In this document: positions 1-64,000 of the stretch, piece by piece | Position numbering within the stretch: position 1 is the stretch's first letter | How the letters are laid out: each line of letters starts with the position of its first letter | Source: Candidatus Iainarchaeum sp. | GTDB taxonomy: Archaea; Iainarchaeota; Iainarchaeia; Iainarchaeales; GCA-2688035 | Assembly (NCBI GenBank): GCA_017610205.1 | Contig: JAFCCL010000003.1 | Location: 62,001 to 126,000, forward strand | DNA length: 64,000 bases | Direction: 5' to 3' | Translations under genes and position numbers: made by a program | The notes under the pieces: model-generated | The model's input: only the letters and a program-made list of their open reading frames with translations | What the model was told of the DNA's origin: nothing | Database searches by the model: none

Positions 1-1
1 T

Positions 2-1393
2 TCATTTTACAACTTTCCACTTTGTGCCCTTTTCAGTATCGTCTAAAAGAATTCCTTTTTCCGCAAGCTTTTCCCGTATCTTGTCTGATTCAGCCCACTT
101 TTTTTCAGCCCTCAACTTTTCTCTTTGTTTTATTAATTCAAGTTCTGTTTTTCCAATTTCCTGCTTTTGCTCAAAGTCCATTACTGCAAAAACACTATTG
201 AGCTTTTTTAAAAATCCCAATGCAAGTTTTGAATCTTTTTTGCCAATTTTTTTTGTATCAAGAAGCGAATTGCATTTCCTTACAAATTCAAACAATGCGG
301 CAAAAGCCAGTGCTGTGTTTAGGTCGTCGTCCATTGCTTTTTCAAACTTTTTTCCGGCTTTTTCAATTACCTTTTTTACATTTCCCAAATCCCTTCCGTC
401 TGCTGTTTCAAGTTTTGAAATAAGTTCGTTCAGCCTGTCAATTGAGTTCTGTGCCGCTCTCAGTCCTTCAAAAGTAAAATTAAGTGGTTGCCTGTAGTGT
501 CCTGAAATCATCAGGTATCTTACAGCAATTGGGTTGTTGTCTTTTAAGTCTTGCAGGGTGTAAAAGTTTCCAAGGCTTTTGCTCATCTTTTCCCCATTCA
601 CCTGCAAAAATGCGTTGTGTATCCAGTATTTTGCAAAAGGCTTTCCTGTTGCTCCCTCTGACTGTGCTATTTCGTTTTCGTGGTGTGGAAAAATCAGGTC
701 TTGTCCTCCTGAGTGGATGTCAAAACTTTTGCCCAAATGCTTCATGCTCATTGCACTGCATTCAATATGCCATCCTGGTCTTCCTTTTCCAAGTTCTGTT
801 TCCCAGAAAACAGAACCGTCGTTTTTGTCCCAGGCTTTCCATAATGCAAAATCCTGCGCTTCGCCTTTTTCATATTCATCCTGTTTTACTCTTGCCCCTG
901 CTTTTAATTTCCTAAAATCAATGTGTGCAAGTTTGCCATAGTCTTTGAATTTTTTTATATTGTAGTAAACGCTTCCGTCTTCTCCTTTGTAAGCGTAGCC
1001 TTTTTTCAAAAGCTTTGCAATTAATTCAACCATTTCTTTTATGTGCTCTGTTGCTTTTGGGTAAATATCTGCCGGTAACACTCTTGAGGCTTTCATATCT
1101 TCAAAGAAGGAATTGGTGTATTTTTCAGTGAATTCTTTTAAGGAAATTCCTTCCTTTTGCGAGTCCCTAATGGTTTTGTCGTCGACATCAGTAATGTTTC
1201 TTACGTGTTTTACTTTAAATCCCTTGTAAAGCAAATAGCGCTTTAAAATGTCTTCTGATAAAAAGCTTTTCAAATTGCCTATGTGAATAACGTTGTAAAC
1301 AGTTGGCCCACAGGTGTACAATCCAACATTCTTTCCTTTTAACGGCTTGAATTCCTCTTTCTTTCTGCTTATTGTGTTGTACAGTTTAAGCAT
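2..1393 (-). CDS. cysS: Cysteinyl-tRNA synthetase
   Basis: This class I aminoacyl-tRNA synthetase charges tRNA-Cys with cysteine in the cytoplasm. The 463-residue protein is full length for the family. It has the CGPTVYN segment with a zinc-ligand Cys near residue 28, the HIGN version of the HIGH motif at about 37-40, the zinc-site segments WHIECSAMS and HHENEIAQSEG, and the KMSKS loop (EKMSKSLGN) near residue 270. The stop codon falls at the very edge of the window. It is followed at 70 nt spacing by purB on the same strand. Identity is secure from the motifs. Confidence 0.97.
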   Translation of the reverse strand: MLKLYNTISRKKEEFKPLKGKNVGLYTCGPTVYNVIHIGNLKSFLSEDILKRYLLYKGFKVKHVRNITDVDDKTIRDSQKEGISLKEFTEKYTNSFFEDMKASRVLPADIYPKATEHIKEMVELIAKLLKKGYAYKGEDGSVYYNIKKFKDYGKLAHIDFRKLKAGARVKQDEYEKGEAQDFALWKAWDKNDGSVFWETELGKGRPGWHIECSAMSMKHLGKSFDIHSGGQDLIFPHHENEIAQSEGATGKPFAKYWIHNAFLQVNGEKMSKSLGNFYTLQDLKDNNPIAVRYLMISGHYRQPLNFTFEGLRAAQNSIDRLNELISKLETADGRDLGNVKKVIEKAGKKFEKAMDDDLNTALAFAALFEFVRKCNSLLDTKKIGKKDSKLALGFLKKLNSVFAVMDFEQKQEIGKTELELIKQREKLRAEKKWAESDKIREKLAEKGILLDDTEKGTKWKVVK

Positions 1394-1462
1394 TTTAAAT
1401 CAATAAATTAATGAATTAAAGAATATTAAAATGCTTGGGTTAGTGGCAAATGCCTATTCTGT

Positions 1463-2830
1463 TTAAATCCTGAACTGTGCCTTCCAGTACTTGCATACTT
1501 CCAGTGTTTTCTTTTCTGCAATTCCTGTGTATTTTTCAGGGTTTTGAAGGATTTCTTTTTGCTGTTTTCCAAGCTTTTCAATGAAAGGCGTTATTTCTTC
1601 ATCTGCAAGTACAAGGTCCATTAGCTTGTTTCCGCTTTTTTCTGCTTCAAGCGTTTTTTTCCTTACATACTCGTGTGCGTCAGGGTATCCTTTTGCTGCA
1701 AGTAGCAGGTAAAGTGGTTCTGCTACAATGCCTTCTTTGCAGGAATCAAAATTCCTTTTCATGCTTTCTTTGTCAACAACCAGATTTGAGCAAACCTTGT
1801 TTAGCCTTTTAGCGCTTGCCACAACTCCTGCAAAAAGTTCCGGTACAAACCTTTGCGAAGCACTGTTGGTAAGGTCCCGTTGGTGTTCGCTTATTGCATC
1901 CATATTAAAGGTTATTGCGCGTGGCATGAATTCTTTCCAAAGGCTTTTCACGTTTTCAAAATTTATAGGGTTTCTTTTGTGCGGCATGGTTGAACTTCCA
2001 ACCTGTTTTGCGCCAAAGGCTTCAGCAACCTCTGCAATTTCGCTTCTTTGCAGGTTTCTCATGTCATCTGCAAAATTTGCAAGTACGTTAAATGCTCCAA
2101 CTAGTGCATTTAGTAAGTCAAGCAGTGTTTCCGGTGCAACAACCTGTGTTGAGTGCTTGCATTGTTTTAATCCAAGTTGTTCCATTATGCTTTTTTCAAA
2201 ACCTGGTGGGTCTTGTACAAAAAGGCTGCTTCCGTTGAATGCTCCTACTGCTCCTGAAAACTTTCCTTCCAGTAAATCTTTTGTTTTTTCAATTGCTTTT
2301 ATTCTGTTGCCAAGCCTGTTAACATATCCTGCAATTGCAAATCCAAAGGTTATTGGTTCTGCGTGCTGGCCGTGTGTTCTTCCAATTTGAAGCGTGCTTT
2401 TTTCCCTTAAGGCAATTTCAATAAGTGTTTTTTCAAGCCTTACAAGTTCTGGAATAACAGTCTTTTCACAGGCTTCTTTGTATCTTACTGCATTTGCGGT
2501 GTCAACAATATCGTAAGAGGTTGCTCCAAAGTGTACAAATGGCTTTGCCCTATCGCTTACCTTTTTTCTGATGCAGTTTGCCAATGCTCTTACATCGTGT
2601 TTTGTGATTTTTTCTTCCTCATAAACTTCTTCTGCCCTAACTTTTTCAGAGGCTTTTGCAATTTCTTCCGCAATTTGTCTGCTGCAAATGCCTTGCTTTG
2701 CCAAAGCCATTGCAAGTACTGCCTCTACTTTTGCCTGAAAGCCAATTCTTGCCTCTTCGCTTAAAAGTTTTGCGGTTTCCTTGTCCCAGTATCTGTAATC
2801 AAGTGGTGATATGAATTCAAATTTGTCCAT
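1463..2830 (-). CDS. purB: Adenylosuccinate lyase
   Basis: PurB cleaves SAICAR to AICAR plus fumarate and adenylosuccinate to AMP plus fumarate, so it acts twice in purine synthesis. The 455-residue protein carries the fumarase/aspartase superfamily signature GSSTMPHKRNP near residue 280, the RTHGQHAEP segment near 155, and HKxNP-like catalytic-loop residues. It starts 3 nt from the end of purC, so purC and purB are probably cotranscribed (direction purE-purC-purB). Length is normal. Confidence 0.95.
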   Translation of the reverse strand: MDKFEFISPLDYRYWDKETAKLLSEEARIGFQAKVEAVLAMALAKQGICSRQIAEEIAKASEKVRAEEVYEEEKITKHDVRALANCIRKKVSDRAKPFVHFGATSYDIVDTANAVRYKEACEKTVIPELVRLEKTLIEIALREKSTLQIGRTHGQHAEPITFGFAIAGYVNRLGNRIKAIEKTKDLLEGKFSGAVGAFNGSSLFVQDPPGFEKSIMEQLGLKQCKHSTQVVAPETLLDLLNALVGAFNVLANFADDMRNLQRSEIAEVAEAFGAKQVGSSTMPHKRNPINFENVKSLWKEFMPRAITFNMDAISEHQRDLTNSASQRFVPELFAGVVASAKRLNKVCSNLVVDKESMKRNFDSCKEGIVAEPLYLLLAAKGYPDAHEYVRKKTLEAEKSGNKLMDLVLADEEITPFIEKLGKQQKEILQNPEKYTGIAEKKTLEVCKYWKAQFRI

Positions 2831-2833
2831 TTT

Positions 2834-3811
2834 TTAAGCCTCCATATTTTTTTCAAGAAATGCCTTGTACTGGTTCATTGTTTCTTCAATGCTTGGTGCT
2901 TTCCAGTGCTTTTCTCCTGTCCAGGTTTCACACACGCTTTTGTACATGTTTGAAGTAATTTCAATAAGCTCTTTTGGCAACAGGGGTGGAGTGGTAAATT
3001 CTCCGTGTCCCTTTCCTTCAGCTTTCTCCAATTCAATTGTTTCATACCAGGGAGTTGTTTTGTAATAGTCTCTTAAAATCTGCTTGCTTACATTGATTCC
3101 GTTGTACAAAAACCTGTTTTCGTCCAAGGTTCCGCATACATCTACCAGAATGAATTCTCTTTGTGGGTTTATTCCAAATTCAATTTTTCCATCAGCGTGC
3201 TCCAGTCCTATTTCTCTTGCTTTTTTTGTTAAAAAGTCGTTTATCTCCAAAGCCTTTCCCTTCAGGTCTTCAATTTCTGTCTGGTTTAAGCAGGAAATTT
3301 CCGCGGCTTCTTCCCATGTTAAATACCGGTCTGTTGGCTCAAGCTTTGTGCTGACATCCATTATTGGCAGGGTAAGTTTTTCTCCGGCTTCAGGCATTTT
3401 TTCAAGGCCAAGTTCCTCCAATGTTATTCTGCCTTTTGCAAGCCTTTTGAATACACTGCTTCCTTCCGGCAGAGAATTTCTGAAAATAATTTCCAGTGGC
3501 ACAAGGTAATTTCCCATGCCTGGTTTTAGTTCTCCTTTTTGTGGAAATAACACCCGTACTAGGTCAACTTCCATTTCGTTTCCTGAAATAAGCTTTCGAA
3601 AATGGCTTTTTATTCCTAGCTTTTCAAGTTCTTGAAAGTTATAAGTAGCCATTCTGCATAATGCTTCACCTTTGTTTGGAATTGTGTTAGGCATCTTTCC
3701 ATAATCAAACACAGAGTAATCGTCTGTAAACCTGAATACTCCTATGCCTTCCAAATCTGCTGTTGCCTGTTCGCTTACTGTTAAATCTTTTACACTTCCC
3801 ATAAAACCCAA
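2834..3811 (-). CDS. purC: SAICAR synthetase (phosphoribosylaminoimidazole-succinocarboxamide synthase)
   Basis: PurC joins CAIR with aspartate, using ATP, to make SAICAR, the substrate of the PurB encoded next to it. The 325-residue protein starts with a GSVKDL segment typical of the family's N-terminal ATP-binding sheet, and contains PLEIIFRNSLPEGSS (about 107-121), and DADGKIEFG-like and LVDVCGTLDENR segments in the C-terminal half. It is longer than the compact ~240-residue bacterial form and resembles the longer variant. It lies between purE and purB in a same-strand run with 3 to 12 nt gaps. Confidence 0.93.
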   Translation of the reverse strand: MGFMGSVKDLTVSEQATADLEGIGVFRFTDDYSVFDYGKMPNTIPNKGEALCRMATYNFQELEKLGIKSHFRKLISGNEMEVDLVRVLFPQKGELKPGMGNYLVPLEIIFRNSLPEGSSVFKRLAKGRITLEELGLEKMPEAGEKLTLPIMDVSTKLEPTDRYLTWEEAAEISCLNQTEIEDLKGKALEINDFLTKKAREIGLEHADGKIEFGINPQREFILVDVCGTLDENRFLYNGINVSKQILRDYYKTTPWYETIELEKAEGKGHGEFTTPPLLPKELIEITSNMYKSVCETWTGEKHWKAPSIEETMNQYKAFLEKNMEA

Positions 3812-3823
3812 CCTTGCTTTTTT

Positions 3824-4540
3824 TTACATTTTAATTATTTTTGCAGCGCACAATGCAGCATTTTCTCCTCTTCCCAAGCCGACCCAAAGACCTTTTGTTG
3901 CAAGTGCTGACAATTTCAACGCGTCGCTTTTTTCTGAATCTTCCTTTATTGGTACAAAAATAACCAATTGTTTTTCAGGGTCAACTGCTTCAACTGTGCC
4001 AATTTCAATAAAGTCAATGTAAACTGCTTCACTGTCATTATAGGAATCCTCTTCCTGTTCTTCAAACGGAACGTCCAATTCTTTAAGTGTTTCTTTGCAT
4101 GCTCTGATTCTTTTTTCAATTTCCGGGCTTTGCTCTGTTGCAACAAGAATTGCCTTTTTCTTTCCATGCAAAATGTTTACAACAGCGTCAACTGTTTCTT
4201 CAATTGCTTCAACTCCTGTTCCAAGCACTGCAAAGCCCTTTGGCATTTGATGAATGCTTAGTAAGGCATCCAATCCAAAATAGTTCGCATTTACTGGAAT
4301 TCCTATTACTATTTTGTCTGAGTGTGATGCAATAAATCCTGGAAGTGCTGCACTCAATCCTGCTCCTGCAATTACAACCTTTTCGTCGCTTTCTTTGAGT
4401 ATTTTTTCAAGCCTTTTAGGTTCCCTGTGCGCAGAGCAAACCTCAAGCTTTGCCTCAATTCCTTTTTCTTCAAGCTTTTCCATTAGCTTGCTGTAAACAG
4501 CCTTGTCTGAATCACTGCCAAAAATTACCAGTACTCTCAA
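3824..4540 (-). CDS. purE: N5-carboxyaminoimidazole ribonucleotide mutase / AIR carboxylase, PurE
   Basis: PurE supplies CAIR to PurC. The first ~145 residues form a PurE domain: VIFGSDSD at the N-terminus, CSAHREP, AGAGLSAALPG and LDALLSIHQMPKG. The C-terminal ~90 residues look like a degenerate second half-domain, ending in GRGENAALCAAKII, which resembles the usual PurE ending. An ATG lies 60 nt upstream (4600), but I prefer the TTG at 4540. It is preceded by AAGGGG at normal spacing and begins right at the conserved strand. No purK is visible in the window. Head of the purE-purC-purB run. Confidence 0.88.
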   Translation of the reverse strand: MRVLVIFGSDSDKAVYSKLMEKLEEKGIEAKLEVCSAHREPKRLEKILKESDEKVVIAGAGLSAALPGFIASHSDKIVIGIPVNANYFGLDALLSIHQMPKGFAVLGTGVEAIEETVDAVVNILHGKKKAILVATEQSPEIEKRIRACKETLKELDVPFEEQEEDSYNDSEAVYIDFIEIGTVEAVDPEKQLVIFVPIKEDSEKSDALKLSALATKGLWVGLGRGENAALCAAKIIKM

Positions 4541-4681
4541 AAATAAAACCCCTTGAAAGAATTCACAATAAAAGCGTTTTAAACCTATTGCCCTTCTCAA
4601 GGTTGTTTGTATGGCTTGTTTTTGTTAATATTTTAATCTCCTCATAAAAAGATTAAATACCAGATTTCCACCCTATTTTTT

Positions 4682-4921
4682 GTGATGAATTCAAAAAAAG
4701 TTTCCAGCAAGCCCAAGCCATTCTCTCCAAAAAATAGAAAAAGTTTTGCAAAAAAAAGAGAAAGGCTGCAAAGGCAACAAAAAAAGGCTGCAAAGTGCAG
4801 AGCATTAGAGGACTATAAGAAATTTTCCTCTGAAGAGAATTTATGCAGGATTGTGAAACTAGTTACTTCTTTGCAGACACAACATAAGTGGACTGAAGCA
4901 AATACAGTAAATAACCTTTAA
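4682..4921 (+). CDS. Small lysine-rich hypothetical protein
   Basis: A 79-residue open frame with an intensely basic N-terminal half (Lys, Arg, Ser, Pro) and a possibly helical C-terminal third containing two cysteines. I do not recognise a family. An AT-rich element (GATTAAATACC near 4650) lies about 26-30 nt upstream, compatible with a leaderless archaeal promoter. It is divergent from purE. The composition is like the basic N-terminus of the 139-residue protein at 12139, but similarity beyond composition is not evident. It may not be a real gene. Confidence 0.4.
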   Translation: MMNSKKVSSKPKPFSPKNRKSFAKKRERLQRQQKKAAKCRALEDYKKFSSEENLCRIVKLVTSLQTQHKWTEANTVNNL

Positions 4922-4922
4922 T

Positions 4923-5230
4923 GGAATAATTAGGGGCATTGCAGTTCAAAGAGCCTTGATTGGTATTGGCATACTGGACAAAGCCAAAGTTAGGGAAATT
5001 CAAGAATTAACAGAAGGTATAACGCCCGGAGTGAGCTGGTATTGGGTGCTGGCAGGTCATTGGCAAAGTCAGATGAAAAACTGAATGAAATACCTAAAGA
5101 GTTAACAGAATGTTTTGGTGGATTCTTAAAGTCACATATCTTTGAGTTAAAAGCCGCTTTTTTTAAAAGAATGCTTGCGAACAAGCTGAAAAAAATTTTC
5201 GAAAATCGGTTAAAAAATGCTTTGCAATAA
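4923..5230 (+). pseudogene. Possible decayed gene (two frames, no good start)
   Basis: The stretch between the 79-residue frame and folC reads as protein-like in two frames. From 4923 to about 5090 one frame gives a peptide with segments such as LIGIGILDKAKVREIQ and PGVSWYWVLAGHW. From about 5030 to 5230 another frame gives a basic amphipathic C-terminus ending RLKNALQ. Joining them near 5040-5090 would need one frameshift. No convincing start codon or ribosome binding site is present. I read it as a remnant gene; two short unrelated peptides or non-coding DNA are alternatives. Confidence 0.3.
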
Positions 5231-5239
5231 TTTTTTATT

Positions 5240-6454
5240 ATGGGTTTGAACAAAAAGCAGGTGTTTGCATTTCTTGAAGAATTACAGGGTGGTGGAATAA
5301 AGCTTGGGTTGGAGCGCATAGAAAAATTTCTCACCTTTATTGGAAATCCTGAAAAAGAATTCAAGTCTGTTCACATTGCAGGCACAAACGGCAAGGGCAG
5401 TACTGCTACAATGATTGAACAAATTTTAAGACAGGCTGGTTTTAAGACCGGTCTGTTTACAAGCCCCCATCTTGTCTGCTTCAATGAAAGAATTAGGGTT
5501 AACGGTGTTGAAATAAGCGATAAATATCTGGTTAAGCTTGTTGGTGAATTGAGGAAAGAAATGAAAAAAAGCGGAATTGAATTAAGCTACTTTGAGTTTA
5601 TTACAGCGCTTGCATTCAGGCACTTTGCAAATTCAAAAGTCGATATTGCCATAATTGAAACAGGAATGGGCGGCAGGCTTGATGCAACAAACGTTATACA
5701 TCCTCTGGTTTCTGTGATTACAAATATTGCAATGGAGCACGAAAAGTATTTGGGAAGCACTTTTGCACAGATTGCTGGAGAAAAAGCAGGAATAATAAAA
5801 GAAAAAGTCCCGGTTGTTACTTCTGCCAGAAACGATATAGTGCTTAGTGTGATTCGAAGAGTGTGCAGGGAAAAAAACAGCAGTCTGTCCATTATACAAA
5901 GACCTTTGTTTAATGAAGTTGGCATGAAAGGCATTTTTCAGGGATGGAATGCTGCTTTGGCAGTGGCTGCTGTAAAGCAATTAAAGTTAGCTGGTTTTGA
6001 AGTGGGAAAGCAGGCAATTGAGGAAGGGCTTTCTCTTGCAAAGATTTCATGCAGGTTTGATATTGTAAGAAAAGAACCAATTGTTATACTTGATTGTGCT
6101 CACAATCCTGCCTGTTGTGTTGTTCTTGCAAAATCTTTTGCAAAAGAGTTTCCTGAAAAAAAGGCACTGCTTGTTTTTGGAGCAAGCAAGGGTAAAAATG
6201 TTCTGGCAATGGCTAAAAGGCTTGCTCCTGTTTCCAAAAAAGTGTTTGTTACCAGTGCAAAGTACAGGGCAATGGATACTGAAAAGATTGCAAAAGTGTT
6301 TGAAGACCTTGGGCTAGAAATTGAAGTTGTTAAAAATGTTGAAAATGCTGTGAAGAAAGCAATTTCTTGCGCAAAACAGGGTGACGTTGTGCTTGTAACC
6401 GGAAGCTGTTTTGTTGCAGGGGAAGTTTTGGAATTTTTTAAAAAAAAGGAATAA
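5240..6454 (+). CDS. folC: Folylpolyglutamate / dihydrofolate synthase (Mur ligase family)
   Basis: FolC adds glutamate to folates using ATP. The 404-residue protein shows the FolC/Mur P-loop HIAGTNGKGST (about 45-55), then LFTSPHLVCFNERIRVNG, the metal-binding ETGMGGRLDATN segment near 140, TNIAMEHEKYLG with its Mur-ligase His, and the C-terminal LDCAHNPA motif near 285. Length is normal. Together with folD, purN, purH and the 5-formyl-THF cyclo-ligase in this window, it argues for a folate-based one-carbon system. The start ATG follows the preceding frame by 9 nt. Confidence 0.93.
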   Translation: MGLNKKQVFAFLEELQGGGIKLGLERIEKFLTFIGNPEKEFKSVHIAGTNGKGSTATMIEQILRQAGFKTGLFTSPHLVCFNERIRVNGVEISDKYLVKLVGELRKEMKKSGIELSYFEFITALAFRHFANSKVDIAIIETGMGGRLDATNVIHPLVSVITNIAMEHEKYLGSTFAQIAGEKAGIIKEKVPVVTSARNDIVLSVIRRVCREKNSSLSIIQRPLFNEVGMKGIFQGWNAALAVAAVKQLKLAGFEVGKQAIEEGLSLAKISCRFDIVRKEPIVILDCAHNPACCVVLAKSFAKEFPEKKALLVFGASKGKNVLAMAKRLAPVSKKVFVTSAKYRAMDTEKIAKVFEDLGLEIEVVKNVENAVKKAISCAKQGDVVLVTGSCFVAGEVLEFFKKKE

Positions 6455-6577
6455 TTATTTTTTACATGGTTTGTTTGGATTTTTTTTGTTTTTTTTTTTA
6501 AAAAAAGGGAATAGGTTTTTAAGGAGAATTTGTTTTTAATTTTGTAAGTTGTAAACAATTTTTTCAAGTGATTCTTA

Positions 6578-7258
6578 ATGGCCTGGACTATGGAGCGAAA
6601 GACAAACTTTCTTCTAGCTTTATTTATTGGGTGTCTTGTTGCAGCAAACCTTATTGGGTTGAAAATTGCTTCTTTTGGAATGGCAGGAGTTTTCATTTTT
6701 GGGTTTCCTTTGTTTTTTGAGGCAAGTGTTGCAATTCTTGTTTTTCCGGTTCTTTTTCTAATAACTGACATTATCGCAGAGGTTCATGGAAAGCAAAAGG
6801 CAAAGGAATTTGTTTACCTTGGCCTTATTGTTTTGGTTTTCGTTCTCTTGGTTACTGCTATTGCTGTTTTGCTTCCTGCTGCGGAAAGGAGCTTTATTTC
6901 AGGTGAAGATTATGCTGCAATTTTTGGAACAACTTTGAGGATTTTCTTTGCTTCAATTATTGGGTTTTTCGTAAGCCAGATGCATGACGTTCAAGCTTTT
7001 CATTTTTGGAAGGAAAAAACAAACGGAAAGCATTTGTGGCTTAGAAACAATGCTTCCACAATGGTAAGCCAGTTTATTGACACAACAATTTTCATGTTTA
7101 TTGCTTTTTATGCACTGACGCCAAAATTTACTGTTGAGTACATTTTTGCGTTAATAATTCCTTACTGGATTATTAAGGTTCTTTTTGCAGCATTTGACAC
7201 GCCTTTCTGCTATTACGGCGTAAAATGGCTAAAGGGGAAAAGCGCACAAAAAGCCTAA
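6578..7258 (+). CDS. Queuosine precursor transporter, YhhQ/VUT family
   Basis: An integral membrane protein of 226 residues with about six hydrophobic helices. Family features are the N-terminal ANLIGLKI helix, FLITDIIAEVHGKQKAKEFV near 60-80, and the SQMHDVQAFHFWKEKTNGKH loop followed by LRNNASTMVSQFIDTTIF. These match the VUT/QPTR family, which imports deazaguanine precursors of queuosine (preQ0/preQ1). In archaea the likely use is archaeosine or a related salvage, but that is inference. A second in-frame ATG lies 12 nt downstream (6590). Its 3' end overlaps a long upstream extension of the folD frame that I do not think is translated. Confidence 0.82.
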   Translation: MAWTMERKTNFLLALFIGCLVAANLIGLKIASFGMAGVFIFGFPLFFEASVAILVFPVLFLITDIIAEVHGKQKAKEFVYLGLIVLVFVLLVTAIAVLLPAAERSFISGEDYAAIFGTTLRIFFASIIGFFVSQMHDVQAFHFWKEKTNGKHLWLRNNASTMVSQFIDTTIFMFIAFYALTPKFTVEYIFALIIPYWIIKVLFAAFDTPFCYYGVKWLKGKSAQKA

Positions 7259-7326
7259 GCAACAATGCCCTTTTTATTTTCTTAAGCTCTATTTTTTTTG
7301 TTATATTTAAAAATAAGGTGTTTTTT

Positions 7327-8172
7327 TTGGGAAATGTTTTAGGCAGTAGTAAAATAGCAGCAAAGCTTTTTGAAGAAACCAGTGTTATGCTTGAGAATCT
7401 GCACATGAAAAAAATATATCCAAACCTTGCTGTAATCCTTGTAGGCAACAATCCTGCATCCGAACTTTATGTTAAAAAAAAGAAAATTGCGTGTGACGAG
7501 CTTGGCATTGAATTTGAATTGTTAAGGTTTGCTGAAAACATTTCACAAAGAGACATCCTTCAGATTATAAACGACCTCAATCACAAGATTTCAGTTAACG
7601 CAATTCTTGTCCAAATTCCTTTGCCAAAGCAACTTGACTCTTCAATAATTCTTAACACTGTTTCTCCACTAAAGGACGTTGATGGCTTTACTGCATTTAA
7701 CCTTGGTCTTTTGAGTTATGGCAAGGAAGAAATTGTTTCATGCACTGCTCAGGGCATTGTAAAACTTTTGGAAAGTACTGGAACAACAATTGAGGGAAGC
7801 AATGCCTGTATTATAAACCACAGTATTATTGTTGGAAGGCCTTTGAGTCAGCTTTTACTTAACCGTGGTGCAACTGTTACCGTATGTCATGCTAAAACAA
7901 CAGACCTTGCAATGCACACAAAAAATGCAGATATTCTTATTACAGCTGTTGGAAAACCAGGTCTTATTAATGGCGATATGGTAAAGCCAGGTGCGGTGGT
8001 AATTGATGCCGGAATTGCAAGAAAAAACGGAAAAACAGTTGGCGATGTTGATTTTGAAAGTGTAAAAGACGTTGCTTCATATATTACTCCTGTTCCTGGT
8101 GGCATTGGTCCAATGACAATTGCCTGTCTTGTGAACAATGTTGCAAAGCTTGCAATGCTTCACAATCAATAA
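7327..8172 (+). CDS. folD: Methylenetetrahydrofolate dehydrogenase / methenyl-THF cyclohydrolase
   Basis: FolD interconverts 5,10-methylene-THF and 10-formyl-THF, the donor for PurN and PurH. Motifs: the catalytic YVKKKKIACDELGI segment with active-site Lys, VQIPLPKQLD, PLKDVDGFT, the NAD(P)-binding SIIVGRPLSQLLLNRGATVTVCHAKT stretch (described in pieces) and the C-terminal TPVPGGIGPMT. I place the start at TTG 7327, preceded by AAGGTG (7315-7320) at 6 nt, giving 281 residues, the usual family length. The frame is open back to 7225 but the extra 34 residues would be atypical. Confidence 0.94.
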   Translation: MGNVLGSSKIAAKLFEETSVMLENLHMKKIYPNLAVILVGNNPASELYVKKKKIACDELGIEFELLRFAENISQRDILQIINDLNHKISVNAILVQIPLPKQLDSSIILNTVSPLKDVDGFTAFNLGLLSYGKEEIVSCTAQGIVKLLESTGTTIEGSNACIINHSIIVGRPLSQLLLNRGATVTVCHAKTTDLAMHTKNADILITAVGKPGLINGDMVKPGAVVIDAGIARKNGKTVGDVDFESVKDVASYITPVPGGIGPMTIACLVNNVAKLAMLHNQ

Positions 8173-8205
8173 TTAGATTCTTAAATTGTTCTTCCAAACT
8201 GGGAA

Positions 8206-8475
8206 TTATTCCTGCAAAAGCCCTTTTTCTTTGAGTGCTTCCAAAATTTTTTCCTTGTCAAAGCCGTGAATCATTATTCCATCAATGTCAAGCACTGGTG
8301 CGTTTATTTCTTCTGTTGAAAGTCCTGCAGCCTCCATTTTTTGCACAACTTCACTGTTTTTTTCCTCGCTTTTCTGAACATTGAATTCTTCAAATGCAAT
8401 ATTTTTTCTTTTAAGCACGGCCTTTGCCGCAGCACACTTTGGGCAATTTGAAATAGAGTAAACAATTACGCTCAT
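8206..8475 (-). CDS. Glutaredoxin-like thioredoxin-fold protein
   Basis: An 89-residue protein with a beta-strand start (VIVYSISN) followed by the redox motif CPKC at about residues 11-14, the cis-Pro segment INAPVLDIDG and a C-terminal helix. This is the layout of glutaredoxin/NrdH-like disulfide reductases. The substrate cannot be told from sequence; protein disulfides or ribonucleotide reductase are possibilities. It sits convergent with folD and divergent from purN. Confidence 0.75.
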   Translation of the reverse strand: MSVIVYSISNCPKCAAAKAVLKRKNIAFEEFNVQKSEEKNSEVVQKMEAAGLSTEEINAPVLDIDGIMIHGFDKEKILEALKEKGLLQE

Positions 8476-8546
8476 ATTGAAAAATAGGCAGCGAAAACTA
8501 TTTAATGAATTGTTAAATCAACTTATTCAACTTAGGGGGCGTGAAA

Positions 8547-9167
8547 TTGACAAAGCTTATTATTGGAGTGCTTGCAAGTACTAAAGGAACTGATTTACAG
8601 GCTGTTATTGGTGCCATTGAACAAAAAGAGCTTGATGCGGAAATTGCTTGTGTAATAAGCAATAAAGAAGATAGCTTTGCATTAAAGAGGGCAAGAAAGC
8701 ATGGCATTGAAGTAATTTTTCTTAATCCAAAAGATTTTGATTCAATGGAAAAATATGATGGGGCAATTGCAAAACTTTTTAATAAAAGAAATGTTGGACT
8801 TGTTCTTTTGATTGGCTACAACAAGATTTTGTCAAAGGCTTTTGTTGATGCTTTTAAAAATAGGGTTATGAATATTCATCCAAGCCTGCTTCCTTTCTTT
8901 AAGGGCTGGTATGCAAGCATTTATCCAAGAGTGCTGGAGGCAAATGTAAAGGAAACAGGATGCACCTTATTTTTTGTTGACCAGAAGCCTGATGCAGGCC
9001 CGATAATTTTGCAAAAGATAGTTTCTGTTGATGAAAATGAAACAATTGATTCTTTGAAGAAAAAGGTGCAAAAGGCAGAACAGGAAGTTCTCCTCAAAGG
9101 CGTTAAGCTCTTTTTGGAAGGCAGGCTGAAGGTTGAAGGAAAAAGAGTTTATGTAGCCAAAGCGTAA
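8547..9167 (+). CDS. purN: Phosphoribosylglycinamide formyltransferase (10-formyl-THF dependent)
   Basis: PurN transfers formyl from 10-formyl-THF to GAR. The 206-residue protein has the formyltransferase fold: IIGVLASTKGTDLQAVI at the N-terminus, LIGYNKILS, the catalytic NIHPSLLPFFKG (Asn-His with HPSLLP) and the DxGPII segment PDAGPIILQ carrying the catalytic Asp. I choose TTG 8547, which stands 7 nt from AGGGGG (8534-8539); the GTG at 8541 is too close to that site. purT, which catalyses the same step with formate, follows 68 nt downstream. Confidence 0.9.
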   Translation: MTKLIIGVLASTKGTDLQAVIGAIEQKELDAEIACVISNKEDSFALKRARKHGIEVIFLNPKDFDSMEKYDGAIAKLFNKRNVGLVLLIGYNKILSKAFVDAFKNRVMNIHPSLLPFFKGWYASIYPRVLEANVKETGCTLFFVDQKPDAGPIILQKIVSVDENETIDSLKKKVQKAEQEVLLKGVKLFLEGRLKVEGKRVYVAKA

Positions 9168-9235
9168 AGAAGCTTTTTATTCCTTTTCAACTTAATTTTT
9201 ACAACTTATTTTTTTTTTAAAAAGGGGGGTTTTTA

Positions 9236-10528
9236 ATGGATCGAAAAAAACTTGAAGAACTTACTTCACCAAATGCTGCAAATGCAAAGAAATTAATGCT
9301 TCTTGGAAGCGGAGAACTTGGAAAAGAGATTGTAATTGAAGCAAAAAGGCTTGGCTTTAGTACTGTTGCTGTTGACAGATATCAGGGAGCGCCTGCCCAG
9401 CAGGTTGCTGACAAGTCTTACACTGGTTTGATGACAAACGCCGGCTTTTTGCGTTCGATTGTTGAAAAAGAAAAACCAGATTGTATAATTCCTGAAATTG
9501 AAGCAATAAACCTTGACCTGCTTTTTGATTTGGAAAAAGAGGGCTTTAATGTTATTCCAAATGCAAAAGCAACCCATACAACAATGCAAAGGGAAAGAAT
9601 CAGAAAAGTAATTGCAGAAGATGCTGGGGTTAAAACTTCAAAGTATGCTTATGCAGAATCCCTTGACGAATTAAAAGAAGCATGTGAAAAAGTAGGTTAT
9701 TCCTGCTGGGTAAAGGCAATGATGTCAAGTTCTGGTCATGGCTCTGCTTTTGTTAAAGGGCCTGAAGATATTGAAAAAGCTTACAAAATTGCAACAGAGG
9801 AAGGTCGTGTTAAAGGAGCAAGAATTATTGTTGAAGAACACGTTGACTTTGATATTGAGGTAACTGAACTTGCCGTAAGACATTTTAATGAAGACGGAAA
9901 AATTGTAACATCTTTTCCAAAGCCTGTTGGACATTATCAAATTGACGGCGATTACCACAGCAGCTGGCAGCCGGCAGAAGTAAGTGAGCTTGCAGAAAAA
10001 AGAATCTACGAAGCTGCCGGAAAGATTACCGGAGCGCTTGGAGGGCTTGGCTTGTTTGGATGCGAACTCTTTGTAAAAGGAGATGAAGTTTATGCAAACG
10101 AATGCAGTCCAAGGCCGCATGATACTGGAATGGTTACTTTTGTAACACACCAGCTTGGCTTTACTCAGGCAGGACTGCATGTAAGGGCAATAACTGGCCT
10201 GCCTGTTCCGGCAATTGAAGAAGATGGCTTCAGAAAGATTCCTGCTTTAACACCAGGGGCATCTCATGTTATATCCTGTCCAAGTGAAGGATATGATGCA
10301 ATGCTTGGCAATGTTTTCAATGCCACAAATGAATTAGGTGTTTCGTTGCTTTTCTTTGGAAAGCCAGAAGCACATGTTGGAAGAAGAATGGGTGTTGTTC
10401 TTGCAACAGCCAACAAGGTTGAGAATGCAAAGAAAAAGGCTGAAAGAGTTGCTCACAAAATTGAAATGCAAACAAGACAGGTTGCAGAGTGGAAAAAACA
10501 GCAGTTAAAAGAAAAACACATTCTTTAG
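9236..10528 (+). CDS. purT: Formate-dependent GAR transformylase (phosphoribosylglycinamide formyltransferase 2)
   Basis: PurT is an ATP-grasp enzyme that makes formyl-GAR from GAR, formate and ATP without folate. The 430-residue protein has LLGSGELGKE (substrate/nucleotide site, about residues 21-30), CIIPEIEAI, the ATP-grasp lysine region CWVKAMMSSSGHGS, the EEHVDFDIEVTEL strand and ANECSPRPHDTGMVT with metal-binding Glu/Asn. The start has a strong GGGGGG box 7 nt upstream. It lies between purN and purH and is probably cotranscribed. Having both PurN and PurT is redundant. Confidence 0.96.
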   Translation: MDRKKLEELTSPNAANAKKLMLLGSGELGKEIVIEAKRLGFSTVAVDRYQGAPAQQVADKSYTGLMTNAGFLRSIVEKEKPDCIIPEIEAINLDLLFDLEKEGFNVIPNAKATHTTMQRERIRKVIAEDAGVKTSKYAYAESLDELKEACEKVGYSCWVKAMMSSSGHGSAFVKGPEDIEKAYKIATEEGRVKGARIIVEEHVDFDIEVTELAVRHFNEDGKIVTSFPKPVGHYQIDGDYHSSWQPAEVSELAEKRIYEAAGKITGALGGLGLFGCELFVKGDEVYANECSPRPHDTGMVTFVTHQLGFTQAGLHVRAITGLPVPAIEEDGFRKIPALTPGASHVISCPSEGYDAMLGNVFNATNELGVSLLFFGKPEAHVGRRMGVVLATANKVENAKKKAERVAHKIEMQTRQVAEWKKQQLKEKHIL

Positions 10529-10540
10529 GAAATGTTTTGA

Positions 10541-12091
10541 ATGGACAAAAAGATTGCTTTAATATCTGTTTCAGATAAGTTCGGGCTTGGAGAATTTGCA
10601 AAAGGTCTTGAAGCAATTGGCTTTGAAATTGTTTCAACAGGCGGAACTGCAAAAGCAATTGAAAAAGAAGGCATAAAGGTAACTCAGGTTGAAGACCTTA
10701 CAGGCTTTCCTGAAATGCTGGATGGCCGGGTAAAAACACTTCATCCAAAAATTCACGCAGGCATTTTGGCAGACCGTTCCAAAAAAAAACATATGTCCAC
10801 AATCAAAAAGCACGGAATAAGAGAAATTGAGCTGGTTGTTGTAAACTTTTATCCTTTTAGGGAAACAATTTCAAAGAAAAACGTTTCATTGGAAGATGCA
10901 ATTGAAAATATTGACATTGGCGGCCCTACTTTAATAAGGGCTGCGGCAAAAAATAATGACACAGTGGCAGTTGTAACATCTTCTGACCAGTATGGAGATG
11001 TTTTGGCAGAATTAAACGAAAAGGGTGTGATTTCACCTGAAACAAGAAAAAGGCTTGCTGCAAAAGCCTTTGAATTAACTGCAGCATATGATGCAACAAT
11101 AAGCAATTTTCTGCATGACAGGTTCCTTTCTGGTGAAAAATTCCCACAAAGTTTAAGCCTTTCATTTGAAAAATCCCAGTCTTTGCGTTATGGAGAAAAT
11201 TGGCATCAGGAAGCCTGCTTTTACAAGGATGCTGTTTCAACTTCGTGCGGAATTGGAGCCGCAGAACAGTTGCATGGAAAGGAAATTAGCTTTAACAATA
11301 TTAATGATGCAAATGCTGCAATTGAATTGGTTAAAGAATTTGAAGAGCCGGCTGTTGTAATAATAAAGCATGCAAACCCCTGTGGTACCGCTGTCAATGC
11401 AGTGCTTTCTGTTGCTTTTAAGAATGCTCTTGCCTGTGACAGTACAAGTGCTTTTGGAAGCGTAATTGCTTTAAACCAAGAATGCGATGTTGCTACCGCA
11501 GAACAGATTACTTCTTTCTTCAATGAAATAGTTATTGCCCCTTCATTTGAGAAAAAGGCTTTGGCGGTTTTGAAGAAGAAAAAGAATCTTAGAATACTGC
11601 TTTTGCCTTGTTTAGGAAAGAAGAAGACAGAACCAGGGCTTGAAGTTAAGGCTGTTGAAGGCGGAATTTTGGTTCAAACCAAGGACTCGTTGCTATTAAA
11701 TGACGGGGAGTTAAAGGTTGTGTCAAAGAGAAAGCCTTCTGAGAAAGAAATGAATGATCTTTTGTTTGGATGGAAGATTGCAAAGCACACTAAAAGCAAT
11801 GCAATTGTTCTAGTCAAAGATCTTGCATCTGTTGGCGTTGGTGCAGGGCAAATGTCAAGGATTGATGCTACTGAGATTGCTGTGAAGAAAAGCAATGGAA
11901 AGCACAAGGGCGCAGTTCTTGCATCAGATGCCTTTTTTCCCTTCCGTGACAATGTTGACCTTGCAGCCAAGTCAGGCATTACTGCAATTATAGCTCCTGG
12001 TGGCTCTGTAAAAGACGAAGAAGTAATCAAGGCTGCAGACGAGCATGGAATTGCAATGGTTTTTACCGAAATAAGGCATTTTAAGCACTAG
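10541..12091 (+). CDS. purH: Bifunctional AICAR transformylase / IMP cyclohydrolase
   Basis: PurH formylates AICAR with 10-formyl-THF and closes the ring to IMP, finishing the pathway. The N-terminal cyclohydrolase domain (about 1-190) shows ALISVSDK, VSTGGTAKAI, DGRVKTLHPKIHAGIL and IDIGGPTLIRAAAKN. The transformylase domain has the catalytic KHANPCGTAV segment near residue 275, ASDAFFPF and the late IIAPGGSVKDEEV. The 516-residue length is the usual bifunctional size. Many archaea lack this enzyme and use PurP/PurO instead, so a bacterial-type PurH is notable. It starts 12 nt after purT. Confidence 0.97.
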   Translation: MDKKIALISVSDKFGLGEFAKGLEAIGFEIVSTGGTAKAIEKEGIKVTQVEDLTGFPEMLDGRVKTLHPKIHAGILADRSKKKHMSTIKKHGIREIELVVVNFYPFRETISKKNVSLEDAIENIDIGGPTLIRAAAKNNDTVAVVTSSDQYGDVLAELNEKGVISPETRKRLAAKAFELTAAYDATISNFLHDRFLSGEKFPQSLSLSFEKSQSLRYGENWHQEACFYKDAVSTSCGIGAAEQLHGKEISFNNINDANAAIELVKEFEEPAVVIIKHANPCGTAVNAVLSVAFKNALACDSTSAFGSVIALNQECDVATAEQITSFFNEIVIAPSFEKKALAVLKKKKNLRILLLPCLGKKKTEPGLEVKAVEGGILVQTKDSLLLNDGELKVVSKRKPSEKEMNDLLFGWKIAKHTKSNAIVLVKDLASVGVGAGQMSRIDATEIAVKKSNGKHKGAVLASDAFFPFRDNVDLAAKSGITAIIAPGGSVKDEEVIKAADEHGIAMVFTEIRHFKH

Positions 12092-12138
12092 TTTTTTAAA
12101 GAATGAACCCGCAATATTTTTGTATGGTTTATTTTTTC

Positions 12139-12558
12139 ATGGCAAACAAGCCAAAACTTCAAAAGCCAAAGAAGCCAAAGGTTTCAAAACACGTTTTAAC
12201 TTCTGAAAAGATTGCCCGCCTTGCAAGGCTGCAACATGCTGAAAAAATAAGGGCTAACAAAATCGGGAATGAATTTAAACAATCTCTTCTTGCCAAAAAA
12301 ATTTCAAAAGAAGTTGAGAATTTGACAAATGAAGTGGAACTGTTGCTTGCCATGAGAAAATTAGAGCAAAGCGCAATTAATGATGCAAAAATAAAAGCTC
12401 TTCTTATAAAAGGCGCTAAAAAAAATTTGGCTTTCTTTAAAAAATTGCTTAATTTTGCTGTTTCAAAAAATGCAAACCACAAATACCTTGAGCACCTTAG
12501 AGAGAATATAACTGAGGCTCTAGAGCATGTTGAAAATGCGGAGAATTTTAAGTTTTAG
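12139..12558 (+). CDS. Hypothetical basic, helical protein
   Basis: A protein of 139 residues with a Lys/Pro-rich N-terminal tail (about 1-20) followed by mostly amphipathic helices, including a long charged helix at about 20-65. No family recognised. I start at ATG 12139 instead of the ATG at 12103 because the upstream 12 residues are hydrophobic and unlike the rest. The last codons overlap the end of convergent purD by 4 nt. The fold could be a small nucleic-acid-binding or ribosome-associated protein, but this is only from composition. Confidence 0.6.
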   Translation: MANKPKLQKPKKPKVSKHVLTSEKIARLARLQHAEKIRANKIGNEFKQSLLAKKISKEVENLTNEVELLLAMRKLEQSAINDAKIKALLIKGAKKNLAFFKKLLNFAVSKNANHKYLEHLRENITEALEHVENAENFKF

Positions 12559-13832
12559 CCCTTCCTGTTCAATGCCTTTTGTCCAATGTCTTTTCTAAAC
12601 TGCATTCCTTCAAAGGAAATTTTTTCAACTGCTTTGTAGGCGTTGTCAATTGATTCCTTGATTGTGTTTCCGCTTGCTGTAATTCCAAGAACTCTTCCTC
12701 CGTTTGTAACAACCTTTCCGTTGTCTGCTTTTGTTCCTGCGTGGAAGACAATTGTTTCAGTGATTTTTGAATCCTTTTCAAGCCCTGTAATTTCTTTTCC
12801 TTTTTCGTATTTTCCAGGATAGCCTCCTGATGCCATAATAATGCAACAGTATGCTTTTTGGCTCCATTTAACTTCCTGTTCTGCAAGATTTCCTTCAATG
12901 CATGCCTGCATTATTGAAATTAAGTCAGAGTCAAGCCTTGGAAGAATAACTTGTGTTTCAGGGTCTCCAAAGCGACAGTTGAATTCAACAATTTTTGGCC
13001 CTGTTTTTGAAATCATTAACCCTGCATAAAGAATGCCTTTGAATTCCCTTCCTTCTTTTGCCATTGCATCAACTGTTGGCTGCATTATTTCTTTCAAAAT
13101 GCGTTGTTCCATTTCTTTTGTTACAATTGGTGCAGGAGAGTATGCCCCCATTCCTCCTGTATTTGGCCCCTTGTCGTTGTCAAAAATTCTTTTGTGGTCC
13201 TGGCTTGAAACCATTGGCTTGATGTTTTTTCCGTCTGTAAAAACAAGATAGCTTGCTTCTTCTCCCAAAAGCTTTTCTTCGAGTACGATTTTGCTTCCTG
13301 CTTCTCCAAACCTTTTGTCAGTCATCATTTCATCAATTGCTTTTTCTGCTTCTTCAATTGTTTCGGCTACAACAACTCCTTTTCCTGCTGCAAGGCCGTC
13401 TGCTTTTACTACAACTGGTGCTTCTTTTTCTTGCAGGTATTGTTTTGCTTTTTCTGCGTTGTCAAAGGCGGCATATTCTGCACTTGGAATTCCATATTTT
13501 TTCAGCAGGTCTCTTGTAAAAAGCTTGCTTCCTTCAATTGCAGCTGCCTTTTTGCTTGGGCCAAATGCATTAATTCCTTTTTCCTGCAAAAAATCCACAA
13601 TGCCTTCAACAAGCGGGTTTTCGGGTCCGACAAACACCAGTCCGATTTCTTCTTTTTTTGCGAATTCTGCAATTTTTTCAAATTCGTCAACTTTTATGTC
13701 AACGTTTTCTCCAACAAGTGCTGTTCCTGCATTGCCTGGTGCAATAAAGACTTTTTCTGCAAGAGGGCTTTGCATTAGCTTTCTTGCAACAGCATGCTCT
13801 CTTCCTCCGTTTCCAATTACCAAAATTTTCAT
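12555..13832 (-). CDS. purD: Phosphoribosylamine-glycine ligase (GAR synthetase)
   Basis: PurD makes GAR, the substrate of PurN and PurT, from phosphoribosylamine, glycine and ATP. The protein has the N-terminal ILVIGNGGREHA, FVGPENPLVEG, the ATP-grasp region PVVVKADGLAAGKGV near residue 145, and the signature CRFGDPETQ near 285. I start at ATG 13832, 7 nt after a GGGGG ribosome binding site (complement of 13840-13845), giving 425 residues. An upstream in-frame ATG at 13856 would run through that site. It is convergent with the purN-purT-purH block. Confidence 0.96.
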   Translation of the reverse strand: MKILVIGNGGREHAVARKLMQSPLAEKVFIAPGNAGTALVGENVDIKVDEFEKIAEFAKKEEIGLVFVGPENPLVEGIVDFLQEKGINAFGPSKKAAAIEGSKLFTRDLLKKYGIPSAEYAAFDNAEKAKQYLQEKEAPVVVKADGLAAGKGVVVAETIEEAEKAIDEMMTDKRFGEAGSKIVLEEKLLGEEASYLVFTDGKNIKPMVSSQDHKRIFDNDKGPNTGGMGAYSPAPIVTKEMEQRILKEIMQPTVDAMAKEGREFKGILYAGLMISKTGPKIVEFNCRFGDPETQVILPRLDSDLISIMQACIEGNLAEQEVKWSQKAYCCIIMASGGYPGKYEKGKEITGLEKDSKITETIVFHAGTKADNGKVVTNGGRVLGITASGNTIKESIDNAYKAVEKISFEGMQFRKDIGQKALNRKG

Positions 13833-13926
13833 GCAATTACCCCCTAAGAAAAACATTTATACAATTACTCTATGAAAACAATCCAACTTCAAAGTTATTT
13901 TAATTCTTACCGCTCTCCATTTTTGT

Positions 13927-14577
13927 ATGAAAGCAGCAATTCTTGACTTTGACGGTGTAATTGCTGACACCCTCCAATTAAATTTTGAGGTAAAGAAAGC
14001 AGCTTTCCTGCCCTATGGTGTTGAGCTAACCCTTAAAGAATTCATTGACATTTGGGTTAGCCCTGAAAAGGGAAAGGAGGGAACACCCTACTTTGTTAAA
14101 TTAAAGAATCTTTCAATTGACCCTTTTGAAAGCCGGGCAAAACAGCGAAAGGCTTTTCGGGAATTGTACTGTGGAAAAGTGGGTTTGCTGCCTGGTGCCC
14201 TTGAACTAATTGGTTTGTTGAAGAAAAAAGGCCTGCCTCTTGCAATTGTTTCTTCAAACTTCAAGCCAAACATAGAGCTTCTTTTGGAAAACTTTAATTT
14301 GGCAAAAGAGTTTTGTTTTGTCCTTGGCTTTGATGATTTTGAAAGGCACAAGCCATTTCCAGATGCCTATCTTGCGGCGGTTAAAAGGCTTGGTTTTCAG
14401 GCAAAAGATGTTTTGGTTTTTGAGGATGCTGACACAGGTGTTGAAAGTGCAAAAACAGCCGGCTGCAGCTGCATTGCTATTCCAAACAGGTTTACTGAAA
14501 GGGGAGATTTTGGCAAAGCGGATCTTGTGCTCAAAAGCCTTTTGGAAATTGATGAAAAAGTTCTTGCATTGTTTTAA
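13927..14577 (+). CDS. HAD-superfamily phosphatase / phosphomutase-like hydrolase
   Basis: A cytoplasmic haloacid-dehalogenase-family protein of 216 residues. Motif I is LDFDGVIADT with the nucleophile Asp at about residue 7 and acid/base Asp at 9. Motif II is IVSSN near 100, motif III includes the Lys of RHKPFPD near 142, and motif IV is FEDADTGVESA. A helical cap of about 80 residues lies between motifs I and II (subfamily I cap). Substrate is unknown; phosphoglycolate, beta-phosphoglucomutase or sugar phosphatase activities are all possible. It is divergent from purD with a 94 nt gap holding both promoters. Confidence 0.82.
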   Translation: MKAAILDFDGVIADTLQLNFEVKKAAFLPYGVELTLKEFIDIWVSPEKGKEGTPYFVKLKNLSIDPFESRAKQRKAFRELYCGKVGLLPGALELIGLLKKKGLPLAIVSSNFKPNIELLLENFNLAKEFCFVLGFDDFERHKPFPDAYLAAVKRLGFQAKDVLVFEDADTGVESAKTAGCSCIAIPNRFTERGDFGKADLVLKSLLEIDEKVLALF

Positions 14578-14583
14578 TGCCTA

Positions 14584-15144
14584 TTACTTGCACCTTATTG
14601 TTTCTTTGTCTGTTATAACAATATCCATTTTTACATCGTGGCTTTCAGTTGGAATGCTTTCCTCTAAATTTTCTTCAAAGCACAGTCCAACTAATGGGGT
14701 TTTTGTGCTGGTTTTTCGCAAAAGCGAGTCATAGAACCCCATGCCTCTTCCAATTCTTGAGCCGGCTTTGTCAAAGGCAACACCTGGAATTATAATCAGG
14801 TCAATTTCTTTTGATTCCACTGGCTTTTGGGTTTTTGGCTCAAAAAGCCCCTGTGTTGTTTCTTTAAGCTCTTCCAGTGAATTAATTTCTCTTGGAACCA
14901 TTGCTCTTTTTTCAAAATTTGTTGCAGGCAAAGCAACTCTTTTTTCAAGCGCTATGGCTTTTTCTATTAGCTTGTTTGTTTCAACCTCGTTGTTTACACC
15001 GTAGTATAGAATAATGCATTTTGCTTTTTTAAATTCGGGCAATTCTTCTACAAGTTTTTGAATTGCATTGCTTTTTTCTTCAATTTCTTTTTTGGAAAGG
15101 CTGTTTCTTTTTGCAAGATTTTTCAGCCTTGTTATTTGTTTCAT
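14584..15144 (-). CDS. 5-formyltetrahydrofolate cyclo-ligase
   Basis: The enzyme converts 5-formyl-THF to 5,10-methenyl-THF with ATP and so recovers a stored folate for the FolD cycle. The 186-residue protein carries a basic N-terminus (KRNSLSKKE), the VALPATN segment near 95, and the family signature IIPGVAFDKAGSRIGRGMGF, with FYD following, near residues 131-153. Length is typical. It is convergent with the HAD gene (6 nt gap). Along with folC, folD, purN and purH it supports real use of tetrahydrofolate. Confidence 0.92.
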   Translation of the reverse strand: MKQITRLKNLAKRNSLSKKEIEEKSNAIQKLVEELPEFKKAKCIILYYGVNNEVETNKLIEKAIALEKRVALPATNFEKRAMVPREINSLEELKETTQGLFEPKTQKPVESKEIDLIIIPGVAFDKAGSRIGRGMGFYDSLLRKTSTKTPLVGLCFEENLEESIPTESHDVKMDIVITDKETIRCK

Positions 15145-15226
15145 GTCAGTATTCAGCTGAAAAAGATTTAATAATCCTTCAGAAGTTTTTTTTTAATTCT
15201 TCTTAGAATTTGGCTTTTAGGTTTTT

Positions 15227-15424
15227 TTATTCTTCGTAGAATTCGTCAAAGTCTGTTTCTTCCATGGCTTTTTCTTTTGAGACTCTGAGTTTTGGCTTGC
15301 CTTCGTTTACTTCTATGACTAGTTCAAGATTGCATTCAGAGCAATTTAACAGATCTCCTTCATCAAAGTCCTCGAGCTCTATTTCAAACGTTCCTCCACA
15401 TTCCGGACATCGTACTTTTTTCAT
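15227..15424 (-). CDS. LysW-like small zinc-ribbon protein
   Basis: A 65-residue acidic protein starting with a zinc ribbon: CPECGG near residues 5-10 and CSECNL near 27-32. This is the layout of LysW-type amino-group carrier and related zinc-ribbon proteins. LysW carriers end in an EDWGE-like tail whose last Glu carries the substrate; this one ends in DEFYEE, acidic with a terminal Glu but not that motif. No lys/arg biosynthesis gene is adjacent. ATG 15424 is chosen because GGGTG lies 8 nt upstream; a longer frame starts 39 nt earlier. Confidence 0.68.
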   Translation of the reverse strand: MKKVRCPECGGTFEIELEDFDEGDLLNCSECNLELVIEVNEGKPKLRVSKEKAMEETDFDEFYEE

Positions 15425-15573
15425 GCTTTTGTCACCCTTTTTGGTAAGATTTTTTTCCACCATAAATTCTTTTAAAGTTTAGCTTTTTTCAAAAAAAGGG
15501 TTAATTTTGAAACTGTACTGAATTAATTGTTTTTTTTGGGGGGTTGTATTTGCGATTTTCTAATTTTTTTGGG

Positions 15574-16161
15574 TTATATTGGCAGAATTCCGAAAATAAG
15601 CAGGATTACTGCTGCAAGTACGAGGGCTGTAAATGCTCTTGTGCCAGTAACTTTTCTAATGCATTTGTAGAGAATGAAGATGCCTAATACAGTCAATGCT
15701 ATTGCTATGATTAATGCTATTGCAAAAAATGCCAGGTTTACTGAGGCCGGATTTGCTGCAATAAACTCGCCTATTTGGTTTGCATTTTCTGCAGTTGCTG
15801 CAAATTCAATTGCTTCCGGTGAAAATACTAAATTTATTGTCAGAAGCGAAAGTATGATGATTGTAAGTGACACAATTTGCAAAAGGGAAACTGCTGAAAG
15901 AACTTTTAAAAGCTGGCCTTTTTCTTTTTTTCCGTTGAAAATTATTCCAAGAGCGTAAACTATGAGGCCGAGAATAAAGAATGTTACGTATGCCAAAACA
16001 ATTTGGTAAATTGCATATCCTGAAATGTCAATCCCATAAAGCATTTGGCCTCCGAGGAATGCAACTGAAGGCAAAAGCACCAACACAAGGGCAATTGCCA
16101 AATTTGGCTTTTCAAAAGCTGATTCAACAGCCTTTCCTGGCTTAAAAATGTTAATATTCAT
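15574..16161 (-). CDS. Yip1-domain-like membrane protein
   Basis: A 195-residue integral membrane protein with about five hydrophobic helices and short loops. The order (an N-terminal FKPGKAVESAFEKPN segment, then helices with GYAIYQIVLAY and a cytoplasmic FNGKKEKGQ loop before the third helix) resembles Yip1-domain proteins of archaea. Function in prokaryotes is not established. It stands alone between the LysW-like gene and tyrS. Confidence 0.65.
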   Translation of the reverse strand: MNINIFKPGKAVESAFEKPNLAIALVLVLLPSVAFLGGQMLYGIDISGYAIYQIVLAYVTFFILGLIVYALGIIFNGKKEKGQLLKVLSAVSLLQIVSLTIIILSLLTINLVFSPEAIEFAATAENANQIGEFIAANPASVNLAFFAIALIIAIALTVLGIFILYKCIRKVTGTRAFTALVLAAVILLIFGILPI

Positions 16162-16215
16162 CTGCTATATATATGGAATTGCAGTATTTAAAACTAACTA
16201 AGAAGCAGTTTTTTT

Positions 16216-17286
16216 CTATCTTGTAACCTTCATTTCCTGAACCTTTTCAAGAAGCTGTTTTGGCTTTCCTTTTGCAAAATGCTTTCTTACAGGTTCCAAA
16301 AGCTTGTTGATGTATCCTGCTGTTGCGTTCTTCAAATCCATCGGGTGCAATTTTCCTGCTACAAAGTCCTTTTCCAAATCCAAATAGTTGCAGTATTCAA
16401 CATTTCCACCGAACTTTGCAGGGCGTTCAATTTTCATTTTTGGAAACTTTTCAAACACAATATATTTGCAGTACTCCAAAACAGGGTTTTCTTCAGCCTG
16501 CTTTTCAGGACAGTAGGCCTTGTTTATTTTTCTTTTAACTTCTTCTTCGGCGTCGGTCATAAAAATTGCTGAATCTGGATTGCTTTTGCTCATCTTCATT
16601 GCAATTGACCTTTCAACACCTGTTCCCTCTGCTTTTGGTTTTTGCAAACCCATTAGCATATGGTGGCTTACTACAACCGGCTTCCAAAATCCAAGCTTTG
16701 GACCAACTTCTCTTGCAAGCATGTTTACTTTTCTCTGGTCCATCCCAAGCTGTGTAATGTCGCATTTTAAGTGAAAAATGTCTGCTGCCTGCATGCACGG
16801 GTAAATTATTTGCGAAGCGCTTAATGCCTCGCTTTCGCTTCTGCCCATTATCTGGCTGCATCTAACAATCCTTTTTACTGTGTTGTTTATTGCCAGGTCC
16901 ATAACGGTTTTCCAATAATCTGAATTTTTTACAAGTTTGCTTGCCCAAACAAATTCAACTTTTTTTGTGTCAAGTCCGCATGCCTTCCAAACTTCAATCA
17001 AATACTTCCCTGCCACTTGAATGTCATCCAAGTTTCCTCCGAGTTTTTTGTTTGCCATTGCATGCCAGTCTGCAACAAGCATTTTGAAAGAGCAGCCTGC
17101 CCTGAGCATTTTTTCAATATTTACTGCCCTTAAAAGCCCTTGGGCAATGTGAACCTGGCCAGAGGGCTCAAAACCGTCGTATGCCACTGGCTTTTTCTTT
17201 TTTGAAAGCAGTGCCCTCAAATCTTCTTCTGTAATTATTTCTTCGCCAACCTCTTTAATGAGTGCAATTCTTTTATCCAAGTCCAT
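16216..17286 (-). CDS. tyrS: Tyrosyl-tRNA synthetase, archaeal type
   Basis: This class I synthetase charges tRNA-Tyr. The 356-residue protein has YDGFEPSGQVHIAQGLL (HIGH-like HIAQ near residue 45), the tyrosine-pocket region with YPCMQAADIFHL near 165, GMDQRKVNMLARE near 185 and the KMSKSNPDSAIF loop near 230. These are features of the archaeal/eukaryotic TyrRS form. It is divergent from ribL with a 69 nt intergenic region. Confidence 0.95.
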   Translation of the reverse strand: MDLDKRIALIKEVGEEIITEEDLRALLSKKKKPVAYDGFEPSGQVHIAQGLLRAVNIEKMLRAGCSFKMLVADWHAMANKKLGGNLDDIQVAGKYLIEVWKACGLDTKKVEFVWASKLVKNSDYWKTVMDLAINNTVKRIVRCSQIMGRSESEALSASQIIYPCMQAADIFHLKCDITQLGMDQRKVNMLAREVGPKLGFWKPVVVSHHMLMGLQKPKAEGTGVERSIAMKMSKSNPDSAIFMTDAEEEVKRKINKAYCPEKQAEENPVLEYCKYIVFEKFPKMKIERPAKFGGNVEYCNYLDLEKDFVAGKLHPMDLKNATAGYINKLLEPVRKHFAKGKPKQLLEKVQEMKVTR

Positions 17287-17355
17287 TAAAAACCACTAAA
17301 TTATATTAAGTTAGAAGTATTTATAAGTATTCAATTGCAAAGCAGGTGTTTTTGT

Positions 17356-17766
17356 TTGGGTTGTGTAATGGCTTTTGGAACGTTTGACATTTTGCATCCT
17401 GGTCACAAGTTTTACTTAAAACAGGCAAAAAAGCTTGGTGGAAAGCTTGTTGTGGTTGTTGCAAGGGACAAAAATGTGCTGGAGGTCAAAGGAAAAAAGG
17501 CTTTGAATAATGAAAATGACAGGCTTGCTTTTGTAACGCATTTAAGCTTTGTTGACCAGGCTGTTTTGGGCGACAGGGAGTTGCGAAAATGGGCTGTTGT
17601 AAAGCGCTTTCACCCTGTAACAATTGCCTTGGGCTATGACCAGTGGGCAAGCATTCTGAGTTTGAGAAAAGAGCTTGCAAAAATTGGCTTAAATCCCAAA
17701 ATTGTTAGAATAAAGGCGTTTAAGCCAAAGAAAAACAAATCCAGTTTGCTGAAGAAATCCTCCTAA
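17356..17766 (+). CDS. ribL: FAD synthetase, archaeal RibL-type cytidylyltransferase-fold protein
   Basis: RibL adenylylates FMN to FAD in archaea. The ~136-residue protein begins VMAFGTFDILHPGHKFYL, with the nucleotidyltransferase HxGH motif (HPGH), continues AKKLGGKLVVVVARD and ends with ALGYDQ and a Lys-rich tail. This is the RibL/TagD layout. TTG 17356 is 7 nt after AGGTG; an upstream TTG at 17335 lacks such a site. A riboflavin kinase is not in the window. The ECF transporter 350 nt downstream might supply riboflavin. Confidence 0.82.
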   Translation: MGCVMAFGTFDILHPGHKFYLKQAKKLGGKLVVVVARDKNVLEVKGKKALNNENDRLAFVTHLSFVDQAVLGDRELRKWAVVKRFHPVTIALGYDQWASILSLRKELAKIGLNPKIVRIKAFKPKKNKSSLLKKSS

Positions 17767-18020
17767 TTTGTTGTGGGGGTAACCTCTTTCTTTCTTCTGA
17801 TTTCCATCCAGCCAAAGAAAGCTAGTACTAGGTAATAAACCGATATTCCCAAAACTGCCAGAAAAAGCATGCCAAAGAGTTCTGCCCAGGTCTGTTCTTC
17901 TACTCCGCCTGAAGCAATGCTTAATGTTGCCATAACAAAAGAACCGCCCATTGAAAAGAACATTAGTATAAGTCCGCTTCTTGAAAGAAGCCTTATTGTT
18001 TTATTGCTTATCGGCTGCAT
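17763..18020 (-). CDS. Small two-helix membrane protein
   Basis: An 85-residue protein with two predicted transmembrane helices (about 10-32 and 45-68) and a basic C-terminus. No family recognised. ATG 18020 is used because the longer frame from 18110 would overlap the promoter of the divergent ECF gene and lacks a binding site. Its stop overlaps the end of ribL by 4 nt on the other strand. AAGGG lies about 11 nt upstream, a loose spacing. Confidence 0.5.
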   Translation of the reverse strand: MQPISNKTIRLLSRSGLILMFFSMGGSFVMATLSIASGGVEEQTWAELFGMLFLAVLGISVYYLVLAFFGWMEIRRKKEVTPTTN

Positions 18021-18115
18021 AGTAAACAAATGCCCTTCAAATATAAAAAAACAGAGGTAACCCATTTTTGTTACGCATAACGTTTTTAAGTAGTTGCTAT
18101 TGTTTTTCATTTGTT

Positions 18116-18658
18116 ATGCACAAGTACAAGTTACTTATTGGCAGTGCAATGCTTGCTGTTGTAAGTGTATTGCTTCAGATTTACAAAATTGCCTATCCCT
18201 GGGGCGGGTTTATTGATATAGATGCTGTTGGTGTTCCCTGGCTTATTTCAACATTTTTGTTTGGAATTTACGGGGGGGTAATAACTTCTGTTGTTTCTGC
18301 GTTAGGAATTGCTATTTTTGCCCCAACTGGTCCTATTGGCGCTTTTATGAAATTGGTTGCAACAATTGCAATGGTTGTTATTGTTGGGGCTGTTGGAAAA
18401 ACAATTGGCTTTGGCAAAAAAGGCATTGCTGTTGCATTTCTCGGATGCCTTGTGGCAAGGCCTGTTTTGATGGTTTTGTTTAATTATTATCTTGGAATTC
18501 CGCTCTTTTTTGGAATAGCTACTGATGTTGCCTTGCAGAAGTTTCCTCTGGAACTTTTTATCATTCCAAATGCACTTCTTGCAATTATAGACTTCTGGGT
18601 TGCATATGCTCTTGTTTTTGGAACTAAGCTGAGGGCGCGGGTAAATGTTAAATCTTGA
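18116..18658 (+). CDS. ECF transporter substrate-binding (S) component, possibly riboflavin-type
   Basis: A 180-residue membrane protein with about six helices, the first gene of an ECF transporter operon. Segments such as VGVPWLISTFLFGIYGG and the following helix pair around APTGPIGAFMK resemble the RibU-type S component, where acidic and PxG segments line the vitamin pocket. I infer a flavin precursor as substrate from this and from the nearby RibL; other vitamins are possible. A BoxA-like TTTTTAAG at 18083-18090 lies about 27 nt upstream of ATG 18116, suggesting a leaderless start. The end overlaps the ATPase gene by 14 nt. Confidence 0.78.
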   Translation: MHKYKLLIGSAMLAVVSVLLQIYKIAYPWGGFIDIDAVGVPWLISTFLFGIYGGVITSVVSALGIAIFAPTGPIGAFMKLVATIAMVVIVGAVGKTIGFGKKGIAVAFLGCLVARPVLMVLFNYYLGIPLFFGIATDVALQKFPLELFIIPNALLAIIDFWVAYALVFGTKLRARVNVKS

Positions 18659-19811
18659 AAATTTTTCAGTTTCTTTTGGTCAAAAAAATGTTTTGAACCA
18701 GTTGAATTTTTCTGCCGGGTCAGGTGAAAAACTTTCAATTATTGGTCCTAATGGATGTGGTAAATCAACGCTTGCGTTGGCAATTTCCGGGGTAATTCCT
18801 GATTTTATTCAGGCTGATGTTTCTGGAAAAGTTTTTTGTGAAAACAGTGTTATAATAATGCAGAATCCTTCATCACAGTTTTTTGCAATGACTGTGAAAG
18901 AAGAGCTTGGTGAAACTGGAATGGCTTTTGCAAAACGGTTTGGCTTGAATGATTTGTTTGACAGAAATGTCTTTCAATTGAGCGAAGGTGAACGGCAAAA
19001 AGTAAATCTTGTGGCAAATCTTTCTTTGGACCCAGAACTTTTGCTTCTTGACGAACCGCTTGAGCTTCTTGACCCTGTTGAAGCAAACCGGTTTAAGGCT
19101 CTTCTTTCAAAAGTTGAAGGGAAAACAATTGTCTGGTTTGACAAGGAAGATCCAAAAATTTTAAGTGCACGAAAGGTATTTTTGGGAGACTGCAAAAAGC
19201 AAAGGCTTCCTAAAAAAAAAGTCCGCAGATTGCATGGAACAGCACTTAAGGCTGATTTTTTGGTTAAAAAGGAAGATTTTTGCATCAGGGCAGATTTTTC
19301 CATGCAAAATCAGGAAAAGATTGCTTTGATTGGGCGTAATGGATGCGGAAAAACAACAGTATTAAAGACGATTGCAGGAATTGAAAAATTTTCCGGAAAA
19401 GTTTCCTTCAGTGGAAGGCCAAGCTTTGTCCCACAAAACCCTTCGCATCTTTTTTTCAATGAAACAGCTGAAGCAGAACTTGCTGAGCCAGGCAATGCAA
19501 AAAAGCTTGGAATAAGCCATTTGCTAAAACAAAATCCTGCTGCATTAAGCAAGGGCCAGCAGAAGCTTTTGAGTGTTGCAACAATCAAAAGTGAAGAAAG
19601 GGGTCTTGCATTGCTTGATGAGCCAACAACATGGCTTGATCAAAAAAACAAGTCAGCAGTTTACAAATTTATTACTGAAAGCACCCATCCTATGGTTATT
19701 GCAACCCACGACAGGAAGCTTTTGCAGTACTGTGACAGGGTTTTCTTGGTTGAAGGGGGTGAAATGCGCGCATGTTCCAGTACAGCAGCAAATCGCTTTT
19801 TTCAGAAGTGA
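18645..19811 (+). CDS. ECF transporter ATPase, two fused ABC domains
   Basis: A single 388-residue protein with two ABC ATPase domains, the energizing module of the ECF transporter. Domain 1 has GPNGCGKST (about 35-43), signature LSEGERQKV and Walker B LLLLDEP. Domain 2 has GRNGCGKTT (near 228), signature LSKGQQKLL, Walker B LALLDEP and switch His in IATHDRKL. Domain 1 appears to lack the switch histidine: the equivalent strand reads IVWFDKED. The protein is compact, since two separate EcfA subunits would be about 550 residues. It overlaps the S gene upstream and the T gene downstream. Confidence 0.92.
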   Translation: MLNLENFSVSFGQKNVLNQLNFSAGSGEKLSIIGPNGCGKSTLALAISGVIPDFIQADVSGKVFCENSVIIMQNPSSQFFAMTVKEELGETGMAFAKRFGLNDLFDRNVFQLSEGERQKVNLVANLSLDPELLLLDEPLELLDPVEANRFKALLSKVEGKTIVWFDKEDPKILSARKVFLGDCKKQRLPKKKVRRLHGTALKADFLVKKEDFCIRADFSMQNQEKIALIGRNGCGKTTVLKTIAGIEKFSGKVSFSGRPSFVPQNPSHLFFNETAEAELAEPGNAKKLGISHLLKQNPAALSKGQQKLLSVATIKSEERGLALLDEPTTWLDQKNKSAVYKFITESTHPMVIATHDRKLLQYCDRVFLVEGGEMRACSSTAANRFFQK

Positions 19812-20371
19812 AAGAGCAGTATAAGCTTGGTTTTCTTTTTCTTGCCTTTGCAGCGGCGTTTCTATTGCAGGATATTTTTCTTTTGCTTTGCCTTTTTGCA
19901 GTTCTCTTAACACTTCTTGCAGTTGCCGGTTACCGTGGCTTTTTTGGGCTTTTTATTGGACTGCTTCCGTTTCTTGCCCTTGCCGACATTGGTTTTGTAA
20001 TATTTCTATCCAATTCCGGTCTTGACTTACTGCACCTTACAATTAGTTCAAATCTTCGAATACTCTGCCTTTTTACAGCAACTGCCTTTTTTACTTTTTC
20101 AACAGATGTCTTTGCCCTTCACAAGCTTTTCAGCAAAATGCATTTTCCTGAAGAAATTTGCCTTCCTGTATATGTTCTGTTCAGGTTTTTGCCTGAAATA
20201 GAGCACGACCTTGTTGAAATTGCAGGCATTCAAAAGATTAGGGGAATAACCAAAAGAAACCCTGTTCTTTACATAAAATCTGTTATGATTCCGCTTTTGT
20301 TTACTGTCCTGCAAAAATCTGATGACCTTGCAATAGCTTACTATCTCAGAAAAAAAAGGGAAACAAGTTAA
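19772..20371 (+). CDS. ECF transporter transmembrane (T) component
   Basis: A 199-residue membrane protein with about five helices. The C-terminal cytoplasmic part has the EcfT coupling-helix pattern: FRFLPEIEHDLVEIAGIQKIRG, where the ARG/ARG-like motifs appear as IQKIRG and, at the end, YYLRKKRE. It couples the double ATPase to the S component. The start overlaps the ATPase gene by 40 nt, so the three genes form one translationally coupled unit. It is convergent with purA. Confidence 0.85.
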   Translation: MFQYSSKSLFSEVKEQYKLGFLFLAFAAAFLLQDIFLLLCLFAVLLTLLAVAGYRGFFGLFIGLLPFLALADIGFVIFLSNSGLDLLHLTISSNLRILCLFTATAFFTFSTDVFALHKLFSKMHFPEEICLPVYVLFRFLPEIEHDLVEIAGIQKIRGITKRNPVLYIKSVMIPLLFTVLQKSDDLAIAYYLRKKRETS

Positions 20372-20381
20372 TGGAAAAAAG

Positions 20382-21638
20382 CTAGCGCACTATTGTTTCT
20401 TCCCTTCCTGGTCCTATTGAAACAATTTTTGCTTCAATTCCAAGTTCTTTTTCAACAAAGGCAACATAGTCCTGTGCCTCTTTTGGAAGCTGGCCAAAGC
20501 TTGTTGCACTGCTGTCCATTTCAAATCCTGGCATTTCTTTGTAAACTGGTTTGCATTTGGAGAGCTTTTCAAGGTCTGCAGGCAGTTCCTGAATTTTTTC
20601 CCTTTCCCATTTGTATTCTGTGCAAACCATTATTTTTTCAAGTCCTGTTAATACATCAAGCTTTGTTAATGCAATTTCCGTAAATCCGTTAAGCCTGATT
20701 GAAGTTTTCAACAGAACTAAATCAAGCCAGCCTACACGCCTTGGTCGCCCGGTTGTTGTTCCAAATTCTTTTCCTTTTTCCCTAATTTCGTCTCCAAGCT
20801 TTCCTTCAAGTTCTGTTACAAACGGCCCTTCGCCAACCCTTGTTGTATAAGCTTTTACAATCCCAATAATTCTTTCAATTGGCCTTACTCCAATTCCAAC
20901 TCCTGTAAAGATTGCGCCTGCAGTTGGATGAGAGCTTGTAACATAGGGGTAGGTTCCAAAATCGTTGTCCAAAAAAGTTCCCTGCGCCCCTTCAAACAAA
21001 ACATTTTTTCCTTCTTTTAACGCATTGCTTACTTTCAATGAAACGTCTCCGTAATAGCTTGCAAATTCTTTTCCCAAAGCATTGTATTCTGCAAAAATTT
21101 CCTCTTTTGAAGCAGGCATTTCTGCACCGTAAACATTTTTCAAAATCTTTTCCTTTGCCTCAAACCCTGTGCCAATTTTTTCCTTTAATTTTTCTGAGTC
21201 AACGAGTTCGCAAAATCTTATCCCTGTTCTTGAAGCCCTGTCTGCATAACACGGGCCAACTCCCCGTCCTGTTGTTCCAATTTTGCCCTTGCCTTTTGCA
21301 GTTTCTTTTGCATTGTCCAATGCATTGTGCCAGGGCATAATAATTTGCGTTCTTGGGTCAATTACAAGATCAATTTCTTGCTCTAATTGCCCTAATTCTT
21401 TCTTCAAAACGTTTGGGTCCAAAGCAATTCCTGCTGCAACAAGGCATTTCTTTTCCTGAATTGCGCCTGACGGCATTAAATGAAATTTGTATTTCTTGCC
21501 CTGCACTACAACAGTGTGTCCTGCGTTGTTGCCACCGTTAAATCTTACAACCAAATCAGCGTCTTTTGCAAGCAGGTCAACAACCTTGCCTTTTCCTTCA
21601 TCGCCCCACTGGGCTCCAATTACAATTGTAGAAGTCAT
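20382..21638 (-). CDS. purA: Adenylosuccinate synthetase
   Basis: PurA condenses IMP with aspartate, driven by GTP, to adenylosuccinate, the substrate of PurB. The 418-residue protein has the GTP-binding start VIGAQWGDEGKGK, NGGNNAGHTV, GTTGRGVGPCYADR, EGAQGTFLDNDFGTYPYVT and TTGRPRRVGW. Length is normal. ATG 21638 is chosen over 21659 because it sits immediately before the first conserved strand. It is divergent from guaB; together they split IMP between AMP and GMP. Confidence 0.97.
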   Translation of the reverse strand: MTSTIVIGAQWGDEGKGKVVDLLAKDADLVVRFNGGNNAGHTVVVQGKKYKFHLMPSGAIQEKKCLVAAGIALDPNVLKKELGQLEQEIDLVIDPRTQIIMPWHNALDNAKETAKGKGKIGTTGRGVGPCYADRASRTGIRFCELVDSEKLKEKIGTGFEAKEKILKNVYGAEMPASKEEIFAEYNALGKEFASYYGDVSLKVSNALKEGKNVLFEGAQGTFLDNDFGTYPYVTSSHPTAGAIFTGVGIGVRPIERIIGIVKAYTTRVGEGPFVTELEGKLGDEIREKGKEFGTTTGRPRRVGWLDLVLLKTSIRLNGFTEIALTKLDVLTGLEKIMVCTEYKWEREKIQELPADLEKLSKCKPVYKEMPGFEMDSSATSFGQLPKEAQDYVAFVEKELGIEAKIVSIGPGREETIVR

Positions 21639-21701
21639 AAAATTGCTCTCTTCAAACAAAAAAAAGGCAGAGCATTTTTTAAATTAAACCCAGAAATTCC
21701 C

Positions 21702-21710
21702 TTTTTAAAC
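21702..21710 (+). promoter_or_regulatory. BoxA (TATA) element of guaB
   Basis: TTTTTAAAC is centred about 26 nt upstream of the guaB ATG at 21732, the expected distance for an archaeal TATA box on a leaderless transcript. No ribosome binding site precedes that ATG, consistent with this reading. Confidence 0.55.
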
Positions 21711-21731
21711 CATTCGCCTGATTTAAATTAT

Positions 21732-23192
21732 ATGGTTGGAAAAGACATTTTACATGTTAAAGAGGCGTTGACCTTTGATGACGTTCTACTTGTTCCTGGT
21801 TCAAGCAAAATTTTGCCAAAAGACGTTAATCTAAACACAAGGCTTTCAAAGAAACTAAAAATTAACATTCCTCTGGTTTCTGCTGCAATGGACACTGTTA
21901 CTGAATCGCAGACAGCAATTGCAATTGCAAGAGAGGGTGGAATTGGAATAATTCACAAAAATTTAAACGCAGAACAGCAGTCGGCAGAAGTAAGCAAGGT
22001 TAAAAGAAGCGAATTTTTGATTGTAAGCAATCCACTGTGTGTAAGCCCTGATAACTCCTTACAGCAGGTTTTTGAATTGCAGAAAGCAAAGGGCATTGGA
22101 AGCTTTCCTGTTGTAAAAAACGGAAAGCTTGTTGGAATTTTGACCCAAAGAGACCTTTCCTTTGAATCGGATTTTTCAAAAAAGGTTTTGGAACTTATGA
22201 CAAAAGACGTTGTAAGCATTGACCACAAGCCAAGCATTGATGAAGCAAAGGAAATTTTGCACAAGTACAGGATTGAAAAATTGCCAATAATTGATTCAAG
22301 TGGAAAAATTACCGGAATGCTTACTGCAACAGACATTAGAAAGCAGGAGCTTTATCCAAATGCTGCCAAGGACAAAAAAGGCCAGCTTGTTGTAGGTGCT
22401 GCGGTTGGAGTAAATGACAGGGAAAGAATTGGAAAACTTATTGAAGCAGGGGTTGACACCATAGTTGTTGACACCGCTCACGGCCACAGCAAAGGTGTTG
22501 TTGAAGTAGTTAAACGCTACAAAAAACAATTTGATGTCGAGCTTATTGCGGGAAATGTTGCAACACCAGAAGCAGTACATGACCTTGCATCAGCCGGAGC
22601 AGACGCTGTAAAGGTAGGTGTTGGGCCAGGAGCAATTTGTACTACCAGAATAATAAGTGGTGTTGGCGTTCCGCAATTTACTGCCGTTCTTGAATGCAGT
22701 AAAGCGGCAAAAAAATACAATGTTCCAATTATTGCCGATGGTGGCATTCGCTACAGTGGCGACATTGTTAAAGCCTTGGCTGCAGGGGCTTCAAGCATTA
22801 TGCTTGGCTCGCTGTTTGCAGGCTGTGAGGAAACCCCTGGCAGGACGGTTTTTCTTTACAACAGGAAATTTAAACAGTACAGAGGAATGGGTTCTTTGGG
22901 GGCAATGCAAAAGGGCGGAAAGGAAAGATACTTTCAAGGCGATGTAAGTGATGCAAGCAAGCTTGTGCCTGAGGGTGTTGAAGGAATTGTTCCCTACAAA
23001 GGAATGGTTAGTGAAATGGTTTTCCAATTGCTTGGAGGGCTTCGTTCAGGAATGGGAATGATTGGAGCAAAAGACATTGCTACCTTGAAAAAGAACACTA
23101 AGTGGATTAAAATTACTGCTGCAGGAGTAAAGGAATCACACCCTCACAATATTAATATTACTGAGGAAAGCCCAAATTATTCAGGAAAGTAG
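21732..23192 (+). CDS. guaB: Inosine-5'-monophosphate dehydrogenase
   Basis: GuaB oxidises IMP to XMP with NAD, the committed step to GMP. The 486-residue protein has [13 protein letters not shown] at the start, two CBS domains at about 95-215 (ILTQRDLSF and MLTATDIRK mark the repeats), the catalytic loop [18 protein letters not shown] with its Cys, the [11 protein letters not shown] segment and the flap-region [10 protein letters not shown]. Length is normal. The frame is open far upstream, but ATG 21732 matches the conserved N-terminus and the BoxA. guaA is not in the window. Confidence 0.96.
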
Positions 23193-23206
23193 TTATTTTT
23201 TGTTTT

Positions 23207-23887
23207 TTAAGGGGTTAATTCTAACTCGTGGCGCTCAATATACTCTCTTAATTTAGTTTTTACCCTTGATATTCTACTTTTAACTATTGAAACATTCTCG
23301 CCCAAATGTTTGGCTGTTTGTTCTAATGTCCTAGGAGACCTGTCTGAGTATACATAAGATTCTCTAATTTTATAACGGTATGCAAAAGTTTTTTTTGACT
23401 TTTCATCAATTCCGATTTTTTTTAAAATATTCCCAACTACATTAAACACCCCTTGTTCAGGCATTTCAACTTTTGCCCTTTTGTCAACCATTTTGAGAAA
23501 CATTTCAAAAGACCTTGTTTGAGCCAACTTTCTTTCATATTTTTCCTGTCTTAAAATATTACGCATTGCATTTTTTGCTGTTCTCAAAAAATAATGTCTT
23601 GTTTTCCGAACAGACGGCATTCCTGCAGCAGTCATGATGTGTATCACGGCTTCTGAAATCATTTGGTCATGAAGTGAATTTTTTTCACTAGGTTTTTTAT
23701 CCCAGGGTGATGCCTTTTTTACATATGGTTTCTTTCGTGCATACCTTTCTGCCATTTTTTCCAGAATAGGCATGATTGGCTCTACAAATTTAGCATATCT
23801 TCTTTCTCCTTCTGCTTTTGGCATCTGCAGTCTTTTAGCAGTCTTAAATCCCATTACTCTCTTTTCCGGCCTATTTCTTAACACCAT
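23207..23887 (-). CDS. Sigma-70-like protein (regions 2 and 4), paralogue 1
   Basis: A very basic protein of 226 residues. The middle (about 75-130) resembles sigma region 2: a helix ending YFLRTAKNAMRNILRQEKYE, comparable to the YRIARNLALDxLRR core of ECF sigma factors. The C-terminus (about 170-220) resembles region 4: LEQTAKHLGENVSIVKSRIS followed by RVKTKLREYIE, a canonical sigma-type helix-turn-helix. It shares an N-terminal block with the protein at 24779 (ERRYAKFVEPIMPILEKMA versus EERFNRFVKPFEKTLGHMA). Archaeal RNA polymerase uses TBP and TFB, so its job is unknown; it could be a DNA-binding regulator or mobile-element-derived. An AT-rich box 27 nt upstream suggests a leaderless start. 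Confidence 0.7.
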   Translation of the reverse strand: MVLRNRPEKRVMGFKTAKRLQMPKAEGERRYAKFVEPIMPILEKMAERYARKKPYVKKASPWDKKPSEKNSLHDQMISEAVIHIMTAAGMPSVRKTRHYFLRTAKNAMRNILRQEKYERKLAQTRSFEMFLKMVDKRAKVEMPEQGVFNVVGNILKKIGIDEKSKKTFAYRYKIRESYVYSDRSPRTLEQTAKHLGENVSIVKSRISRVKTKLREYIERHELELTP

Positions 23888-23943
23888 AACACAATTAGTT
23901 CACTGCTGATTAATAATCTTTTCTAAATAAATTAGTTTTTGCT

Positions 23944-24643
23944 TTACGCAATCCCTTTCAAGTAAGCAAGCCTTTTTTCTTCTTCAAACCTTTCAATTGC
24001 ATACCTTAGCATAGTGCGTGGCATTTTCTTGTAGTGCTTTTTTCAAAAACTTTTCTTCCACTGCCAAATCCCTTTTTCCAACTTCTCTTAACATCCAGCC
24101 AACTGCTTTGTGAATGAGGTCGTGTTTGTCGTGCAAAAGAATTTCTGAAATTTTTAACGTGTCGTCAAAATCGTTGTTTTTGATAAATGCAAGCGTTGAA
24201 ATTATTGCAATCCTTTTTTTCCAAAGTTTGCTTGATTTGGCAAGCTTGTACAAAACCTGCCTGTTCTTTTTCATTAAATACACTCCCACAATCTTTGGAG
24301 CAGTTAGGTCTACTAAATCCCAGTTGTTTACTCCCTGCAGGTTTTCAAAATAAAAATCAAATACCTTTTTTTTCTCAGCATCGTCTGCTTTTTCAAACTT
24401 TTCTACCAGAATCAGCAATGCTACAAGCCTTTCCTCGTGAATTTTTGAATTCAAAAAAGGCTTTAGTTTTTGCAGTTCAATTTCACTGAATTTTTTTGCA
24501 ACCTTTCTTTGCTCTCCAACACTTGCCCCGATAAAAACGTCGCCTTCACCATACTGTCCCTTTCCTGTTTTGAAAAAACCCTGAAGTATTTTTGCCTTTT
24601 CCGGGTTAGAATGAATTGCAATTTCTTGCTTTAGAGAAATCAT
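23944..24643 (-). pseudogene. DNA alkylation repair protein (AlkD-like HEAT repeat), 1-nt frameshift near C-terminus
   Basis: AlkD-type glycosylases remove bulky alkylated bases using HEAT-like helical repeats. The main frame (to 23993) contains family segments NWDLVDLTAPKIVG, and KHDLIHKAVGWMLREVGKRD near residues 175-195. The family's usual ending is found in another frame: MPRTMLRYAIERF, then a stop at 23944-23946. The break is at a run of six T on the plus strand (24038-24043); five would restore LKKHYKKMPRTM. It could be a genuine frameshift mutation or a homopolymer error in the assembly. If the sequence is right, the protein ends early as a 216-residue form. Confidence 0.78.
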
Positions 24644-24778
24644 TTAAAAACCAACATTACTTCTTTGCCGCAAGTCCATTCAGAAGCTTTTTTTTTATTT
24701 AAAATAATTAGGCCTGTTTTCCATTAAAAGTTGTTACTTATTCCTTTTTTCCCCTCCGAACTATTATGGGAATTAGTT

Positions 24779-25372
24779 CTATTTTTCTGAAAGCATTTCC
24801 TTCAATTTTTTTCTTGCATTGAAGATAACCCTTTGAGCTGTTCCTGTTGGAACGCCAAAATGTGCAGCGGTTTCCCTGTATTTCTTTGGAGTGTTTCCTC
24901 CAAGGCCTGTGTGGTGGAGAAACATTGCCTTGTCCCTTTGGCTTAAATCAGAAACGTCCACAAGCATTTTTACAACCTTTATTATTTCCTTCTCATTTGA
25001 CCTGCCTAACTTGTTCAAAATATTCTTTGTTCCTGGGTTTCTGTTTGAACTAGTTGTGATATATTCCCTGATGGTTCTTCTGTAGCTTCTTTCAGCTAAG
25101 GCATCGTTTAGCATAGAATGTCTTGCAATAACTATTGCAAAGTTTTGTTTGGGTCTTCCTTTTTGATAATTGCCTGTTCCGGAAACAATTTTTAAGGTGG
25201 CCTTTGCCAAATAATCTTCTGCCAGTTCACGCTTTCCGTTTGCAATCCTTAGAGCCATATGCCCTAACGTTTTCTCAAATGGCTTAACAAATCGGTTGAA
25301 CCTTTCTTCCGCAACATTCTGTTTCTTTGGCCATTTTTTCATCCACGCAGGGTTTGCTTTTTTCTTTGCCAT
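24779..25372 (-). CDS. Sigma-70-like protein (regions 2 and 4), paralogue 2
   Basis: A basic protein of about 197 residues with the clearest sigma-factor likeness in the window. Region-2-like: NGKRELAEDYLAKATLKIV then a helix with FAIVIARHSMLNDALAERSY (about 45-100), matching the AEDLxQExFLKI... IARNxxLDxLR pattern. Region-4-like: LSQRDKAMFLHHTGLGG, then YRETAAHFGVPTGTAQRVIF and NARKKLKEML (about 145-195), a sigma helix-turn-helix. ATG 25372 stands about 26 nt after ATTTAAATA, giving a leaderless start. A palindrome lies upstream (25461-25485). Divergent family members act as RNA polymerase specificity factors in bacteria; the role here is unknown. Confidence 0.75.
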   Translation of the reverse strand: MAKKKANPAWMKKWPKKQNVAEERFNRFVKPFEKTLGHMALRIANGKRELAEDYLAKATLKIVSGTGNYQKGRPKQNFAIVIARHSMLNDALAERSYRRTIREYITTSSNRNPGTKNILNKLGRSNEKEIIKVVKMLVDVSDLSQRDKAMFLHHTGLGGNTPKKYRETAAHFGVPTGTAQRVIFNARKKLKEMLSEK

Positions 25373-25460
25373 AAAAGAATTTAACATTCAACTATTTAAA
25401 TAAATAGTGCAACAGGATGGTTTTGAATAAATGGATTGCAGTGTAAGATATTCAAACCAG

Positions 25461-25485
25461 CATTAGTACCAGCTATATACTAATG
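25461..25485. promoter_or_regulatory. Palindromic operator-like site upstream of the sigma-like gene
   Basis: CATTAGTA (25461-25468) and TACTAATG (25478-25485) are perfect inverted arms separated by 9 nt. The site lies about 90 nt upstream of the start of the sigma-like gene at 25372 and just outside the IS66-like element. The spacing suits binding by a dimeric regulator. Confidence 0.45.
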
Positions 25486-25523
25486 TTGTTAAATTTTGTT
25501 GTTCTTAAAGTATTCTATTAACT

Positions 25524-27229
25524 GTAACAGTTTAAATTTTTCCCGTTAGCTGGGTGGTGAGGCTGTCGTGCAGTATTTGGTAATATTGTTGGTTGCGGTG
25601 TTTGCTGGTCATGTATAGGGATGCTTGCATGGCATAGCTTTGCATGTGTTTTGTGCTTCTGTTTTGTTGGCTGATTTTGCGTTTTAGGACTTCGTGTCTT
25701 AGGTCTCGTTCTGCTCTGTTGTTTGTGGGGTCAACGTATGGGTATTCGAGGAAGGTGAACCACTTGCCTTGTTGTTTAAGGATGTATTTTTTGAGGCGCA
25801 GGGTGTTTTTTCCAAACCATCTGTTTTGTCGCCTGTTTTTTTCTCCTAATAGGGTTAGGATTTCTGTGTCGTATTTTTGTCTGAGTTCTTTGGAGCAGCC
25901 GATTTCGCGTTTGTCTTTTTTTGCTTGGCTAAAGGGTTGCATGATTTTTTCTACAAGTGTTTCGTAGTCTCTTTTTTCCTTTTTTGTTTTGAAGTAGTGC
26001 TTGGGCTTTTTTGCAAGCCTGGATAGGTGTTCCCAGCACTTTTGCTGTTTTTTGCTGGTTTTATTGTATGCTGCAAGCGCGTCAGAGATTGTAACGCAGT
26101 CTTTGTTGGTTTTTAGGGAGCATGCTGTTTCCGAGTTTCGTTTTTCTGTTATTTGAAAGTAAACTGTTTGTGCTGTGCTTGCAACCCATAGCCAGTTTAG
26201 TTTTCCGTTTTTTTGCCACCCTGTTTCGTCACGATGCACGAACAAGGCCTTTTGTATTTCTTCCTCAAGATTTTTGTAATCTTCTTTTAGGTAGTCTTTG
26301 AGTCGTTGCAGGGTATTGCTTACTGTTGCAGGCGAGATGTCCAAGCTGAAGATGGTTGAGAACAGTTCGCTTATTTTCCTATCAGACATGTTAAAGCCTG
26401 TGAACAGCACTGATATGAGGATTGCTGTATTTAAGTCAAACTTGCTGCCAGGCAAAGCGTCAGGTAGCCTTGGAATAACCTCTTTCTTGCAGTCCAGGCA
26501 GTAGTATGCTCAGATCTTGTTGAGTACGCGTTCAAGTGTTGGGGACTTGATGTGGATTGTCGTGCGAAAATACTTTTTCTTCTTTCTTGTTATCCTTGTT
26601 CCTCCACAGCAAGGGCAACGCTTCATAGTAACGTCTCTCTCCCTATCATGGACTTTTGGCCTGGAGTTGCGCAGGTTCTGTTTAGGTTTTCCCTGTTCTG
26701 GTTTCAACGCTTCCTGCACTTTGTTCCTCAAACCAGGTTTCAAATGGGGTGGGATACTGCCTGAAGGGGTGTTCTCGTTCTGATATTTTCGCAGCTCTCC
26801 TAAAAGCCGCTTATTTTCCTTAAGTAAGAACATAAGCTGATCTTTAAACTCGAAAATAATCTTGTCCTTTTCAGCGATGATTTTTCTTTGTCCAGCAACT
26901 ATCTCTTTTAGTACAGTAACCTGTTCAGCAATCTTCTTTTCCAGTTCTACAGTGTTAGCTTCAAAGCGTTCTGTTATTTTGCGAAGTTTAGCCTTGTTCA
27001 TGATATCAACACAACTCTAACTCTCTTACCAATCCACTTCTTTGGCAAGTAAACCCTGCCACTATTACCGCTAGATTGAACGAGCTTCTCAATGACCTCA
27101 TAGCCCTCCAATCGAATCGAAATAGCCTTTTTCATGTAGCTACAATGTAGCTACATAGATTGGTTAAACATATCTATCAGCCAAAACAACACAAAATGCG
27201 TCAAAAAGAGGATATTTTTAAACTGTTAC
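25524..27229. mobile_element. IS66-like insertion sequence, transposase-only type
   Basis: The 1706-bp element is bounded by inverted repeats with a 13-bp perfect core: GTAACAGTTTAAA at 25524-25536 and its complement ending at 27229. IS66-family ends typically begin GTAA. It carries one interrupted transposase frame on the minus strand and no tnpA/tnpB accessory genes, as in the ISBst12-like subgroup. The flanking octamers (TATTAACT on the left, TATTTTTT on the right) share only part of their sequence, so a clean 8-bp target duplication is not evident and the insertion may be old or rearranged. Confidence 0.82.
25532..27001 (-). pseudogene. IS66-family transposase with an internal in-frame TGA
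   Basis: The N-terminal part (26510-27001) has a coiled coil (about 5-70) and a zinc motif CPCCGG. The C-terminal part (to 25532) has the catalytic DDE pattern: FVHRDETGWQKNGKLNWLW, ISDALAAYN and NNRAERDLR, plus CLDCKK. Both parts are in the same frame, separated by a single TGA at 26510-26512 (LNKI-stop-AYYCLDCKK); CGA would restore Arg. The transposase is therefore probably inactive, unless the stop is read through or the C-terminal part restarts at the TTG at 26455. The final stop codon lies inside the terminal repeat. Confidence 0.85.
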
Positions 27230-27235
27230 TATTTT

Positions 27236-27320
27236 TTGACAAGTTATTTATAAATAAAACAACATATAATTGACAAAAAATAGCTATTTATCGAGTATAT
27301 TTTTGACAATTACTTTATAA
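27236..27320 (+). promoter_or_regulatory. Three TTGACAA repeats at 33-34 bp spacing with TATA elements
   Basis: TTGACAA begins at 27236, 27270 and 27303. Copies 1 and 3 continue into TTTATAAATA, so their similarity spans about 25 bp (TTTTTGACAA, then TTATTTATAAATA or TTACTTTATAAATA). The last TTTATAA (27314-27320) is about 26-28 nt from the TTG at 27345 and is probably the promoter of the small RHH-like gene downstream. The regular spacing suggests binding sites for a regulator, possibly that gene's own product. Confidence 0.5.
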
Positions 27321-27344
27321 ATAGAATCTATTTTGAATGACAAT

Positions 27345-27518
27345 TTGCATAATCTAAAGGGGTGGGGTGATGAAATTATACCCAAAATCGAACTTGAAAT
27401 CAAAGCCCAGGTGGAAAAGGAGATTTACGAAACTTTTGAAGCAAAACTCAAGATATCTGGCTATAACTCAAAAGCTGAGTGGTTGAGAGAGCAAATAAGG
27501 AATTTCCTTGAAAAATAA
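27345..27518 (+). CDS. Small ribbon-helix-helix-like protein
   Basis: About 57 residues. The C-terminal half, LKISGYNSKAEWLREQIRNF, matches the second helix of CopG/Arc-type ribbon-helix-helix regulators (pattern GYxSRSExxREAIRxFL), preceded by an alternating strand (IPKIELEIKAQV). Such proteins bind DNA as dimers and often repress their own promoter. The frame is open from TTG 27333; TTG 27345 fits the upstream TATA box as a leaderless start. No toxin gene is adjacent, only a tiny zinc protein downstream. Confidence 0.55.
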   Translation: MHNLKGWGDEIIPKIELEIKAQVEKEIYETFEAKLKISGYNSKAEWLREQIRNFLEK

Positions 27519-27604
27519 TTATGCATACTACCAATGTGATTTACTGCCTTAATTTTAAGGAACTTTTATTAAATTATTTAGCTGTTTTCTAATAGGTGAA
27601 AATT

Positions 27605-27748
27605 ATGGCAGATAATAAATTTTCTGGCCCTGTTGTAATGCAATGTAATGGTCTTGATTGTTCTTTTAGAGGTAAAACAAAACATGTGCCAGTTACTGCA
27701 AATGGTGATTTAAAGTGTCAGTGTACTGAATGCGGCCATATAGAATAA
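27605..27748 (+). CDS. Tiny zinc-ribbon protein (47 residues)
   Basis: ATG 27605 opens a 47-residue frame with two cysteine pairs, CNGLDC near residues 14-19 and CQCTECGHIE at the C-terminus, the layout of a minimal zinc ribbon. GGTG lies 9-12 nt upstream of the start. The composition is protein-like (GPVVMQ start, TKHVPVTANGDLK between the pairs). Family not recognised. Confidence 0.5.
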   Translation: MADNKFSGPVVMQCNGLDCSFRGKTKHVPVTANGDLKCQCTECGHIE

Positions 27749-27846
27749 TAACCAATATTCTTCCTTATTTTTATCTATAAATCCCTTATTTGTCTCCATA
27801 AACCCTCTTAGTCATTGCGCATGATTGCAGGGGGGATGATTCGAAA

Positions 27847-27898
27847 GCCGTCTCGCCCGGCTAGTGCGAGTGCCATCTTCGTTTGGACTCGATGACAC
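27847..27898. repeat. Dispersed structured repeat, copy A
   Basis: Contains the shared segments GCCCGGCTAGTGCG and TGCCATCTTCG. Two stems: CTCGC (27852-27856) with GCGAG (27866-27870), and GTGCCATC (27870-27877) with GATGACAC (27891-27898), which has one C-A mismatch. It lies beside tRNA-Leu. Related copies are at 29243 and 59941. Confidence 0.65.
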
Positions 27899-27903
27899 AG
27901 TTT

Positions 27904-27986
27904 GCACGGGAGCGGATTCGAACCGCTGAACGCACTAAGCGACAGGATCTTGAGTCCTGCGGGTTTGACCGCTTCCCTACCCGTGC
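27904..27986 (-). tRNA. tRNA-Leu (CAA)
   Basis: Read on the minus strand, a 7-bp acceptor stem GCACGGG/CCCGTGC closes a class II tRNA. The anticodon stem-loop is CAGGA-CTCAAGA-TCCTG (anticodon CAA), with a long variable arm and a T arm with loop TTCGAAT. CCA is not encoded. It would read TTG codons. Confidence 0.95.
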
Positions 27987-28038
27987 ATATAGAAGGAAAA
28001 CAAGTGAAATAATTTAAATTCGTTGGTTGGAGCCTGTT

Positions 28039-28404
28039 TTAGAATTCTAGCTCGTCGCCAATTTTTATGTTTGGAAACTTTCCCTTTGATGCTTTTAAAA
28101 ACAATGCGCCTTTTTGCCCTTCTTCAATTAAATCAGTTTCTTTGTTTTCAATCTGAATGCTTTTAACTTCAAATTTTTGGCCCCTGAATTTTGCTTTGCT
28201 TTTTTTCCTAATGCTTCCTCCAGCTATCCCTTTTACCATTAGGCTGTCGTGCACGTGAAAGATTCCTGTTACAGCAAACCCGTGGCTTGCCGGAACAATT
28301 TCTTCCGTTTCCAATCCCTTTTTTGCCCTGCTTACGTCAGGAATGCATACTCCCAAATCGTGCTTTTTTTTGTCTTTTTGAAAAAGCTCTTGAAAAAGCC
28401 TCAA
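28039..28404 (-). CDS. Stand-alone EF-Tu domain-2-like beta-barrel protein
   Basis: A 121-residue protein. Residues about 40-120 follow the pattern of domain 2 of translational GTPases: GFAVTGIFHVHDSLMVKG, KAKFRGQKFEVKSIQ, EEGQKGALFLK and a final IKIGDELEF, which is the usual barrel ending. The N-terminal 35 residues are basic. No GTPase domain is present. Possible roles are in translation or RNA binding, but this is inference from the fold alone. It is divergent from nothing close; tRNA-Leu lies 52 nt beyond its 3' end. Confidence 0.65.
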   Translation of the reverse strand: MRLFQELFQKDKKKHDLGVCIPDVSRAKKGLETEEIVPASHGFAVTGIFHVHDSLMVKGIAGGSIRKKSKAKFRGQKFEVKSIQIENKETDLIEEGQKGALFLKASKGKFPNIKIGDELEF

Positions 28405-28504
28405 AACAAAAACACCCCTATATCTATAGCCCTTGAAAAGTATAAAAAGCTATCAACAAAGAGATTTTTTTTAAAAAAAACCACGGTGAGATTATCCGGA
28501 CAAG

Positions 28505-29200
28505 TTATCCCTGGCCATAGTAAGCGTTCTTTCCGTGCTTTCTCAAAAAGTGCTTGTCCAGCAGAGCCTGGTCAATTGCTTTTGTTTCAGGATTAACCTT
28601 CAATGTTTCAATGTTCATTCTTGCAACCTGCTCCAAAACAACAGCGTTCTCAACAGTCTTTTCTGCTGTTTCACCGAAAACAAACGGGCCATGGTTTGCA
28701 ACCAAGCAGGCAGGCACTTGCAGGGGGTCAATCTTTTTTTCTTCAACGGTTTCAACAATTACTTTACCAGTGTTTGCCTCGTAATCGTTGACAATTTCCT
28801 CTTCACTAAGTTTTCTTGTAACCGGAACCTTTCCAAAAAAATGATCAGCATGCGTTGTTCCAAAGCACTCAATTCCCTTCAATGCCTGTGCAAAAGTCGT
28901 TGCATGAGTGGAGTGTGTGTGAACAACGGACTTTATTTTCGGAAAATTGCGGTAAATCTCCAAATGCGTTGGAGTATCAGAACTTGGTCTTTTATCCCCT
29001 TCAACAACCTTTCCTTCAAGGTCTACGAGAACAATGTCCTCTGTTTCCAATTCCTCAAAGGAAACCCCACTTGGCTTTATTGCAACAATTTTTTTCTCAA
29101 AATCAATTTCGCTCAAATTGCCCCAGGTAAAAATAACCAGACCATGCTCTGCCAACGCCACATTTCCTTCACAAACCCTTTCCTTTAATTCTTCAAGCAT
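28505..29200 (-). CDS. araD: L-ribulose-5-phosphate 4-epimerase-like class II aldolase
   Basis: Class II aldolase/epimerase of 231 residues. Metal-binding histidines are seen in VVHTHSTHATTFAQ (near 92-105) and ANHGPFVFG (near 168-176), with TWGNLSE near 25 and the AraD-type ending KHFLRKHGKNAYYGQ. AraD interconverts L-ribulose-5-P and D-xylulose-5-P. With no arabinose genes nearby, a role in pentose phosphate supply or another sugar phosphate is possible. The gene looks bacterial in type. It is a single-gene unit. Confidence 0.88.
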   Translation of the reverse strand: MLEELKERVCEGNVALAEHGLVIFTWGNLSEIDFEKKIVAIKPSGVSFEELETEDIVLVDLEGKVVEGDKRPSSDTPTHLEIYRNFPKIKSVVHTHSTHATTFAQALKGIECFGTTHADHFFGKVPVTRKLSEEEIVNDYEANTGKVIVETVEEKKIDPLQVPACLVANHGPFVFGETAEKTVENAVVLEQVARMNIETLKVNPETKAIDQALLDKHFLRKHGKNAYYGQG

Positions 29201-29242
29201 TTTAGTATTAAATTTGGATTAGTTTAAATCACTTTTGGCAAA

Positions 29243-29367
29243 GCCGTCACGCCCGGCAGCCGCCACAGCCGGCTGATCAGAGTGTCATCTTCCGCCGAAA
29301 ACCCGGAGATTGTTACACTATCTTCACAACCTTCGGTTGCTCGATAGAGTAGCTCGATGACACGAGC
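29243..29367. repeat. Dispersed structured repeat, copy B (expanded)
   Basis: Begins GCCGTCACGCCCGGC like copy C. The outer stem is perfect, GTGTCATC (29282-29289) with GATGACAC (29356-29363). It encloses CTATC/GATAG (29318-29322, 29343-29347) and CAACC/GGTTG (29327-29331, 29335-29339). The first hairpin is AGCCG/CGGCT around 29258-29274. It lies in the 283 nt gap between araD and the RHH gene, where I see nothing else apart from the latter's promoter. Confidence 0.65.
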
Positions 29368-29483
29368 CGAAAATACAAAAAATAAAAAAGTTAACATTAT
29401 CATCTTTCCACTGGTTCTTTTAATTTCGCAGCATATACTGAATTCGATATATTTTTATATTACAATGTATAACATAGTATCTT

Positions 29484-29795
29484 ATGGATAAGTTAGATAA
29501 AATGGATAATATTTGCATTAGACTGGATACAGGGCTTTCTAGGAAAATCGAAAGGGATATGAAAGAGTTTCATTATAGCACTAAAACTGATTTTGTTAGG
29601 GATGCTATTAGAACCAAACTTTCTTTGTTGGATGAACAGAGGGCAAAGAAAAAAGCTTGGGCTGCGTTATTTGCCGCAAGAGGTTCTTTGAAAGGAAAGT
29701 TTCCAGTGAGAACTAATGAAGAAGAGCAAGTGTTTGAAAAAAGGCTTAATAAGGAAATATTAGAACATTTTGAGAAAAAATTTAGCCTTAAGTAA
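29484..29795 (+). CDS. Ribbon-helix-helix antitoxin-like protein
   Basis: A protein of 103 residues. The N-terminus, ICIRLDTGLSRKIERDMKEF then YSTKTDFVRDAIRTKL (about 10-50), is a classic RHH DNA-binding domain. The C-terminal part is charged and helical, as in antitoxins that wrap a toxin. A TATA-like TTTTTATATTA lies about 26 nt upstream of ATG 29484. Its last 8 nt overlap the end of the PIN gene on the opposite strand, so the presumed partner is convergent. Confidence 0.72.
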   Translation: MDKLDKMDNICIRLDTGLSRKIERDMKEFHYSTKTDFVRDAIRTKLSLLDEQRAKKKAWAALFAARGSLKGKFPVRTNEEEQVFEKRLNKEILEHFEKKFSLK

Positions 29796-30216
29796 AATAA
29801 ATATCTTCTGGCTTTTGCACTTCAACAATTGAAGACAAAGAGTCAAAGAAATGGTTATCACGAGCAACTAATACTGCCTGATTGTCTCTTGCAATAATGG
29901 CATGAAGAACACCCTTAAACGGAAGCGCTTTGTTTCTTTTTCTCCATTCTTCTCTTGCTTCTGAAGTCTGTTCGGCACTAGCATCAAGCCAAGTAATCAT
30001 ACTTTCAAAAGAAGAAAAAATTTCCTTTGATTGTTCTTCAGAAAAACGGATTTTTAGCTCCAAAACAACAACATCCGAAACAAAAATCACAGCATTGTTT
30101 TCACTGCATTTTCTAAGGAATTGAAATGCAAACTCTCCAAGAGGCCTGGTGCCATCGCCCCTGTCCTCAAAGTAATCCCGCCAAATTGCAGTATCCAAGT
30201 AAAACTTTTTGACCAT
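29788..30216 (-). CDS. PIN-domain ribonuclease (VapC-like toxin)
   Basis: A PIN-domain protein of 142 residues: FYLDTAIWRDYFEDR carries the first catalytic Asp (about residue 8), VVVLELKIRF the conserved Glu, and LHAIIARDNQAVLVARDNHF the later acidic residues. PIN toxins cleave tRNA or rRNA; the target is unknown. It is convergent with an RHH gene rather than downstream of it in an operon, which is an unusual arrangement for a VapBC-type pair. Confidence 0.85.
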   Translation of the reverse strand: MVKKFYLDTAIWRDYFEDRGDGTRPLGEFAFQFLRKCSENNAVIFVSDVVVLELKIRFSEEQSKEIFSSFESMITWLDASAEQTSEAREEWRKRNKALPFKGVLHAIIARDNQAVLVARDNHFFDSLSSIVEVQKPEDIYFT

Positions 30217-30517
30217 AGGAACACCATGCCGGCAACTTATTTAAAGCAAAACCCCTTTTTACGGCGCCTCTTTTTAATTCCAACAAATTTCCAATCTTTC
30301 CTTCTTCAACTGAAAAACAGTTGAAGTCTTTCTGTGAGTGCTCTATCATTTGGTTTAATCGCAGGGGACGTGCGAAATCAATTTCTCTAACGCAGGCTTC
30401 AGAAACATTTTGATGATTTTATTCTGATAATACTTTTTGCAATTGAACCAAAAACTGCTTTAATTCAGGAAACAGCAATTTGTTTATAGGTAAAAATGTT
30501 TTGGTTGTGGTGGGTAA
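30217..30517. other. Intergenic region with a perfect hairpin
   Basis: No coding frame is convincing here. CTTCAACTG (30304-30312) and CAGTTGAAG (30318-30326) form a perfect 9-bp stem with a 5-nt loop. It is not followed by a U tract on either strand, so it is not an obvious terminator. The start-proximal part (TTTATAGG near 30483) may hold the promoter of the next gene. Confidence 0.4.
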
Positions 30518-30862
30518 ATGTATAGCAAAGTGAAATCAAAATTTATTAAGAATAAAATCAAAGAGCGAAACTGGAAGAGCAAGGATTACATTGACGATTT
30601 AATTTATTTAGAGGAATATATATCAGGGGAAATTTACGGACTTGGCGGGAATTGGAAAGCTGCTTCGATGAAAAGCGAATATAAAAAGGAATACGATGCC
30701 ATATTCAAAGAATTAAAGCCCAAGGACTTTAAACAATACATTAAACAGGAAAGGCGGGAAGCAGAAAGGGAACGGAAAGAAAACGAAAAATTTGAAAAGC
30801 GAGAGCAAAGAGAGCACAGAGAAGCGAAGAAAGACTGGATTAAAGCAGGTGGAAAAACCTAG
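30518..30862 (+). CDS. Charged coiled-coil hypothetical protein
   Basis: A protein of 114 residues, strongly charged, with a likely coiled coil over the last 50 residues (Glu/Lys/Arg rich). Family unknown. Shortly after the stop another frame reads GFVGNALTKEYEKLKELQEM, which looks like a natural continuation, so the gene may have lost its C-terminus by a one-base change around 30858-30864. A repeat (30943) follows directly. Confidence 0.5.
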   Translation: MYSKVKSKFIKNKIKERNWKSKDYIDDLIYLEEYISGEIYGLGGNWKAASMKSEYKKEYDAIFKELKPKDFKQYIKQERREAERERKENEKFEKREQREHREAKKDWIKAGGKT

Positions 30863-30942
30863 GCTTTGTCGGCAACGCCCTAACGAAAGAATATGAAAAG
30901 CTCAAAGAATTGCAGGAAATGGAACCTTATTCAACCTTTCCC

Positions 30943-31062
30943 CAAAACCCAACCCGTACCCGTTTGCTCTGACCTGCAAATGCCTCGTCAATGCCTTGTC
31001 AATCCTCTCGCAATTTTTTTTGTTTTTTTTATTTTTTTGTTTCTTTTTTTTATTTTTTTGTG
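30943..31062 (+). repeat. T-tail dispersed repeat, copy 1
   Basis: Starts CAAAACCCAACCCGTACCCG, then two GTCAATG-type units at 10-11 bp spacing (CGTCAATGCCTTGTCAAT), CTCTCGCAATTTTTTT and a long T-rich tail broken by single A, G or C. It lies between a plus-strand gene end and the stop of the minus-strand ATPase. Copies 2 and 3 are at 32547 and 34471. Confidence 0.8.
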
Positions 31063-31071
31063 GTTTGTTGT

Positions 31072-32247
31072 TTAGGGTTTGCTGAGTTTTTCTTTGAGTT
31101 TGAAGGCGTTTGTGAATGTGATTTTGCAGCCGTTGATTTTGGTTGTTTCGTTTGTTTCCTTATAGGTTATTACAAAGCCTTCTTTTGGTTTGTAGGTTTC
31201 AATAAAAGACCTTAGGCTTTTTCCCACCTTGTCTGGTTTTGCATTTAGCTTTACTTCTATTGGAATAGGCTTGCCGTTCTTTTCTACAACAAAGTCAACT
31301 TCTGCTTTTGCCTTTGTTCTCCAGTACTTTGGAGAAAAACCAGCCTTAACCAACTCTGACAAGACATAGTTTTCAAACAGCAGGCCGTCAGGTTCAGGGC
31401 TAAAATTGTCAACTATGCTGTTTCTTAAGCCAGTGTCCACAAAATAGAGTTTTGGCTGTTTTGTAATTTCCTTGGTTTTGTTTGTATGAAACGGAGACAC
31501 CCTTAGGATAAGATAGCTTTTTTCCATGGCGTCAAGATACCGTTTGACTGTTTGAAAAGAGACATTCATCTGTTTTGAAATGCTTTCGTAAGAAAGAGCT
31601 GTTCCGGTATTGACAGCCAGGTATTTGCTAAACTGTTCAAGGCTTCCAATATCATTAATGGAAAAAGTTCCGGCAATGTCTTTGAAAATCATTGTGCTAT
31701 AAAGGTCTTTGAGAATGATTTTTTTTGTTTCAACATCCTGAGTTAAAACCACTTTAGGATAGCCACCAAAAATCAAGTGTTCCCAAACAGCCCTTTTTAG
31801 GATAGCGGGCGTTAAGCTTTTTTGCTTTCTTGCAGCCAAAAATTCATTAAGTGAAAAGGGGTAAAGTTTGAGAATGGAAACCCTTCCAACAAGAAATGAC
31901 AAAATATCCTTGCTTAAAATCATTTCAGACGAAGCTGTTATCCAAGCCTTTTTTCCAGTATCAGCCAAATACTTTAATTTTGTTCCAGCCCCCTTGCAAT
32001 ACTGCACTTCATCCAAAACACTAACATCAAAACCCTCAATATACTGCTTTTCAAACTTTTTTATATCTTCCTCAAAAAGGCCCCTGGCATCGGGATCATC
32101 AAACAAGACATAAGAAGAATTCATACGCTTTGTTTGTTCCCTGAGAAAAGTGGTTTTGCCAGCCTGCCTGGCTCCAACCAAAGCAATGATATTGTAGGCA
32201 CTTGCAACCTTTCCAAACCTTTTCTCAATATCCCTTTCTACAAACAT
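31072..32247 (-). CDS. AAA ATPase with C-terminal DUF4143 (nuclease-like) domain
   Basis: A protein of about 391 residues. The N-terminal ATPase has the P-loop GARQAGKTTFLREQ (about residues 25-38), Walker B VSVLDEVQY and sensor-like ITASS. After a winged-helix segment (SYESISKQMNVSFQTVKRYL) the C-terminal DUF4143 part has LLFENYVLSEL, AEVDFVVEKNGKPIPIEVK, a PD-(D/E)XK-like core. The family is common and mobile in archaea; function is not established. ATG 32247 (MFVERD) is preferred over the upstream TTG at 32265. Confidence 0.88.
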   Translation of the reverse strand: MFVERDIEKRFGKVASAYNIIALVGARQAGKTTFLREQTKRMNSSYVLFDDPDARGLFEEDIKKFEKQYIEGFDVSVLDEVQYCKGAGTKLKYLADTGKKAWITASSEMILSKDILSFLVGRVSILKLYPFSLNEFLAARKQKSLTPAILKRAVWEHLIFGGYPKVVLTQDVETKKIILKDLYSTMIFKDIAGTFSINDIGSLEQFSKYLAVNTGTALSYESISKQMNVSFQTVKRYLDAMEKSYLILRVSPFHTNKTKEITKQPKLYFVDTGLRNSIVDNFSPEPDGLLFENYVLSELVKAGFSPKYWRTKAKAEVDFVVEKNGKPIPIEVKLNAKPDKVGKSLRSFIETYKPKEGFVITYKETNETTKINGCKITFTNAFKLKEKLSKP

Positions 32248-32270
32248 GAAAAAAATATTGCACAAAACAA

Positions 32271-32501
32271 TTTAAAAACCTTACTAAAATTAAACTTGAG
32301 TTAAGGAATAGTGCGACTAAAATTGAAGTGCTGTTTAATTTTGGTGAAAAAGGGGCAGACAAACGTTACAAAAACGATTATTTCCTCAAAGGCTTCTGCT
32401 TTGAAATAATCCCAAAATACCTCAAAAACTACATTAAAATTGTCAAAAACAACAAAGAACTCAAAGAAGAACTAAACGCGTTTAGAAAAAAACTTCAATA
32501 A
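32271..32501 (+). pseudogene. Gene fragment without a start codon
   Basis: The plus strand reads as protein-like over about 75 codons: TKIKLELRNSATKIEVLFNF, KRYKNDYFLKGFCFEIIPKY and a helical ending KELKEELNAFRKKLQ before the stop at 32499-32501. No ATG, GTG or TTG is suitably placed. I read it as the C-terminal remnant of a gene truncated by recombination next to the ATPase. Family unknown. Confidence 0.45.
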
Positions 32502-32546
32502 ATTTCACTCAGTAAATTTTATCAGCCAACCAGCCTTTAAAAAAAT

Positions 32547-32665
32547 CAAAACCACCCTCCCTGTACGGCCCTTCGGGCATATGTTAATGCTGTGTCAATG
32601 CAGGTCAATGCTCTCGCAATTTTTTTTATTTTTTTTTGTTTTTTTTTGTTTTTTTTTATTTTTTT
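32547..32665 (+). repeat. T-tail dispersed repeat, copy 2
   Basis: Shares with copy 3 the segment TTAATGCTG, then GTCAATGCAGGTCAATGC, CTCTCGCAATTTTTTTTATT and the interrupted T tail. It lies between the plus-strand gene remnant and the stop of the minus-strand nitroreductase. Confidence 0.82.
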
Positions 32666-32684
32666 AGGGGGAAATTGAGAGAGA

Positions 32685-33335
32685 TTAAATTGTTTTTAGT
32701 TCTCCGTTTGGTTCATTGATTTGTCTACATGTTTCAAGGTAAGCTAGGTCTGCTTCCTTTTTACTAAAATAATCATAATGGGTTCTTTCCCCAATATTTA
32801 GTTTTGCAGGAGAAAAAGGTTGCTTTGACCTATGGCCAAAGGAAATTACTGCAAGAGGAATATGTGATTTTGGTATGTTGGCTGCTTTAGTAATTGTTGC
32901 ATCATCAAAACTACTCATCCACAAGGAATCAATATCAAGAGCTGTTGCTGTTAAAAGCATGTTTTGAATTGCCGCAGCAGCATCCATGTAAATGAACATT
33001 TTTTCACCTTTTTCCTTTGTTGTAATATCATGACTTGAAATTTCTCCAACTTTTCCGGCAAGTTCAAGATTTCCAACTACCAGGATTGATAATGGAGCAG
33101 TTTTTGGCTGGTTTTGCCTGCAGGCATCAGCAATCCTTTCCTTTTGCTTTTCATCTTTTAAAATAATAAATTCAAGCGGTTGCAGGTTTCTTGCACTAGG
33201 AGCATGTTTTGCAGCTTCAAGAATAAGCCCAAGAGAATGCCTTGAAATAACGTCATTTTGCTGGAAAGACCTCACACTCCTTCTTTTCCTGATTAATTCA
33301 GAAAGCAATTTATAGGAAGCCATTGCTTTGCCCAT
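32685..33335 (-). CDS. Nitroreductase-family flavoprotein
   Basis: A FMN-dependent oxidoreductase of 216 residues. Family marks are the N-terminal IRKRRSVRSF (FMN phosphate binding), HAPSARNLQPLEFIIL, the helix DAAAAIQNMLLTATAL followed by IDSLWMSSF, and VISFGHRSKQP. Substrate is unknown; nitroaromatics, quinones or flavin reduction are possible. It is divergent from the PhoU-like gene and its 3' end abuts T-tail repeat copy 2. Confidence 0.88.
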   Translation of the reverse strand: MGKAMASYKLLSELIRKRRSVRSFQQNDVISRHSLGLILEAAKHAPSARNLQPLEFIILKDEKQKERIADACRQNQPKTAPLSILVVGNLELAGKVGEISSHDITTKEKGEKMFIYMDAAAAIQNMLLTATALDIDSLWMSSFDDATITKAANIPKSHIPLAVISFGHRSKQPFSPAKLNIGERTHYDYFSKKEADLAYLETCRQINEPNGELKTI

Positions 33336-33448
33336 ACTAAATAATAGTGAATATGCTCTATCTATAGTTTTCCTCTATTTAATATATGCATTGAAAAAAT
33401 TCCAAAATAAATATATTTATGAATAGTTGCATATTATTTTCATATGTA

Positions 33449-34414
33449 ATGAAGAGGCGTATTATAAAACAGGGAAAGGACAGTTTTACCCTTACTTTGC
33501 CAAAAAGCTGGATTAGGAGTCTTGGACTCAAAGGAGGGGACGAGATTGATTTACTTGAAGAAAAAGGCCTTCTTATTATTGGCGCAAAAAAGGCCATGCC
33601 AAGCTCAAAACTTATTGTTAACGCAGACAAGTTTGGCAATGCATTGCTTCACTATCTTTGCGCAGTATACAGGGGAGGAGTTGACGAAATAGAAATCACG
33701 TTTTCAGAATCTAACACAATTGAAACAGTGCAAAAGATTTTAAGCGATTATTTAATTGGTTTTGAAATAGTTTCCCAAGGCAAGGGTTTTTGTATAATCA
33801 AAAGCATTTCAATGCCTTTAGAAGCAGAATTTGAAACAATTCTAAACAGGTTTTTTCTGCAAACAGTTGCAATGGCAAAAAGCATCGCTGAAGCAATAAA
33901 AAACAAAGACCTTGACCACCTAAAAGACGTGAGAAAATACGAGATTCCAATAAACAGGTTTTCAATTTATTGCAGAAGAACACTAAACAAAAGAGGCATT
34001 GGAGCATACGAAAATGCAATTCCATTGTATGCATTTATTGACGAACTTGAAATAATTGCTGACAGCTACAAGCACTTGTGTGACTACTTTCTCATATTAG
34101 GTGGCAAAATTGAAGCCATTAACCCAGAAGTTCAAAAACTGCTTGGTCAATTGTTTGAATTACTTGAACAAAACCAAAACCTTTTCCACAAATTCAGCGA
34201 AGAAAAAGCAGTTTCTTTTTGGAAAAAAAAGCAAGAGGTTTTGAAAGAAACCCTTTCTCTGTTTAAGAAAAGCAGCGGAGAAAATACAAAAGTTCTTGGA
34301 TACATTATTAATATCATAGAACTACTTACCCATATATTCTACCTGAAGATGACTATAGAAGTTAAAATTAAGCTCTTCGAAAAAAATCAAAAAGAAACAA
34401 TAAATAGCACCTAA
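33449..34414 (+). CDS. PhoU-domain regulator with N-terminal AbrB/SpoVT-like domain
   Basis: A protein of about 321 residues typical of archaeal phosphate-uptake regulators. The first 45 residues (RRIIKQGKDSFTLTLPKSWI, GLKGGDEIDLLEEKGLLII) form an AbrB-like DNA-binding hairpin. The rest is helical with PhoU-type repeats (YAFIDELEIIADSYKHLCDY). It probably regulates transcription or phosphate transport, but no pst genes are nearby. ATG 33449 starts at the conserved MKRRIIKQG; a longer frame starts at 33419. Confidence 0.82.
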   Translation: MKRRIIKQGKDSFTLTLPKSWIRSLGLKGGDEIDLLEEKGLLIIGAKKAMPSSKLIVNADKFGNALLHYLCAVYRGGVDEIEITFSESNTIETVQKILSDYLIGFEIVSQGKGFCIIKSISMPLEAEFETILNRFFLQTVAMAKSIAEAIKNKDLDHLKDVRKYEIPINRFSIYCRRTLNKRGIGAYENAIPLYAFIDELEIIADSYKHLCDYFLILGGKIEAINPEVQKLLGQLFELLEQNQNLFHKFSEEKAVSFWKKKQEVLKETLSLFKKSSGENTKVLGYIINIIELLTHIFYLKMTIEVKIKLFEKNQKETINST

Positions 34415-34470
34415 CAAATTCGTTTTCTTGTAAAAAACACCTAAAAAGGTTTTGGAATTCACCTTTTCCT

Positions 34471-34586
34471 CAAAACCCAACCCGTACCCGGCCCTTTGGA
34501 CATGTGTTAATGCTGCGTCAATGCATGTCAATTCTCTCGCAATTTTTTTTATTTTTATTTTTTGTTTTTTTTTTTGTTTTTTTTTG
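34471..34586 (+). repeat. T-tail dispersed repeat, copy 3
   Basis: Starts CAAAACCCAACCCGTACCCG, identical in its first 20 bases to copy 1. It then has GTTAATGCTGCGTCAATGCA, TGTCAATTCTCTCGCAATTT and an interrupted T tail. It lies between the PhoU stop and the HEPN stop, again at a convergent junction. The rest of the 200 nt gap shows nothing else. Confidence 0.82.
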
Positions 34587-34614
34587 TCAGAAAAAAAGAG
34601 TGCAGTGGGTGAGA

Positions 34615-35073
34615 TTATTTTTTTCCCAGTTTCAGCAACTTTTTGATTCTTTCAACAAAATTTTCGACTTCATCGTAAATTTCTTCCAAATCTTCCTCTA
34701 ATTCTGGTTGCTCAAGCGAGTACTGAATAGTGTTTCTTCTTTGCCTTAGGGAATCCAGGACAATAGCTTGCCTCATTGTGATTATTTCCTTTTCACCATA
34801 CTTTTCTTCAATGTATTTGCTTACGCAGTAATGGCTTCTCTCCTTTACTCCGTCTTTGAATAGCAGGGCTCTTGCTGCGTGAAAGGATGCATTGTATAAT
34901 GCAATGAATGCCATGTCCTTGATTTTTGTTTCAATCAGTTCTTCGGCTTCCTTAAGGAAGTGTTCTGGCTGCTTAATGCTTTGTTTTGCATAATTCGTGT
35001 TTGGCTCAATCTTTTTGAGCATTCCTTCCTCAAAGCACTTTTCAACCTTGCTTTTAGCCAAGTTTTTCACCAT
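34615..35073 (-). CDS. HEPN-domain protein, partner of the adjacent nucleotidyltransferase
   Basis: A helical protein of 152 residues. HEPN features are the helix KDMAFIALYNASFHAARALL and the later RQRRNTIQYS, where the RX4-6H ribonuclease motif appears to have Tyr in place of His. HEPN proteins pair with minimal nucleotidyltransferases (MNT) as toxin and antitoxin; the MNT may AMPylate this protein. The start overlaps the MNT gene by 20 nt, so the two are coupled. The missing His could mean reduced nuclease activity. Confidence 0.8.
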   Translation of the reverse strand: MVKNLAKSKVEKCFEEGMLKKIEPNTNYAKQSIKQPEHFLKEAEELIETKIKDMAFIALYNASFHAARALLFKDGVKERSHYCVSKYIEEKYGEKEIITMRQAIVLDSLRQRRNTIQYSLEQPELEEDLEEIYDEVENFVERIKKLLKLGKK

Positions 35074-35611
35074 GCAGTATTTTTGACTTGTATTCCAATT
35101 CTCGGTAGAAAATTTTGTCCCTTGCTTTAAGTTTCTCTAATGACCTGTAAGTTAAAAACTTTAAGTTAGTTTCCTTCCCAAGCTCTTTGGATATTTTGGC
35201 ACTGATTTCAGCCGAGTCTCCAAACCCGATTTTTTTTCCAGACAAAATCCATATGTCAATGTCACTGTGCTTGTCAACGCTTCCTTCAACCACGCTTCCA
35301 AAGACCCCGATTGCCTTGCTGTTTTTCTTCAACTCGGAAAACGACCGGCTTTCCAAAATTTTTTTTATGAAGACAAGGGAAACAATCTCTTTTGTAAGCG
35401 GGTTTTTCCTGTTTAATTCAACAATCTTCATGTTCTTTTTTGGTTTTATATTAATCAAGTTGTCCCCCCCAAACAATTTTACAAACTGGGTTATTTTTGC
35501 AGGAGAACAGCCTATTTCCTTTGCCAGGTCTCTGACAGAAAAAGATTTGTTAACAAGTATTTCAAAAATTCGCAAATTGAATCCTGTCATTAGCCTTGAA
35601 AGTTCAACCAT
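35054..35611 (-). CDS. MNT-type nucleotidyltransferase with N-terminal winged helix
   Basis: A protein of 185 residues. The N-terminal 65 residues are a winged helix (VRDLAKEIGCSPAKITQFVK). The C-terminal half is a minimal nucleotidyltransferase: GVFGSVVEGSVDKHSDIDIW has the GS and DxD catalytic motifs. It is upstream of and overlaps the HEPN gene. The winged helix suggests autoregulation through the palindromes at its promoter. Confidence 0.85.
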   Translation of the reverse strand: MVELSRLMTGFNLRIFEILVNKSFSVRDLAKEIGCSPAKITQFVKLFGGDNLINIKPKKNMKIVELNRKNPLTKEIVSLVFIKKILESRSFSELKKNSKAIGVFGSVVEGSVDKHSDIDIWILSGKKIGFGDSAEISAKISKELGKETNLKFLTYRSLEKLKARDKIFYRELEYKSKILHGEKLG

Positions 35612-35616
35612 AACAA

Positions 35617-35652
35617 AACAAATATTGTTAACTATTTATAAACATAATGTTT
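35617..35652 (-). promoter_or_regulatory. MNT-HEPN promoter with two palindromes
   Basis: On the minus strand TTTATAAATAG (35632-35642) is about 26 nt before the MNT start, a BoxA for a leaderless transcript. It is flanked by AAACATAATGTTT (35640-35652) and AACAAATATTGTT (35617-35629), both inverted repeats overlapping or adjoining the core promoter, as expected for operator sites. Confidence 0.55.
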
Positions 35653-35669
35653 ACAAAAAATAAGAAAAC

Positions 35670-35752
35670 GCAGGGGACGAGATTCGAACTCGCGCGTCCA
35701 AAAGGACACGAGCTTAGCAGGCTCGCGCATTAAACCACTCTGCCACCCCTGC
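35670..35752 (-). tRNA. tRNA-Ser (GCT)
   Basis: On the minus strand the acceptor stem is GCAGGGG/CCCCTGC and the anticodon stem-loop is CGAGC-CTGCTAA-GCTCG (anticodon GCT). There is a class II long variable arm and T loop TTCGAAT. CCA is not encoded. Confidence 0.95.
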
Positions 35753-35831
35753 ATTATATTTTGCAATGGTGGCAGTCATTTTTCCCGAGGCTTTTGCCCG
35801 GAAGGGGAAAAAGCTTTCTGCCACCCCTGCA
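35739..35831. repeat. Duplicated tRNA-Ser end and large inverted repeat
   Basis: The 15-mer TCTGCCACCCCTGCA, the 5' end of tRNA-Ser seen on the plus strand (35739-35753), recurs at 35817-35831. Between them is an inverted repeat: GGTGGCAG (35768-35775) with CTGCCACC (35818-35825), and TTTTTCCC (35779-35786) with GGGGAAAAA (35804-35812). This looks like an integration scar or a small non-autonomous element at a tRNA gene. Confidence 0.65.
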
Positions 35832-35923
35832 GGTTAAACAAATTAGCTGTGTTATCTATTTAATTGTTTTCATGCTTTTGAAAAGAAGCCTTTTTATACT
35901 TGAAAATGCTTTTAGTTTAATTA

Positions 35924-36229
35924 ATGGAAAACATTAAGCCATTTGAACTTTATGCAGTACTGCTTATTCTCTGTGCAGCAGTGCTTTTCTTTGGCTTGTT
36001 TCAAATGCAGGCAAGCCTTAATGCAGTAATGAACAAGCAGGCCTTTTCATCGTTTCAATTTGCTTTGAAGGGGGTTCAAATTTCTGCAATAGGACTTCTT
36101 CTAACCACATTTATTCTTTTTGTTTTTTTCAGACGGCTTCGCAAAAAGCACAGGGTACTGCGCAAAAAGCACAGGGAACTAAAGGAAAAAGTTGAATCAA
36201 AAAAGAAAAAACCGTCTAAGAAGAAATGA
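35924..36229 (+). CDS. Small two-helix membrane protein with basic tail
   Basis: A 101-residue protein. Two hydrophobic helices (about 9-29 and 50-70) are followed by a very basic cytoplasmic tail containing the duplicated RKKHRxL motif (RKKHRVLRKKHREL) and ending in lysines. Family unknown. A promoter-like TTTTTATACTT lies about 33 nt upstream. The tail could bind nucleic acid or acidic lipid; this is only inference. Confidence 0.6.
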   Translation: MENIKPFELYAVLLILCAAVLFFGLFQMQASLNAVMNKQAFSSFQFALKGVQISAIGLLLTTFILFVFFRRLRKKHRVLRKKHRELKEKVESKKKKPSKKK

Positions 36230-36262
36230 GCGCGAGAAACAATAACTTGGTTTTTTTTGTGG

Positions 36263-37246
36263 TCACTTTTTGAGTTGTTTTTTTGAGTGTTGTTTTATTA
36301 CTTCTTCTGCGAGGAATTTTGTGAATGGCTTGTAGTCTTTTTTGTTTCCGGCTGTCTGTGTTTTCATGTAGTTTTGTCTTCTTTTCAGGGGAATGCTTGT
36401 GAAAGGGAAGTTTTGTTGTTGCAGTATGTAGTTCATAAGTAGTCTCGCCATTCTTCCGTTGCCGTCAGCAAATGGGTGAATTGAAGTAAATTTTGTGTGG
36501 AATTTTGCTGCTAATTCAACTGGATGAATTAAGGGTTTGTTTTCTTCAAACAATTCAATTAGTTTTTTCATTTGGCTTGGAACCTGTTGTGGCGGTGGGA
36601 ACTCGTGTGTAGAGCCTCTTATGTAAACTTGAACCGGCCTGTAAATTCCTTGGTATTTTTCATAGCCTTGAATCTTTTCAAGCAAGATGTAGTGCAGTTG
36701 CAGTATTATTTTTTCTGAAATTTTTGCATTTATTTTTTTGTATCGGTTGTATCTGTCCAAGCAGGCTTTTAGGTTTAAGGCTTCTTGTTCTTCCCTGTTA
36801 ATTCCTGTTACAATAATGTGCTTTTTTTCAGCGGCTTTGATTTCTTTTTCGTGTTCAAGAATTTCCTCAGTTTCACTGTATTTCAGGCTACTTCCTTCAA
36901 TGGCGTTACTGTCGGTTATGAAGGTTATTCTTTCTCTTTTAATGAACTCTTCTCTTTGCTTTTTTGAGAGTTTTCTCAAAAACTTCTTTTTGTTCGACAT
37001 TGCTTTCCAAAGATTTAATGCTGTTTTGTTTGAGATAAACTCTGTTAAAGGCAAGACAAGAATTGCGTGATTTTTTTGCTTACATTTTTTTTCCAAGGAT
37101 TTAAAAGCAGCCAGCAATTTTTCGTTTGAAGGTTTTTCAGAGCCAAGGTAAATGCTTTCCTTTCGCCACTTTCCCTTCAACTTAAAGCTCTCTTCCAAGT
37201 AAAAGTATTTCTTTCCCTTAACAGTTCTTGTGCTTAAATGACTCAT
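36263..37246 (-). CDS. Fic-family AMP transferase with inhibitory motif
   Basis: A protein of 327 residues. The Fic catalytic motif is HPFADGNGRMAR near residue 260, and TDSNAIEGS near 110 matches the inhibitory helix [S/T]xxxE[G/N], so it is an autoinhibited type with the helix N-terminal to the core. The flap-like TSIHPF and HEFPPP segments are also present. Fic proteins transfer AMP to target proteins and can act as toxins; the target is unknown. Upstream are repeated GTGATAAC sites. The N-terminal 90 residues are basic and unassigned. Confidence 0.9.
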   Translation of the reverse strand: MSHLSTRTVKGKKYFYLEESFKLKGKWRKESIYLGSEKPSNEKLLAAFKSLEKKCKQKNHAILVLPLTEFISNKTALNLWKAMSNKKKFLRKLSKKQREEFIKRERITFITDSNAIEGSSLKYSETEEILEHEKEIKAAEKKHIIVTGINREEQEALNLKACLDRYNRYKKINAKISEKIILQLHYILLEKIQGYEKYQGIYRPVQVYIRGSTHEFPPPQQVPSQMKKLIELFEENKPLIHPVELAAKFHTKFTSIHPFADGNGRMARLLMNYILQQQNFPFTSIPLKRRQNYMKTQTAGNKKDYKPFTKFLAEEVIKQHSKKQLKK

Positions 37247-37251
37247 AAAAA

Positions 37252-37342
37252 GTTATCACTGCAAAAACCATTTAAACACATGCCGGTGATAACTCAGGGA
37301 GTTATTACCCAAACAGTTTTAGCCACCCAAACCAGTGATAAT
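37252..37342 (-). promoter_or_regulatory. fic promoter with four GTGATAAC-like operator sites
   Basis: Sites: GTTATCAC 37252-37259, GTGATAAC 37286-37293, GTTATTAC 37301-37308 (one mismatch) and GTGATAAT 37335-37342. On the minus strand a TTTAAAT box (37270-37276) lies about 26 nt before the fic ATG at 37246, so one site sits between the box and the start and the others upstream. Confidence 0.55.
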
Positions 37343-37413
37343 TAAAGTTAAAAAGAATGTTGTCTACAACAAAATCGCCTTCCAAATTAAATGCTGAACC
37401 TTTGTTGGCTGGC

Positions 37414-38028
37414 TTAAATAGTTTGTTTAGGTTTAGCAAAGTCTTTGGTTTCTTCAAGTGAATATTTAATTTTGAGTTCTTTTGCAGTTTTTTCAATGAT
37501 TTCAGACGGTTGTTTGTTTGCTGAAAGAAATATTAGGCCTTCGCCAAAAATCATACAAAACGATTGAAGATCTGAGAGGGCTTCTGAATTATGCATTTCT
37601 TTACACAATTCAAAAATTTTTGTCTTCAGAAATTTTTTCCCGATATCTTTTTTGTCGATTTCAAACGCGTTTGTTATAGTGCCCTCATAAAGTCTGAAAA
37701 GTATAATTTTTTCTGTTTTTGCTTGTTTGATAATTTGGAAAACAAGCTGTACTGCCTTCTTGTTTTCAACAAGGATTTCAAAATATTTCTCAAAAGCGTA
37801 TTTTTCTTCAAAGAAAGACTCGTTTTTTTCAAGGAATACTTGAAGTTCTGGTTTTAAAATCCGTCGTTGATTTTCTATTTCCTTTCTTGCTACTTCAGGA
37901 TCTGGCTCTGGAAAAAACTCTTCAAAGAAACACTTGTCACAAAACCCTTCATGAAGATAAATATTATGACCTCCAATTCTCTTACCGCACTTTTTACAAT
38001 TGTCTTTTTTCTCTTTTACTTCAGTCAT
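37414..38028 (-). CDS. Hypothetical protein with N-terminal zinc ribbon
   Basis: A 204-residue acidic/charged protein. CKKCGKRIGGHNIYLHEGFC with DKC following (about residues 11-33) is a treble-clef or zinc-ribbon motif. The rest is helical, with LFRLYEGTITNAFEIDK and QSFCMIFGEGLIFLSA. I do not recognise the family. It lies between fic and the AbiE-like pair on the same strand, spaced 42 nt from the AbiEii-like gene's end. Confidence 0.6.
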   Translation of the reverse strand: MTEVKEKKDNCKKCGKRIGGHNIYLHEGFCDKCFFEEFFPEPDPEVARKEIENQRRILKPELQVFLEKNESFFEEKYAFEKYFEILVENKKAVQLVFQIIKQAKTEKIILFRLYEGTITNAFEIDKKDIGKKFLKTKIFELCKEMHNSEALSDLQSFCMIFGEGLIFLSANKQPSEIIEKTAKELKIKYSLEETKDFAKPKQTI

Positions 38029-38070
38029 TTAAAACTATTATTATTTGGTAATATTTAATATTGGTGTTGT

Positions 38071-38754
38071 TCAAAGATTCTTCAATAGTGCAACCAGCTT
38101 TTTTTTGCTTGTTTCAAATTGTTTTTCTGGAAGCATTCCAAAAACTCCTTGCAGTGAATCCTTGAATCCCTTTGAGTTTATTTTTTCCACGATTTTTTCA
38201 ATGCTTTCTGCTGGAATTGGAACCTCTTTTGTTATTTGCAGAATCTTTGCCTTGTCAAGCTTTGTTGAGGCAAGCATAAACACGTCCCTGATGTCCGGTT
38301 TTCTGCAGCTGACTGCCTTCATTGCAAAAAGCATTTCTGGGTCAGCTACTCTTGTTTCAATGTTTGCAGGATTACTTTTGCCAAAAATTGTTCTTTTTGT
38401 CGAATTCTTGAAAATGAGTTCTGCTGGAAACATTGTTCCAGTAATCCTGTCCTCAACGTTTCCGGCCAAAACGTCAAAAGTTGTAATAACAGGCTTTTTT
38501 GTCGCAAGGCAGAGAAATTCTCCCCTATAGCCAGGCAAGGCACCTATTGTTCTTTTGGCAAAGCCCTTTAATTCAAGCAATTTTTTGACTGCAAGCATTG
38601 CTTTCCTGTCTTTTACTACAAGGTCACAGTCAACAGAAAAACGAGGCAGGGTGTAAGCGTTAATTGCATAACCATCAATAACAACAAAGTCAACCTTGCT
38701 TTTCAGTCCCTCAAGCATGGAAAAAATAAATTTTTCTCTTTCCTCAAAAATCAT
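38071..38754 (-). CDS. AbiEii-like nucleotidyltransferase (toxin-like)
   Basis: A protein of 227 residues of the AbiEii/DUF1814-type nucleotidyltransferase group. VVIDGYAINAYTLPRFSVDC then DLVV carries the substrate-binding Gly-Tyr and the DxD-like acidic pair, TTFDVLAG holds the later Asp, and KAVSCRKPDIRDVFML matches the R-x-KDxxD motif region. In bacteria AbiEii acts as a toxin that modifies tRNA or GTP-related targets; here it is inferred. It is 31 nt downstream of an AbiEi-like gene. Confidence 0.78.
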   Translation of the reverse strand: MIFEEREKFIFSMLEGLKSKVDFVVIDGYAINAYTLPRFSVDCDLVVKDRKAMLAVKKLLELKGFAKRTIGALPGYRGEFLCLATKKPVITTFDVLAGNVEDRITGTMFPAELIFKNSTKRTIFGKSNPANIETRVADPEMLFAMKAVSCRKPDIRDVFMLASTKLDKAKILQITKEVPIPAESIEKIVEKINSKGFKDSLQGVFGMLPEKQFETSKKKLVALLKNL

Positions 38755-38785
38755 AACAATTCCTCCGAAATTAATTTCCCTGAAA

Positions 38786-39430
38786 TCATAACGCTTCCCT
38801 TGCCTTGATTAACATCTCCTTTGATGCTGTGGTTTTCTTCCTGTATTTGTTGGAAAAATAGGCCAAGACATACTCAAAGCTATCCTTGTTGGCCTCACAA
38901 AATGCAATGGTTTCCTGCAATGGCTCAACAGGCTTCCCACTATGAAAGTCAATTTTTATTGAAGCAACTGGGACCAATACAACAAATTCTCCAACAGTGT
39001 TTGAGGGTTTGTTGACAAAGAATTTTATTTCTTCAGAATCCAAGAATTGCTTCCACTTCTTTAAGTCCTTTCTCAAAACTTTGACAAAAAACGGGCTGTA
39101 CTCCCAGCTTCTCTGAATGTATGTTTCGTTGCTCCAGACTTCAGCAGCACTGGCTTTTGTAAAACAGTAGCTCGACTTGGATTCCTGCAACGCTTTCCCA
39201 ACCTTTGGTTCAAACAAAGCAGTTACTGCTTCCCTTGGGGCAATGCAGGCATAAACTCCTCTGCCCTGCCTTTTCAACCAGCCTGCTTCAACCAAGTTAA
39301 AAACCAACTTCTTCAACGTCTGGCTTGAAAAGTACCAGCGCACGCTATCCAAACCAAACTGCTTGCCTCCAAACTTTAAGAACAACAAGCTGTACAAAGA
39401 GAATTCCTGCCCTGTCAATGCCTCAGTCAT
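38786..39430 (-). CDS. AbiEi-like winged-helix antitoxin
   Basis: A 214-residue protein with an N-terminal winged helix (about 20-70: LKKLVFNLVEAGWLKRQGRG then VYACI), followed by a domain containing SYCFTKASAAEVWSNETYIQ, as in the AbiEi/transcriptional-regulator family in which the N-terminus binds DNA and the C-terminus neutralises the toxin. It is the first gene of a two-gene operon with the nucleotidyltransferase. tRNA-Asn lies 52 nt upstream. Confidence 0.7.
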   Translation of the reverse strand: MTEALTGQEFSLYSLLFLKFGGKQFGLDSVRWYFSSQTLKKLVFNLVEAGWLKRQGRGVYACIAPREAVTALFEPKVGKALQESKSSYCFTKASAAEVWSNETYIQRSWEYSPFFVKVLRKDLKKWKQFLDSEEIKFFVNKPSNTVGEFVVLVPVASIKIDFHSGKPVEPLQETIAFCEANKDSFEYVLAYFSNKYRKKTTASKEMLIKAREAL

Positions 39431-39482
39431 ATTACTATCTAGGGAAAGAAAAGAATAAAAAGGTTACCATATAGGTAACCAC

Positions 39483-39554
39483 GCCCCCGGTAGGACTTGA
39501 ACCTACGACCTTCCGGTTAACAGCCGAGCGCTCTACCTACTGAGCTACAGGGGC
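39483..39554 (-). tRNA. tRNA-Asn (GTT)
   Basis: On the minus strand the acceptor stem is GCCCCTG/CGGGGGC (one T-G pair), the D arm GCTCAGTAGGTAGAGC, the anticodon loop CTGTTAA (anticodon GTT) and the T loop TTCAAGT. Intron not seen and CCA not encoded. Confidence 0.95.
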
Positions 39555-39632
39555 ATTTAATACTAAAATTGGGTAAGTTAAATTTATTAAAGGTATTTGA
39601 ATTTTTCTTGGAAACGCTTAGGCCTTTTTCTT

Positions 39633-39968
39633 TCAAACCCTTCTGCGTATTTGAATTGATTTGTGGCTTTGCATCCAATTGTTTAGCTTTATCTGTGTTT
39701 TCTCAATATATGTTTCCAATGCTTTTTTGTCAGAACCCTTTTTTGCCATGGCCTCTTTAAAAATTTCAATCATTGAAAGAAGTTTTTCCCCAGCGTTTAC
39801 GTGGAAAGTGTGATAAAAGCATTTTCCAAGCCTTTTTGACAGCTCGCCTTTTACTGCAGGATACTCTCTTTTAACCATTGCCTGAAAAGTTGTCTTTTCG
39901 CCTCTTGGTGGTTTGTAAGTGGAAAGAGGTTTTTTGTCAGAGATTCTTCTTTTTCTTTGTCTAGGCAT
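39633..39968 (-). CDS. Basic hypothetical protein
   Basis: A 111-residue protein, strongly basic, with an Arg/Lys-rich N-terminus (MPRQRKRRISDKK) and helical C-terminal two-thirds including ALETYIEKTQIKLNNWM. No family recognised. The composition suggests nucleic-acid binding. It stands between tRNA-Asn and the ftsZ upstream region and is probably transcribed on its own. Confidence 0.6.
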   Translation of the reverse strand: MPRQRKRRISDKKPLSTYKPPRGEKTTFQAMVKREYPAVKGELSKRLGKCFYHTFHVNAGEKLLSMIEIFKEAMAKKGSDKKALETYIEKTQIKLNNWMQSHKSIQIRRRV

Positions 39969-40355
39969 TTTTTATCACCTACTAATTACATGCTTTTGAT
40001 ATAAAAAACTTTTTGCAAGAAAGAATGAAACGCCTTGAAAGAAAGGTTTTGAAAACCATGTAAAAAACCATTATTTGTTAAAATAGCCCCATATAACGCT
40101 TTTTTGCTAATTTCTTTGTTTGTTAAGTGGTTTTTAGTTAATTTTCTTGTTTTTTTGCTTTAAAAGCAGAAATAAACCTGATAATGGCGTATACATAACA
40201 TATTTTGTGTTATCCTGCCTCTCTTTTCAAAACAAGCCTAATTTAGGCTTTTATACATAAAAGTAAACCTATATTAAGGACTTTAGACGTATTATAAGTG
40301 GCAAATTAAGTGCCTTAGTAAAAAAACAGAATCCTTTTGGGAGAGGTGATAAAAT
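39969..40355. promoter_or_regulatory. Long ftsZ upstream region
   Basis: No gene is seen in these 387 nt. AAGCCTAATTTAGGCTT (around 40231-40247) is a near-perfect palindrome and could be an operator or a transcript hairpin. ATTATAAGT (about 40291-40299) is a plausible BoxA. AGGTGAT (40344-40350) is a ribosome binding site 7 nt before the TTG start of ftsZ. The region is long for this compact genome, which suggests regulation of ftsZ. Confidence 0.5.
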
Positions 40356-41429
40356 TTGAAATCAATTGTGGAAAATGCCATGACAAAAACAGATAAAATG
40401 GATGATGACCGACTTGAAGAGTTTGGTACTCCAAAGATAATGGTAGTAGGAGCAGGCGGTGCAGGATGCAATGCTGTTAACAGGCTTGCTGGAATGGGAA
40501 TTTCAGGAGCACAGCTTGTTGCAGTAAACACTGATAAGCAGCACCTTGCTTTGGTTAACGATGAGTTAACAAAAATTCTTATTGGGAAGAGTGTTACAAG
40601 GGGACTTGGCGCAGGCGGCTATCCTGAGATTGGAGCAAAGGCTGCAGAGGTTTCGAGGTCTGCTTTGGAGGAAGTACTGTGCGATGTTGACATGCTTTTT
40701 ATTTCTGCCGGAATGGGTGGAGGAACAGGAACAGGCTCTGCCCCTATCGTTGCAGAAATTGCAAAAGAACAGGGGGCAATTGTTATTGCAATTGTAACAT
40801 ATCCTTTTGCTTTGGAAAAGGCAAGGCTGATTAAAGCAGAGGAAGGAATTGAAAATTTGAGGGGTGTTACAGACACTGTTGTAGTAATTGACAACAACAG
40901 GCTTGTTGAGCTTGTTCCAAATTTGCCTATTCAGGATGCATTCAAGGTTGCTGACGAAGTAATTGCAAGAACTGTTAGGGGAATTACTGAAACAATCACC
41001 CAGCCAAGCTTAATCAACCTTGATTATGCTGACGTAAGAAGTGTTATGAGCAGCAAGGGCCTTAGCGTAATAGCTGTTGGAGAAAGCAAGAGCGTTGACA
41101 AGGTAAACGAGGTTGTTGAAGACACTCTTAGGAATGCATTGCTTGATGTGGATATTGGTGGAGCAACAGGTGCCTTAATTCACATTACTGGAGGACCTGA
41201 ACTTACTTTGGGTGAAGCCAATGCTATTGGTGAATTGCTGACTGAAAGAATTGATCCAAAGGCACAGGTTATTTGGGGTTCAAGGGTTGATCCAACCTTT
41301 GAAAACAAAATAGAAGTAATAACAATCTTCACCGGAGTTCACTCGCCTTATATAAGGGGTCCTGCCCAGGAAGCGGCAATAGATAAAAGGGGCAGCAGAG
41401 GCGAACTTGACATAGCATTTGTAAAGTAA
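40356..41429 (+). CDS. ftsZ: Cell division protein FtsZ
   Basis: Tubulin-family GTPase that forms the division ring. The 357-residue protein has the nucleotide-binding VVGAGGAGCNAVNRL (about 30-44), the tubulin signature GGGTGTGSAP near 125 and the T7 catalytic loop NLDYADVRSVM near 223. Length is typical of archaeal FtsZ; the C-terminal tail is short. Start TTG 40356 is supported by AGGTGAT 7 nt upstream; a downstream ATG (40380) lacks such a site. It is monocistronic. Confidence 0.97.
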   Translation: MKSIVENAMTKTDKMDDDRLEEFGTPKIMVVGAGGAGCNAVNRLAGMGISGAQLVAVNTDKQHLALVNDELTKILIGKSVTRGLGAGGYPEIGAKAAEVSRSALEEVLCDVDMLFISAGMGGGTGTGSAPIVAEIAKEQGAIVIAIVTYPFALEKARLIKAEEGIENLRGVTDTVVVIDNNRLVELVPNLPIQDAFKVADEVIARTVRGITETITQPSLINLDYADVRSVMSSKGLSVIAVGESKSVDKVNEVVEDTLRNALLDVDIGGATGALIHITGGPELTLGEANAIGELLTERIDPKAQVIWGSRVDPTFENKIEVITIFTGVHSPYIRGPAQEAAIDKRGSRGELDIAFVK

Positions 41430-41530
41430 ATTGTGGAGGAAAATTCTCCTTCCCAATTCTTTTTCTTTTTTTTTTACAAAATTCGAAAATTCTTTCAATG
41501 CAGTACTTCTTATATCTAAGGATTATTTGT

Positions 41531-42205
41531 TTAAGTATCAATTTCTCTGGCCCAGTTATATACTTCGATACAATATTCTTTAGTAAATTGGTCTTGTATA
41601 TTGTCACAAACAGAAGCATCGTCGCCATGGTAGGCTAAAAAGAAATAACAGTCGTTCTTTTTCTCTTTATCTTTAATTTTGTCACAGGCTAAAATATTGT
41701 TATAAGCATCGGCTATGCCTGAATAGCAATAGTCTTTTCGTTCCTGTTCCGTGATATTATCACAAACTGATATTGACGGAGCAGTGTGATAATAGCATGA
41801 CCTCAAAATTGTTGTATAACTGCAGGCATAACTTGGGCTTTTTTCGATTGGAATTTTATCACAAGCAGTTGAATCTTTTTTGTAAAAAGCAAGTTCTGCA
41901 TAACAGGTATTTCTTTCAATTGGTGTAAGTGAAGGTTCCTTGCAATAGGATATATCAAATTCCTCCAAATCAACTTTGCAGGTTCCGGATGTGCATTCGC
42001 AGGGAATGAATGAAATTTCTGGTGAAAGAATGCCAACTAAGCTAAATGGATAGTTATTATTTACACAGCCGAAAGTACATTCATCGCCATAGGTATAAAC
42101 GCAGTCAGAGTCAGTTTGGCATTTAGGTTGATTTACCTAATTAACACAACCACTTAATGCAATTACTAAAACTAGCAACACGATTAGTAAAATTTTTCCT
42201 TTCAT
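41531..42205 (-). pseudogene. Cysteine-rich repeat lipoprotein interrupted by an in-frame TAG
   Basis: From ATG 42205 the frame encodes a signal peptide with lipobox (ALSGC) and then a TAG at 42137-42139 (codon 23), only three codons after the lipobox Cys. The same frame continues with CQTDSDCVYTYGDECTFGC and then four to five ~33-residue repeats with the pattern CYxxxA...DxxxCDKI/CDNI to the end at 41531. Without read-through the exported repeat domain has no signal peptide. I judge it a nonsense-inactivated surface protein gene. The remaining frame could start at an internal codon near 41968, but that would lack export. Confidence 0.75.
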
Positions 42206-42258
42206 TTGACAGTTATTAAGTCCTTTTCCATATTTAAAAGTGCTGGGAATTCTTTTTT

Positions 42259-43773
42259 TCACAAAAACAGCGGAAGCGCGTTTAGTAAGAGAAGTCCTAA
42301 AATTATCCAGAGCATTGCTCTGCCAATGAATTTTTCGGTGTCTGCCTTGCCCATTTTTAGGAATCCAAAGTATGGCAGGAAAACAATTTTTGCCATTTTG
42401 CCTCCGTCAAAAGGTTCCATTGGCAAAAAGTTAATCATTGCAATTGCAAAGCTCAGCATAAGAAGCCAGCCGAAGAAGATTGAAAGCCCGCTCAGCATTG
42501 ACACAAGGCTGATATATTCCTGTGTTGGCTCTTTTCCTTGAACGTAATTCAGGCTTGTTCTTATTCCAATTTCACCGCGTTGGTTTTTTACAATATTTTT
42601 TTCAACAATTTTTCCTGTTTGCGTTTCAAAAACCATTGAAACGTTTTTGTCTGCCTTGCTAAATGCCTGTTTGAAATCGTAAACGGTTTTCAGCTCAATG
42701 CCGTTGTGCTTCCTTAAAATCCACCCTTCTTCAATTACTCCATGGGCTGGAACATCAAATTCGTTGCCGCATAGGTCGTAATCTTCAAGCACTTCTTCTA
42801 TTGTAACAGACTCCAGTTCAATGTCTTTTTCCATTGCATCTATTTGTGGTCCAAGTACTGGAGTAAATGCTGCTGAAACAATTGTAATAATTGCAAAAAA
42901 TACAATCATTGAGTAAATGTTTGAAGCAGGACCAATTGCATAAACTCTTAACTGATTTTTTTCACTGCTTTTTTTAAGAAGTTTTTCATCTGGCTCAACA
43001 AATGCACCAACTGGCAAAAGTCCAAGCAAAAGAATGCCGGTTGATTTTATTTTCAGCTTTGCCCTTTTCATTAAAGCTCCATGTGAGAACTCGTGCACTA
43101 CTAAAATTATTAGGAACGCGCCCCAAACATATATTGGAGGGGTTAAGAATGTTGGAACGTTTGGAATCTGCAAGCCAGGAATCACAGGTGCAATGCCTGG
43201 GCAGGGCATTTTGCCTGCAAGAAGCTTTAAAATTATGTCAAGTGCCTGCCATGCAAGCGAAACAATTGCAAAAAGCATTAGTCCGCCTAATGCAAAGCCA
43301 ATTGACCAGAGGAGTACAATGTCAAAGAGCGCTGGGTTTTTTGATGCAAAAAAAACCCATGCTGTTGTAAAAAATATTGCAAAAAGCACTAGTGCTGAGG
43401 CAAGGTCTATTGCAATTCTTTTGTCCAATCCTTTTTTTCTGCCGTATTTGTAGTCTACTGCAATTGCTCCAAAGCCAAGGATTAACCCTAAATCTGCAAG
43501 CAGGTCCCAAATTCCTGCCTTGCTAATCCATTTAATAAAACCAAGTGGTTTTTTTGTTTTTGCCACGGTTATTACATAAAAGGTATCGTGTTTGGTAAGT
43601 TTTGCAATTATGTAAGTTGGAATTAAAAGAAAGCCCACTATTGCAAAAATAAGAAGTGGGAATGAAAGGTCAAGTGCTGGAAATGCAATTGTTGTTACAA
43701 GCAAGAGCAATCCTACTGCTCCAAAAGCCAAAATGATTTTTGAAAAGCGATCCATTTTTGTAAAGCGATTCAT
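42259..43773 (-). CDS. Site-2 protease family intramembrane metalloprotease (M50)
   Basis: A polytopic membrane protein of about 504 residues. HEFSH (in VVHEFSHGALMKRA, near residue 235) is the zinc motif and LPMEPFDGGKMA near 465 supplies the third ligand. A PDZ-like segment lies between (about 330-420, IEEGWILRKHNGIELK). S2P proteases cut membrane-bound regulators. ATG 43773 is used; the frame is open from a TTG at 43782. It is divergent from nothing close and precedes the MBF1 gene's 3' end by about 80 nt. Confidence 0.88.
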   Translation of the reverse strand: MNRFTKMDRFSKIILAFGAVGLLLLVTTIAFPALDLSFPLLIFAIVGFLLIPTYIIAKLTKHDTFYVITVAKTKKPLGFIKWISKAGIWDLLADLGLILGFGAIAVDYKYGRKKGLDKRIAIDLASALVLFAIFFTTAWVFFASKNPALFDIVLLWSIGFALGGLMLFAIVSLAWQALDIILKLLAGKMPCPGIAPVIPGLQIPNVPTFLTPPIYVWGAFLIILVVHEFSHGALMKRAKLKIKSTGILLLGLLPVGAFVEPDEKLLKKSSEKNQLRVYAIGPASNIYSMIVFFAIITIVSAAFTPVLGPQIDAMEKDIELESVTIEEVLEDYDLCGNEFDVPAHGVIEEGWILRKHNGIELKTVYDFKQAFSKADKNVSMVFETQTGKIVEKNIVKNQRGEIGIRTSLNYVQGKEPTQEYISLVSMLSGLSIFFGWLLMLSFAIAMINFLPMEPFDGGKMAKIVFLPYFGFLKMGKADTEKFIGRAMLWIILGLLLLNALPLFL

Positions 43774-43859
43774 AAAAATCAATTACTCGATTTTTTTTGC
43801 TGAATGCGTTTAATTTTTTTTGCGTTTAATTGTTAGATTTTTTTGTTTACTGCATTCAA

Positions 43860-44264
43860 TTACTCTATTTTCTTTTTTAATTGTATGCCAAGCTGTTTTC
43901 CAAGCTTTTCAATCATTGCATCGCTTGGCTTGATTGCCTGGTTTTCAATTCTGTGCAAAAGGCTTTCTTTTTCAAAAATTTTCATTGCCAGTTCCTTTGT
44001 AGTAAGCCCTTTTGCTTCCCTTGCCTTTCTTATCTGTTTTCCAAAGTCGTCAACAATTTCAAGACCCAAATCAAAGTCCTTTTCCTTAAATCTTGGTGGC
44101 AGGACAACTCTTTGAGGCGCTGGTTTTTGCAGTCCTTTGCTTGTTTCTTTTACTGCTTTTTCTTTTCCAAAAATAGCGCATTTTTCACATACAAACAATG
44201 TGTTTCCATCCAAAACAGTTTGTCTCAATTTTCCAATTTCCTTTCCGCAGATTTCACAATCCAT
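43860..44264 (-). CDS. MBF1-like archaeal helix-turn-helix protein
   Basis: A 134-residue protein. An N-terminal zinc ribbon (CEICG near 3-7 and CEKC near 27-30) is followed by a linker and an XRE-type helix-turn-helix (IRKAREAKGLTTKELAMKIF, then ESLLHRIENQAIKPS) at about 75-130. This is the archaeal multiprotein-bridging-factor-1 layout, implicated in translation and stress response. ATG 44264 begins MDCEICG; a longer start is at 44282. It is divergent from fen1. Confidence 0.88.
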   Translation of the reverse strand: MDCEICGKEIGKLRQTVLDGNTLFVCEKCAIFGKEKAVKETSKGLQKPAPQRVVLPPRFKEKDFDLGLEIVDDFGKQIRKAREAKGLTTKELAMKIFEKESLLHRIENQAIKPSDAMIEKLGKQLGIQLKKKIE

Positions 44265-44334
44265 CAAAAGAATTATTTTCAAAACCTGTTAAAAAACCTC
44301 TTTTTTAATTAGTTTTGTCCCTTACTGGTTTATT

Positions 44335-45360
44335 ATGGGTACTGCGATTGGAAACCTTTTGGAAAAGGAAGAAATAGACCTTGATTTTCTTCAAAGCAGG
44401 GTGGTTTCAGTTGACAGCTTTAACATTTTGTACCAGTTCCTTTCAGTAATAAGGGGAATGGATGGCTCTCCTTTAAAGGACAGCAATGGCAGAGTAACTT
44501 CCCATCTTGCAGGACTTTTTTATCGAACCATAAATTTGCTTGAACGTGATATCAAGCCTGTTTTTGTTTTTGACGGAAAACCATTGGAGTTAAAAAGCAA
44601 GACAAGGGCGAAAAGGCGTGCTATTAGAACCGCGGCTGAAGAAAAGATGCTGAAAGCTCAAAAGGAAGGCGACTTAAAGGAGGCAAGAAAGTATGCCCAG
44701 CAGGCTGTAAGGCTTACTCCTGAATTGGTTGAACAGGCAAAAGAGCTTGTAACTCTTATGGGTTTGCCTGTAGTGCTGGCTTCAGGTGAAGGTGAAGCTC
44801 AGGCTGCTCAAATGGTTGCAGACGGAAAGGTTTACGGTTGCATTTCGCAGGATTACGATGCCTTGTTGTTTGGCACCAAGCGATTGCTTCGAAACATTAC
44901 TGTTTCTGGAAAGCGAAAGGTTCCTGGAAAGTCTTACTATTATGAAATTAAGCCTGAAATGATTGAGCTTGATAAAACTTTGCATGCTTTGAATATTGAC
45001 AGGCAAAAGCTTGTGTGGATTGGAATTCTTATTGGAACAGATTTCAATGAAAAGTTTCCAAAGGTTGGACCAAAGACTGCATTAAAGCTAGTGCAAGAGC
45101 ATAATAAGTTTGAGAACATTGTAAAGAAAACAGGTTTTGAACCGGATTTTGATTACAAAGAAATTGAAGATATTTTTCTCAAGCCAAATGTAACAAAAAA
45201 ATATGATATTGATTTTAGCTTGCCTGATAATGCAAAGTTGAAGGAATTTTTGTGCGAGGATTTTGGTTTTTCAGCAAATCGTGTTGACTCTGCGCTTGAA
45301 AAGCTTGATGCAAAGTTGAGGGAAAAAGGAAAGCAAAGCAGGCTGGGGCAATGGGGTTAA
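44335..45360 (+). CDS. fen: Flap endonuclease 1
   Basis: FEN1 removes 5' flaps during Okazaki maturation and repair. The 341-residue protein has the N-terminal MGTAIGNLL, VDSFNILYQFL with catalytic Asp, VFVFDGKPLELK near 80, SGEGEAQAAQM (about 150-160), QDYDALLFG and IGTDFNEKFPKVGPKTALKL with the metal Asp and H2TH motif. The C-terminus KQSRLGQWG resembles a PCNA-binding (PIP) motif with Trp instead of the aromatic pair. Length is normal. Confidence 0.96.
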   Translation: MGTAIGNLLEKEEIDLDFLQSRVVSVDSFNILYQFLSVIRGMDGSPLKDSNGRVTSHLAGLFYRTINLLERDIKPVFVFDGKPLELKSKTRAKRRAIRTAAEEKMLKAQKEGDLKEARKYAQQAVRLTPELVEQAKELVTLMGLPVVLASGEGEAQAAQMVADGKVYGCISQDYDALLFGTKRLLRNITVSGKRKVPGKSYYYEIKPEMIELDKTLHALNIDRQKLVWIGILIGTDFNEKFPKVGPKTALKLVQEHNKFENIVKKTGFEPDFDYKEIEDIFLKPNVTKKYDIDFSLPDNAKLKEFLCEDFGFSANRVDSALEKLDAKLREKGKQSRLGQWG

Positions 45361-45369
45361 GCCTTGGCG

Positions 45370-46302
45370 TCACTGCTTTGTGTTTTCCCTTTCCTGTATT
45401 AGTTTCATTAAGTCCTTAAATTTTGAAAGGGATTCAAGTTCTTCTTCTGCAACTATTGGAATGTCTGCAACATGTCTGTACCTGAATTCCTGTGAAATTA
45501 TTAACGGCTTGCCTTCAAAGGCCTCTTTTGCTTTTGCAAGATCTGCTGCTTTTTTTTCAATTCCCTTCCTTGCAGTTGCCTTTCCAATTACAAGAGAATC
45601 GCCTGGATGTGCAACTGCTTTAAATGGGGCATGTTTAAATACTGCAACCTTTACTCCCAAATCATGTACTTTTTCCAAAGCATGGTCTTCAAAGTTTTCT
45701 GCAAACAATTGTTTTTCTTTTTCCCTTTCAAGTTTTTGCTCTTCAAACAGGTTGATTTTTTTCACAAGGTTTGCGTTTAATACGTTTTCAAGTTTTTCAG
45801 CTGTGTTTAATGACGTGGAAGCGCCTTTTTCATACCTGTGCACTGATTCAATTGTTGAATCGATTTTTCTTGCAAGTTCCTTTAATGTAAGTCCCATTTC
45901 CTTTCGCTTTTCCCTAAGTTTTCCTGCGTCAAGCTCTACAATGCTTTTTCCCTTAAAGTATTTTACTGAGGGAAAGTGTTCGTCCAAAAGACCTTTAAGA
46001 CTTGAAAGGCTTAATGCTGTCAGGCCAAGCCTTTCGTACAAAACCCCTTTCTTCAATGAAAATGCCTTGCTTTTTTCACCGATTATTAAAACCGTTGCGT
46101 TGAAAACCGCAGCAATTTTTCTTAATTCTGCTGCGTGCTCTTCCCTTAATGCATCAATGTTGTTGAAAACCTTGAGTACAAGTGTCATATCCAGTCTTTT
46201 TGCAACAAGGTCAAAGCAGGCGTTTGAGCGTACAAAGCTTTCAACTGCAAAGCCATTTTCTTTAAGCAAGGCTGTTGTTTTCAGTAAAAGTGCTTCCCTC
46301 AT
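45370..46302 (-). CDS. Archaeal HTH transcriptional regulator with N-terminal nuclease-like domain
   Basis: A 310-residue protein of a conserved archaeal family. The N-terminal 110 residues (FDLVAKRLDMTLVLKVFNNI, TVLIIGEKS) resemble a restriction-endonuclease-like fold without an evident catalytic set. A helix-turn-helix at about 125-180 (LREKRKEMGLTLKELARKID, then SVHRYEKG) is XRE type. The C-terminal domain (AVFKHAPFKAVAHPGDSLVI) is family specific. It probably binds DNA; targets are unknown. It abuts the UbiA gene upstream with no gap. Confidence 0.8.
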   Translation of the reverse strand: MREALLLKTTALLKENGFAVESFVRSNACFDLVAKRLDMTLVLKVFNNIDALREEHAAELRKIAAVFNATVLIIGEKSKAFSLKKGVLYERLGLTALSLSSLKGLLDEHFPSVKYFKGKSIVELDAGKLREKRKEMGLTLKELARKIDSTIESVHRYEKGASTSLNTAEKLENVLNANLVKKINLFEEQKLEREKEKQLFAENFEDHALEKVHDLGVKVAVFKHAPFKAVAHPGDSLVIGKATARKGIEKKAADLAKAKEAFEGKPLIISQEFRYRHVADIPIVAEEELESLSKFKDLMKLIQERENTKQ

Positions 46303-47127
46303 TTAAACCACGCCTAAAAGGAATCCGATTAGTGCAAGAAACATTGCTCCTTTTGCAAGCAGTTGAGCTCTTCCATAATCTTTTTTCAAGGTTTCCTTAA
46401 AACTGTACAGGAACATAAAGTTTGCAATTGAAACCACTACTACAAACATTGGCTTTCCAAATGAAAGAAGCAGGACAGGAATGTAGACTGCGATTACAGC
46501 AATCATGTAATCAAGAAAAATAAAGCTTAACACCTTTTTTTCTTTAATTATCATTGGAAGAGTAATTTTTGTACCAGTATCCGATTCCTTGTCTTCCATG
46601 TCTTTTATTAGTTCTCTTGCAAGATTTGCAAACAAGGCGGCAATTGCAAGGGGTGCAACTATAAGGTAGTTGCCTGCAAGTGATGCGCCAAAAACAAGTG
46701 TAATGGCTGTTCCGGATGCCACTACCAAATTTCCAATGTATTTTGCCTTTGTTAGTATTGCAGAATATGTGATTAAAAGAACTGTAAAAACAATTGCAAT
46801 AATTATTGAAATTTGCGGCAAAAACAGTACTGTAATCAGGTTGCCGGCAATGAATAAAATCAGGGAATAATAAATTGCTGTTTTTGGAAAAATGCGACCT
46901 TTTGCAATTGGCTTGTTTGGATGCATTTTTTTGTCAATATGCCTGTCAAAATAATCATTGATTACCATTCCGCCGCCGCATATCAAAAAGGCAACAAGCA
47001 TTGCAATTCCAATTTCCTGCGTAAATTCAATTGTCTTCACTGCAATGCTGTACCCAATGAAGGTTCCAAGTGCTGCCATTGCGCAGTTAAACGGCCTTAG
47101 TATTGAAACAAAATCCTTTAACGCCAT
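46303..47127 (-). CDS. UbiA prenyltransferase, probably digeranylgeranylglyceryl phosphate synthase
   Basis: A membrane prenyltransferase of 274 residues with about eight helices. The two aspartate-rich motifs are NDYFDRHIDKKMHPNKPI (near 58-75) and ELIKDMEDKESDTGTKITLP (near 180-200). Early RPFNCAMAALGTFIGY is typical of the archaeal enzyme that adds the second geranylgeranyl chain to the ether lipid backbone. The specificity is inferred from family likeness. It is transcribed with the regulator downstream. Confidence 0.85.
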   Translation of the reverse strand: MALKDFVSILRPFNCAMAALGTFIGYSIAVKTIEFTQEIGIAMLVAFLICGGGMVINDYFDRHIDKKMHPNKPIAKGRIFPKTAIYYSLILFIAGNLITVLFLPQISIIIAIVFTVLLITYSAILTKAKYIGNLVVASGTAITLVFGASLAGNYLIVAPLAIAALFANLARELIKDMEDKESDTGTKITLPMIIKEKKVLSFIFLDYMIAVIAVYIPVLLLSFGKPMFVVVVSIANFMFLYSFKETLKKDYGRAQLLAKGAMFLALIGFLLGVV

Positions 47128-47202
47128 TAACGCAATTAATTGTAAAAAAGGATTATAAAATGATTATGTCATTGGTAGATTAACAAAAGAAGGGGGGTTT
47201 AC

Positions 47203-48003
47203 TTGATTGATGCTGCCAGCTTGCTTAAAGCAATTCGCGCCAAAAAACCGCTTGTGCACCATATAACCAATTGGGTTACAATTTACGACTGTGCAAATAT
47301 TGTGAGAATGGTTGGAGCCCTGCCTGTAATGGCTCATGCAAAAGAGGAAAGTGCAGAAATGCAGGCAATTTCAAGTTCGCTTGTTTTAAACATTGGAACA
47401 CTTACCCCTGAACTTGTTGAATCAATGATTTTGGCAGCAAAAAAAGCCAACGAATTAAAGCATCCAATAGTTCTTGATGCAGTTGGTGTTGGGGCAACAA
47501 AATTTAGGGCTGCCAAGGCATTGGAAATAATGGATTCAGTGCATGTTGACATTGTAAAAGGAAACGGAAGCGAGATTGCAAAACTTGCCGGTTCAAATGT
47601 TTTAACAAAAGGGGTTGAGGCAACTGAAGTAAAAGACGACCTTCTTATTTTGACAAAAAAGCTTGCCAAAAAATATAATTGCACGGTTGCTGTAACCGGT
47701 GCAGAGGACATTATTGTTTCTGCAAAAGGAACAGGCTTTCTTGTCAAAAATGGTAATAGTTTGTTAAGTGAATTTGTTGGAACCGGCTGCATGGCTGCCT
47801 CCTTGCTTGGTTGCTTTGCTGCAGTTGAAGAAAATTACACAGTTGCAAGTGCTGTGGCACTAAGTTGTTTTGGAATTGCATCAGAACTTGCTGCAAAAAA
47901 GGAAGCAAAACCAGCTGCTTTTAAACAAGAGCTCTTTGACCAATTGTATTCTCTGAGTTCGGAAAATGCAAACGTATTGCAAAAGATTGATGTGTTAAAA
48001 TGA
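47203..48003 (+). CDS. thiM: Hydroxyethylthiazole kinase
   Basis: ThiM phosphorylates 4-methyl-5-hydroxyethylthiazole, a salvage step in thiamine synthesis. The 266-residue protein has LVHHITNWVTIYDCAN, MAHAKEESAEM, LNIGTL, VLDAVGVGATKFR and the catalytic GTGCMAAS (near 210). Start TTG 47203 follows AGGGGGG (47191-47197) at 5 nt. It is first of the thiM-thiE-thiC-thiL operon. I see no TPP riboswitch-like structure in the 75 nt upstream. Confidence 0.94.
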   Translation: MIDAASLLKAIRAKKPLVHHITNWVTIYDCANIVRMVGALPVMAHAKEESAEMQAISSSLVLNIGTLTPELVESMILAAKKANELKHPIVLDAVGVGATKFRAAKALEIMDSVHVDIVKGNGSEIAKLAGSNVLTKGVEATEVKDDLLILTKKLAKKYNCTVAVTGAEDIIVSAKGTGFLVKNGNSLLSEFVGTGCMAASLLGCFAAVEENYTVASAVALSCFGIASELAAKKEAKPAAFKQELFDQLYSLSSENANVLQKIDVLK

Positions 48004-48055
48004 TTAAAGGATTGTATTTGGGTGTGTTAAAATGATTAAAGGATTGTACTTTGTA
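47991..48055 (+). repeat. 32-bp tandem duplication at the thiM-thiE junction
   Basis: TGTGTTAAAATGATTAAAGG begins at both 47991 and 48023, followed by the same GATTGTA. The duplication copies the end of thiM and the start of thiE. The first copy makes an 11-codon mini-frame (48000-48035) that overlaps the thiM stop and the thiE ATG by ATGA-type overlaps. Confidence 0.85.
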
Positions 48056-48667
48056 ACAGACAGCATTCTGTCAAACCAGGGTATTCTAAAGGATGCAGAG
48101 CAAGTGATTAAAGCAGGATGCAAACTTGTTCAATATCGCGAAAAGAATAAATCCTTTAAAGAAATGTTTGAAGAAGCAAAACAGCTTGCAGGCTTGTGCA
48201 AAAGCAACGGGGTTTTGTTTATTGTTAATGACCGGCTGGATATTGCTTTGGCAGTTGACGCAGACGGTGTTCATTTGGGTCAAAATGATTTTCCAATAGT
48301 TCTTGCAAGAAAGATTCTGGGAAAGGAAAAGATAATCGGCACAAGCAACCACTGTGTTGAAGAAGCCAGGCAGTCAGAGAAAGCAGGAGCGGATTATATC
48401 AGCGTTGGTCCTGTTTTTCACACCAGAACAAAAAATGATGCAGGCGCTCCGCTTGGATTGGGGCTTTTGAAGCAGGTTAGGGCAATTACAAAATTACCAC
48501 TTGTTGCCATTGGTGGCGTGAATGAAGAAAACATTGACGGGGTTTTGCAGGCTGGTGCTGATTCGGTTGCAGTAATTTCGGCAATAGTTTCAACAGAAAA
48601 TCCTGAAAAGTCTGCTAAAATAATTATTAAAAAAATCAAAAACTTAAAGAAAAATAAGGGGCTTTAA
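48032..48667 (+). CDS. thiE: Thiamine phosphate synthase
   Basis: ThiE joins hydroxymethylpyrimidine-PP and thiazole phosphate to thiamine phosphate. The 211-residue TIM barrel has LYFVTDS at the start, QYREKNKSFKEM, FIVNDRLDIALAVDADGVHL then GQND, GTSNH, YISVGPVFHTRTKNDAG and AIGGVNEENI. Length is normal. It follows the junction duplication and lies 0 nt upstream of thiC. Confidence 0.95.
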   Translation: MIKGLYFVTDSILSNQGILKDAEQVIKAGCKLVQYREKNKSFKEMFEEAKQLAGLCKSNGVLFIVNDRLDIALAVDADGVHLGQNDFPIVLARKILGKEKIIGTSNHCVEEARQSEKAGADYISVGPVFHTRTKNDAGAPLGLGLLKQVRAITKLPLVAIGGVNEENIDGVLQAGADSVAVISAIVSTENPEKSAKIIIKKIKNLKKNKGL

Positions 48668-49909
48668 ATGACTCAATTAGATATTGCAAAAAGCGGAAAG
48701 GTAAGCAGAGAAGTAAGGTTTGCTGCAAAAAACGAACCGGTTAGTGCTGAAGGGCTGCGGAGGCTGATTGCGTCAGGCAAGGCTGTTTTGCCTGCAAACG
48801 AATTGCACAAAAAGCTTAAGCCAATTGCAATTGGCCAGGGGCTTAAAACAAAAATTAATGCAAATCTTGGAACTTCTAAGTTAAATGCAAGTTTGAAGAA
48901 AGAGCTTGAAAAAATGGATGTTGCAATAAAATTTGGAGCTGACGCCGTAATGGATTTGAGTACTGGCGGAAACATTGACAGGATAAGAAAGGAAATTATA
49001 AAAAGGTCAAATGTTCCTGTTGGAACAGTTCCGATTTACCAGGCTTTTGCAGGAAAAGGAATCAAGGATGTAACAGGGGACGATATGTTTGCAGCAATTG
49101 AAAAACACTGCAATGACGGGGTTGACTTTGTAACACTTCACTGCGGTGTAACAAAAAAGGCACTGTCTCTTTCAAAGAAAAGGCTTGCAGGGGTTGTAAG
49201 CAGAGGCGGTTCCTTGTTATTAAAGTGGATTGCGTGTAACTCTGCTGAAAATCCTTTGTACAAAAATTTTGATTATGTTTTGGAGATTGCAAGAAAGCAT
49301 GATGTAACTTTAAGTTTGGGCGACGGATTAAGACCTGGGTGCATTAAGGATGCTACTGATAAACTGCAATTGCTGGAATTGAAGCTTATTGCAAGTCTTG
49401 CAAAAAGGGCAAGGGCTGCAAATGTTCAAGTATTAATTGAGGGCCCTGGTCACATTCCCCTAAATCAGATTGAGAAAAATGTAAAATTGCAAAAAAAGCT
49501 TTCGGGAAACACTCCATTTTACGTTCTTGGGCCAATTGTTACAGACATAGCTCCTGGTTATGACCACATTACAAGTGCAATTGGCGGAGCTCTTGCAGCC
49601 TTTTACGGAGCCGATTTCTTATGCTATGTCACTCCAAGTGAACATCTGTGTCTTCCAAATGTTCAGGATGTAAAAGAGGGCATAATTGCTGCAAAGATTG
49701 CAGCCCATGCTGCAGACCTTGCCAGTAGATTAAAGGGTGTTCAGGAACAGGATGACAAAATTTCTTTTTATAGAAGAAATCTTAACTGGAAGAAAATGTT
49801 TGATTTGGCTTTGGATAAGGAAAAGGCAATTGCTTACAGAAAAAAATCAAAGGCAAAAGGAAAAAACTGCACAATGTGCGGAGAGTTGTGTTCCTTAAAG
49901 GGGCTGTGA
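48668..49909 (+). CDS. thiC: Phosphomethylpyrimidine synthase (radical SAM)
   Basis: ThiC converts AIR, an intermediate of the purine pathway, to HMP-P. The 413-residue protein has INANLGTS, DAVMDLSTGGNID, GTVPIYQAF, FVTLHCGVTK, LSLGDGLRPGC, IEGPGHIPL, APGYDHITSAIGGALAA and a C-terminal cysteine cluster CTMCGELC that binds the Fe-S cluster. It is on the short side, as in the archaeal form lacking the N-terminal extension. Its use of AIR links the operon to the purine genes. Confidence 0.95.
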   Translation: MTQLDIAKSGKVSREVRFAAKNEPVSAEGLRRLIASGKAVLPANELHKKLKPIAIGQGLKTKINANLGTSKLNASLKKELEKMDVAIKFGADAVMDLSTGGNIDRIRKEIIKRSNVPVGTVPIYQAFAGKGIKDVTGDDMFAAIEKHCNDGVDFVTLHCGVTKKALSLSKKRLAGVVSRGGSLLLKWIACNSAENPLYKNFDYVLEIARKHDVTLSLGDGLRPGCIKDATDKLQLLELKLIASLAKRARAANVQVLIEGPGHIPLNQIEKNVKLQKKLSGNTPFYVLGPIVTDIAPGYDHITSAIGGALAAFYGADFLCYVTPSEHLCLPNVQDVKEGIIAAKIAAHAADLASRLKGVQEQDDKISFYRRNLNWKKMFDLALDKEKAIAYRKKSKAKGKNCTMCGELCSLKGL

Positions 49910-49912
49910 AAG

Positions 49913-50857
49913 ATGCAAATAAAAACAATTGGCGGAGAGCAAGCGCTCATAAAGATGATTAAAAGAAAACCAAGAAACAAAAATGTTTTGCTTGGAATCG
50001 GAGACGATGCCGCAATAATTAAGGCTGGAAAAAAGGTTGTTTTGACAACAGACCTTTTGGTTGAAGACGACCACTTTTCACTAAAGTGGTCAACTCCAAA
50101 ACAGGTTGGGGCGAAAGCAATAGAAGTCAATGTGAGCGACATTGCTGCAATGAATGCCAGTCCATTGTATGCTTTGGTAAGCGTTTGTCTGAAAAAAAAC
50201 ACAAGTGTTGAATTTGTTAAAGGGCTGTACAATGGCATTAATTCTGCTGCAAAAAAATACGGAATTGACGTAATTGGCGGAGACTTTACACACGGAGAAA
50301 AAATTGTCATAAACATTGCAATGATTGGAGAGCCTGTTGGAAAGCCTGTTTTGAGAAAGGGAGCAAAGCCAAACGATTACATTTTTGTTTCAGGAAAAAC
50401 CGGGGAAAGCACTGCCGGTCTGGAGCTTTTTAGAAAAAAAGCAAAGGGGTTTAAGCGAATTAAAAAAAAGCACCTTGAGCCAAAAGCTGAGCTGAAAAAA
50501 GCTCTGCAAATTGGAAAAATTGCAACGTCAATGGAGGATGTAAGCGACGGCATTGCCTCTGAAGTAAAAAACATTTGTGCCCAAAGCAAATGCGGTGCAG
50601 AAATCTTTACTGACAAAATTCCAATTGCTTTTGATGTAAAAAAGGCCGCTGAAAGAGTTGGAAAAAATGCGTTAAGTTTTTCGCTGTTTGGAGGCGAAGA
50701 CTTTCAGTTGGTTTTCACTGTTGGCAAAAAAAATCTGGGCAAGGCAAAAAAGCTTGGAACATTAATTGGAAGAATAACTTCTGGAAAAAAGATTTTTTTG
50801 GTTGAAAACTTCAAAAAAAGTGAATTGAAAAAAGCAGGCTATGACCATTTTGCCTAA
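49913..50857 (+). CDS. thiL: Thiamine-monophosphate kinase
   Basis: ThiL makes thiamine diphosphate from TMP. The 314-residue protein has LLGIGDDAAII, VLTTDLLVEDDHF, NVSDIAAMNASPLYALVS, GGDFTHGEKIVINIAMIG, EDVSDGIASE and FGGEDFQLVFT. It follows thiC by 3 nt, completing the operon. Length is normal for the PurM-like family. Confidence 0.94.
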   Translation: MQIKTIGGEQALIKMIKRKPRNKNVLLGIGDDAAIIKAGKKVVLTTDLLVEDDHFSLKWSTPKQVGAKAIEVNVSDIAAMNASPLYALVSVCLKKNTSVEFVKGLYNGINSAAKKYGIDVIGGDFTHGEKIVINIAMIGEPVGKPVLRKGAKPNDYIFVSGKTGESTAGLELFRKKAKGFKRIKKKHLEPKAELKKALQIGKIATSMEDVSDGIASEVKNICAQSKCGAEIFTDKIPIAFDVKKAAERVGKNALSFSLFGGEDFQLVFTVGKKNLGKAKKLGTLIGRITSGKKIFLVENFKKSELKKAGYDHFA

Positions 50858-50944
50858 CTGGATTAATTTGAGTGCTTTTGGTTACTTTGAGGTCTTTTAA
50901 GAGTACTTTAAGGTCTTTTGATTACTTTGCAGTTTTTTCAGGAA

Positions 50945-51109
50945 TTACTTTGTGACCTTTTTTACCTTGTGCTTTAATCTTAGGCGAATGCTTCCGCATT
51001 TTCTGCACTTTCTCGGCTTTCCGCTTGGACATCTGTTTTTTGCATTGCATTTCATGCAAATCCAGATATTTTTGAAAAGTCTATTTTCTGCTTCTTCAAA
51101 CTTTACCAT
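50945..51109 (-). CDS. rpl40e: 50S ribosomal protein eL40
   Basis: A 54-residue protein: it starts [12 protein letters not shown], then [13 protein letters not shown] and KCRKCG give the four-cysteine zinc site, with a Lys/Arg-rich end. This is the archaeal eL40 layout (MxxFxEAExRL...ICMKCNARN...CRKCG). It has its own start at ATG 51109. The gap to thiL (50858-50944) shows only a short repeated TTTTGAGGTCTTTTA-like pattern. Confidence 0.9.
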
Positions 51110-51175
51110 AAAAAAACCACTCAAACTCAGGGCAGTAGAAATATTTTGCAGGGCAATAGCTTTTTAAAACAAACT

Positions 51176-51715
51176 TCAAGCCTTGCCTGGTTTTCCTCTA
51201 ATTCCTGACTTTTTTCCCTTTGCTGTATTGCCTTTCTTTGCAAAAATCAGATAAATAAAATGTATCCAGGTTACTATTGCAATAATTATTGCTGTGTAAA
51301 AAATCCAAGCAGTTTCAGGGTTTACCACAATCTGCATATTTGGCTCACTTGCAACCAGTGTTGGAGTTGTAGCAAGTATTGCCGGATAAGTTGGATAAGC
51401 CATGTTTCCAATAAAGCCAAGCATTGAAGTTGGAGAAAGTGCAGTAATCAAAAGTATAAGATTCAAAGCAAGCAGTATTGTGCTTATTGTTGATTTCTTC
51501 AAAAATATGTTTCCCAATCCTGGCAAAAAAACATTTGCAATAATTCCAACCAAAACCTTTTTGCTTTTAGTCCTATGTTCTGTTACTGGGGCATTTCCTT
51601 TTAGTACCCTAGGGTCGATCTTTTCGTCTTTAGTAATTGGATATACATCTGGTTTTTGGTCTTCTATTTCGTGTATATCAAATGTTCCAGGGTCAAATGT
51701 TCCAGACATGTCCAA
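51176..51715 (-). CDS. Membrane protein with acidic N-terminal tail
   Basis: A 179-residue protein. About 55 residues of polar N-terminal tail are followed by three or four hydrophobic helices (GIIANVFLPGLGNIF, STILLALNLILLITAL and later ones) and a basic C-terminus. The first helix has the PGLGN turn seen in small TM2-like or related membrane proteins. Function unknown. Start is at ATG 51715 or 51709. Confidence 0.6.
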   Translation of the reverse strand: MDMSGTFDPGTFDIHEIEDQKPDVYPITKDEKIDPRVLKGNAPVTEHRTKSKKVLVGIIANVFLPGLGNIFLKKSTISTILLALNLILLITALSPTSMLGFIGNMAYPTYPAILATTPTLVASEPNMQIVVNPETAWIFYTAIIIAIVTWIHFIYLIFAKKGNTAKGKKSGIRGKPGKA

Positions 51716-51782
51716 TTAATAGGGTGATTTGATTTAAAAAAGTTGCCCTTAATAATTTCTTTAATAATTGGAGCTTTTTCTT

Positions 51783-51856
51783 GCCCCGATAGTGTAGTCC
51801 GGTTAAGCACTCGAGCCTTTCAAGCTCGTAGCCTGGGTTCAAATCCCGGTCGGGGC
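51783..51856 (+). tRNA. tRNA-Glu (TTC)
   Basis: Acceptor stem GCCCCGA/TCGGGGC, anticodon stem-loop CGAGC-CTTTCAA-GCTCG (anticodon TTC), T arm with loop TTCAAAT. CCA is not encoded. Fragments like its 3' end recur at 57336, 57514 and 58078, so it is a likely integration target. Confidence 0.95.
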
Positions 51857-52025
51857 ATCAGCTCTCCAATTCCGTGCCCTAAGGCCCTTCTTTAAAAAGG
51901 CTTCGGTTGAGGAAAGTGAAAAGTATGTAAAAAGCTTTTGATTGAAAAGAAGATGTTTGATAACACAATGGAAGAAACAGATTCAGCAAATGCCTTTTTA
52001 TTAATTTTCTTAGGAAAAATTAGTT

Positions 52026-54107
52026 ATGGTAGGCGGGTTGAATAGATTCAAAGAAATTTGTGTAATAGCTTTTGTTTTAACGTTAATTTTGGTTGCTGTT
52101 AATGCGACAAAGATTGATGCTGTTTTTGAAAATGCTCCACTGGCATTTGTTGATGAAAAAACTTATGAGCTAAATGAAAATAAAGTGGTTATTAAAAACC
52201 TTGAAGAACCGTTAGAACAAAAAACAATTCAGGCAAAGGAAAACTTGCAATTCATTTTTGTTGATAAAGAAAACATTTACGCCGGCAACAACGGCAAGAT
52301 ATTTGTTTGGAAAAAAGACACCTTGAATTTAATAGAGGAAATTGTTTTTTTGCAAAACAATTTGGAATACGTTTTTGCAAACCCATTCGCCCTCCAGGGA
52401 ATTGACAGCGAAGGAAACGTTTACTCCTTGGACAAGAGTTCTTTTAAAAACCAAGAGCGTATGGAGCCGCAGTCTCTTACAGCAATGACTACATCTAGTA
52501 AAGGCTTAGATATGCAAATTACAAATGAAAGCGCATCTAATCCTTTAAGCGTCCAAATCACCTATCCAAATGGAGAAGAGTATTTGCACGGGAAAACGAG
52601 CGTAAAATTTAATTGGAAAAGTAGCAGCAAACAAAATCAACTACTTGCAAACATCTATACAAGAAACACTTACTGGTGTACGCTGGCCCAAGACGTGAAT
52701 CTTTTAGACCAAACAATTTGCGTTGATTCTGACAACAACCAGGCAACAACAAACCAGTGCGTTTACCAAGTAGATTTAAAGAACTGCTATATGTCAACGA
52801 TATCGTATCCTCCAACCTATTTAGAAGAGCAAGTAAAATTTTTTGTTGCAATTGCAAGCCCTTCCTACTCAGCCCAAGATTATTCAAACAATTTCTTAAA
52901 AATTTATAACACAGTTCCAATAATAGAACTCATTAACCCGACCCCAGAGGGAGCTACTAGTTGTGGAGCCTATACATACAAGTTTACAGTAGAAGACACT
53001 GAAGGAGACCCTATCAAGTACGCAATACTTGTTTTAAATCCCCAGCAAAAGTGGGGAACCGAATGCCAACAACAGCTAGGAGATATAGATATCAACCAAT
53101 ACTGCAACTTTGACGGCAACACAGCACACAAATTCACTTGCGAAATTCCATTAAACTTGCCAGAATTATACGACCCTTGGGAATCATGCTGCTATAACCC
53201 AACTTCAGGTTGCAGTGACTCAAACTTCAGTGTAAAGATCTGGATTGGCGACGACTACTATGGATATAACTTTGGACTCTACACCCCGTATGTCTATTTC
53301 CCGCCTTACTGCCAGGCACCAAGTATGCCATATTATCTGGAGCCACAATCCGGAACATTCAACAGATATATGAGAATTTATACTGCCGGTAGTTCTTCCA
53401 CACATTACCCTTTTTGCATAGACACGTTTGATCCAGAAATGATGATGATAACAACACCATGTTGGTTCTATGAAATAGAAGCAACAATAAATGGAAGCAA
53501 TTGGATTCCACTAACATATTGGTTTGACAGGTTGGGCACAGGAAATTTTTATCTTACAAAAAGCGCATTGGATTTCATTACACCCATACCAGCAGAAACA
53601 CACCAAATAGATTTAAGGTCAAAGGCATGTCTTGGAGACCCAGAAACACCTCCAGAATGGCCTCAATGGCGCTTCCAAAGCTGCTCAAACTATTATAACC
53701 CACAAGAGACAATAACACTAACAAGTGGACCAAATTGCAACGACGGAATAAAAAACGGTGACGAAACCGACATCGACTGCGGAGGCATATGCAGCCCTTG
53801 CCAAAACGCCAAAAACTGTTTGGTGAATGAAGACTGTGAAAGCGGATACTGCAATCCAGACAAGGTTTGTGCTGTTAAAAGAAACCTGTACATTGAATGG
53901 ATTAAACCAATCCAGGTAGTTGAAGACGTTCCGCTTGTCGCAGGCAAGGCAACGGTTGTAAGGGTAAAGGTTGTAAACGACGGGCCTGCTGTTGACACAA
54001 GCGTTAAAATAAACTACAACGGCTGGATTTCAGAACAGCCAGTTCACATTAACGAATTTGATTTCAAAATAGTGGATTTTTACCCACCAAACCAATACAC
54101 AAACTAA
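52026..54107 (+). CDS. Large secreted disulfide-rich protein, ending inside a CARDB-like domain
   Basis: A 693-residue exported protein with a signal peptide (about 1-27, hydrophobic core VIAFVLTLILVAV). Middle part has several beta-type domains (VQITYPNGEEY, IELINPTPEG) with many cysteines. At 575-620 is a cysteine-rich motif NDGIKNGDETDIDCGGICSP followed by CLVNEDCESGYC. The last 65 residues (VAGKATVVRVKVVNDGPAVD) are the first half of a CARDB-like domain and then stop abruptly. The second half is found at the start of the protein at 54499. A TATA-like box (51995-52006) is 26 nt upstream. Confidence 0.75.
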   Translation: MVGGLNRFKEICVIAFVLTLILVAVNATKIDAVFENAPLAFVDEKTYELNENKVVIKNLEEPLEQKTIQAKENLQFIFVDKENIYAGNNGKIFVWKKDTLNLIEEIVFLQNNLEYVFANPFALQGIDSEGNVYSLDKSSFKNQERMEPQSLTAMTTSSKGLDMQITNESASNPLSVQITYPNGEEYLHGKTSVKFNWKSSSKQNQLLANIYTRNTYWCTLAQDVNLLDQTICVDSDNNQATTNQCVYQVDLKNCYMSTISYPPTYLEEQVKFFVAIASPSYSAQDYSNNFLKIYNTVPIIELINPTPEGATSCGAYTYKFTVEDTEGDPIKYAILVLNPQQKWGTECQQQLGDIDINQYCNFDGNTAHKFTCEIPLNLPELYDPWESCCYNPTSGCSDSNFSVKIWIGDDYYGYNFGLYTPYVYFPPYCQAPSMPYYLEPQSGTFNRYMRIYTAGSSSTHYPFCIDTFDPEMMMITTPCWFYEIEATINGSNWIPLTYWFDRLGTGNFYLTKSALDFITPIPAETHQIDLRSKACLGDPETPPEWPQWRFQSCSNYYNPQETITLTSGPNCNDGIKNGDETDIDCGGICSPCQNAKNCLVNEDCESGYCNPDKVCAVKRNLYIEWIKPIQVVEDVPLVAGKATVVRVKVVNDGPAVDTSVKINYNGWISEQPVHINEFDFKIVDFYPPNQYTN

Positions 54108-54121
54108 AGGATGATGAGAAA

Positions 54122-54502
54122 ATGGAAAAAGGAAAGAATTTCAAAGAAGGATTGAAAAGTTTTCTAAAACAGGCCTGGTTAAAGATAATTATTGTCTTTG
54201 TGCTTTTTTTGCCAATTATCTTAGACAGTATAACTACTTTTTGTGTTATTTCCAAAGAAGGCGTCACCAATTGTTCCGGATTGGTGAGCACAGTTGCCGA
54301 ACCTATTTTCCAGCCTTATTTGATAGCTATGACAGCACTGCCTGCAGCAGTTGCCGCATATTGGCAAGGATTAGCTCCAGGAAATGGCCTTATAATGCTC
54401 ACAGGAGTAGTGATATTCTTGTGCCTGCAAATTTTCTACGTTTACTTAATCAGCTGTGTAATAAACTACATCTGGATTAAAATAAGAGGTTACAAAAAAT
54501 GA
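54122..54502 (+). CDS. Three-helix membrane protein inserted between two secreted proteins
   Basis: A 126-residue protein with an amphipathic basic start and three hydrophobic helices (about 22-44, 65-85, 94-116). Family unknown. It is 14 nt after the 693-residue gene and overlaps the next start by ATGA, so the three genes are cotranscribed. It may anchor or assist export of the neighbouring proteins; this is inference. Confidence 0.6.
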   Translation: MEKGKNFKEGLKSFLKQAWLKIIIVFVLFLPIILDSITTFCVISKEGVTNCSGLVSTVAEPIFQPYLIAMTALPAAVAAYWQGLAPGNGLIMLTGVVIFLCLQIFYVYLISCVINYIWIKIRGYKK

Positions 54503-56256
54503 GTAAAGAAGAATTTCTTAAAAGAATAGTTTTCAGTCTTATTTTTTTGATAGCCCTAAGTAGTAATGTCAATTCAATGATTCAGATAGAAGCTACTATA
54601 GATCCAAATAACTTAATTAATGAAAGTGATGAAAGTAACACAATACTTGTCGAAAACCAAGTAGTAGAAACAAGAGGACTCAGAATTTTATTTTTGCCAA
54701 TTGATTTTGACATGGAAAATGATGAAGAGAAAAAAAGTTATGAAAAAGCTGTTGAAGAACAGAAAGAATATCTTAAGGCAGTATATCCATTAGCAGAAGA
54801 TGGTTTGGAAGTTTCGGCATTTTCAAACAGTATATATACAGCAGAAAGAACTACACTGATTGAAACAATCCTTCTAGTAAAAGTGGCGAAAGAACTTGCG
54901 GGGTTTTTTGATTTTGGGATTGGAATAGTTCCTGAAAACTGGTTTTATGAAAAATTTGGTACAAGTTCCGGAGGCGCAAAATTTCCAATAATACCTAACG
55001 CGGTCTTAGCAGATATATCATCAAAAGAGATAGTCGCACATGAGATAGGACACGAATTTGGTTTGTGTGATGAGTACAATGGCTATTGTGGGAATGTAGT
55101 TTGCTTTTATGAAGGTATTCCAATTCTTGGCGGATTGGGTTGTACTTTTTGTCCAAACAAATATGGACAAAGTTGCGAAATAGAAGGCAGTTGCGTTGCA
55201 GGACAACAAGCAGCCACTTGCATAGGCGAATCAAATTTGAAAGGATTTTGGGTTAACAAAAGAAAAGAGATTGGTCAAAATATTAATTACTTTAGTTTTA
55301 TGGGACAGGGAGGAAGTTATAGATGGGCAAGCCAAGATGTTTACAACCACTTACTCTCGAAATTGTCCGTTTCTCCTCTTTCTTTTTCTTCAACTTCGTT
55401 CAGTTCTCTTGACAAGGTCGCTTACTTTTCTTCTTCTAATCAGCAGATTCTAGTTTCAGGCCTAGTTGACAAAAACGGATGGGTTGGCTTGCAGGGATTT
55501 TATGTTATTGACAATAGCCCTGAACAGGATATCCCAACAGGAGACTACTCTTTGAAGCTTTTGGATTCTCAAAACAATATTTTGCTTGACCAAAGCTTTG
55601 GAGTTTCCTTCCTGCTTTTGAGCGACCCTCCAATTGACTTGAACACAAGCGGTTTTGTCTTCACAGTGCCGTTTATTGAGGGAACAAAAACAATTGAAGT
55701 AATCTACAACGGCGAAATAAAGGCAGAACGCGTTGTTTCAGACAACCCGCCAACAGTTTCAATAATTTCACCAAACGGCAACGAAAAATGGAACGGTGTG
55801 CGAACAATAGAGTGGAATGCAGGCGATGCAGATGGCGACAGCCTTAGTTTCGTACTCCAATACAGTGACGACAACGGAAGCATATGGAACCCAATTGCCA
55901 TAAACCTAAGTGAAACAAATTATGACCTCAACTTTGACATTCTCAAACCAGCCAATACTTACAAAATCAAGGTAATTGCAACAGACGGTATTCTAACAGA
56001 AGAAGCAACCTCAAACACATTCACCATCCAGCCACAAGACTCTACTGACATAGATTCCGATGGCGACGGAGTAAATGATGAATTTGACAAATGCCCAAAT
56101 ACAATTAGAGTACTAGAGGTATACGGCTGTTCCTGCGAGCAAATACTTGAATTAAAACCAGGCAAGGATGAAGGCGAACTAAAAAATGGCTGCTCTCCAG
56201 GCACAATAAAAGTTTTCAAAAAACAAATAGGATGGGCAAAAAACATATTTGAATAG
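54499..56256 (+). CDS. Secreted M64-like metalloprotease with TSP3-type calcium repeat
   Basis: A 585-residue exported protein. A signal peptide (1-26, core IVFSLIFLIAL) is followed by IEATIDPNNLINESDES, which is the typical end of a CARDB domain. Then comes the metalloprotease domain with zinc motif IVAHEIGHEFGLCDEYNG (near 178), HExxH plus DEY as in peptidase family M64. Beta-sandwich segments (PPTVSIISPNGNEKWNG) follow, then a calcium-binding DSDGDGVNDEFDKCPNT repeat near 520. It is probably a surface or secreted protease; the substrate is unknown. Confidence 0.8.
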   Translation: MSKEEFLKRIVFSLIFLIALSSNVNSMIQIEATIDPNNLINESDESNTILVENQVVETRGLRILFLPIDFDMENDEEKKSYEKAVEEQKEYLKAVYPLAEDGLEVSAFSNSIYTAERTTLIETILLVKVAKELAGFFDFGIGIVPENWFYEKFGTSSGGAKFPIIPNAVLADISSKEIVAHEIGHEFGLCDEYNGYCGNVVCFYEGIPILGGLGCTFCPNKYGQSCEIEGSCVAGQQAATCIGESNLKGFWVNKRKEIGQNINYFSFMGQGGSYRWASQDVYNHLLSKLSVSPLSFSSTSFSSLDKVAYFSSSNQQILVSGLVDKNGWVGLQGFYVIDNSPEQDIPTGDYSLKLLDSQNNILLDQSFGVSFLLLSDPPIDLNTSGFVFTVPFIEGTKTIEVIYNGEIKAERVVSDNPPTVSIISPNGNEKWNGVRTIEWNAGDADGDSLSFVLQYSDDNGSIWNPIAINLSETNYDLNFDILKPANTYKIKVIATDGILTEEATSNTFTIQPQDSTDIDSDGDGVNDEFDKCPNTIRVLEVYGCSCEQILELKPGKDEGELKNGCSPGTIKVFKKQIGWAKNIFE

Positions 56257-56290
56257 CCACTTTTTTCCAAAAACTAAACGAATCTATTTA

Positions 56291-57232
56291 ATGATAGTGG
56301 AAAATAGAACATGTGAAGGGTTTTTGGAAAAAAATTCTTTGAAAAAAGTTGCAGAAGAAGGCCTGAAGACTTTTCAAAGCAAAGAAAAGAGAGCAAACCT
56401 ATTGAAAGAATATGAATTAATCGGAAAAAAAGTCTTTGCTTTTATTGAGTCGCAAAAAGATTTGGCTTCTTTGACCCCAGAACAATTAATGGAAATTCTA
56501 AAACAAATAAAACAAATGTTTGAATCGTCTGTTGGCACCTACTTTTTAACAGAACCAGAGACAACTATAAAGGTCGCCAAAGAAATGAATGATCTGGAAT
56601 GGGTTCCTATGGTTGCAAAAGCAAGGTTCAAGCTTCGGAAAGCATGGTCTTCACTAGTCAATTGGACAGAAGAAACCTTTTTTAGAGAACTTGGCAAGCG
56701 ATTAAATATAGATTCCGAAATTATTAGTCACTTTTTATTTGAAGAACTGGTAAGTAAAAATCCAAAAGACAGTTCAATTGCCCAAAGAAGAATGGATTTG
56801 TTTGTTTGTCAATTCGAGCAAAACGTCAAGATTCTTTCAGTTGAAAAAAAAGATGTAAACAACTTCCGTAAAACTATCTTCAAGTCATCAGGCATCTTGA
56901 CTGGAAGCCCAGTATACCATGGCTACACAGTTGGAAATGTTATTGTATGCAGCTTTGAAAAATTGGAAAAAAATCTAGAAAAACTCAAGAATTTGAAAGA
57001 AAAACGAATCTTAATAACTGAAATGACTCGACCAGAGCTAGTGCCATTCTTTAGCAAATTATCAGGCATTGTAACAGATGAAGGCGGCTTACTTTGCCAC
57101 GCAAGCATAGTTGCACGCGAATACAAACTGCCGTGTGTTGTAGGAACAAATAGTGCCACACGTTTACTCAAAGACGAAGATGAAATTGAACTAGACGCTG
57201 AAAGCGGAACCATTAAAAAATTAAATCACTAG
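56291..57232 (+). CDS. Protein with C-terminal PEP-utilising swivelling (phosphohistidine) domain
   Basis: A 313-residue protein. The C-terminal ~100 residues match the mobile domain of PEP synthase/PPDK: ILITEMTRPELVPFF, then GIVTDEGGLLCHASIVAREY with the phosphorylatable His, and LPCVVGTNSATRLLKDEDEI. The N-terminal 210 residues are helical and unlike the ATP-grasp domain. The PEP-binding TIM barrel is absent, so it is probably a regulatory or phosphotransfer protein and not a full PEP synthase. ATG 56291 is used; the upstream frame overlaps the protease gene. Confidence 0.75.
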   Translation: MIVENRTCEGFLEKNSLKKVAEEGLKTFQSKEKRANLLKEYELIGKKVFAFIESQKDLASLTPEQLMEILKQIKQMFESSVGTYFLTEPETTIKVAKEMNDLEWVPMVAKARFKLRKAWSSLVNWTEETFFRELGKRLNIDSEIISHFLFEELVSKNPKDSSIAQRRMDLFVCQFEQNVKILSVEKKDVNNFRKTIFKSSGILTGSPVYHGYTVGNVIVCSFEKLEKNLEKLKNLKEKRILITEMTRPELVPFFSKLSGIVTDEGGLLCHASIVAREYKLPCVVGTNSATRLLKDEDEIELDAESGTIKKLNH

Positions 57233-57258
57233 CTGAAATAATTTGGAGGTAATCTAAG

Positions 57259-57357
57259 ATGAGAAAAGAAAACGCATTTCAGGTTCAGTTTTCCCAAACC
57301 TCCTACAACAAACCCCAAACTAACCACAAGAAAGATTCAAATCCTGGTCGGGTATAA
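57259..57357 (+). pseudogene. Truncated gene running into a tRNA relic
   Basis: GGAGGT, an unusually strong ribosome binding site, precedes ATG 57259 by 8 nt. The frame encodes only 32 residues and stops inside the tRNA-Glu relic at 57336-57352. I read it as the 5' end of a gene cut off by recombination. Family unknown. Confidence 0.45.
57336..57352 (+). repeat. tRNA-Glu 3'-end relic 1 (att-like)
   Basis: TTCAAATCCTGGTCGGG matches 16 of 17 bases of the T arm and acceptor of tRNA-Glu at 51839-51855. It marks a probable far end of the integrated region. Confidence 0.65.
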
Positions 57358-57384
57358 TTCTATTTTTTAACAATATATTTAAAT

Positions 57385-57552
57385 ATGTGTAACTACCGAA
57401 GTGAACATTCAGGAAAACAAAGAATAGTGTTTTCCATAAAAGGCAAATTAGTGATAATTGCAAAAATCGAGCACAGAAAAAAAAGCTTATATAAAAAGGT
57501 AATTCTTAGGAGAGTTCAAATCCAGCCTGTGGCAAATTCATTTTTTTGTTAG
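57385..57552 (+). pseudogene. RelE-like toxin, N-terminally truncated
   Basis: A 55-codon frame. NYRSEHSGKQRIVFSIKGKL, VIIAKIEHRKKSLYKK match the C-terminal sheet of RelE/ParE toxins (YRxxxxxxRIVFxIxGxxVxIxxIxHRKxxYK). The N-terminal helices and the antitoxin are missing, and the frame runs through the second tRNA-like relic. It is a remnant of a RelBE module. Confidence 0.6.
57514..57534 (+). repeat. Possible tRNA 3'-end relic 2
   Basis: GTTCAAATCC followed by AGCCTGTGGCA. Only the TTCAAATCC T-loop part and the final GGCA agree with tRNA-Glu, so this is a weaker candidate than relics 1 and 3. Confidence 0.35.
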
Positions 57553-57600
57553 TGCAATATGTTTTTATAATGGAAAAGACATTATTACTGTAGTGATTTT

Positions 57601-57792
57601 ATGCCGGCATCTATTACAATGGAAATCCTTTACAGGGAAATTAAAGACCTGAGAAAGGATATTGAAACTGTAAAACACGCACTAATTTCTGAAGAAAAGC
57701 TTTCGGCAAAAGAACTTGCAGAAATAAGAAAAACAAGAAAGGAAATGGAAGCAGGCAAAGAAAAAAGCTTTGAAGAGGTTTTTGCAGAATAA
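57601..57792 (+). CDS. RelB-like antitoxin
   Basis: A 63-residue helical, charged protein: MEILYREIKDLRKDIETVKH then ALISEEKLSAKELAEIRK and FEEVF at the end. This is the pattern of archaeal RelB-type antitoxins. It overlaps the downstream toxin gene by 23 nt, the usual coupled order. TTTTTATAATGG lies about 34 nt upstream as a promoter candidate. Confidence 0.75.
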   Translation: MPASITMEILYREIKDLRKDIETVKHALISEEKLSAKELAEIRKTRKEMEAGKEKSFEEVFAE

Positions 57793-58075
57793 AAAGGCGG
57801 TTTCCTTATTTGAAGTAAAATTCAGCAATAAAGCAGAGAAAGCAATCAACAAAAGCGATTCAAAACTAAGAAAACGCTTAAAGGATCTGTTTGAAAAATT
57901 AATGCAAAACCCTGTGCCTGCCAAAAAATACGATTTGAGAAAAATTGCTGGCGAAGAAGACACTTACAGAATAAGACTTTCAAGTTTTAGGACAACCTAC
58001 ACAGTCTACTGGGAACAAAAGCTAATAAGAGTAACAAAAGTCAAGAAACGAAAAGAAAGCACATACAAACGATAA
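57770..58075 (+). CDS. RelE/ParE-family toxin
   Basis: A 101-residue protein: FEVKFSNKAEKAINKSDSKL near 15-35, NPVPAKKYDLRKIAGEEDTY, RIRLSSFRTTYTVYWEQKL and VKKRKESTYK at the end. This is the complete RelE fold, with a basic C-terminus used to cut mRNA on the ribosome. The true start may be slightly downstream of ATG 57770. It is paired with the RelB-like antitoxin. Confidence 0.85.
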   Translation: MKRFLQNKKAVSLFEVKFSNKAEKAINKSDSKLRKRLKDLFEKLMQNPVPAKKYDLRKIAGEEDTYRIRLSSFRTTYTVYWEQKLIRVTKVKKRKESTYKR

Positions 58076-58077
58076 CT

Positions 58078-58093
58078 AATCCCGGTCTTGGCA
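58078..58093 (+). repeat. tRNA-Glu 3'-end relic 3 (att-like)
   Basis: AATCCCGGTCTTGGCA matches 14 of 16 bases of AATCCCGGTCGGGGCA at the end of tRNA-Glu. It lies 2 nt after the stop of the RelE gene. Confidence 0.5.
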
Positions 58094-58102
58094 ATTTTAA
58101 TT

Positions 58103-58624
58103 TCATTCTTTTTTAATTATTTTGAGAATTTCTTTGGCTGTTTGTTTGGCTGTTTGTTTTGTTGTGTCAATTGTGTGCCATCTTTTTTCATTGTTTCTTT
58201 TGCTGAATTTGTTATGTAAATATATTGCTCTTTTTCCAACCACTAGTTTTTTGCTTCTGCCAGTGTCTCTTTTTTGAAGAGTTTTTTTGTCCGAACAAAG
58301 TCTGAAAATCAAAATGTTTTTCCCAAGGCGTTTGAAGAGAAAGTCAATGTCTTTTTTTGAAAAGGCCACGTCGTCAATGAAAACATTGAAGCCTGCTTTG
58401 GAAAAGTTTTTTGCAAGAACGCAGGCGTTTTCTGAAGCAAGGGCTATTTGCCTATGTGATTCACTGCTTTCCTGAGCTGGTTCAACGTTTCCATTTTGAA
58501 TCATTTCTCTTAATAAATCAACGTCAATTCTTGCAGTTTTTGGAAATGCTTTGGCAAGTTCTTTTGTAACACTTGACTTGCCTACTCCTGGTGGCCCTGT
58601 TACAATGCAAATTATTGGTTTCAT
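58103..58624 (-). CDS. Small P-loop kinase (AAA_33-like)
   Basis: A 173-residue protein: VTGPPGVGKSSVTKELAKAF is the Walker A region (about 7-25), ARIDVDLLREM a nucleoside/phosphate acceptor motif and IDDVAFSKKDIDFL a Walker B-like strand, with a basic lid (KKTLQKRDTGRSKK) later. It resembles kinases of the adenylylsulfate/zeta-toxin/chloramphenicol phosphotransferase type. Substrate unknown. It is divergent from the acyltransferase gene. Confidence 0.7.
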   Translation of the reverse strand: MKPIICIVTGPPGVGKSSVTKELAKAFPKTARIDVDLLREMIQNGNVEPAQESSESHRQIALASENACVLAKNFSKAGFNVFIDDVAFSKKDIDFLFKRLGKNILIFRLCSDKKTLQKRDTGRSKKLVVGKRAIYLHNKFSKRNNEKRWHTIDTTKQTAKQTAKEILKIIKKE

Positions 58625-58683
58625 AACAAATATGTTTTAGGTGGCAAATCCCTTAAAAGACTTTTTTTCCCCAAATTCTTTTC

Positions 58684-59424
58684 ATGGGTGTTTTTCGCTT
58701 TTGGGAGATTGATGCATTGCGTGGGGTTGCTGTTGTGGCAATGATTGTATTGCACGTTTTTTTCAACCTGCGTTTTTTTTCCGACATTGTTTTCTTAGAT
58801 CCTTATATTTTGTGGTTTGCTGCATGGCTTGCAACAAGAACAGCGTTTATTCTCCTATGCGGACTTTCTTTGACAATAAGCTTTTCAAAAATGCACAGAA
58901 AGGAAAAGCCAATTATTAGAAAAAAGTATGTAAAAAGGGGTCTTAGGGTTTTTGGGCTTGGACTGATTATTACTGTTTTTACGTTTCTTGCCTTCCCTGA
59001 ACAAATCATTTTTTTCGGAATACTGCACTTTATTGGCATAAGCATTATCCTTGCAATGCCCTTATATGGCTTGAAATGGAAGAACCTTTTTCTTGCACTG
59101 CTGTTTTTTGCAACTGGCTTTTTTCTCGAAGGAACACGTGTTAATACACTGTGGCTTAGCTGGGTTGGATTTATACCAGGAACATTTCCAACCTTTGACC
59201 TTGTTCCACTAATTCCCTGGTTTGGATTCATATTGATAGGTCTTTTCCTGGGAAACGTACTCTATCCAAAAGGAAAAAGGCTGTTTGCAGTAAAGGAAAG
59301 GGGTAGCCAAAAAGGAATTGCACAGCTTACCTGGCTTGGAAGAAATTCTTTAATCATATACTTTGCCCACCAGCCAATTTTAATAGCAACTATTGTATTT
59401 CTAACAAACACAATGTCAAATTAA
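58684..59424 (+). CDS. Membrane acyltransferase-like protein (DUF1624/HGSNAT family)
   Basis: A 246-residue polytopic protein. FWEIDALRGVAVVAMIVLHV at the N-terminus is the signature of the heparan-alpha-glucosaminide N-acetyltransferase-like catalytic family, including the conserved His in the first helix. LLCGLSLTISF, IIFFGILHFIGISI and LGRNSLIIYFAHQPIL complete the pattern. It may acylate a surface glycan or lipid; the substrate is unknown. Confidence 0.85.
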   Translation: MGVFRFWEIDALRGVAVVAMIVLHVFFNLRFFSDIVFLDPYILWFAAWLATRTAFILLCGLSLTISFSKMHRKEKPIIRKKYVKRGLRVFGLGLIITVFTFLAFPEQIIFFGILHFIGISIILAMPLYGLKWKNLFLALLFFATGFFLEGTRVNTLWLSWVGFIPGTFPTFDLVPLIPWFGFILIGLFLGNVLYPKGKRLFAVKERGSQKGIAQLTWLGRNSLIIYFAHQPILIATIVFLTNTMSN

Positions 59425-59503
59425 CCAACGTTGCCAAATTACCAAACATTCCTAAATTATCCAAACACCCCCCAAATTAATTCGACACAGTGAAATAGTT
59501 AGG

Positions 59504-59512
59504 TTTATATAC
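59504..59512 (+). promoter_or_regulatory. BoxA of the tyrosine-rich protein gene
   Basis: TTTATATAC is centred 26 nt upstream of ATG 59534 with no ribosome binding site between, which fits a strong leaderless archaeal promoter. Confidence 0.6.
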
Positions 59513-59533
59513 TTTGGTTGATGCAATCATTAT

Positions 59534-59938
59534 ATGAAGGCAAAATTTTTGCTTGTAATCATTTCGTTAATTTTAATGGCTGCAGGAGCCAGTGCTTCCT
59601 GTGGTGCCTATTGCTATGGTTCACAGGGCTATTCTGCTATAGACAACGGCTATTATGCTGGAACACCAAGCTATTATGGCGGTTCATATTCTAGCTATGA
59701 AAGATGGAATGGTTACGAAAACTGGGAATATTATTCTGCTGACGGAAGATATTACTCCTATTATGGTCCGTCTTATTATGGTTCTTATTACAATTATCCA
59801 AGCTACAATTATTACCATGCCTACAATTACAATTCCTATTATCCTCCTGCAGTGTATTATTACGAACCCTATTACAACTACTATAATTACGGGGTTCAAT
59901 ACTACAAGCCTGGCTTTAGCATAAGTGTTGGCTGGTAG
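59534..59938 (+). CDS. Secreted, extremely tyrosine-rich protein
   Basis: A 134-residue protein with a signal peptide (1-22, ending GASAS) and a mature part of about 112 residues of which 38 are Tyr, with many Ser, Asn, Gly and Pro. Motifs include repeated YYN, SYY and YYGS units. Two Cys lie near the mature N-terminus. Low-complexity, prion-like or adhesive composition suggests a surface coat or matrix protein; the function is unknown. The gene has a consensus leaderless promoter and is probably well expressed. I know no family of this type. Confidence 0.8.
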   Translation: MKAKFLLVIISLILMAAGASASCGAYCYGSQGYSAIDNGYYAGTPSYYGGSYSSYERWNGYENWEYYSADGRYYSYYGPSYYGSYYNYPSYNYYHAYNYNSYYPPAVYYYEPYYNYYNYGVQYYKPGFSISVGW

Positions 59939-59940
59939 CT

Positions 59941-60000
59941 GTCACGCCCGGCTAGTGCGGGCAAGAGTGCCATCTTCGCTTGGGCTCAATGGCACGGCTT
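59941..60000. repeat. Dispersed structured repeat, copy C
   Basis: Shares GCCCGGCTAGTGCG and AGTGCCATCTTCG with copy A. Stems: GCCCG (59946-59950) with CGGGC (59958-59962), and GTGCCAT (59967-59973) with ATGGCAC (59989-59995), both perfect. It follows the stop of the tyrosine-rich gene by 2 nt and could act as its terminator. Confidence 0.7.
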
Positions 60001-60081
60001 CGCAAGCAAAAGAAGAAGCTTTATAAACTCTTTTTCTTTTAATTTCATAAAATTCTGCTTTTTTTTTTAAGTGGTTTAACT

Positions 60082-60213
60082 ATGGGTACTAGAAAGAAGG
60101 ATTCGTCGCGTTTCAAGAAATCGCACTCTAAACAGCGGTGGAAATGGCATAAGAAAAAGATGCGAAGAAAGCAGAAGAAAAAGCGCTATTTGAGAAAAAG
60201 AGCTAAAAGCTAA
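60082..60213 (+). CDS. rpl41e: Ribosomal protein eL41-like, 43 residues
   Basis: A 43-residue, extremely basic protein. RWKWHKKKMRRKQKKKRYLR then KRAKS resembles the 25-residue eL41 core (KWxKKRMRRLKRKRRKMRxRSK) with a short N-terminal extension. eL41 is the smallest ribosomal protein. A BoxA-like TTTATAAAC lies near 60020-60028. The last codons form the first unit of the tandem repeat that follows. Confidence 0.65.
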   Translation: MGTRKKDSSRFKKSHSKQRWKWHKKKMRRKQKKKRYLRKRAKS

Positions 60214-60418
60214 ATGCTTTTAAGCTAAGAGCTAAATGCTTTTGAGTCAAAAGCTAAATGCTTTTAAGCTAAGAGCTAAATGCTTTTGAGCTAAGAGCTA
60301 AATGCTTTTAAGCTAAGAGCTAAATGCTTTTGAGTCAAAAGCTAAATGCTTTTTTTTTTTGGAAAATTGCCAAGAGCTAAATGCTTTTTTTTAAGAGAAT
60401 TAAAAGCTAATTGTTTTT
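60203..60418 (+). repeat. 22-bp tandem hairpin array downstream of eL41
   Basis: The 13-mer GCTAAATGCTTTT starts at 60209, 60231, 60253, 60275, 60297, 60319 and 60341, a period of exactly 22 bp. Less regular copies follow at 60376 and 60406. Each unit can fold as AAAAGC-TAAAT-GCTTTT or with G-U pairs, followed by T. The spacer alternates between AAGCTAAGA and GAGTCAAAA types. It resembles a tandem terminator. Confidence 0.85.
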
Positions 60419-60430
60419 TTTTACTTTTTT

Positions 60431-61315
60431 TTACAATGGAAGCTGCAGCAAGTAAATTACTATAAATCCTGCAATGAATACAAGGTATTGTGCGTAGGTA
60501 ACCCAGTACATTTTTCCCATGTCAATTTTTTGTGGATCTTTTAATGCGGTTTTGTACAATGGCAGTGCAAGAATCATTGCAATGCCCAAGAAAAGATAAA
60601 TTGTTGGTAGCACTGTAAGGCAGGTGTAAACGTATGACAGTGCCCCAATTGCGAGAGAGGCATAAGCAAGCCTTTTCATATTCTTTTCTCCAAACAAAAC
60701 AACCGAGCTCTTGAGGCCTATTTTTTTCTCGTGCACTTTGCTTGACATTCTGTACAATCCAAAGCCTCCGAATTGCACTCCAAGGATAAATAACAGCAGG
60801 CTTAAAGGCGCGTTGAATGCTGGGACAAACAAAACCCATCCTGCATAAAAGCGAAAAATTGGATTTACAAGCGAACCGCTTATTAGGTCAACAACAGGTC
60901 TCTTTTTCAGATTAAAAGGAGGCATGGTATACATTAATTGGTTGGCAAGCATTGCAAGAATGCAGATTGTAAAAAGTCCTGCACAGTCAATAAACCAGGA
61001 AATTGAAAGTGAAATAAAAACAAGCAAAATTGAAAAAACCAATGATGCGTTTGCAGAAACTTTGCCTGAAGGAATTGCCCTGAGCTTTTTTACCGGGTGC
61101 ATTGCGTCTGCTTTTCTGTCAGTGTAATCGTTTAATGCATAAAGTCCTGACCAAAGCAATGCAACTGAAGCAAAGCCCCAAATAAATCTTATTGGGTCAA
61201 GGCCAATGTGTAAAAAGAGTCCAACTGTAACAGCGGCAATAGCCATGTTTCCAAAGCTTTTGCTCCATTCTAATGGCCGCATTAACTGCAACAGGCCGTA
61301 AAAAAACTTTGACAT
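60431..61315 (-). CDS. UbiA-family enzyme, DPPR synthase-like
   Basis: A 294-residue membrane protein with about eight helices. The start RPLEWSKSFGNMA, the aspartate motif YALNDYTDRKADAMHPVKKL, then RAIPSG, matches decaprenyl-phosphate phosphoribosyltransferase-type UbiA enzymes (RPxQW, NDxxDxxxDxxHPxKRxRPIAxG). Such enzymes make polyprenyl-phospho-pentoses for glycan assembly. The specificity is inferred; a general prenyltransferase is the alternative. Confidence 0.7.
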   Translation of the reverse strand: MSKFFYGLLQLMRPLEWSKSFGNMAIAAVTVGLFLHIGLDPIRFIWGFASVALLWSGLYALNDYTDRKADAMHPVKKLRAIPSGKVSANASLVFSILLVFISLSISWFIDCAGLFTICILAMLANQLMYTMPPFNLKKRPVVDLISGSLVNPIFRFYAGWVLFVPAFNAPLSLLLFILGVQFGGFGLYRMSSKVHEKKIGLKSSVVLFGEKNMKRLAYASLAIGALSYVYTCLTVLPTIYLFLGIAMILALPLYKTALKDPQKIDMGKMYWVTYAQYLVFIAGFIVIYLLQLPL

Positions 61316-61484
61316 AGTTTTATTTGAAGTAAAAAGAATAAATACTTTTGCAATTTAATGAATTTGAGTAATTGCTTTCTAAAATGTGAAAGTAAACCTT
61401 TTTATTGCAGTTTGGCATTATAGGGTATTGAATAAGCGAAAAAAGGGCTTATGTTAAAACAAAAAAAGAGGTGCGGAAAGTAAA

Positions 61485-61853
61485 ATGGCAAAAAAGGTTT
61501 TGATTGTTGACGACGAGCCTGATATCAGGATATCAGTGAGGCAGGCTGTTGAAAATGAGGGTTTTGAGGCAAAAACAGCCAACAATGCAAAACAGGCATT
61601 GCGATTACTCCATGGAGAAAAATTTGATCTTGTTCTAATGGATATTTTTATGCCGGAGATGTCTGGAAGGGACGCGGTTAAAGAAATAAGGGCTGATTCC
61701 AAAATTAAAAATCAAAAAGTTGCATTTTTGACGGTTGCTGAGTTGAGTTCTAATGGAAAGGCAATAATCAAAAAAATGAATCCTGTTGACTACTTTCAGA
61801 AGCCGATTGAATTGAAAGACTTTATCAGGAGATTGAAAAAAATACTGAAATAA
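61485..61853 (+). CDS. Single-domain response regulator
   Basis: A 122-residue receiver domain: VLIVDDEPDIR (acidic pocket), LVLMDIFMPEMSG with phospho-acceptor Asp near 53, FLTVAE for the Thr position and FQKPIE with the conserved Lys. There is no output domain. GAGGTG precedes the start. It heads a three-gene run with the RecA-like protein and the histidine kinase and presumably receives phosphate from the kinase. Confidence 0.92.
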   Translation: MAKKVLIVDDEPDIRISVRQAVENEGFEAKTANNAKQALRLLHGEKFDLVLMDIFMPEMSGRDAVKEIRADSKIKNQKVAFLTVAELSSNGKAIIKKMNPVDYFQKPIELKDFIRRLKKILK

Positions 61854-61895
61854 GCATCAAAGTTTTTTTCTTTGAAAAAATGGTTGTTTTTAAAA

Positions 61896-62426
61896 ATGGG
61901 TTTTTCAAAAGAGCTGGTTGAAAACCAGAACGTGGTTTTGGAATTTGAAAGAGGTGAATACAATTGTGGAGTTTTAACCGCGAACAGTATTGTTTCAGGT
62001 AAATTCAAATCAATTTGTTACATAACTATGTCAAAGTCTGCTACTGCTGTGGAGGAATTTTTAAAAAAGAGTGGTGTGGATTCAAAAAAATACCGGTTTA
62101 TTGACTGTGTAAGTAAAAAAACCGGCTTTAAAAAAAACACAAAAAAAACTGTTTTCATTTCTTCTCCAAGTTCATTGACTGAAATTGGCATTGCAGTAAG
62201 CAAATCATTTAAAGAAAAAAAAATAGACCTTCTTTTTTTTGATTCAATTAGTTCTCTTTTGGTTTACAACAATGAACTTGACTCGGTAAAATTTCTTCAT
62301 TCTCTTATGGTTTTGGTAAAGGGAACAAAAGCAAAAGCGGTTTATTTAATAATGAAAAGCGACCTTAGCAAAAAAGTAGTCAGGGATATAGAGATTTTTT
62401 CAGATTCAATAACCTGGCTTGAATAA
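61896..62426 (+). CDS. RecA-superfamily-like protein lacking Walker A
   Basis: A 176-residue protein. The fold resembles archaeal KaiC/RecA-like proteins that accompany sensor kinases: FKSICYITMSKSATAVEEFL, YRFIDCVSKKTGF, FISSPSSLTEIGIAVSKS and LLFFDSISSLLVYNNELDSV, the last being the Walker B region. No GxxGxGKS P-loop is seen, so it probably does not hydrolyse ATP. It lies between the response regulator and the kinase and may be an adaptor. ATG 61896 is used; a TTG 24 nt upstream is possible. Confidence 0.65.
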   Translation: MGFSKELVENQNVVLEFERGEYNCGVLTANSIVSGKFKSICYITMSKSATAVEEFLKKSGVDSKKYRFIDCVSKKTGFKKNTKKTVFISSPSSLTEIGIAVSKSFKEKKIDLLFFDSISSLLVYNNELDSVKFLHSLMVLVKGTKAKAVYLIMKSDLSKKVVRDIEIFSDSITWLE

Positions 62427-62510
62427 TTCTTTCCTTAAGAGAAAGTCCGTGAAATAGAGAATTATTAAGTAAAAGAGTTTATTTTAATGTAAATAATCCG
62501 GTGCTAAAAA

Positions 62511-63530
62511 ATGTATATGGTTATTGTTCTTGATTTGATTTCTGTTTTCTTAAGCATTCTTGTTTTCAGTTTATCCCACAAGCTAAAGTCAAGTTTTAAA
62601 TCACTTCTAAAGCCAACAATTTCTGTTTTTTATATAATCTGCATTTTGGCACTTTCACTGGCTTTTCTTGAATTAACAGGTTTTATAGTTGTTGATGACA
62701 CTCCATTCAATGTCGGGCTTCATATTGCAATTCTTGCAATAATACTTTTGATTGTTTTAAGTCTGAACAAAATTAGGGTAAACCAGTTAACAAATGAGTT
62801 GAAGGCAAGCAAAGAACTCAACAAATTAAAAATAGAGTTTTTGGCAAGAACATCACACGAGCTAAAAACGCCGCTGACCCCTTTGCTGATGCAATTGCAA
62901 ATGCTGCAAAAAGGTACTTTTGGAAAACTTGATAGAAAACAGCTGGACAGTATTGGAATGATTGAACGCAATATCAGAAGATTAAGTGCTTTGATTAATG
63001 ACATACTTTATTTTAGCAGTTCGAGTTCTGGAAAACTCAAGCTGAATAAATCGTTGGAAAATCTTAACAAGCTGGTATTTAATGCAGTTAAAACAATGGA
63101 AAACAAAGCCAAAAAGAAAGAAATTAAAATTTTGGTTAAAAAAGAAACCATTCCCCTGATTGAATGTGATTCGGACAGAATCACGGAAATTTTGGTTAAT
63201 CTTATTGACAATGCAGTAAAGTTTTCTCCAAAAGGAAGCCAGGTTTTAATTGAAACAAAACAAAAAAACAGTTCTGTTTTGGTAAGTGTGAAAGATGGCG
63301 GCATTGGAATAACTGGAGAAAACATGTCAAAATTATTTGAGTCATTTACCCAATTTTCTAATGTTACTACACGAAAATATGGCGGCACAGGAATTGGTTT
63401 AAGCATTTGCAAAAATTTAATAAACTTGCACAATGGAAAAATTTGGGCAGAAAGCCAGGGTCCGGGCCAAGGAACAACTCTTTATTTTACTCTGCCACTT
63501 AAAAAATCTGACAGAAAGGTATTTAAATGA
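62511..63530 (+). CDS. Membrane sensor histidine kinase
   Basis: A 339-residue protein. Three transmembrane helices (about 1-95) are followed by the HisKA domain with H-box TSHELKTPLTPLLMQL near 120 and the HATPase domain: NLIDNAVKFSPKG (N box), VKDGGIGI (G1) and YGGTGIGLSICKNL (G2). There is no sensory PAS domain, so the signal may be sensed in the membrane. Its cognate receiver is encoded 1 kb upstream. It lies just before the rRNA operon. Confidence 0.93.
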   Translation: MYMVIVLDLISVFLSILVFSLSHKLKSSFKSLLKPTISVFYIICILALSLAFLELTGFIVVDDTPFNVGLHIAILAIILLIVLSLNKIRVNQLTNELKASKELNKLKIEFLARTSHELKTPLTPLLMQLQMLQKGTFGKLDRKQLDSIGMIERNIRRLSALINDILYFSSSSSGKLKLNKSLENLNKLVFNAVKTMENKAKKKEIKILVKKETIPLIECDSDRITEILVNLIDNAVKFSPKGSQVLIETKQKNSSVLVSVKDGGIGITGENMSKLFESFTQFSNVTTRKYGGTGIGLSICKNLINLHNGKIWAESQGPGQGTTLYFTLPLKKSDRKVFK

Positions 63531-63562
63531 GTATAAAGAATAGATAATAAGTGAGAGCCTAA

Positions 63563-63587
63563 CTACAGTGTTAAAACTGTAGTTTTT
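63563..63587 (+). terminator. Hairpin terminator after the histidine kinase gene
   Basis: CTACAGT and ACTGTAG form a 7-bp stem with a 6-nt loop, followed by TTTTT. It lies 32 nt after the kinase stop and would end the two-component transcript before the rRNA operon. Confidence 0.6.
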
Positions 63588-63925
63588 CCAGAAAATGCGA
63601 ATTTTTACCAACTTTGTTGGTAGCAATGGGAAAATGTTGGTCGCACACACCGTGCTGTCAGCATGCAGGTTCAATGAGCGAAAATGAGTTCCGCAGTTTT
63701 TTGTGGGATGATGTAGGCTTGCGTTGAATGAGTTCAATAAACGCAAAGACAACCAATTCTAAGTAAGTTTCTAAAACACTTTACAACACTCTACGCGGAG
63801 CGAAATGAATTTGCAACAGCAAATTCGCTTTTTCGCAAACCTTTTGGAAAAAGGTTTTTTGCCTGATGCGATTCATCCCAATTCTGGCAACAGCCAATTT
63901 GTGGCAAGAAGAATTGTATAGTGTA
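63588..63925 (+). promoter_or_regulatory. 16S rRNA upstream/leader region
   Basis: No coding frame is supported on either strand. Two stems stand out: GAATTTGC/GCAAATTC (63807-63814, 63819-63826) and AAACCTTTT/AAAAGGTTT (63837-63845, 63849-63857) followed by T. They may belong to the pre-rRNA leader or to a short transcript ending there. The rRNA promoter is probably within this stretch, but I cannot fix it. Confidence 0.4.
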
Positions 63926-64000
63926 ATTCCAGCTGATCCTGCTGGAGGATACTGCTATCGAAATCCGATTTAGACATGCAAGTCTTAAAGACGTATACGG
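63926..64000 (+). rRNA. 16S rRNA, 5' end only (runs off the window)
   Basis: ATTCCAGCTGATCCTGCTGG followed by AGGATACTGCTATCG matches the start of archaeal 16S rRNA (ATTCCGGTTGATCCTGCCGGAGG-type) with paired changes in the first helix, then ACATGCAAGTC. Only 75 nt are in the window. Confidence 0.95.

Follow-up and report, generated by a model that had tools for sequence, protein, structure and literature searches.

In the textbook view sigma factors are bacterial proteins, and archaeal transcription is initiated by TBP, TFB and TFE. Bacterial sigma factors contact the clamp helices of the polymerase through the DxxQ motif of region 2.2, while region 4 grips the beta-flap tip, an element that is to our knowledge missing from archaeal polymerase. 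The first archaeal exceptions, from the work of Rinke and colleagues, reportedly concerned Diapherotrites and Nanoarchaeota among others. A review (PMC6126073) credits Rinke et al. 2013 with these first archaeal sigma factors, and Castelle et al. 2021 (PMC8204110) described sigma-70 genes in DPANN genomes, mostly of Woesearchaeota, excluded mis-binning, found no anti-sigma factor and left the role of the genes open. Our literature search found no paper on the function of archaeal sigma genes, on a tandem pair of them or on their adjacency to TFB genes. Sigma-70 genes in DPANN are thus already on record, and the pair of genes described here is a new, strongly diverged example.

The closest described system is that of the bacterial ECF (group 4) sigma-70 factors such as M. 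tuberculosis SigH and E. coli RpoE, which share the two-domain layout and the motifs of regions 2.2/2.4 and 4.2 with our pair and were its best match in both sequence and fold. Unlike bacterial ECF factors, the pair scores below curated cut-offs, has no recognised anti-sigma gene beside it, includes one member without the DxxQ residues, and resides in a host with archaeal polymerase and TFB. With the DPANN sigma-70 family fam00359 (PMC8204110), of which it may be a part, it has in common the occurrence in DPANN, the exclusion of mis-binning and the failure to find an anti-sigma factor, whereas fam00359 stems mostly from Woesearchaeota and our genes from Diapherotrites, where they form a diverged, lineage-specific ECF clade with a syntenic tandem pair and, in one genome, TFB adjacency. 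TFB, the archaeal TFIIB, is likewise an initiation factor with HTH repeats, and its HTH weakly matches Sigma70_r4; unlike TFB, the two proteins have neither Zn ribbon nor cyclin repeats, and neither was matched by PF08271 (Zn ribbon) or PF00382 (TFIIB repeat).

The window, i.e. the whole stretch of 64,000 nucleotides that was analysed, encodes on its minus strand an ECF-type sigma-70 homologue of 226 aa (P0001, 23207-23887) and a second one of 202 aa counted from the first ATG (P0002, 24779-25387). Both ORFs are intact where the first-pass annotation had placed them, and its central claim of two paralogous sigma-70-like proteins with regions 2 and 4 was borne out. Model TIGR02937 matched both over nearly its full length: residues 29-198 of P0002 align to positions 3-165 of 165 (E=2.9e-9, 36.8 bits), and residues 39-215 of P0001 to positions 12-164 of 165 (E=1.2e-6, 28.2 bits). 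These scores fall under the curated 42.9-bit cut-off, which marks a limit for annotation and is no biological property, and the two genes would therefore probably escape automatic annotation; two relatives exceed it (L013 with 47.2 and L058 with 44.2 bits). Pfam models of single sigma regions gave weak matches. Region 2 is followed by region 4, in this order and within about 160-200 aa, in both proteins (in P0002 at residues ~39-94 and, as an HTH, ~167-196). The two share 20% identity and are paralogues within one supported clade. P0001 and P0002 are full-length sigma-70 homologues by descent, distant yet clear.

A profile of the seven-member family, run against all PDB sequences, returned 12 matches, every one of them a sigma factor, headed by M. 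tuberculosis SigH (E=2.3e-5, positions 28-202 of 208). The two AlphaFold models, built from six-sequence alignments, were all-helical with mean pLDDT values of 77.0 and 71.6, and the best 50 Foldseek matches of each model in the PDB were all sigma factors or sigma-containing entries. SigH (5zx2_F) ranked first for the P0002 model with a probability of 1.00; for P0001 the Foldseek E-values were weak (best 0.027). Whole-chain TM-scores were low, at about 0.3, which probably reflects an unreliable predicted placement of two flexibly linked domains that were compared rigidly. A better match to a transposase or phage regulator, which had been named at first pass as grounds for abandoning the sigma assignment, was not found for either protein in Pfam or NCBIfam. 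Among the PHROG families the best match of P0002 was a sigma factor and those of P0001 were weak, with E above 0.01, and models of defence systems matched neither member of the pair.

An AlkD-family DNA alkylation repair gene (23993-24643, minus strand; PF08713, E=7.4e-55) lies between the two, so that the earlier description of two ORFs on one strand flanking an alkD-like gene holds. Within 23940-24090 the AlkD gene terminates out of frame relative to its 232-aa orthologues, and the usual C-terminus is found in the next frame. On the other side of P0001 an IMP dehydrogenase (IMPDH) gene (21717-23192, plus strand; PF00478, E=1.1e-156) is convergent with it and ends 15 bp from its stop. Upstream of P0002 lies an IS66-family element (25524-27229, minus strand; PF03050, E=1.1e-30) with transposase genes at 25532-26455 and 26510-27001 and terminal inverted repeats GTAACAGTTTAAA at 25524-25543 and 27210-27229. 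The claim that the pair adjoins an IS element was accurate for P0002, 137 bp from the terminal repeat, but not for P0001, and in a second genus the pair occurs without IS66. We also considered IS66 as the carrier of the sigma genes and rejected it, as both lie outside its terminal repeats and occur without it in that second genus.

Shine-Dalgarno-like motifs were seen in just 4 of 50 genes, and TATA boxes before genes of the window were most common at position -27. Two overlapping TATA boxes, TTTATTTA and TTTAAATA (25393-25404, minus strand), precede P0002; counted from its second ATG (25372) they are centred at -28 and -24, with 7/8 and 8/8 positions matching. Because this places them near the window-wide peak, the true start of P0002 is probably the second ATG, which would give a protein of 197 aa. 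Both genes had been called leaderless; for P0002 this stands on condition of the start at 25372, and support is limited to that gene.

In a genome of a second genus (G006), publicly recorded as Candidatus Diapherotrites archaeon, an orthologue of P0001 with 39-44% identity adjoins a P0002 relative and lies a few bases from IMPDH; IS66 is missing there. The P0002 relative is split over two frames, and its sequence reads as frameshifted through decay or sequencing error. Conservation and synteny, which the first pass had proposed to check, are found in this genome and missing in sister species: three other genomes of the window's genus (G002, G003, G004) have IMPDH followed directly by AlkD with the sigma genes absent, and G014, from the genus of G006, has neither sigma genes nor AlkD beside IMPDH. 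In the phylogenetic tree P0001 groups with its orthologue (support 100/99), P0002 with its own (90/83), and all seven members form one clade (98/99); the tree included few bacterial sequences, and its deep branches are weak. Given the shared IMPDH site and the pairing of each gene with its orthologue, the tandem pair would most simply predate the split of the two genera, with independent insertion at one hot spot as a less likely alternative. The pair is probably old but readily lost, which argues for an accessory regulator rather than a general initiation factor.

The uniqueness that the first-pass annotation implied did not hold, and not only in view of the published DPANN sigma factors. Five sigma-like loci are present in the window genome (G000). 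Besides the window pair these are an ECF-type gene on contig C11 (L002), a 302-aa protein above curated cut-off on C10 (L001, 69934-70548), and a sigma-like locus with an N-terminal HTH on C16 (L003, 114950-115570). The C10 protein is FliA/WhiG-like (group 3), unlike the window pair, and matches over regions 2-4 (E=4e-19), as does its orthologue L022 on contig C166 of G002 (E=5e-31), both under the FliA/WhiG cut-off. L003 has an in-frame TAA between regions 2 and 4 and may be decayed, split or misread; some sigma copies may thus be decaying. Across the phylum, sigma region 2 (PF04542, E<=0.01) was detected in 25 of 87 Iainarchaeota/Diapherotrites genomes with roughly 38 matches, in none of four archaeal control genomes and in all ten bacterial controls. 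The seven-member profile was too diverse for a scan of the collection, and a four-member profile run on the genomes returned three loci, all previously found. A gene for a RIO/Bud32-like kinase adjoins the FliA/WhiG-like sigma gene in both species (L001 and L022). Beside L002 and beside L013 (contig C10 of G004) we observed a divergent winged-helix-like ORF of 115 aa or 111 aa, a candidate partner or regulator.

One further relative lies next to a TFB gene. On contig C12 of G005, which belongs to the window's genus, TFB (L054, 6118-7023) is followed after 12 bp on the same strand by the sigma gene L058 (7036-7668), whose Pfam region 2 score of 45.6 bits exceeds the cut-off of 24 bits. In sister species the place between TFB and RNase HII is taken by another small gene. 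By gene number such an adjacency would arise by chance at a few per cent, and it was noticed post hoc as one of about 38 matches; we treat it as a lead. As a general rule a TFB-sigma operon was rejected, since only this one of eight inspected TFB neighbourhoods had it. The search for anti-sigma factors gave no zf-HC2 hit over cut-off in any phylum genome, and no anti-sigma gene was recognised adjoining the pair, whose neighbours are AlkD, IMPDH and IS66; in ECF sigma systems such a neighbour is frequent but not obligatory.

Region 4.2 is well preserved in both window proteins. In the motif alignment, for which the RpoE and FliA reference sequences were entered from general knowledge, P0002 keeps the D of DxxQ with an A in place of Q, and P0001 and its orthologue in G006 have neither residue; P0001 retains region 4 plus a region-2.4-like helix. 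Among 35 archaeal homologues the D was present in 32 and the Q in 23, counts that are biased in that most of these sequences had been found by the region 2 model. As the DxxQ residues differ in this way, contact with polymerase would be more likely for P0002 and its relatives than for P0001.

We favour, with a probability of roughly 0.6, the reading that P0001 and P0002 belong to an archaeal ECF-type clade (sigma2-linker-sigma4) of bacterial ancestry whose members are accessory promoter-specific factors. Such a role would most likely be exercised beside TBP and a single TFB. Transcription of the P0002 gene itself would rely on a usual archaeal promoter with a TATA box. In P0002 and its relatives region 4.2 would probably read DNA upstream of the start site, and region 2 would touch melted DNA and perhaps the clamp helices of RNA polymerase, so that proteins of this type could recruit or stabilise polymerase at a few promoters. 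P0001, whose region 2.2 no longer has the residues for clamp contact, would more likely bind DNA as a partner of P0002 or in competition with it, at identical or similar sequences. The activity of the two would depend on how they themselves are expressed, with no classical anti-sigma factor in control.

The loss of D and Q in P0001 and its orthologue, with region 4 kept, would also fit sigma domains that have been turned into mere DNA-binding regulators, repressing or activating genes with no contact to RNA polymerase. The accessory and frequently absent genes, as well as the extra N-terminal HTH-like stretches that some other homologues carry, are consistent with this. However, region 2 would be superfluous for a plain HTH repressor and is kept throughout the clade, and the D of DxxQ is present in P0002 and most relatives; we therefore regard such a reuse as possible, though on the less probable side.

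At the opposite end, the proteins might be bona fide alternative sigma factors that bind the archaeal clamp and initiate at promoters of their own in the place of TBP and TFB. Most homologues do retain the region 2.2 signature, a FliA/WhiG-like member spans regions 2 to 4, and a sigma gene adjoins TFB in G005. Moreover, TFB was found in 76 of the 87 phylum genomes, generally as a single gene in each, which as a rule leaves no alternative TFBs. Against this, the clamp-contact residues are eroded in P0001 and P0002, the genes are patchily present, and we found no report of sigma-dependent archaeal transcription in the literature, so that we consider full sigma function of the window pair unlikely. 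The wider idea that a functional sigma layer operates on the archaeal polymerase of some Diapherotrites, with sigma proteins that bind the clamp helices and initiate either at promoters of their own or jointly with TFB in one complex, and with an apparent TFB-sigma operon in one species, is rather unlikely in our view. The site offers a concrete test set, namely a pair at one place in two genera, relatives with intact polymerase-contact motifs and a TFB-adjacent sigma gene, which could show whether, and how, a transcription factor can be transplanted over the most profound divide among RNA polymerases.

The suggestion that the genes are relics of a virus fared poorly. Remnants of a sigma-carrying virus or plasmid could account for the patchy distribution, for the adjoining IS66 element and for the match of P0002 to PHROG sigma families, but relatives were absent from viral contigs in three scans and from plasmids, a phage search gave one marginal match, and none of the surrounding genes was recognised as viral. 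The pair moreover shares a chromosomal site in two genera, where the P0001 ORFs have stayed open at about 40% identity, and we hold such an origin to be very improbable.

That the pair sits in a genuine archaeal chromosome, as had been assumed at first pass, is supported by the gene content of the genome, which encodes an archaeal-type RpoA1 of 870 aa, and of the contig with the sigma pair (C17), which also encodes TFB, complete with Zn ribbon and the two TFIIB repeats; the window itself encodes FEN1 (XPG domains) and FtsZ. Kinship with G006 places the genome in Diapherotrites (GTDB Iainarchaeota). A contaminating or misbinned bacterial contig, which might be suspected in view of two relatives in MAGs that their submitters labelled as bacterial, was rejected on the TFB and FEN1 genes of the window contig and is in our estimation next to impossible. 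The two relatives are L057 (JAFCCG010000034.1) and L058 (JAFCBY010000036.1), recorded as Chloroflexi and Candidatus Falkowbacteria, respectively. Both genomes are placed in the archaeal genus of the window and one of the two contigs carries TFB; the bacterial names are apparently wrong.

Follow-up and report, generated by a model that had tools for sequence, protein, structure and literature searches.

T-tract repeats in accessory DNA of an archaeal genus: candidate terminators and edges of variable gene content

The window is a stretch of DNA of 64,000 nucleotides, bases 62001–126000 of contig C17 (window coordinate = contig coordinate minus 62000), from an archaeal host genome of 1.37 Mb in 24 contigs that is 92% complete. 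It contains three copies (c1, c2 and c3) of an element of ~115 bp (Table 1). A plus-strand ORF or gene fragment ends before each copy, and the stop of a minus-strand gene follows, 11, 20 and 28 nt beyond the T tracts of c1, c2 and c3 respectively. An IS66-family transposase gene lies 4 kb to the left of the repeats (25532–27001) and has a near copy at C16:33500–34420 (88% protein identity). A convergent pair of small genes with overlapping 3′ ends (29484–30216), also present at C17:12.0–12.7 kb and C4:8.2–8.9 kb (41–49% protein identity), looks like an accessory or toxin-antitoxin-type unit. On the other side, 15 bp at 35817–35831 are identical to the 5′ end of a minus-strand tRNA-Ser gene (35668–35753), ~65 bp beyond that gene.

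Table 1. Coordinates of the elements and their neighbouring genes; positions are those of the window unless a contig is named.
Feature	Position	Strand	Remarks
114-aa ORF before c1	30518–30862	+	Without Pfam match; tail open in a different frame to ~30967, possibly through a frameshift
Element copy c1	30929–31061	+	Start earlier placed at 30943; left extension common with c3
Parts of c1			C-rich body; units at 30988, 30999; CTCTCGCAA 31005–31013; T tract 31014–31061
AAA_14/DUF4143 ATPase gene	31072–32265	−	Matches PADLOC candidate family PDC-S01
3′ remnant of DEAD_2/Helicase_C_2 (XPD-like) helicase gene	32354–32502	+	Match to C14:50363–50486
Element copy c2	32547–32665	+	Strong similarity to c3 starts at 32566
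Parts of c2			Units at 32584, 32595, 32605; CTCTCGCAA 32611–32619; T tract 32620–32665
Nitroreductase-family gene	32685–33335	−	After c2
Gene for protein with MazE/AbrB-like N-terminus	33419–34414	+	Before c3; weak PhoU similarity
Element copy c3	34457–34587	+	Start earlier placed at 34471
Parts of c3			Units at 34507, 34518, 34528; CTCTCGCAA 34534–34542; T tract 34543–34587
HEPN-domain gene	34615–35073	−	Paired with MNT-type nucleotidyltransferase gene, 35054–35611
C14a	C14 ~48440–48482		Host genome; looser member
C14b	C14 ~51397–51432		Host genome; looser member
e1	G002:C11 ~25760–25797		Looser member
e2	G002:C11 ~26809–26850		Looser member
e3	G002:C11 19917–19939	−	Looser member
A and B	G005:C109		Looser members

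A sequence-only reading had described three copies of this length with spaced units, a shared core and a long T tract, and both alignment and inspection of the sequence bear it out. Pairwise identity among the copies is 79–89%. For c1 and c3 it is 79% over 137 columns (E 4e-22; 30929–31061 against 34457–34587, reaching 14 bp further left), and for c2 and c3 it is 89% over 97 bp (E 2e-26; 32566–32657 against 34489–34585). CTCTCGCAA is identical in all three, and TYAATGC-type units ((T/C)AATGC-like) recur in each at a spacing of 10–11 bp. The T tracts of c1, c2 and c3 measure 48, 46 and 45 nt and are 88–91% T, consisting mostly of runs of 5–11 T split by single purines; a single C interrupts that of c1. 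An assembly artefact is unlikely, because the interruptions differ among the three copies, the flanks are unique within one contig and relatives occur in separate genomes. The A tract after each stop might suggest that the minus-strand gene is a retrocopy with a poly(A) tail; this was rejected since the sequence beyond the tract is common to the copies.

One plus-strand neighbour had been called a fragment, correctly: it is what remains of a second copy of a helicase gene. Positions 32354–32477 match the 3′ end of the copy on contig C14, which encodes 665 aa, with 85% identity over 124 bp. The intact relative (C14:48525–50522) is also found in 11 other genomes of the family. Another neighbour had seemed frameshifted, but no homologue of this ORF, the one before c1, was found that could bear this out; its proposed kinship with the gene preceding the helicase gene in the congener G001, based on a common ...YSTF end, gave no significant match. 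None of the five congener genomes contains the MazE/PhoU-like gene that precedes c3. Further accessory genes near copies encode Fic, and YoeB-like and PIN toxins around the G005 members.

The core was sought through the whole host genome. Full copies were found only at c1, c2 and c3, all within 3.7 kb and all at convergent junctions of accessory genes, so that a genome-wide dispersed repeat is rejected. Stretches with at least 26 T in 30 nt number five in 887 kb of the host genome, and three of these are c1–c3. Within 20 nt, the three copies reach 18–19 T, where the 95th percentile of the intergenic maximum is 15–16; together with the lack of any other full copy, this indicates that the copies are not a chance occurrence. 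T-tract matches on C11, C22, C3, C16 and C18 were rejected as extra copies, having only T richness in common with them. Two of these contigs carry very long intergenic T-rich stretches without the core motif (G000:C11:12219–12366 and C22:7656–7727). Within 100 nt after stops, T5 occurs in 200 and A5 in 225 of 410 cases (a first look with naive ORF calls). With no T excess at gene ends, long T tracts are not the usual terminator of this organism.

Looser members were collected by searching for T tracts preceded by CAAT and then reading their contexts. Their signature, AATGCTGTGTYAAT...CAA followed by T8RT8, is present on another contig of the host genome and in two of five congeners. A third stretch in G005 (C) shares with c1 and c3 only TTTCCC(A)AAAACCCAACCCGTACCCG. 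On the reverse strand of G005:C109, at ~2560–2635 and 3277–3356, lies a second, unrelated direct repeat of ~79 bp, which flanks a 213-aa gene of unknown family and is adjoined by a VapBC-like pair. One gene separates the G002 members e1 and e2, which show 97% identity over 36 bp. AATGCTGTGTCAAT, allowing up to three mismatches, stands just before a T-rich stretch 8 times, counting overlapping hits in c1 and c2; 40 shuffled motifs averaged 0.1 and never exceeded 2. As the test was made post hoc, after the motif had been seen, and some of its hits overlap, it demonstrates that AATGCTGTGTCAAT is associated with T tracts without proving this independently. A stricter pattern, GTYAAT with up to 14 nt and then T8RT7, occurs in three of 75 genomes of the order, all of the same genus (G000, G002 and G005); the other 69 genomes of the order, outside the genus, gave no family member. 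At the DNA level, viral contigs, phages and plasmids contained no homologue of the element. A single match in the GTDB contig collection, in a MAG labelled Sphingobacterium, is due to chance, being coding-like and without a T tract. Matches to the loose pattern TCAATGC..TCAAT are mostly background without a T tract, and only that in G005:C109 is relevant. To judge from these searches, the c1–c3 family is lineage-specific, without match in the collections searched.

The contexts of the ten tabulated members are mixed. The T tract is followed by the 3′ end of an opposing gene in six (c1, c2, c3, C14b, e1 and G005 B) and by the 5′ side of a same-strand gene in four (C14a, e2, e3 and G005 A). Location at convergent junctions, as the sequence-only reading had it, therefore holds for the three full copies and not for the family. 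A same-strand gene lies upstream of c1–c3 (c2 behind the remnant) and of two G005 members, while five of the ten (C14a, C14b and G002 e1, e2 and e3) have no confident same-strand gene directly upstream. Most members sit in accessory or variable DNA. One explanation is that a T-rich intergenic stretch, lying where constraint is low, was simply duplicated locally, and that the elements are by-products with no present function. The confinement of only three full copies to 3.7 kb, their 11–21% divergence, the members lacking an upstream gene and the absence of general T enrichment at gene ends would all suit this. However, the T tract and the adjoining motif are kept across three species, though the bodies of the members have diverged beyond recognition, and we regard such an origin as rather unlikely.

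The copies lie in a region whose gene content varies within the genus. To the right of tRNA-Asn (39481) and ftsZ (40356) the gene order of the window is kept in congeners, while none of the window genes from 21.5 to 40 kb is found on the congener contigs carrying ftsZ. The genes of G001 and G002 beyond ftsZ, including those on the far side of tRNA-Asn, are without close counterpart in the host genome. The interval 39481–40356 marks the edge of a hypervariable region, with different genes beyond it in each congener. Integration directed by the tRNA was rejected, as no duplicated end of tRNA-Asn was found.

Two edges of homology fall at elements; both come from one species pair, C14 of the host against G002:C11, the congeners being incomplete draft genomes, and they are placed to ~20 bp, since T-rich sequence can lengthen alignments by a few bases. 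Upstream of the helicase gene, homology starts inside the element (C14:48449 and G002:26822) and runs rightwards; further left the two contigs align poorly, and the genes that come next bear no relation to each other. Past the helicase gene, the stop of a kinase-like gene comes after 53 nt in G002, whereas C14 has there 888 bp that include C14b and a gene of 219 aa. Homology towards the kinase-like gene resumes at C14:51410, the start of the T tract.

These edges raise the possibility that the elements are sites of an undescribed archaeal gene-cassette system, in which a recombinase exchanges units of 0.6–3 kb holding one or two genes. Same-strand elements do stand 0.6–3 kb apart at four places (the window, C14, e1–e2 in G002:C11, and G005:C109), homology between C14 and G002:C11 ends at elements, and the nearly identical e1 and e2 bracket one gene. 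Against cassette exchange, no site-specific recombinase was seen among the genes scanned at 20–42 kb of the window; no tyrosine recombinase matched among window genes at 19.7–45 kb, and an IS66-type transposase is the sole recombinase-type gene among the neighbouring genes tested. Furthermore, the bodies of the members differ widely, no unit was found at two different places, gene orientation inside units is mixed, full copies number only three, and attC-type boxes or fold are lacking, GTTRRRY and RYYYAAC boxes being absent from c1–c3 on reading. We consider a system of this kind quite unlikely. A combined proposal, in which the repeats would serve both as insulators and as recombination edges of accessory gene units in an undescribed cassette arrangement, also seems unlikely. 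With no recombinase among the window genes scanned, and no exchange of units in more than one comparison, site-specific cassette recombination is possible but unsupported. Of the earlier suggestion of cassette boundaries, what survives is the placement of members in variable regions, the two homology edges and a genuine remnant, not a dedicated cassette system.

The T tract of each copy lies on the strand of the preceding plus-strand gene, and its transcript would resemble an archaeal U-tract terminator. In Methanococcus maripaludis, two U4 runs are required and sufficient for aCPSF1 to bind efficiently, and more runs give stronger binding and termination (PMC8716108); Term-seq in the same organism revealed a 23-nt uridine motif (PMC7515710). 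The tracts of c1–c3 contain 8–9 U4 units each. The host encodes aCPSF1/FttA as a 633-aa protein (C19:50541–52439) with full-length matches to 2ycb, 3af5 and 9bct (E 2e-219 for 2ycb, and 5e-185 for FttA of 9bct), as well as an XPG/FEN-type nuclease; these two proteins identify the genome as archaeal. A hairpin is not required at most archaeal terminators (PMC8716108), and folding against shuffles revealed none conserved across members. The three full copies gave no signal (z −1.6 to 0.45), and a stable terminator hairpin as a common feature was rejected, C14b alone folding better than its shuffles (36-nt z −5.3). Stems picked out by eye (TTGRC..GTCAA) did not hold across members.

The folding results also bear on another possibility, that a gene for a small RNA ends in each element and has the U tail as its terminator. 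The three members C14a, e1 and e2, which have no upstream protein gene, are preceded at 60–130 nt by AT-rich, TATA-like stretches seen by eye, and 15–75 nt before the T tract are conserved. On the other hand, there is no Rfam match at the gathering score, the window having only four tRNAs, c1–c3 fold no better than shuffles, and the orthologous pair C14a/e2 has no conserved upstream sequence; a small RNA gene is very unlikely. A further possibility is that proteins bind the TYAATGC units along one face of the helix and that the T/A tract forms stiff or bent DNA, the whole acting with a regulator or as a chromatin boundary. The regular spacing of the units in c1, c2 and c3 and the long A/T tract would accord with this, but members elsewhere have only one or two units and no binding protein is indicated, which makes it highly improbable.

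The most likely reading is that the elements are strong terminators or insulators, duplicated locally. In its full form, that a small family restricted to one archaeal genus consists of strong hairpin-free U-tract terminators (insulators), duplicated locally and left behind as edges, we give it an even chance. The plus-strand RNA would have a C-rich 3′ part bearing the units, followed by ~46 nt of U interrupted by purines. The U tract would slow RNA polymerase, and its U runs would be bound by aCPSF1/FttA, whose cleavage of the RNA would keep transcription out of the convergent gene and the next promoter. A T tract followed by either an opposing 3′ end or the 5′ side of a same-strand gene suits an insulator. 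The three copies would have arisen by local duplication within the hypervariable accessory region. Gain, loss or replacement of neighbouring genes, through homologous recombination between elements or in some other way, would then leave the element in place as an edge, and it would thereby mark the end of homology between species. Transcription through the element, termination there and recombination as the route of duplication are what we infer.

Two findings speak against a plain terminator: five members lack a confident same-strand gene just upstream, and gene ends show no T excess. Where a member follows no gene, the one that used to precede it may have been replaced and the element left over, as the helicase remnant before c2 suggests. 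The sequence-only reading had also proposed very strong terminators that spread with the genes; this fits the strand of the T tract, the presence of aCPSF1/FttA and the lack of a hairpin, and less clearly the half of the members without a confident upstream gene. The boundary and terminator readings both fit in part, and may be one thing.

A lineage-restricted repeat with an exceptional T tract, associated with the edges of variable DNA, is confirmed. Few archaea have had their transcript ends mapped, and a repeat limited to one genus that combines a 46-nt U tract with a conserved upstream motif and sits at changes in gene content would tie transcription insulation to the turnover of accessory genes. 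If it is only a strong terminator, it would still be a lineage-specific terminator family with no match in the collections searched.

MITE/REP-type families are short intergenic repeats of restricted lineage. The element is likewise short, intergenic and lineage-restricted; unlike them, it has no real terminal inverted repeat (no inverted repeat pair was found within a copy, and an unsystematic look noted no target-site duplication), and its few copies are clustered in 3.7 kb, not dispersed. In integrons, attC repeats in one orientation stand at the ends of short accessory gene units, with GTTRRRY-type core boxes, a foldable imperfect palindrome and an integron integrase next to the array. The elements share with attC the single orientation and the position at the ends of short accessory units, but differ in lacking such boxes and a foldable palindrome and in the mixed orientation of the genes, and no integron integrase was found nearby (window genes at 19.7–45 kb). 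Like archaeal U-tract terminators (PMC8716108, PMC7515710), they present U runs without a hairpin in a genome encoding aCPSF1, and in c1–c3 and the two G005 members these runs come after a same-strand gene or gene remnant. They differ from the M. maripaludis terminators in that half of the members are not directly behind a same-strand gene, in a tract about twice as long as the 23-nt motif (PMC7515710), and in the upstream motif with spaced units and the similarity from copy to copy.
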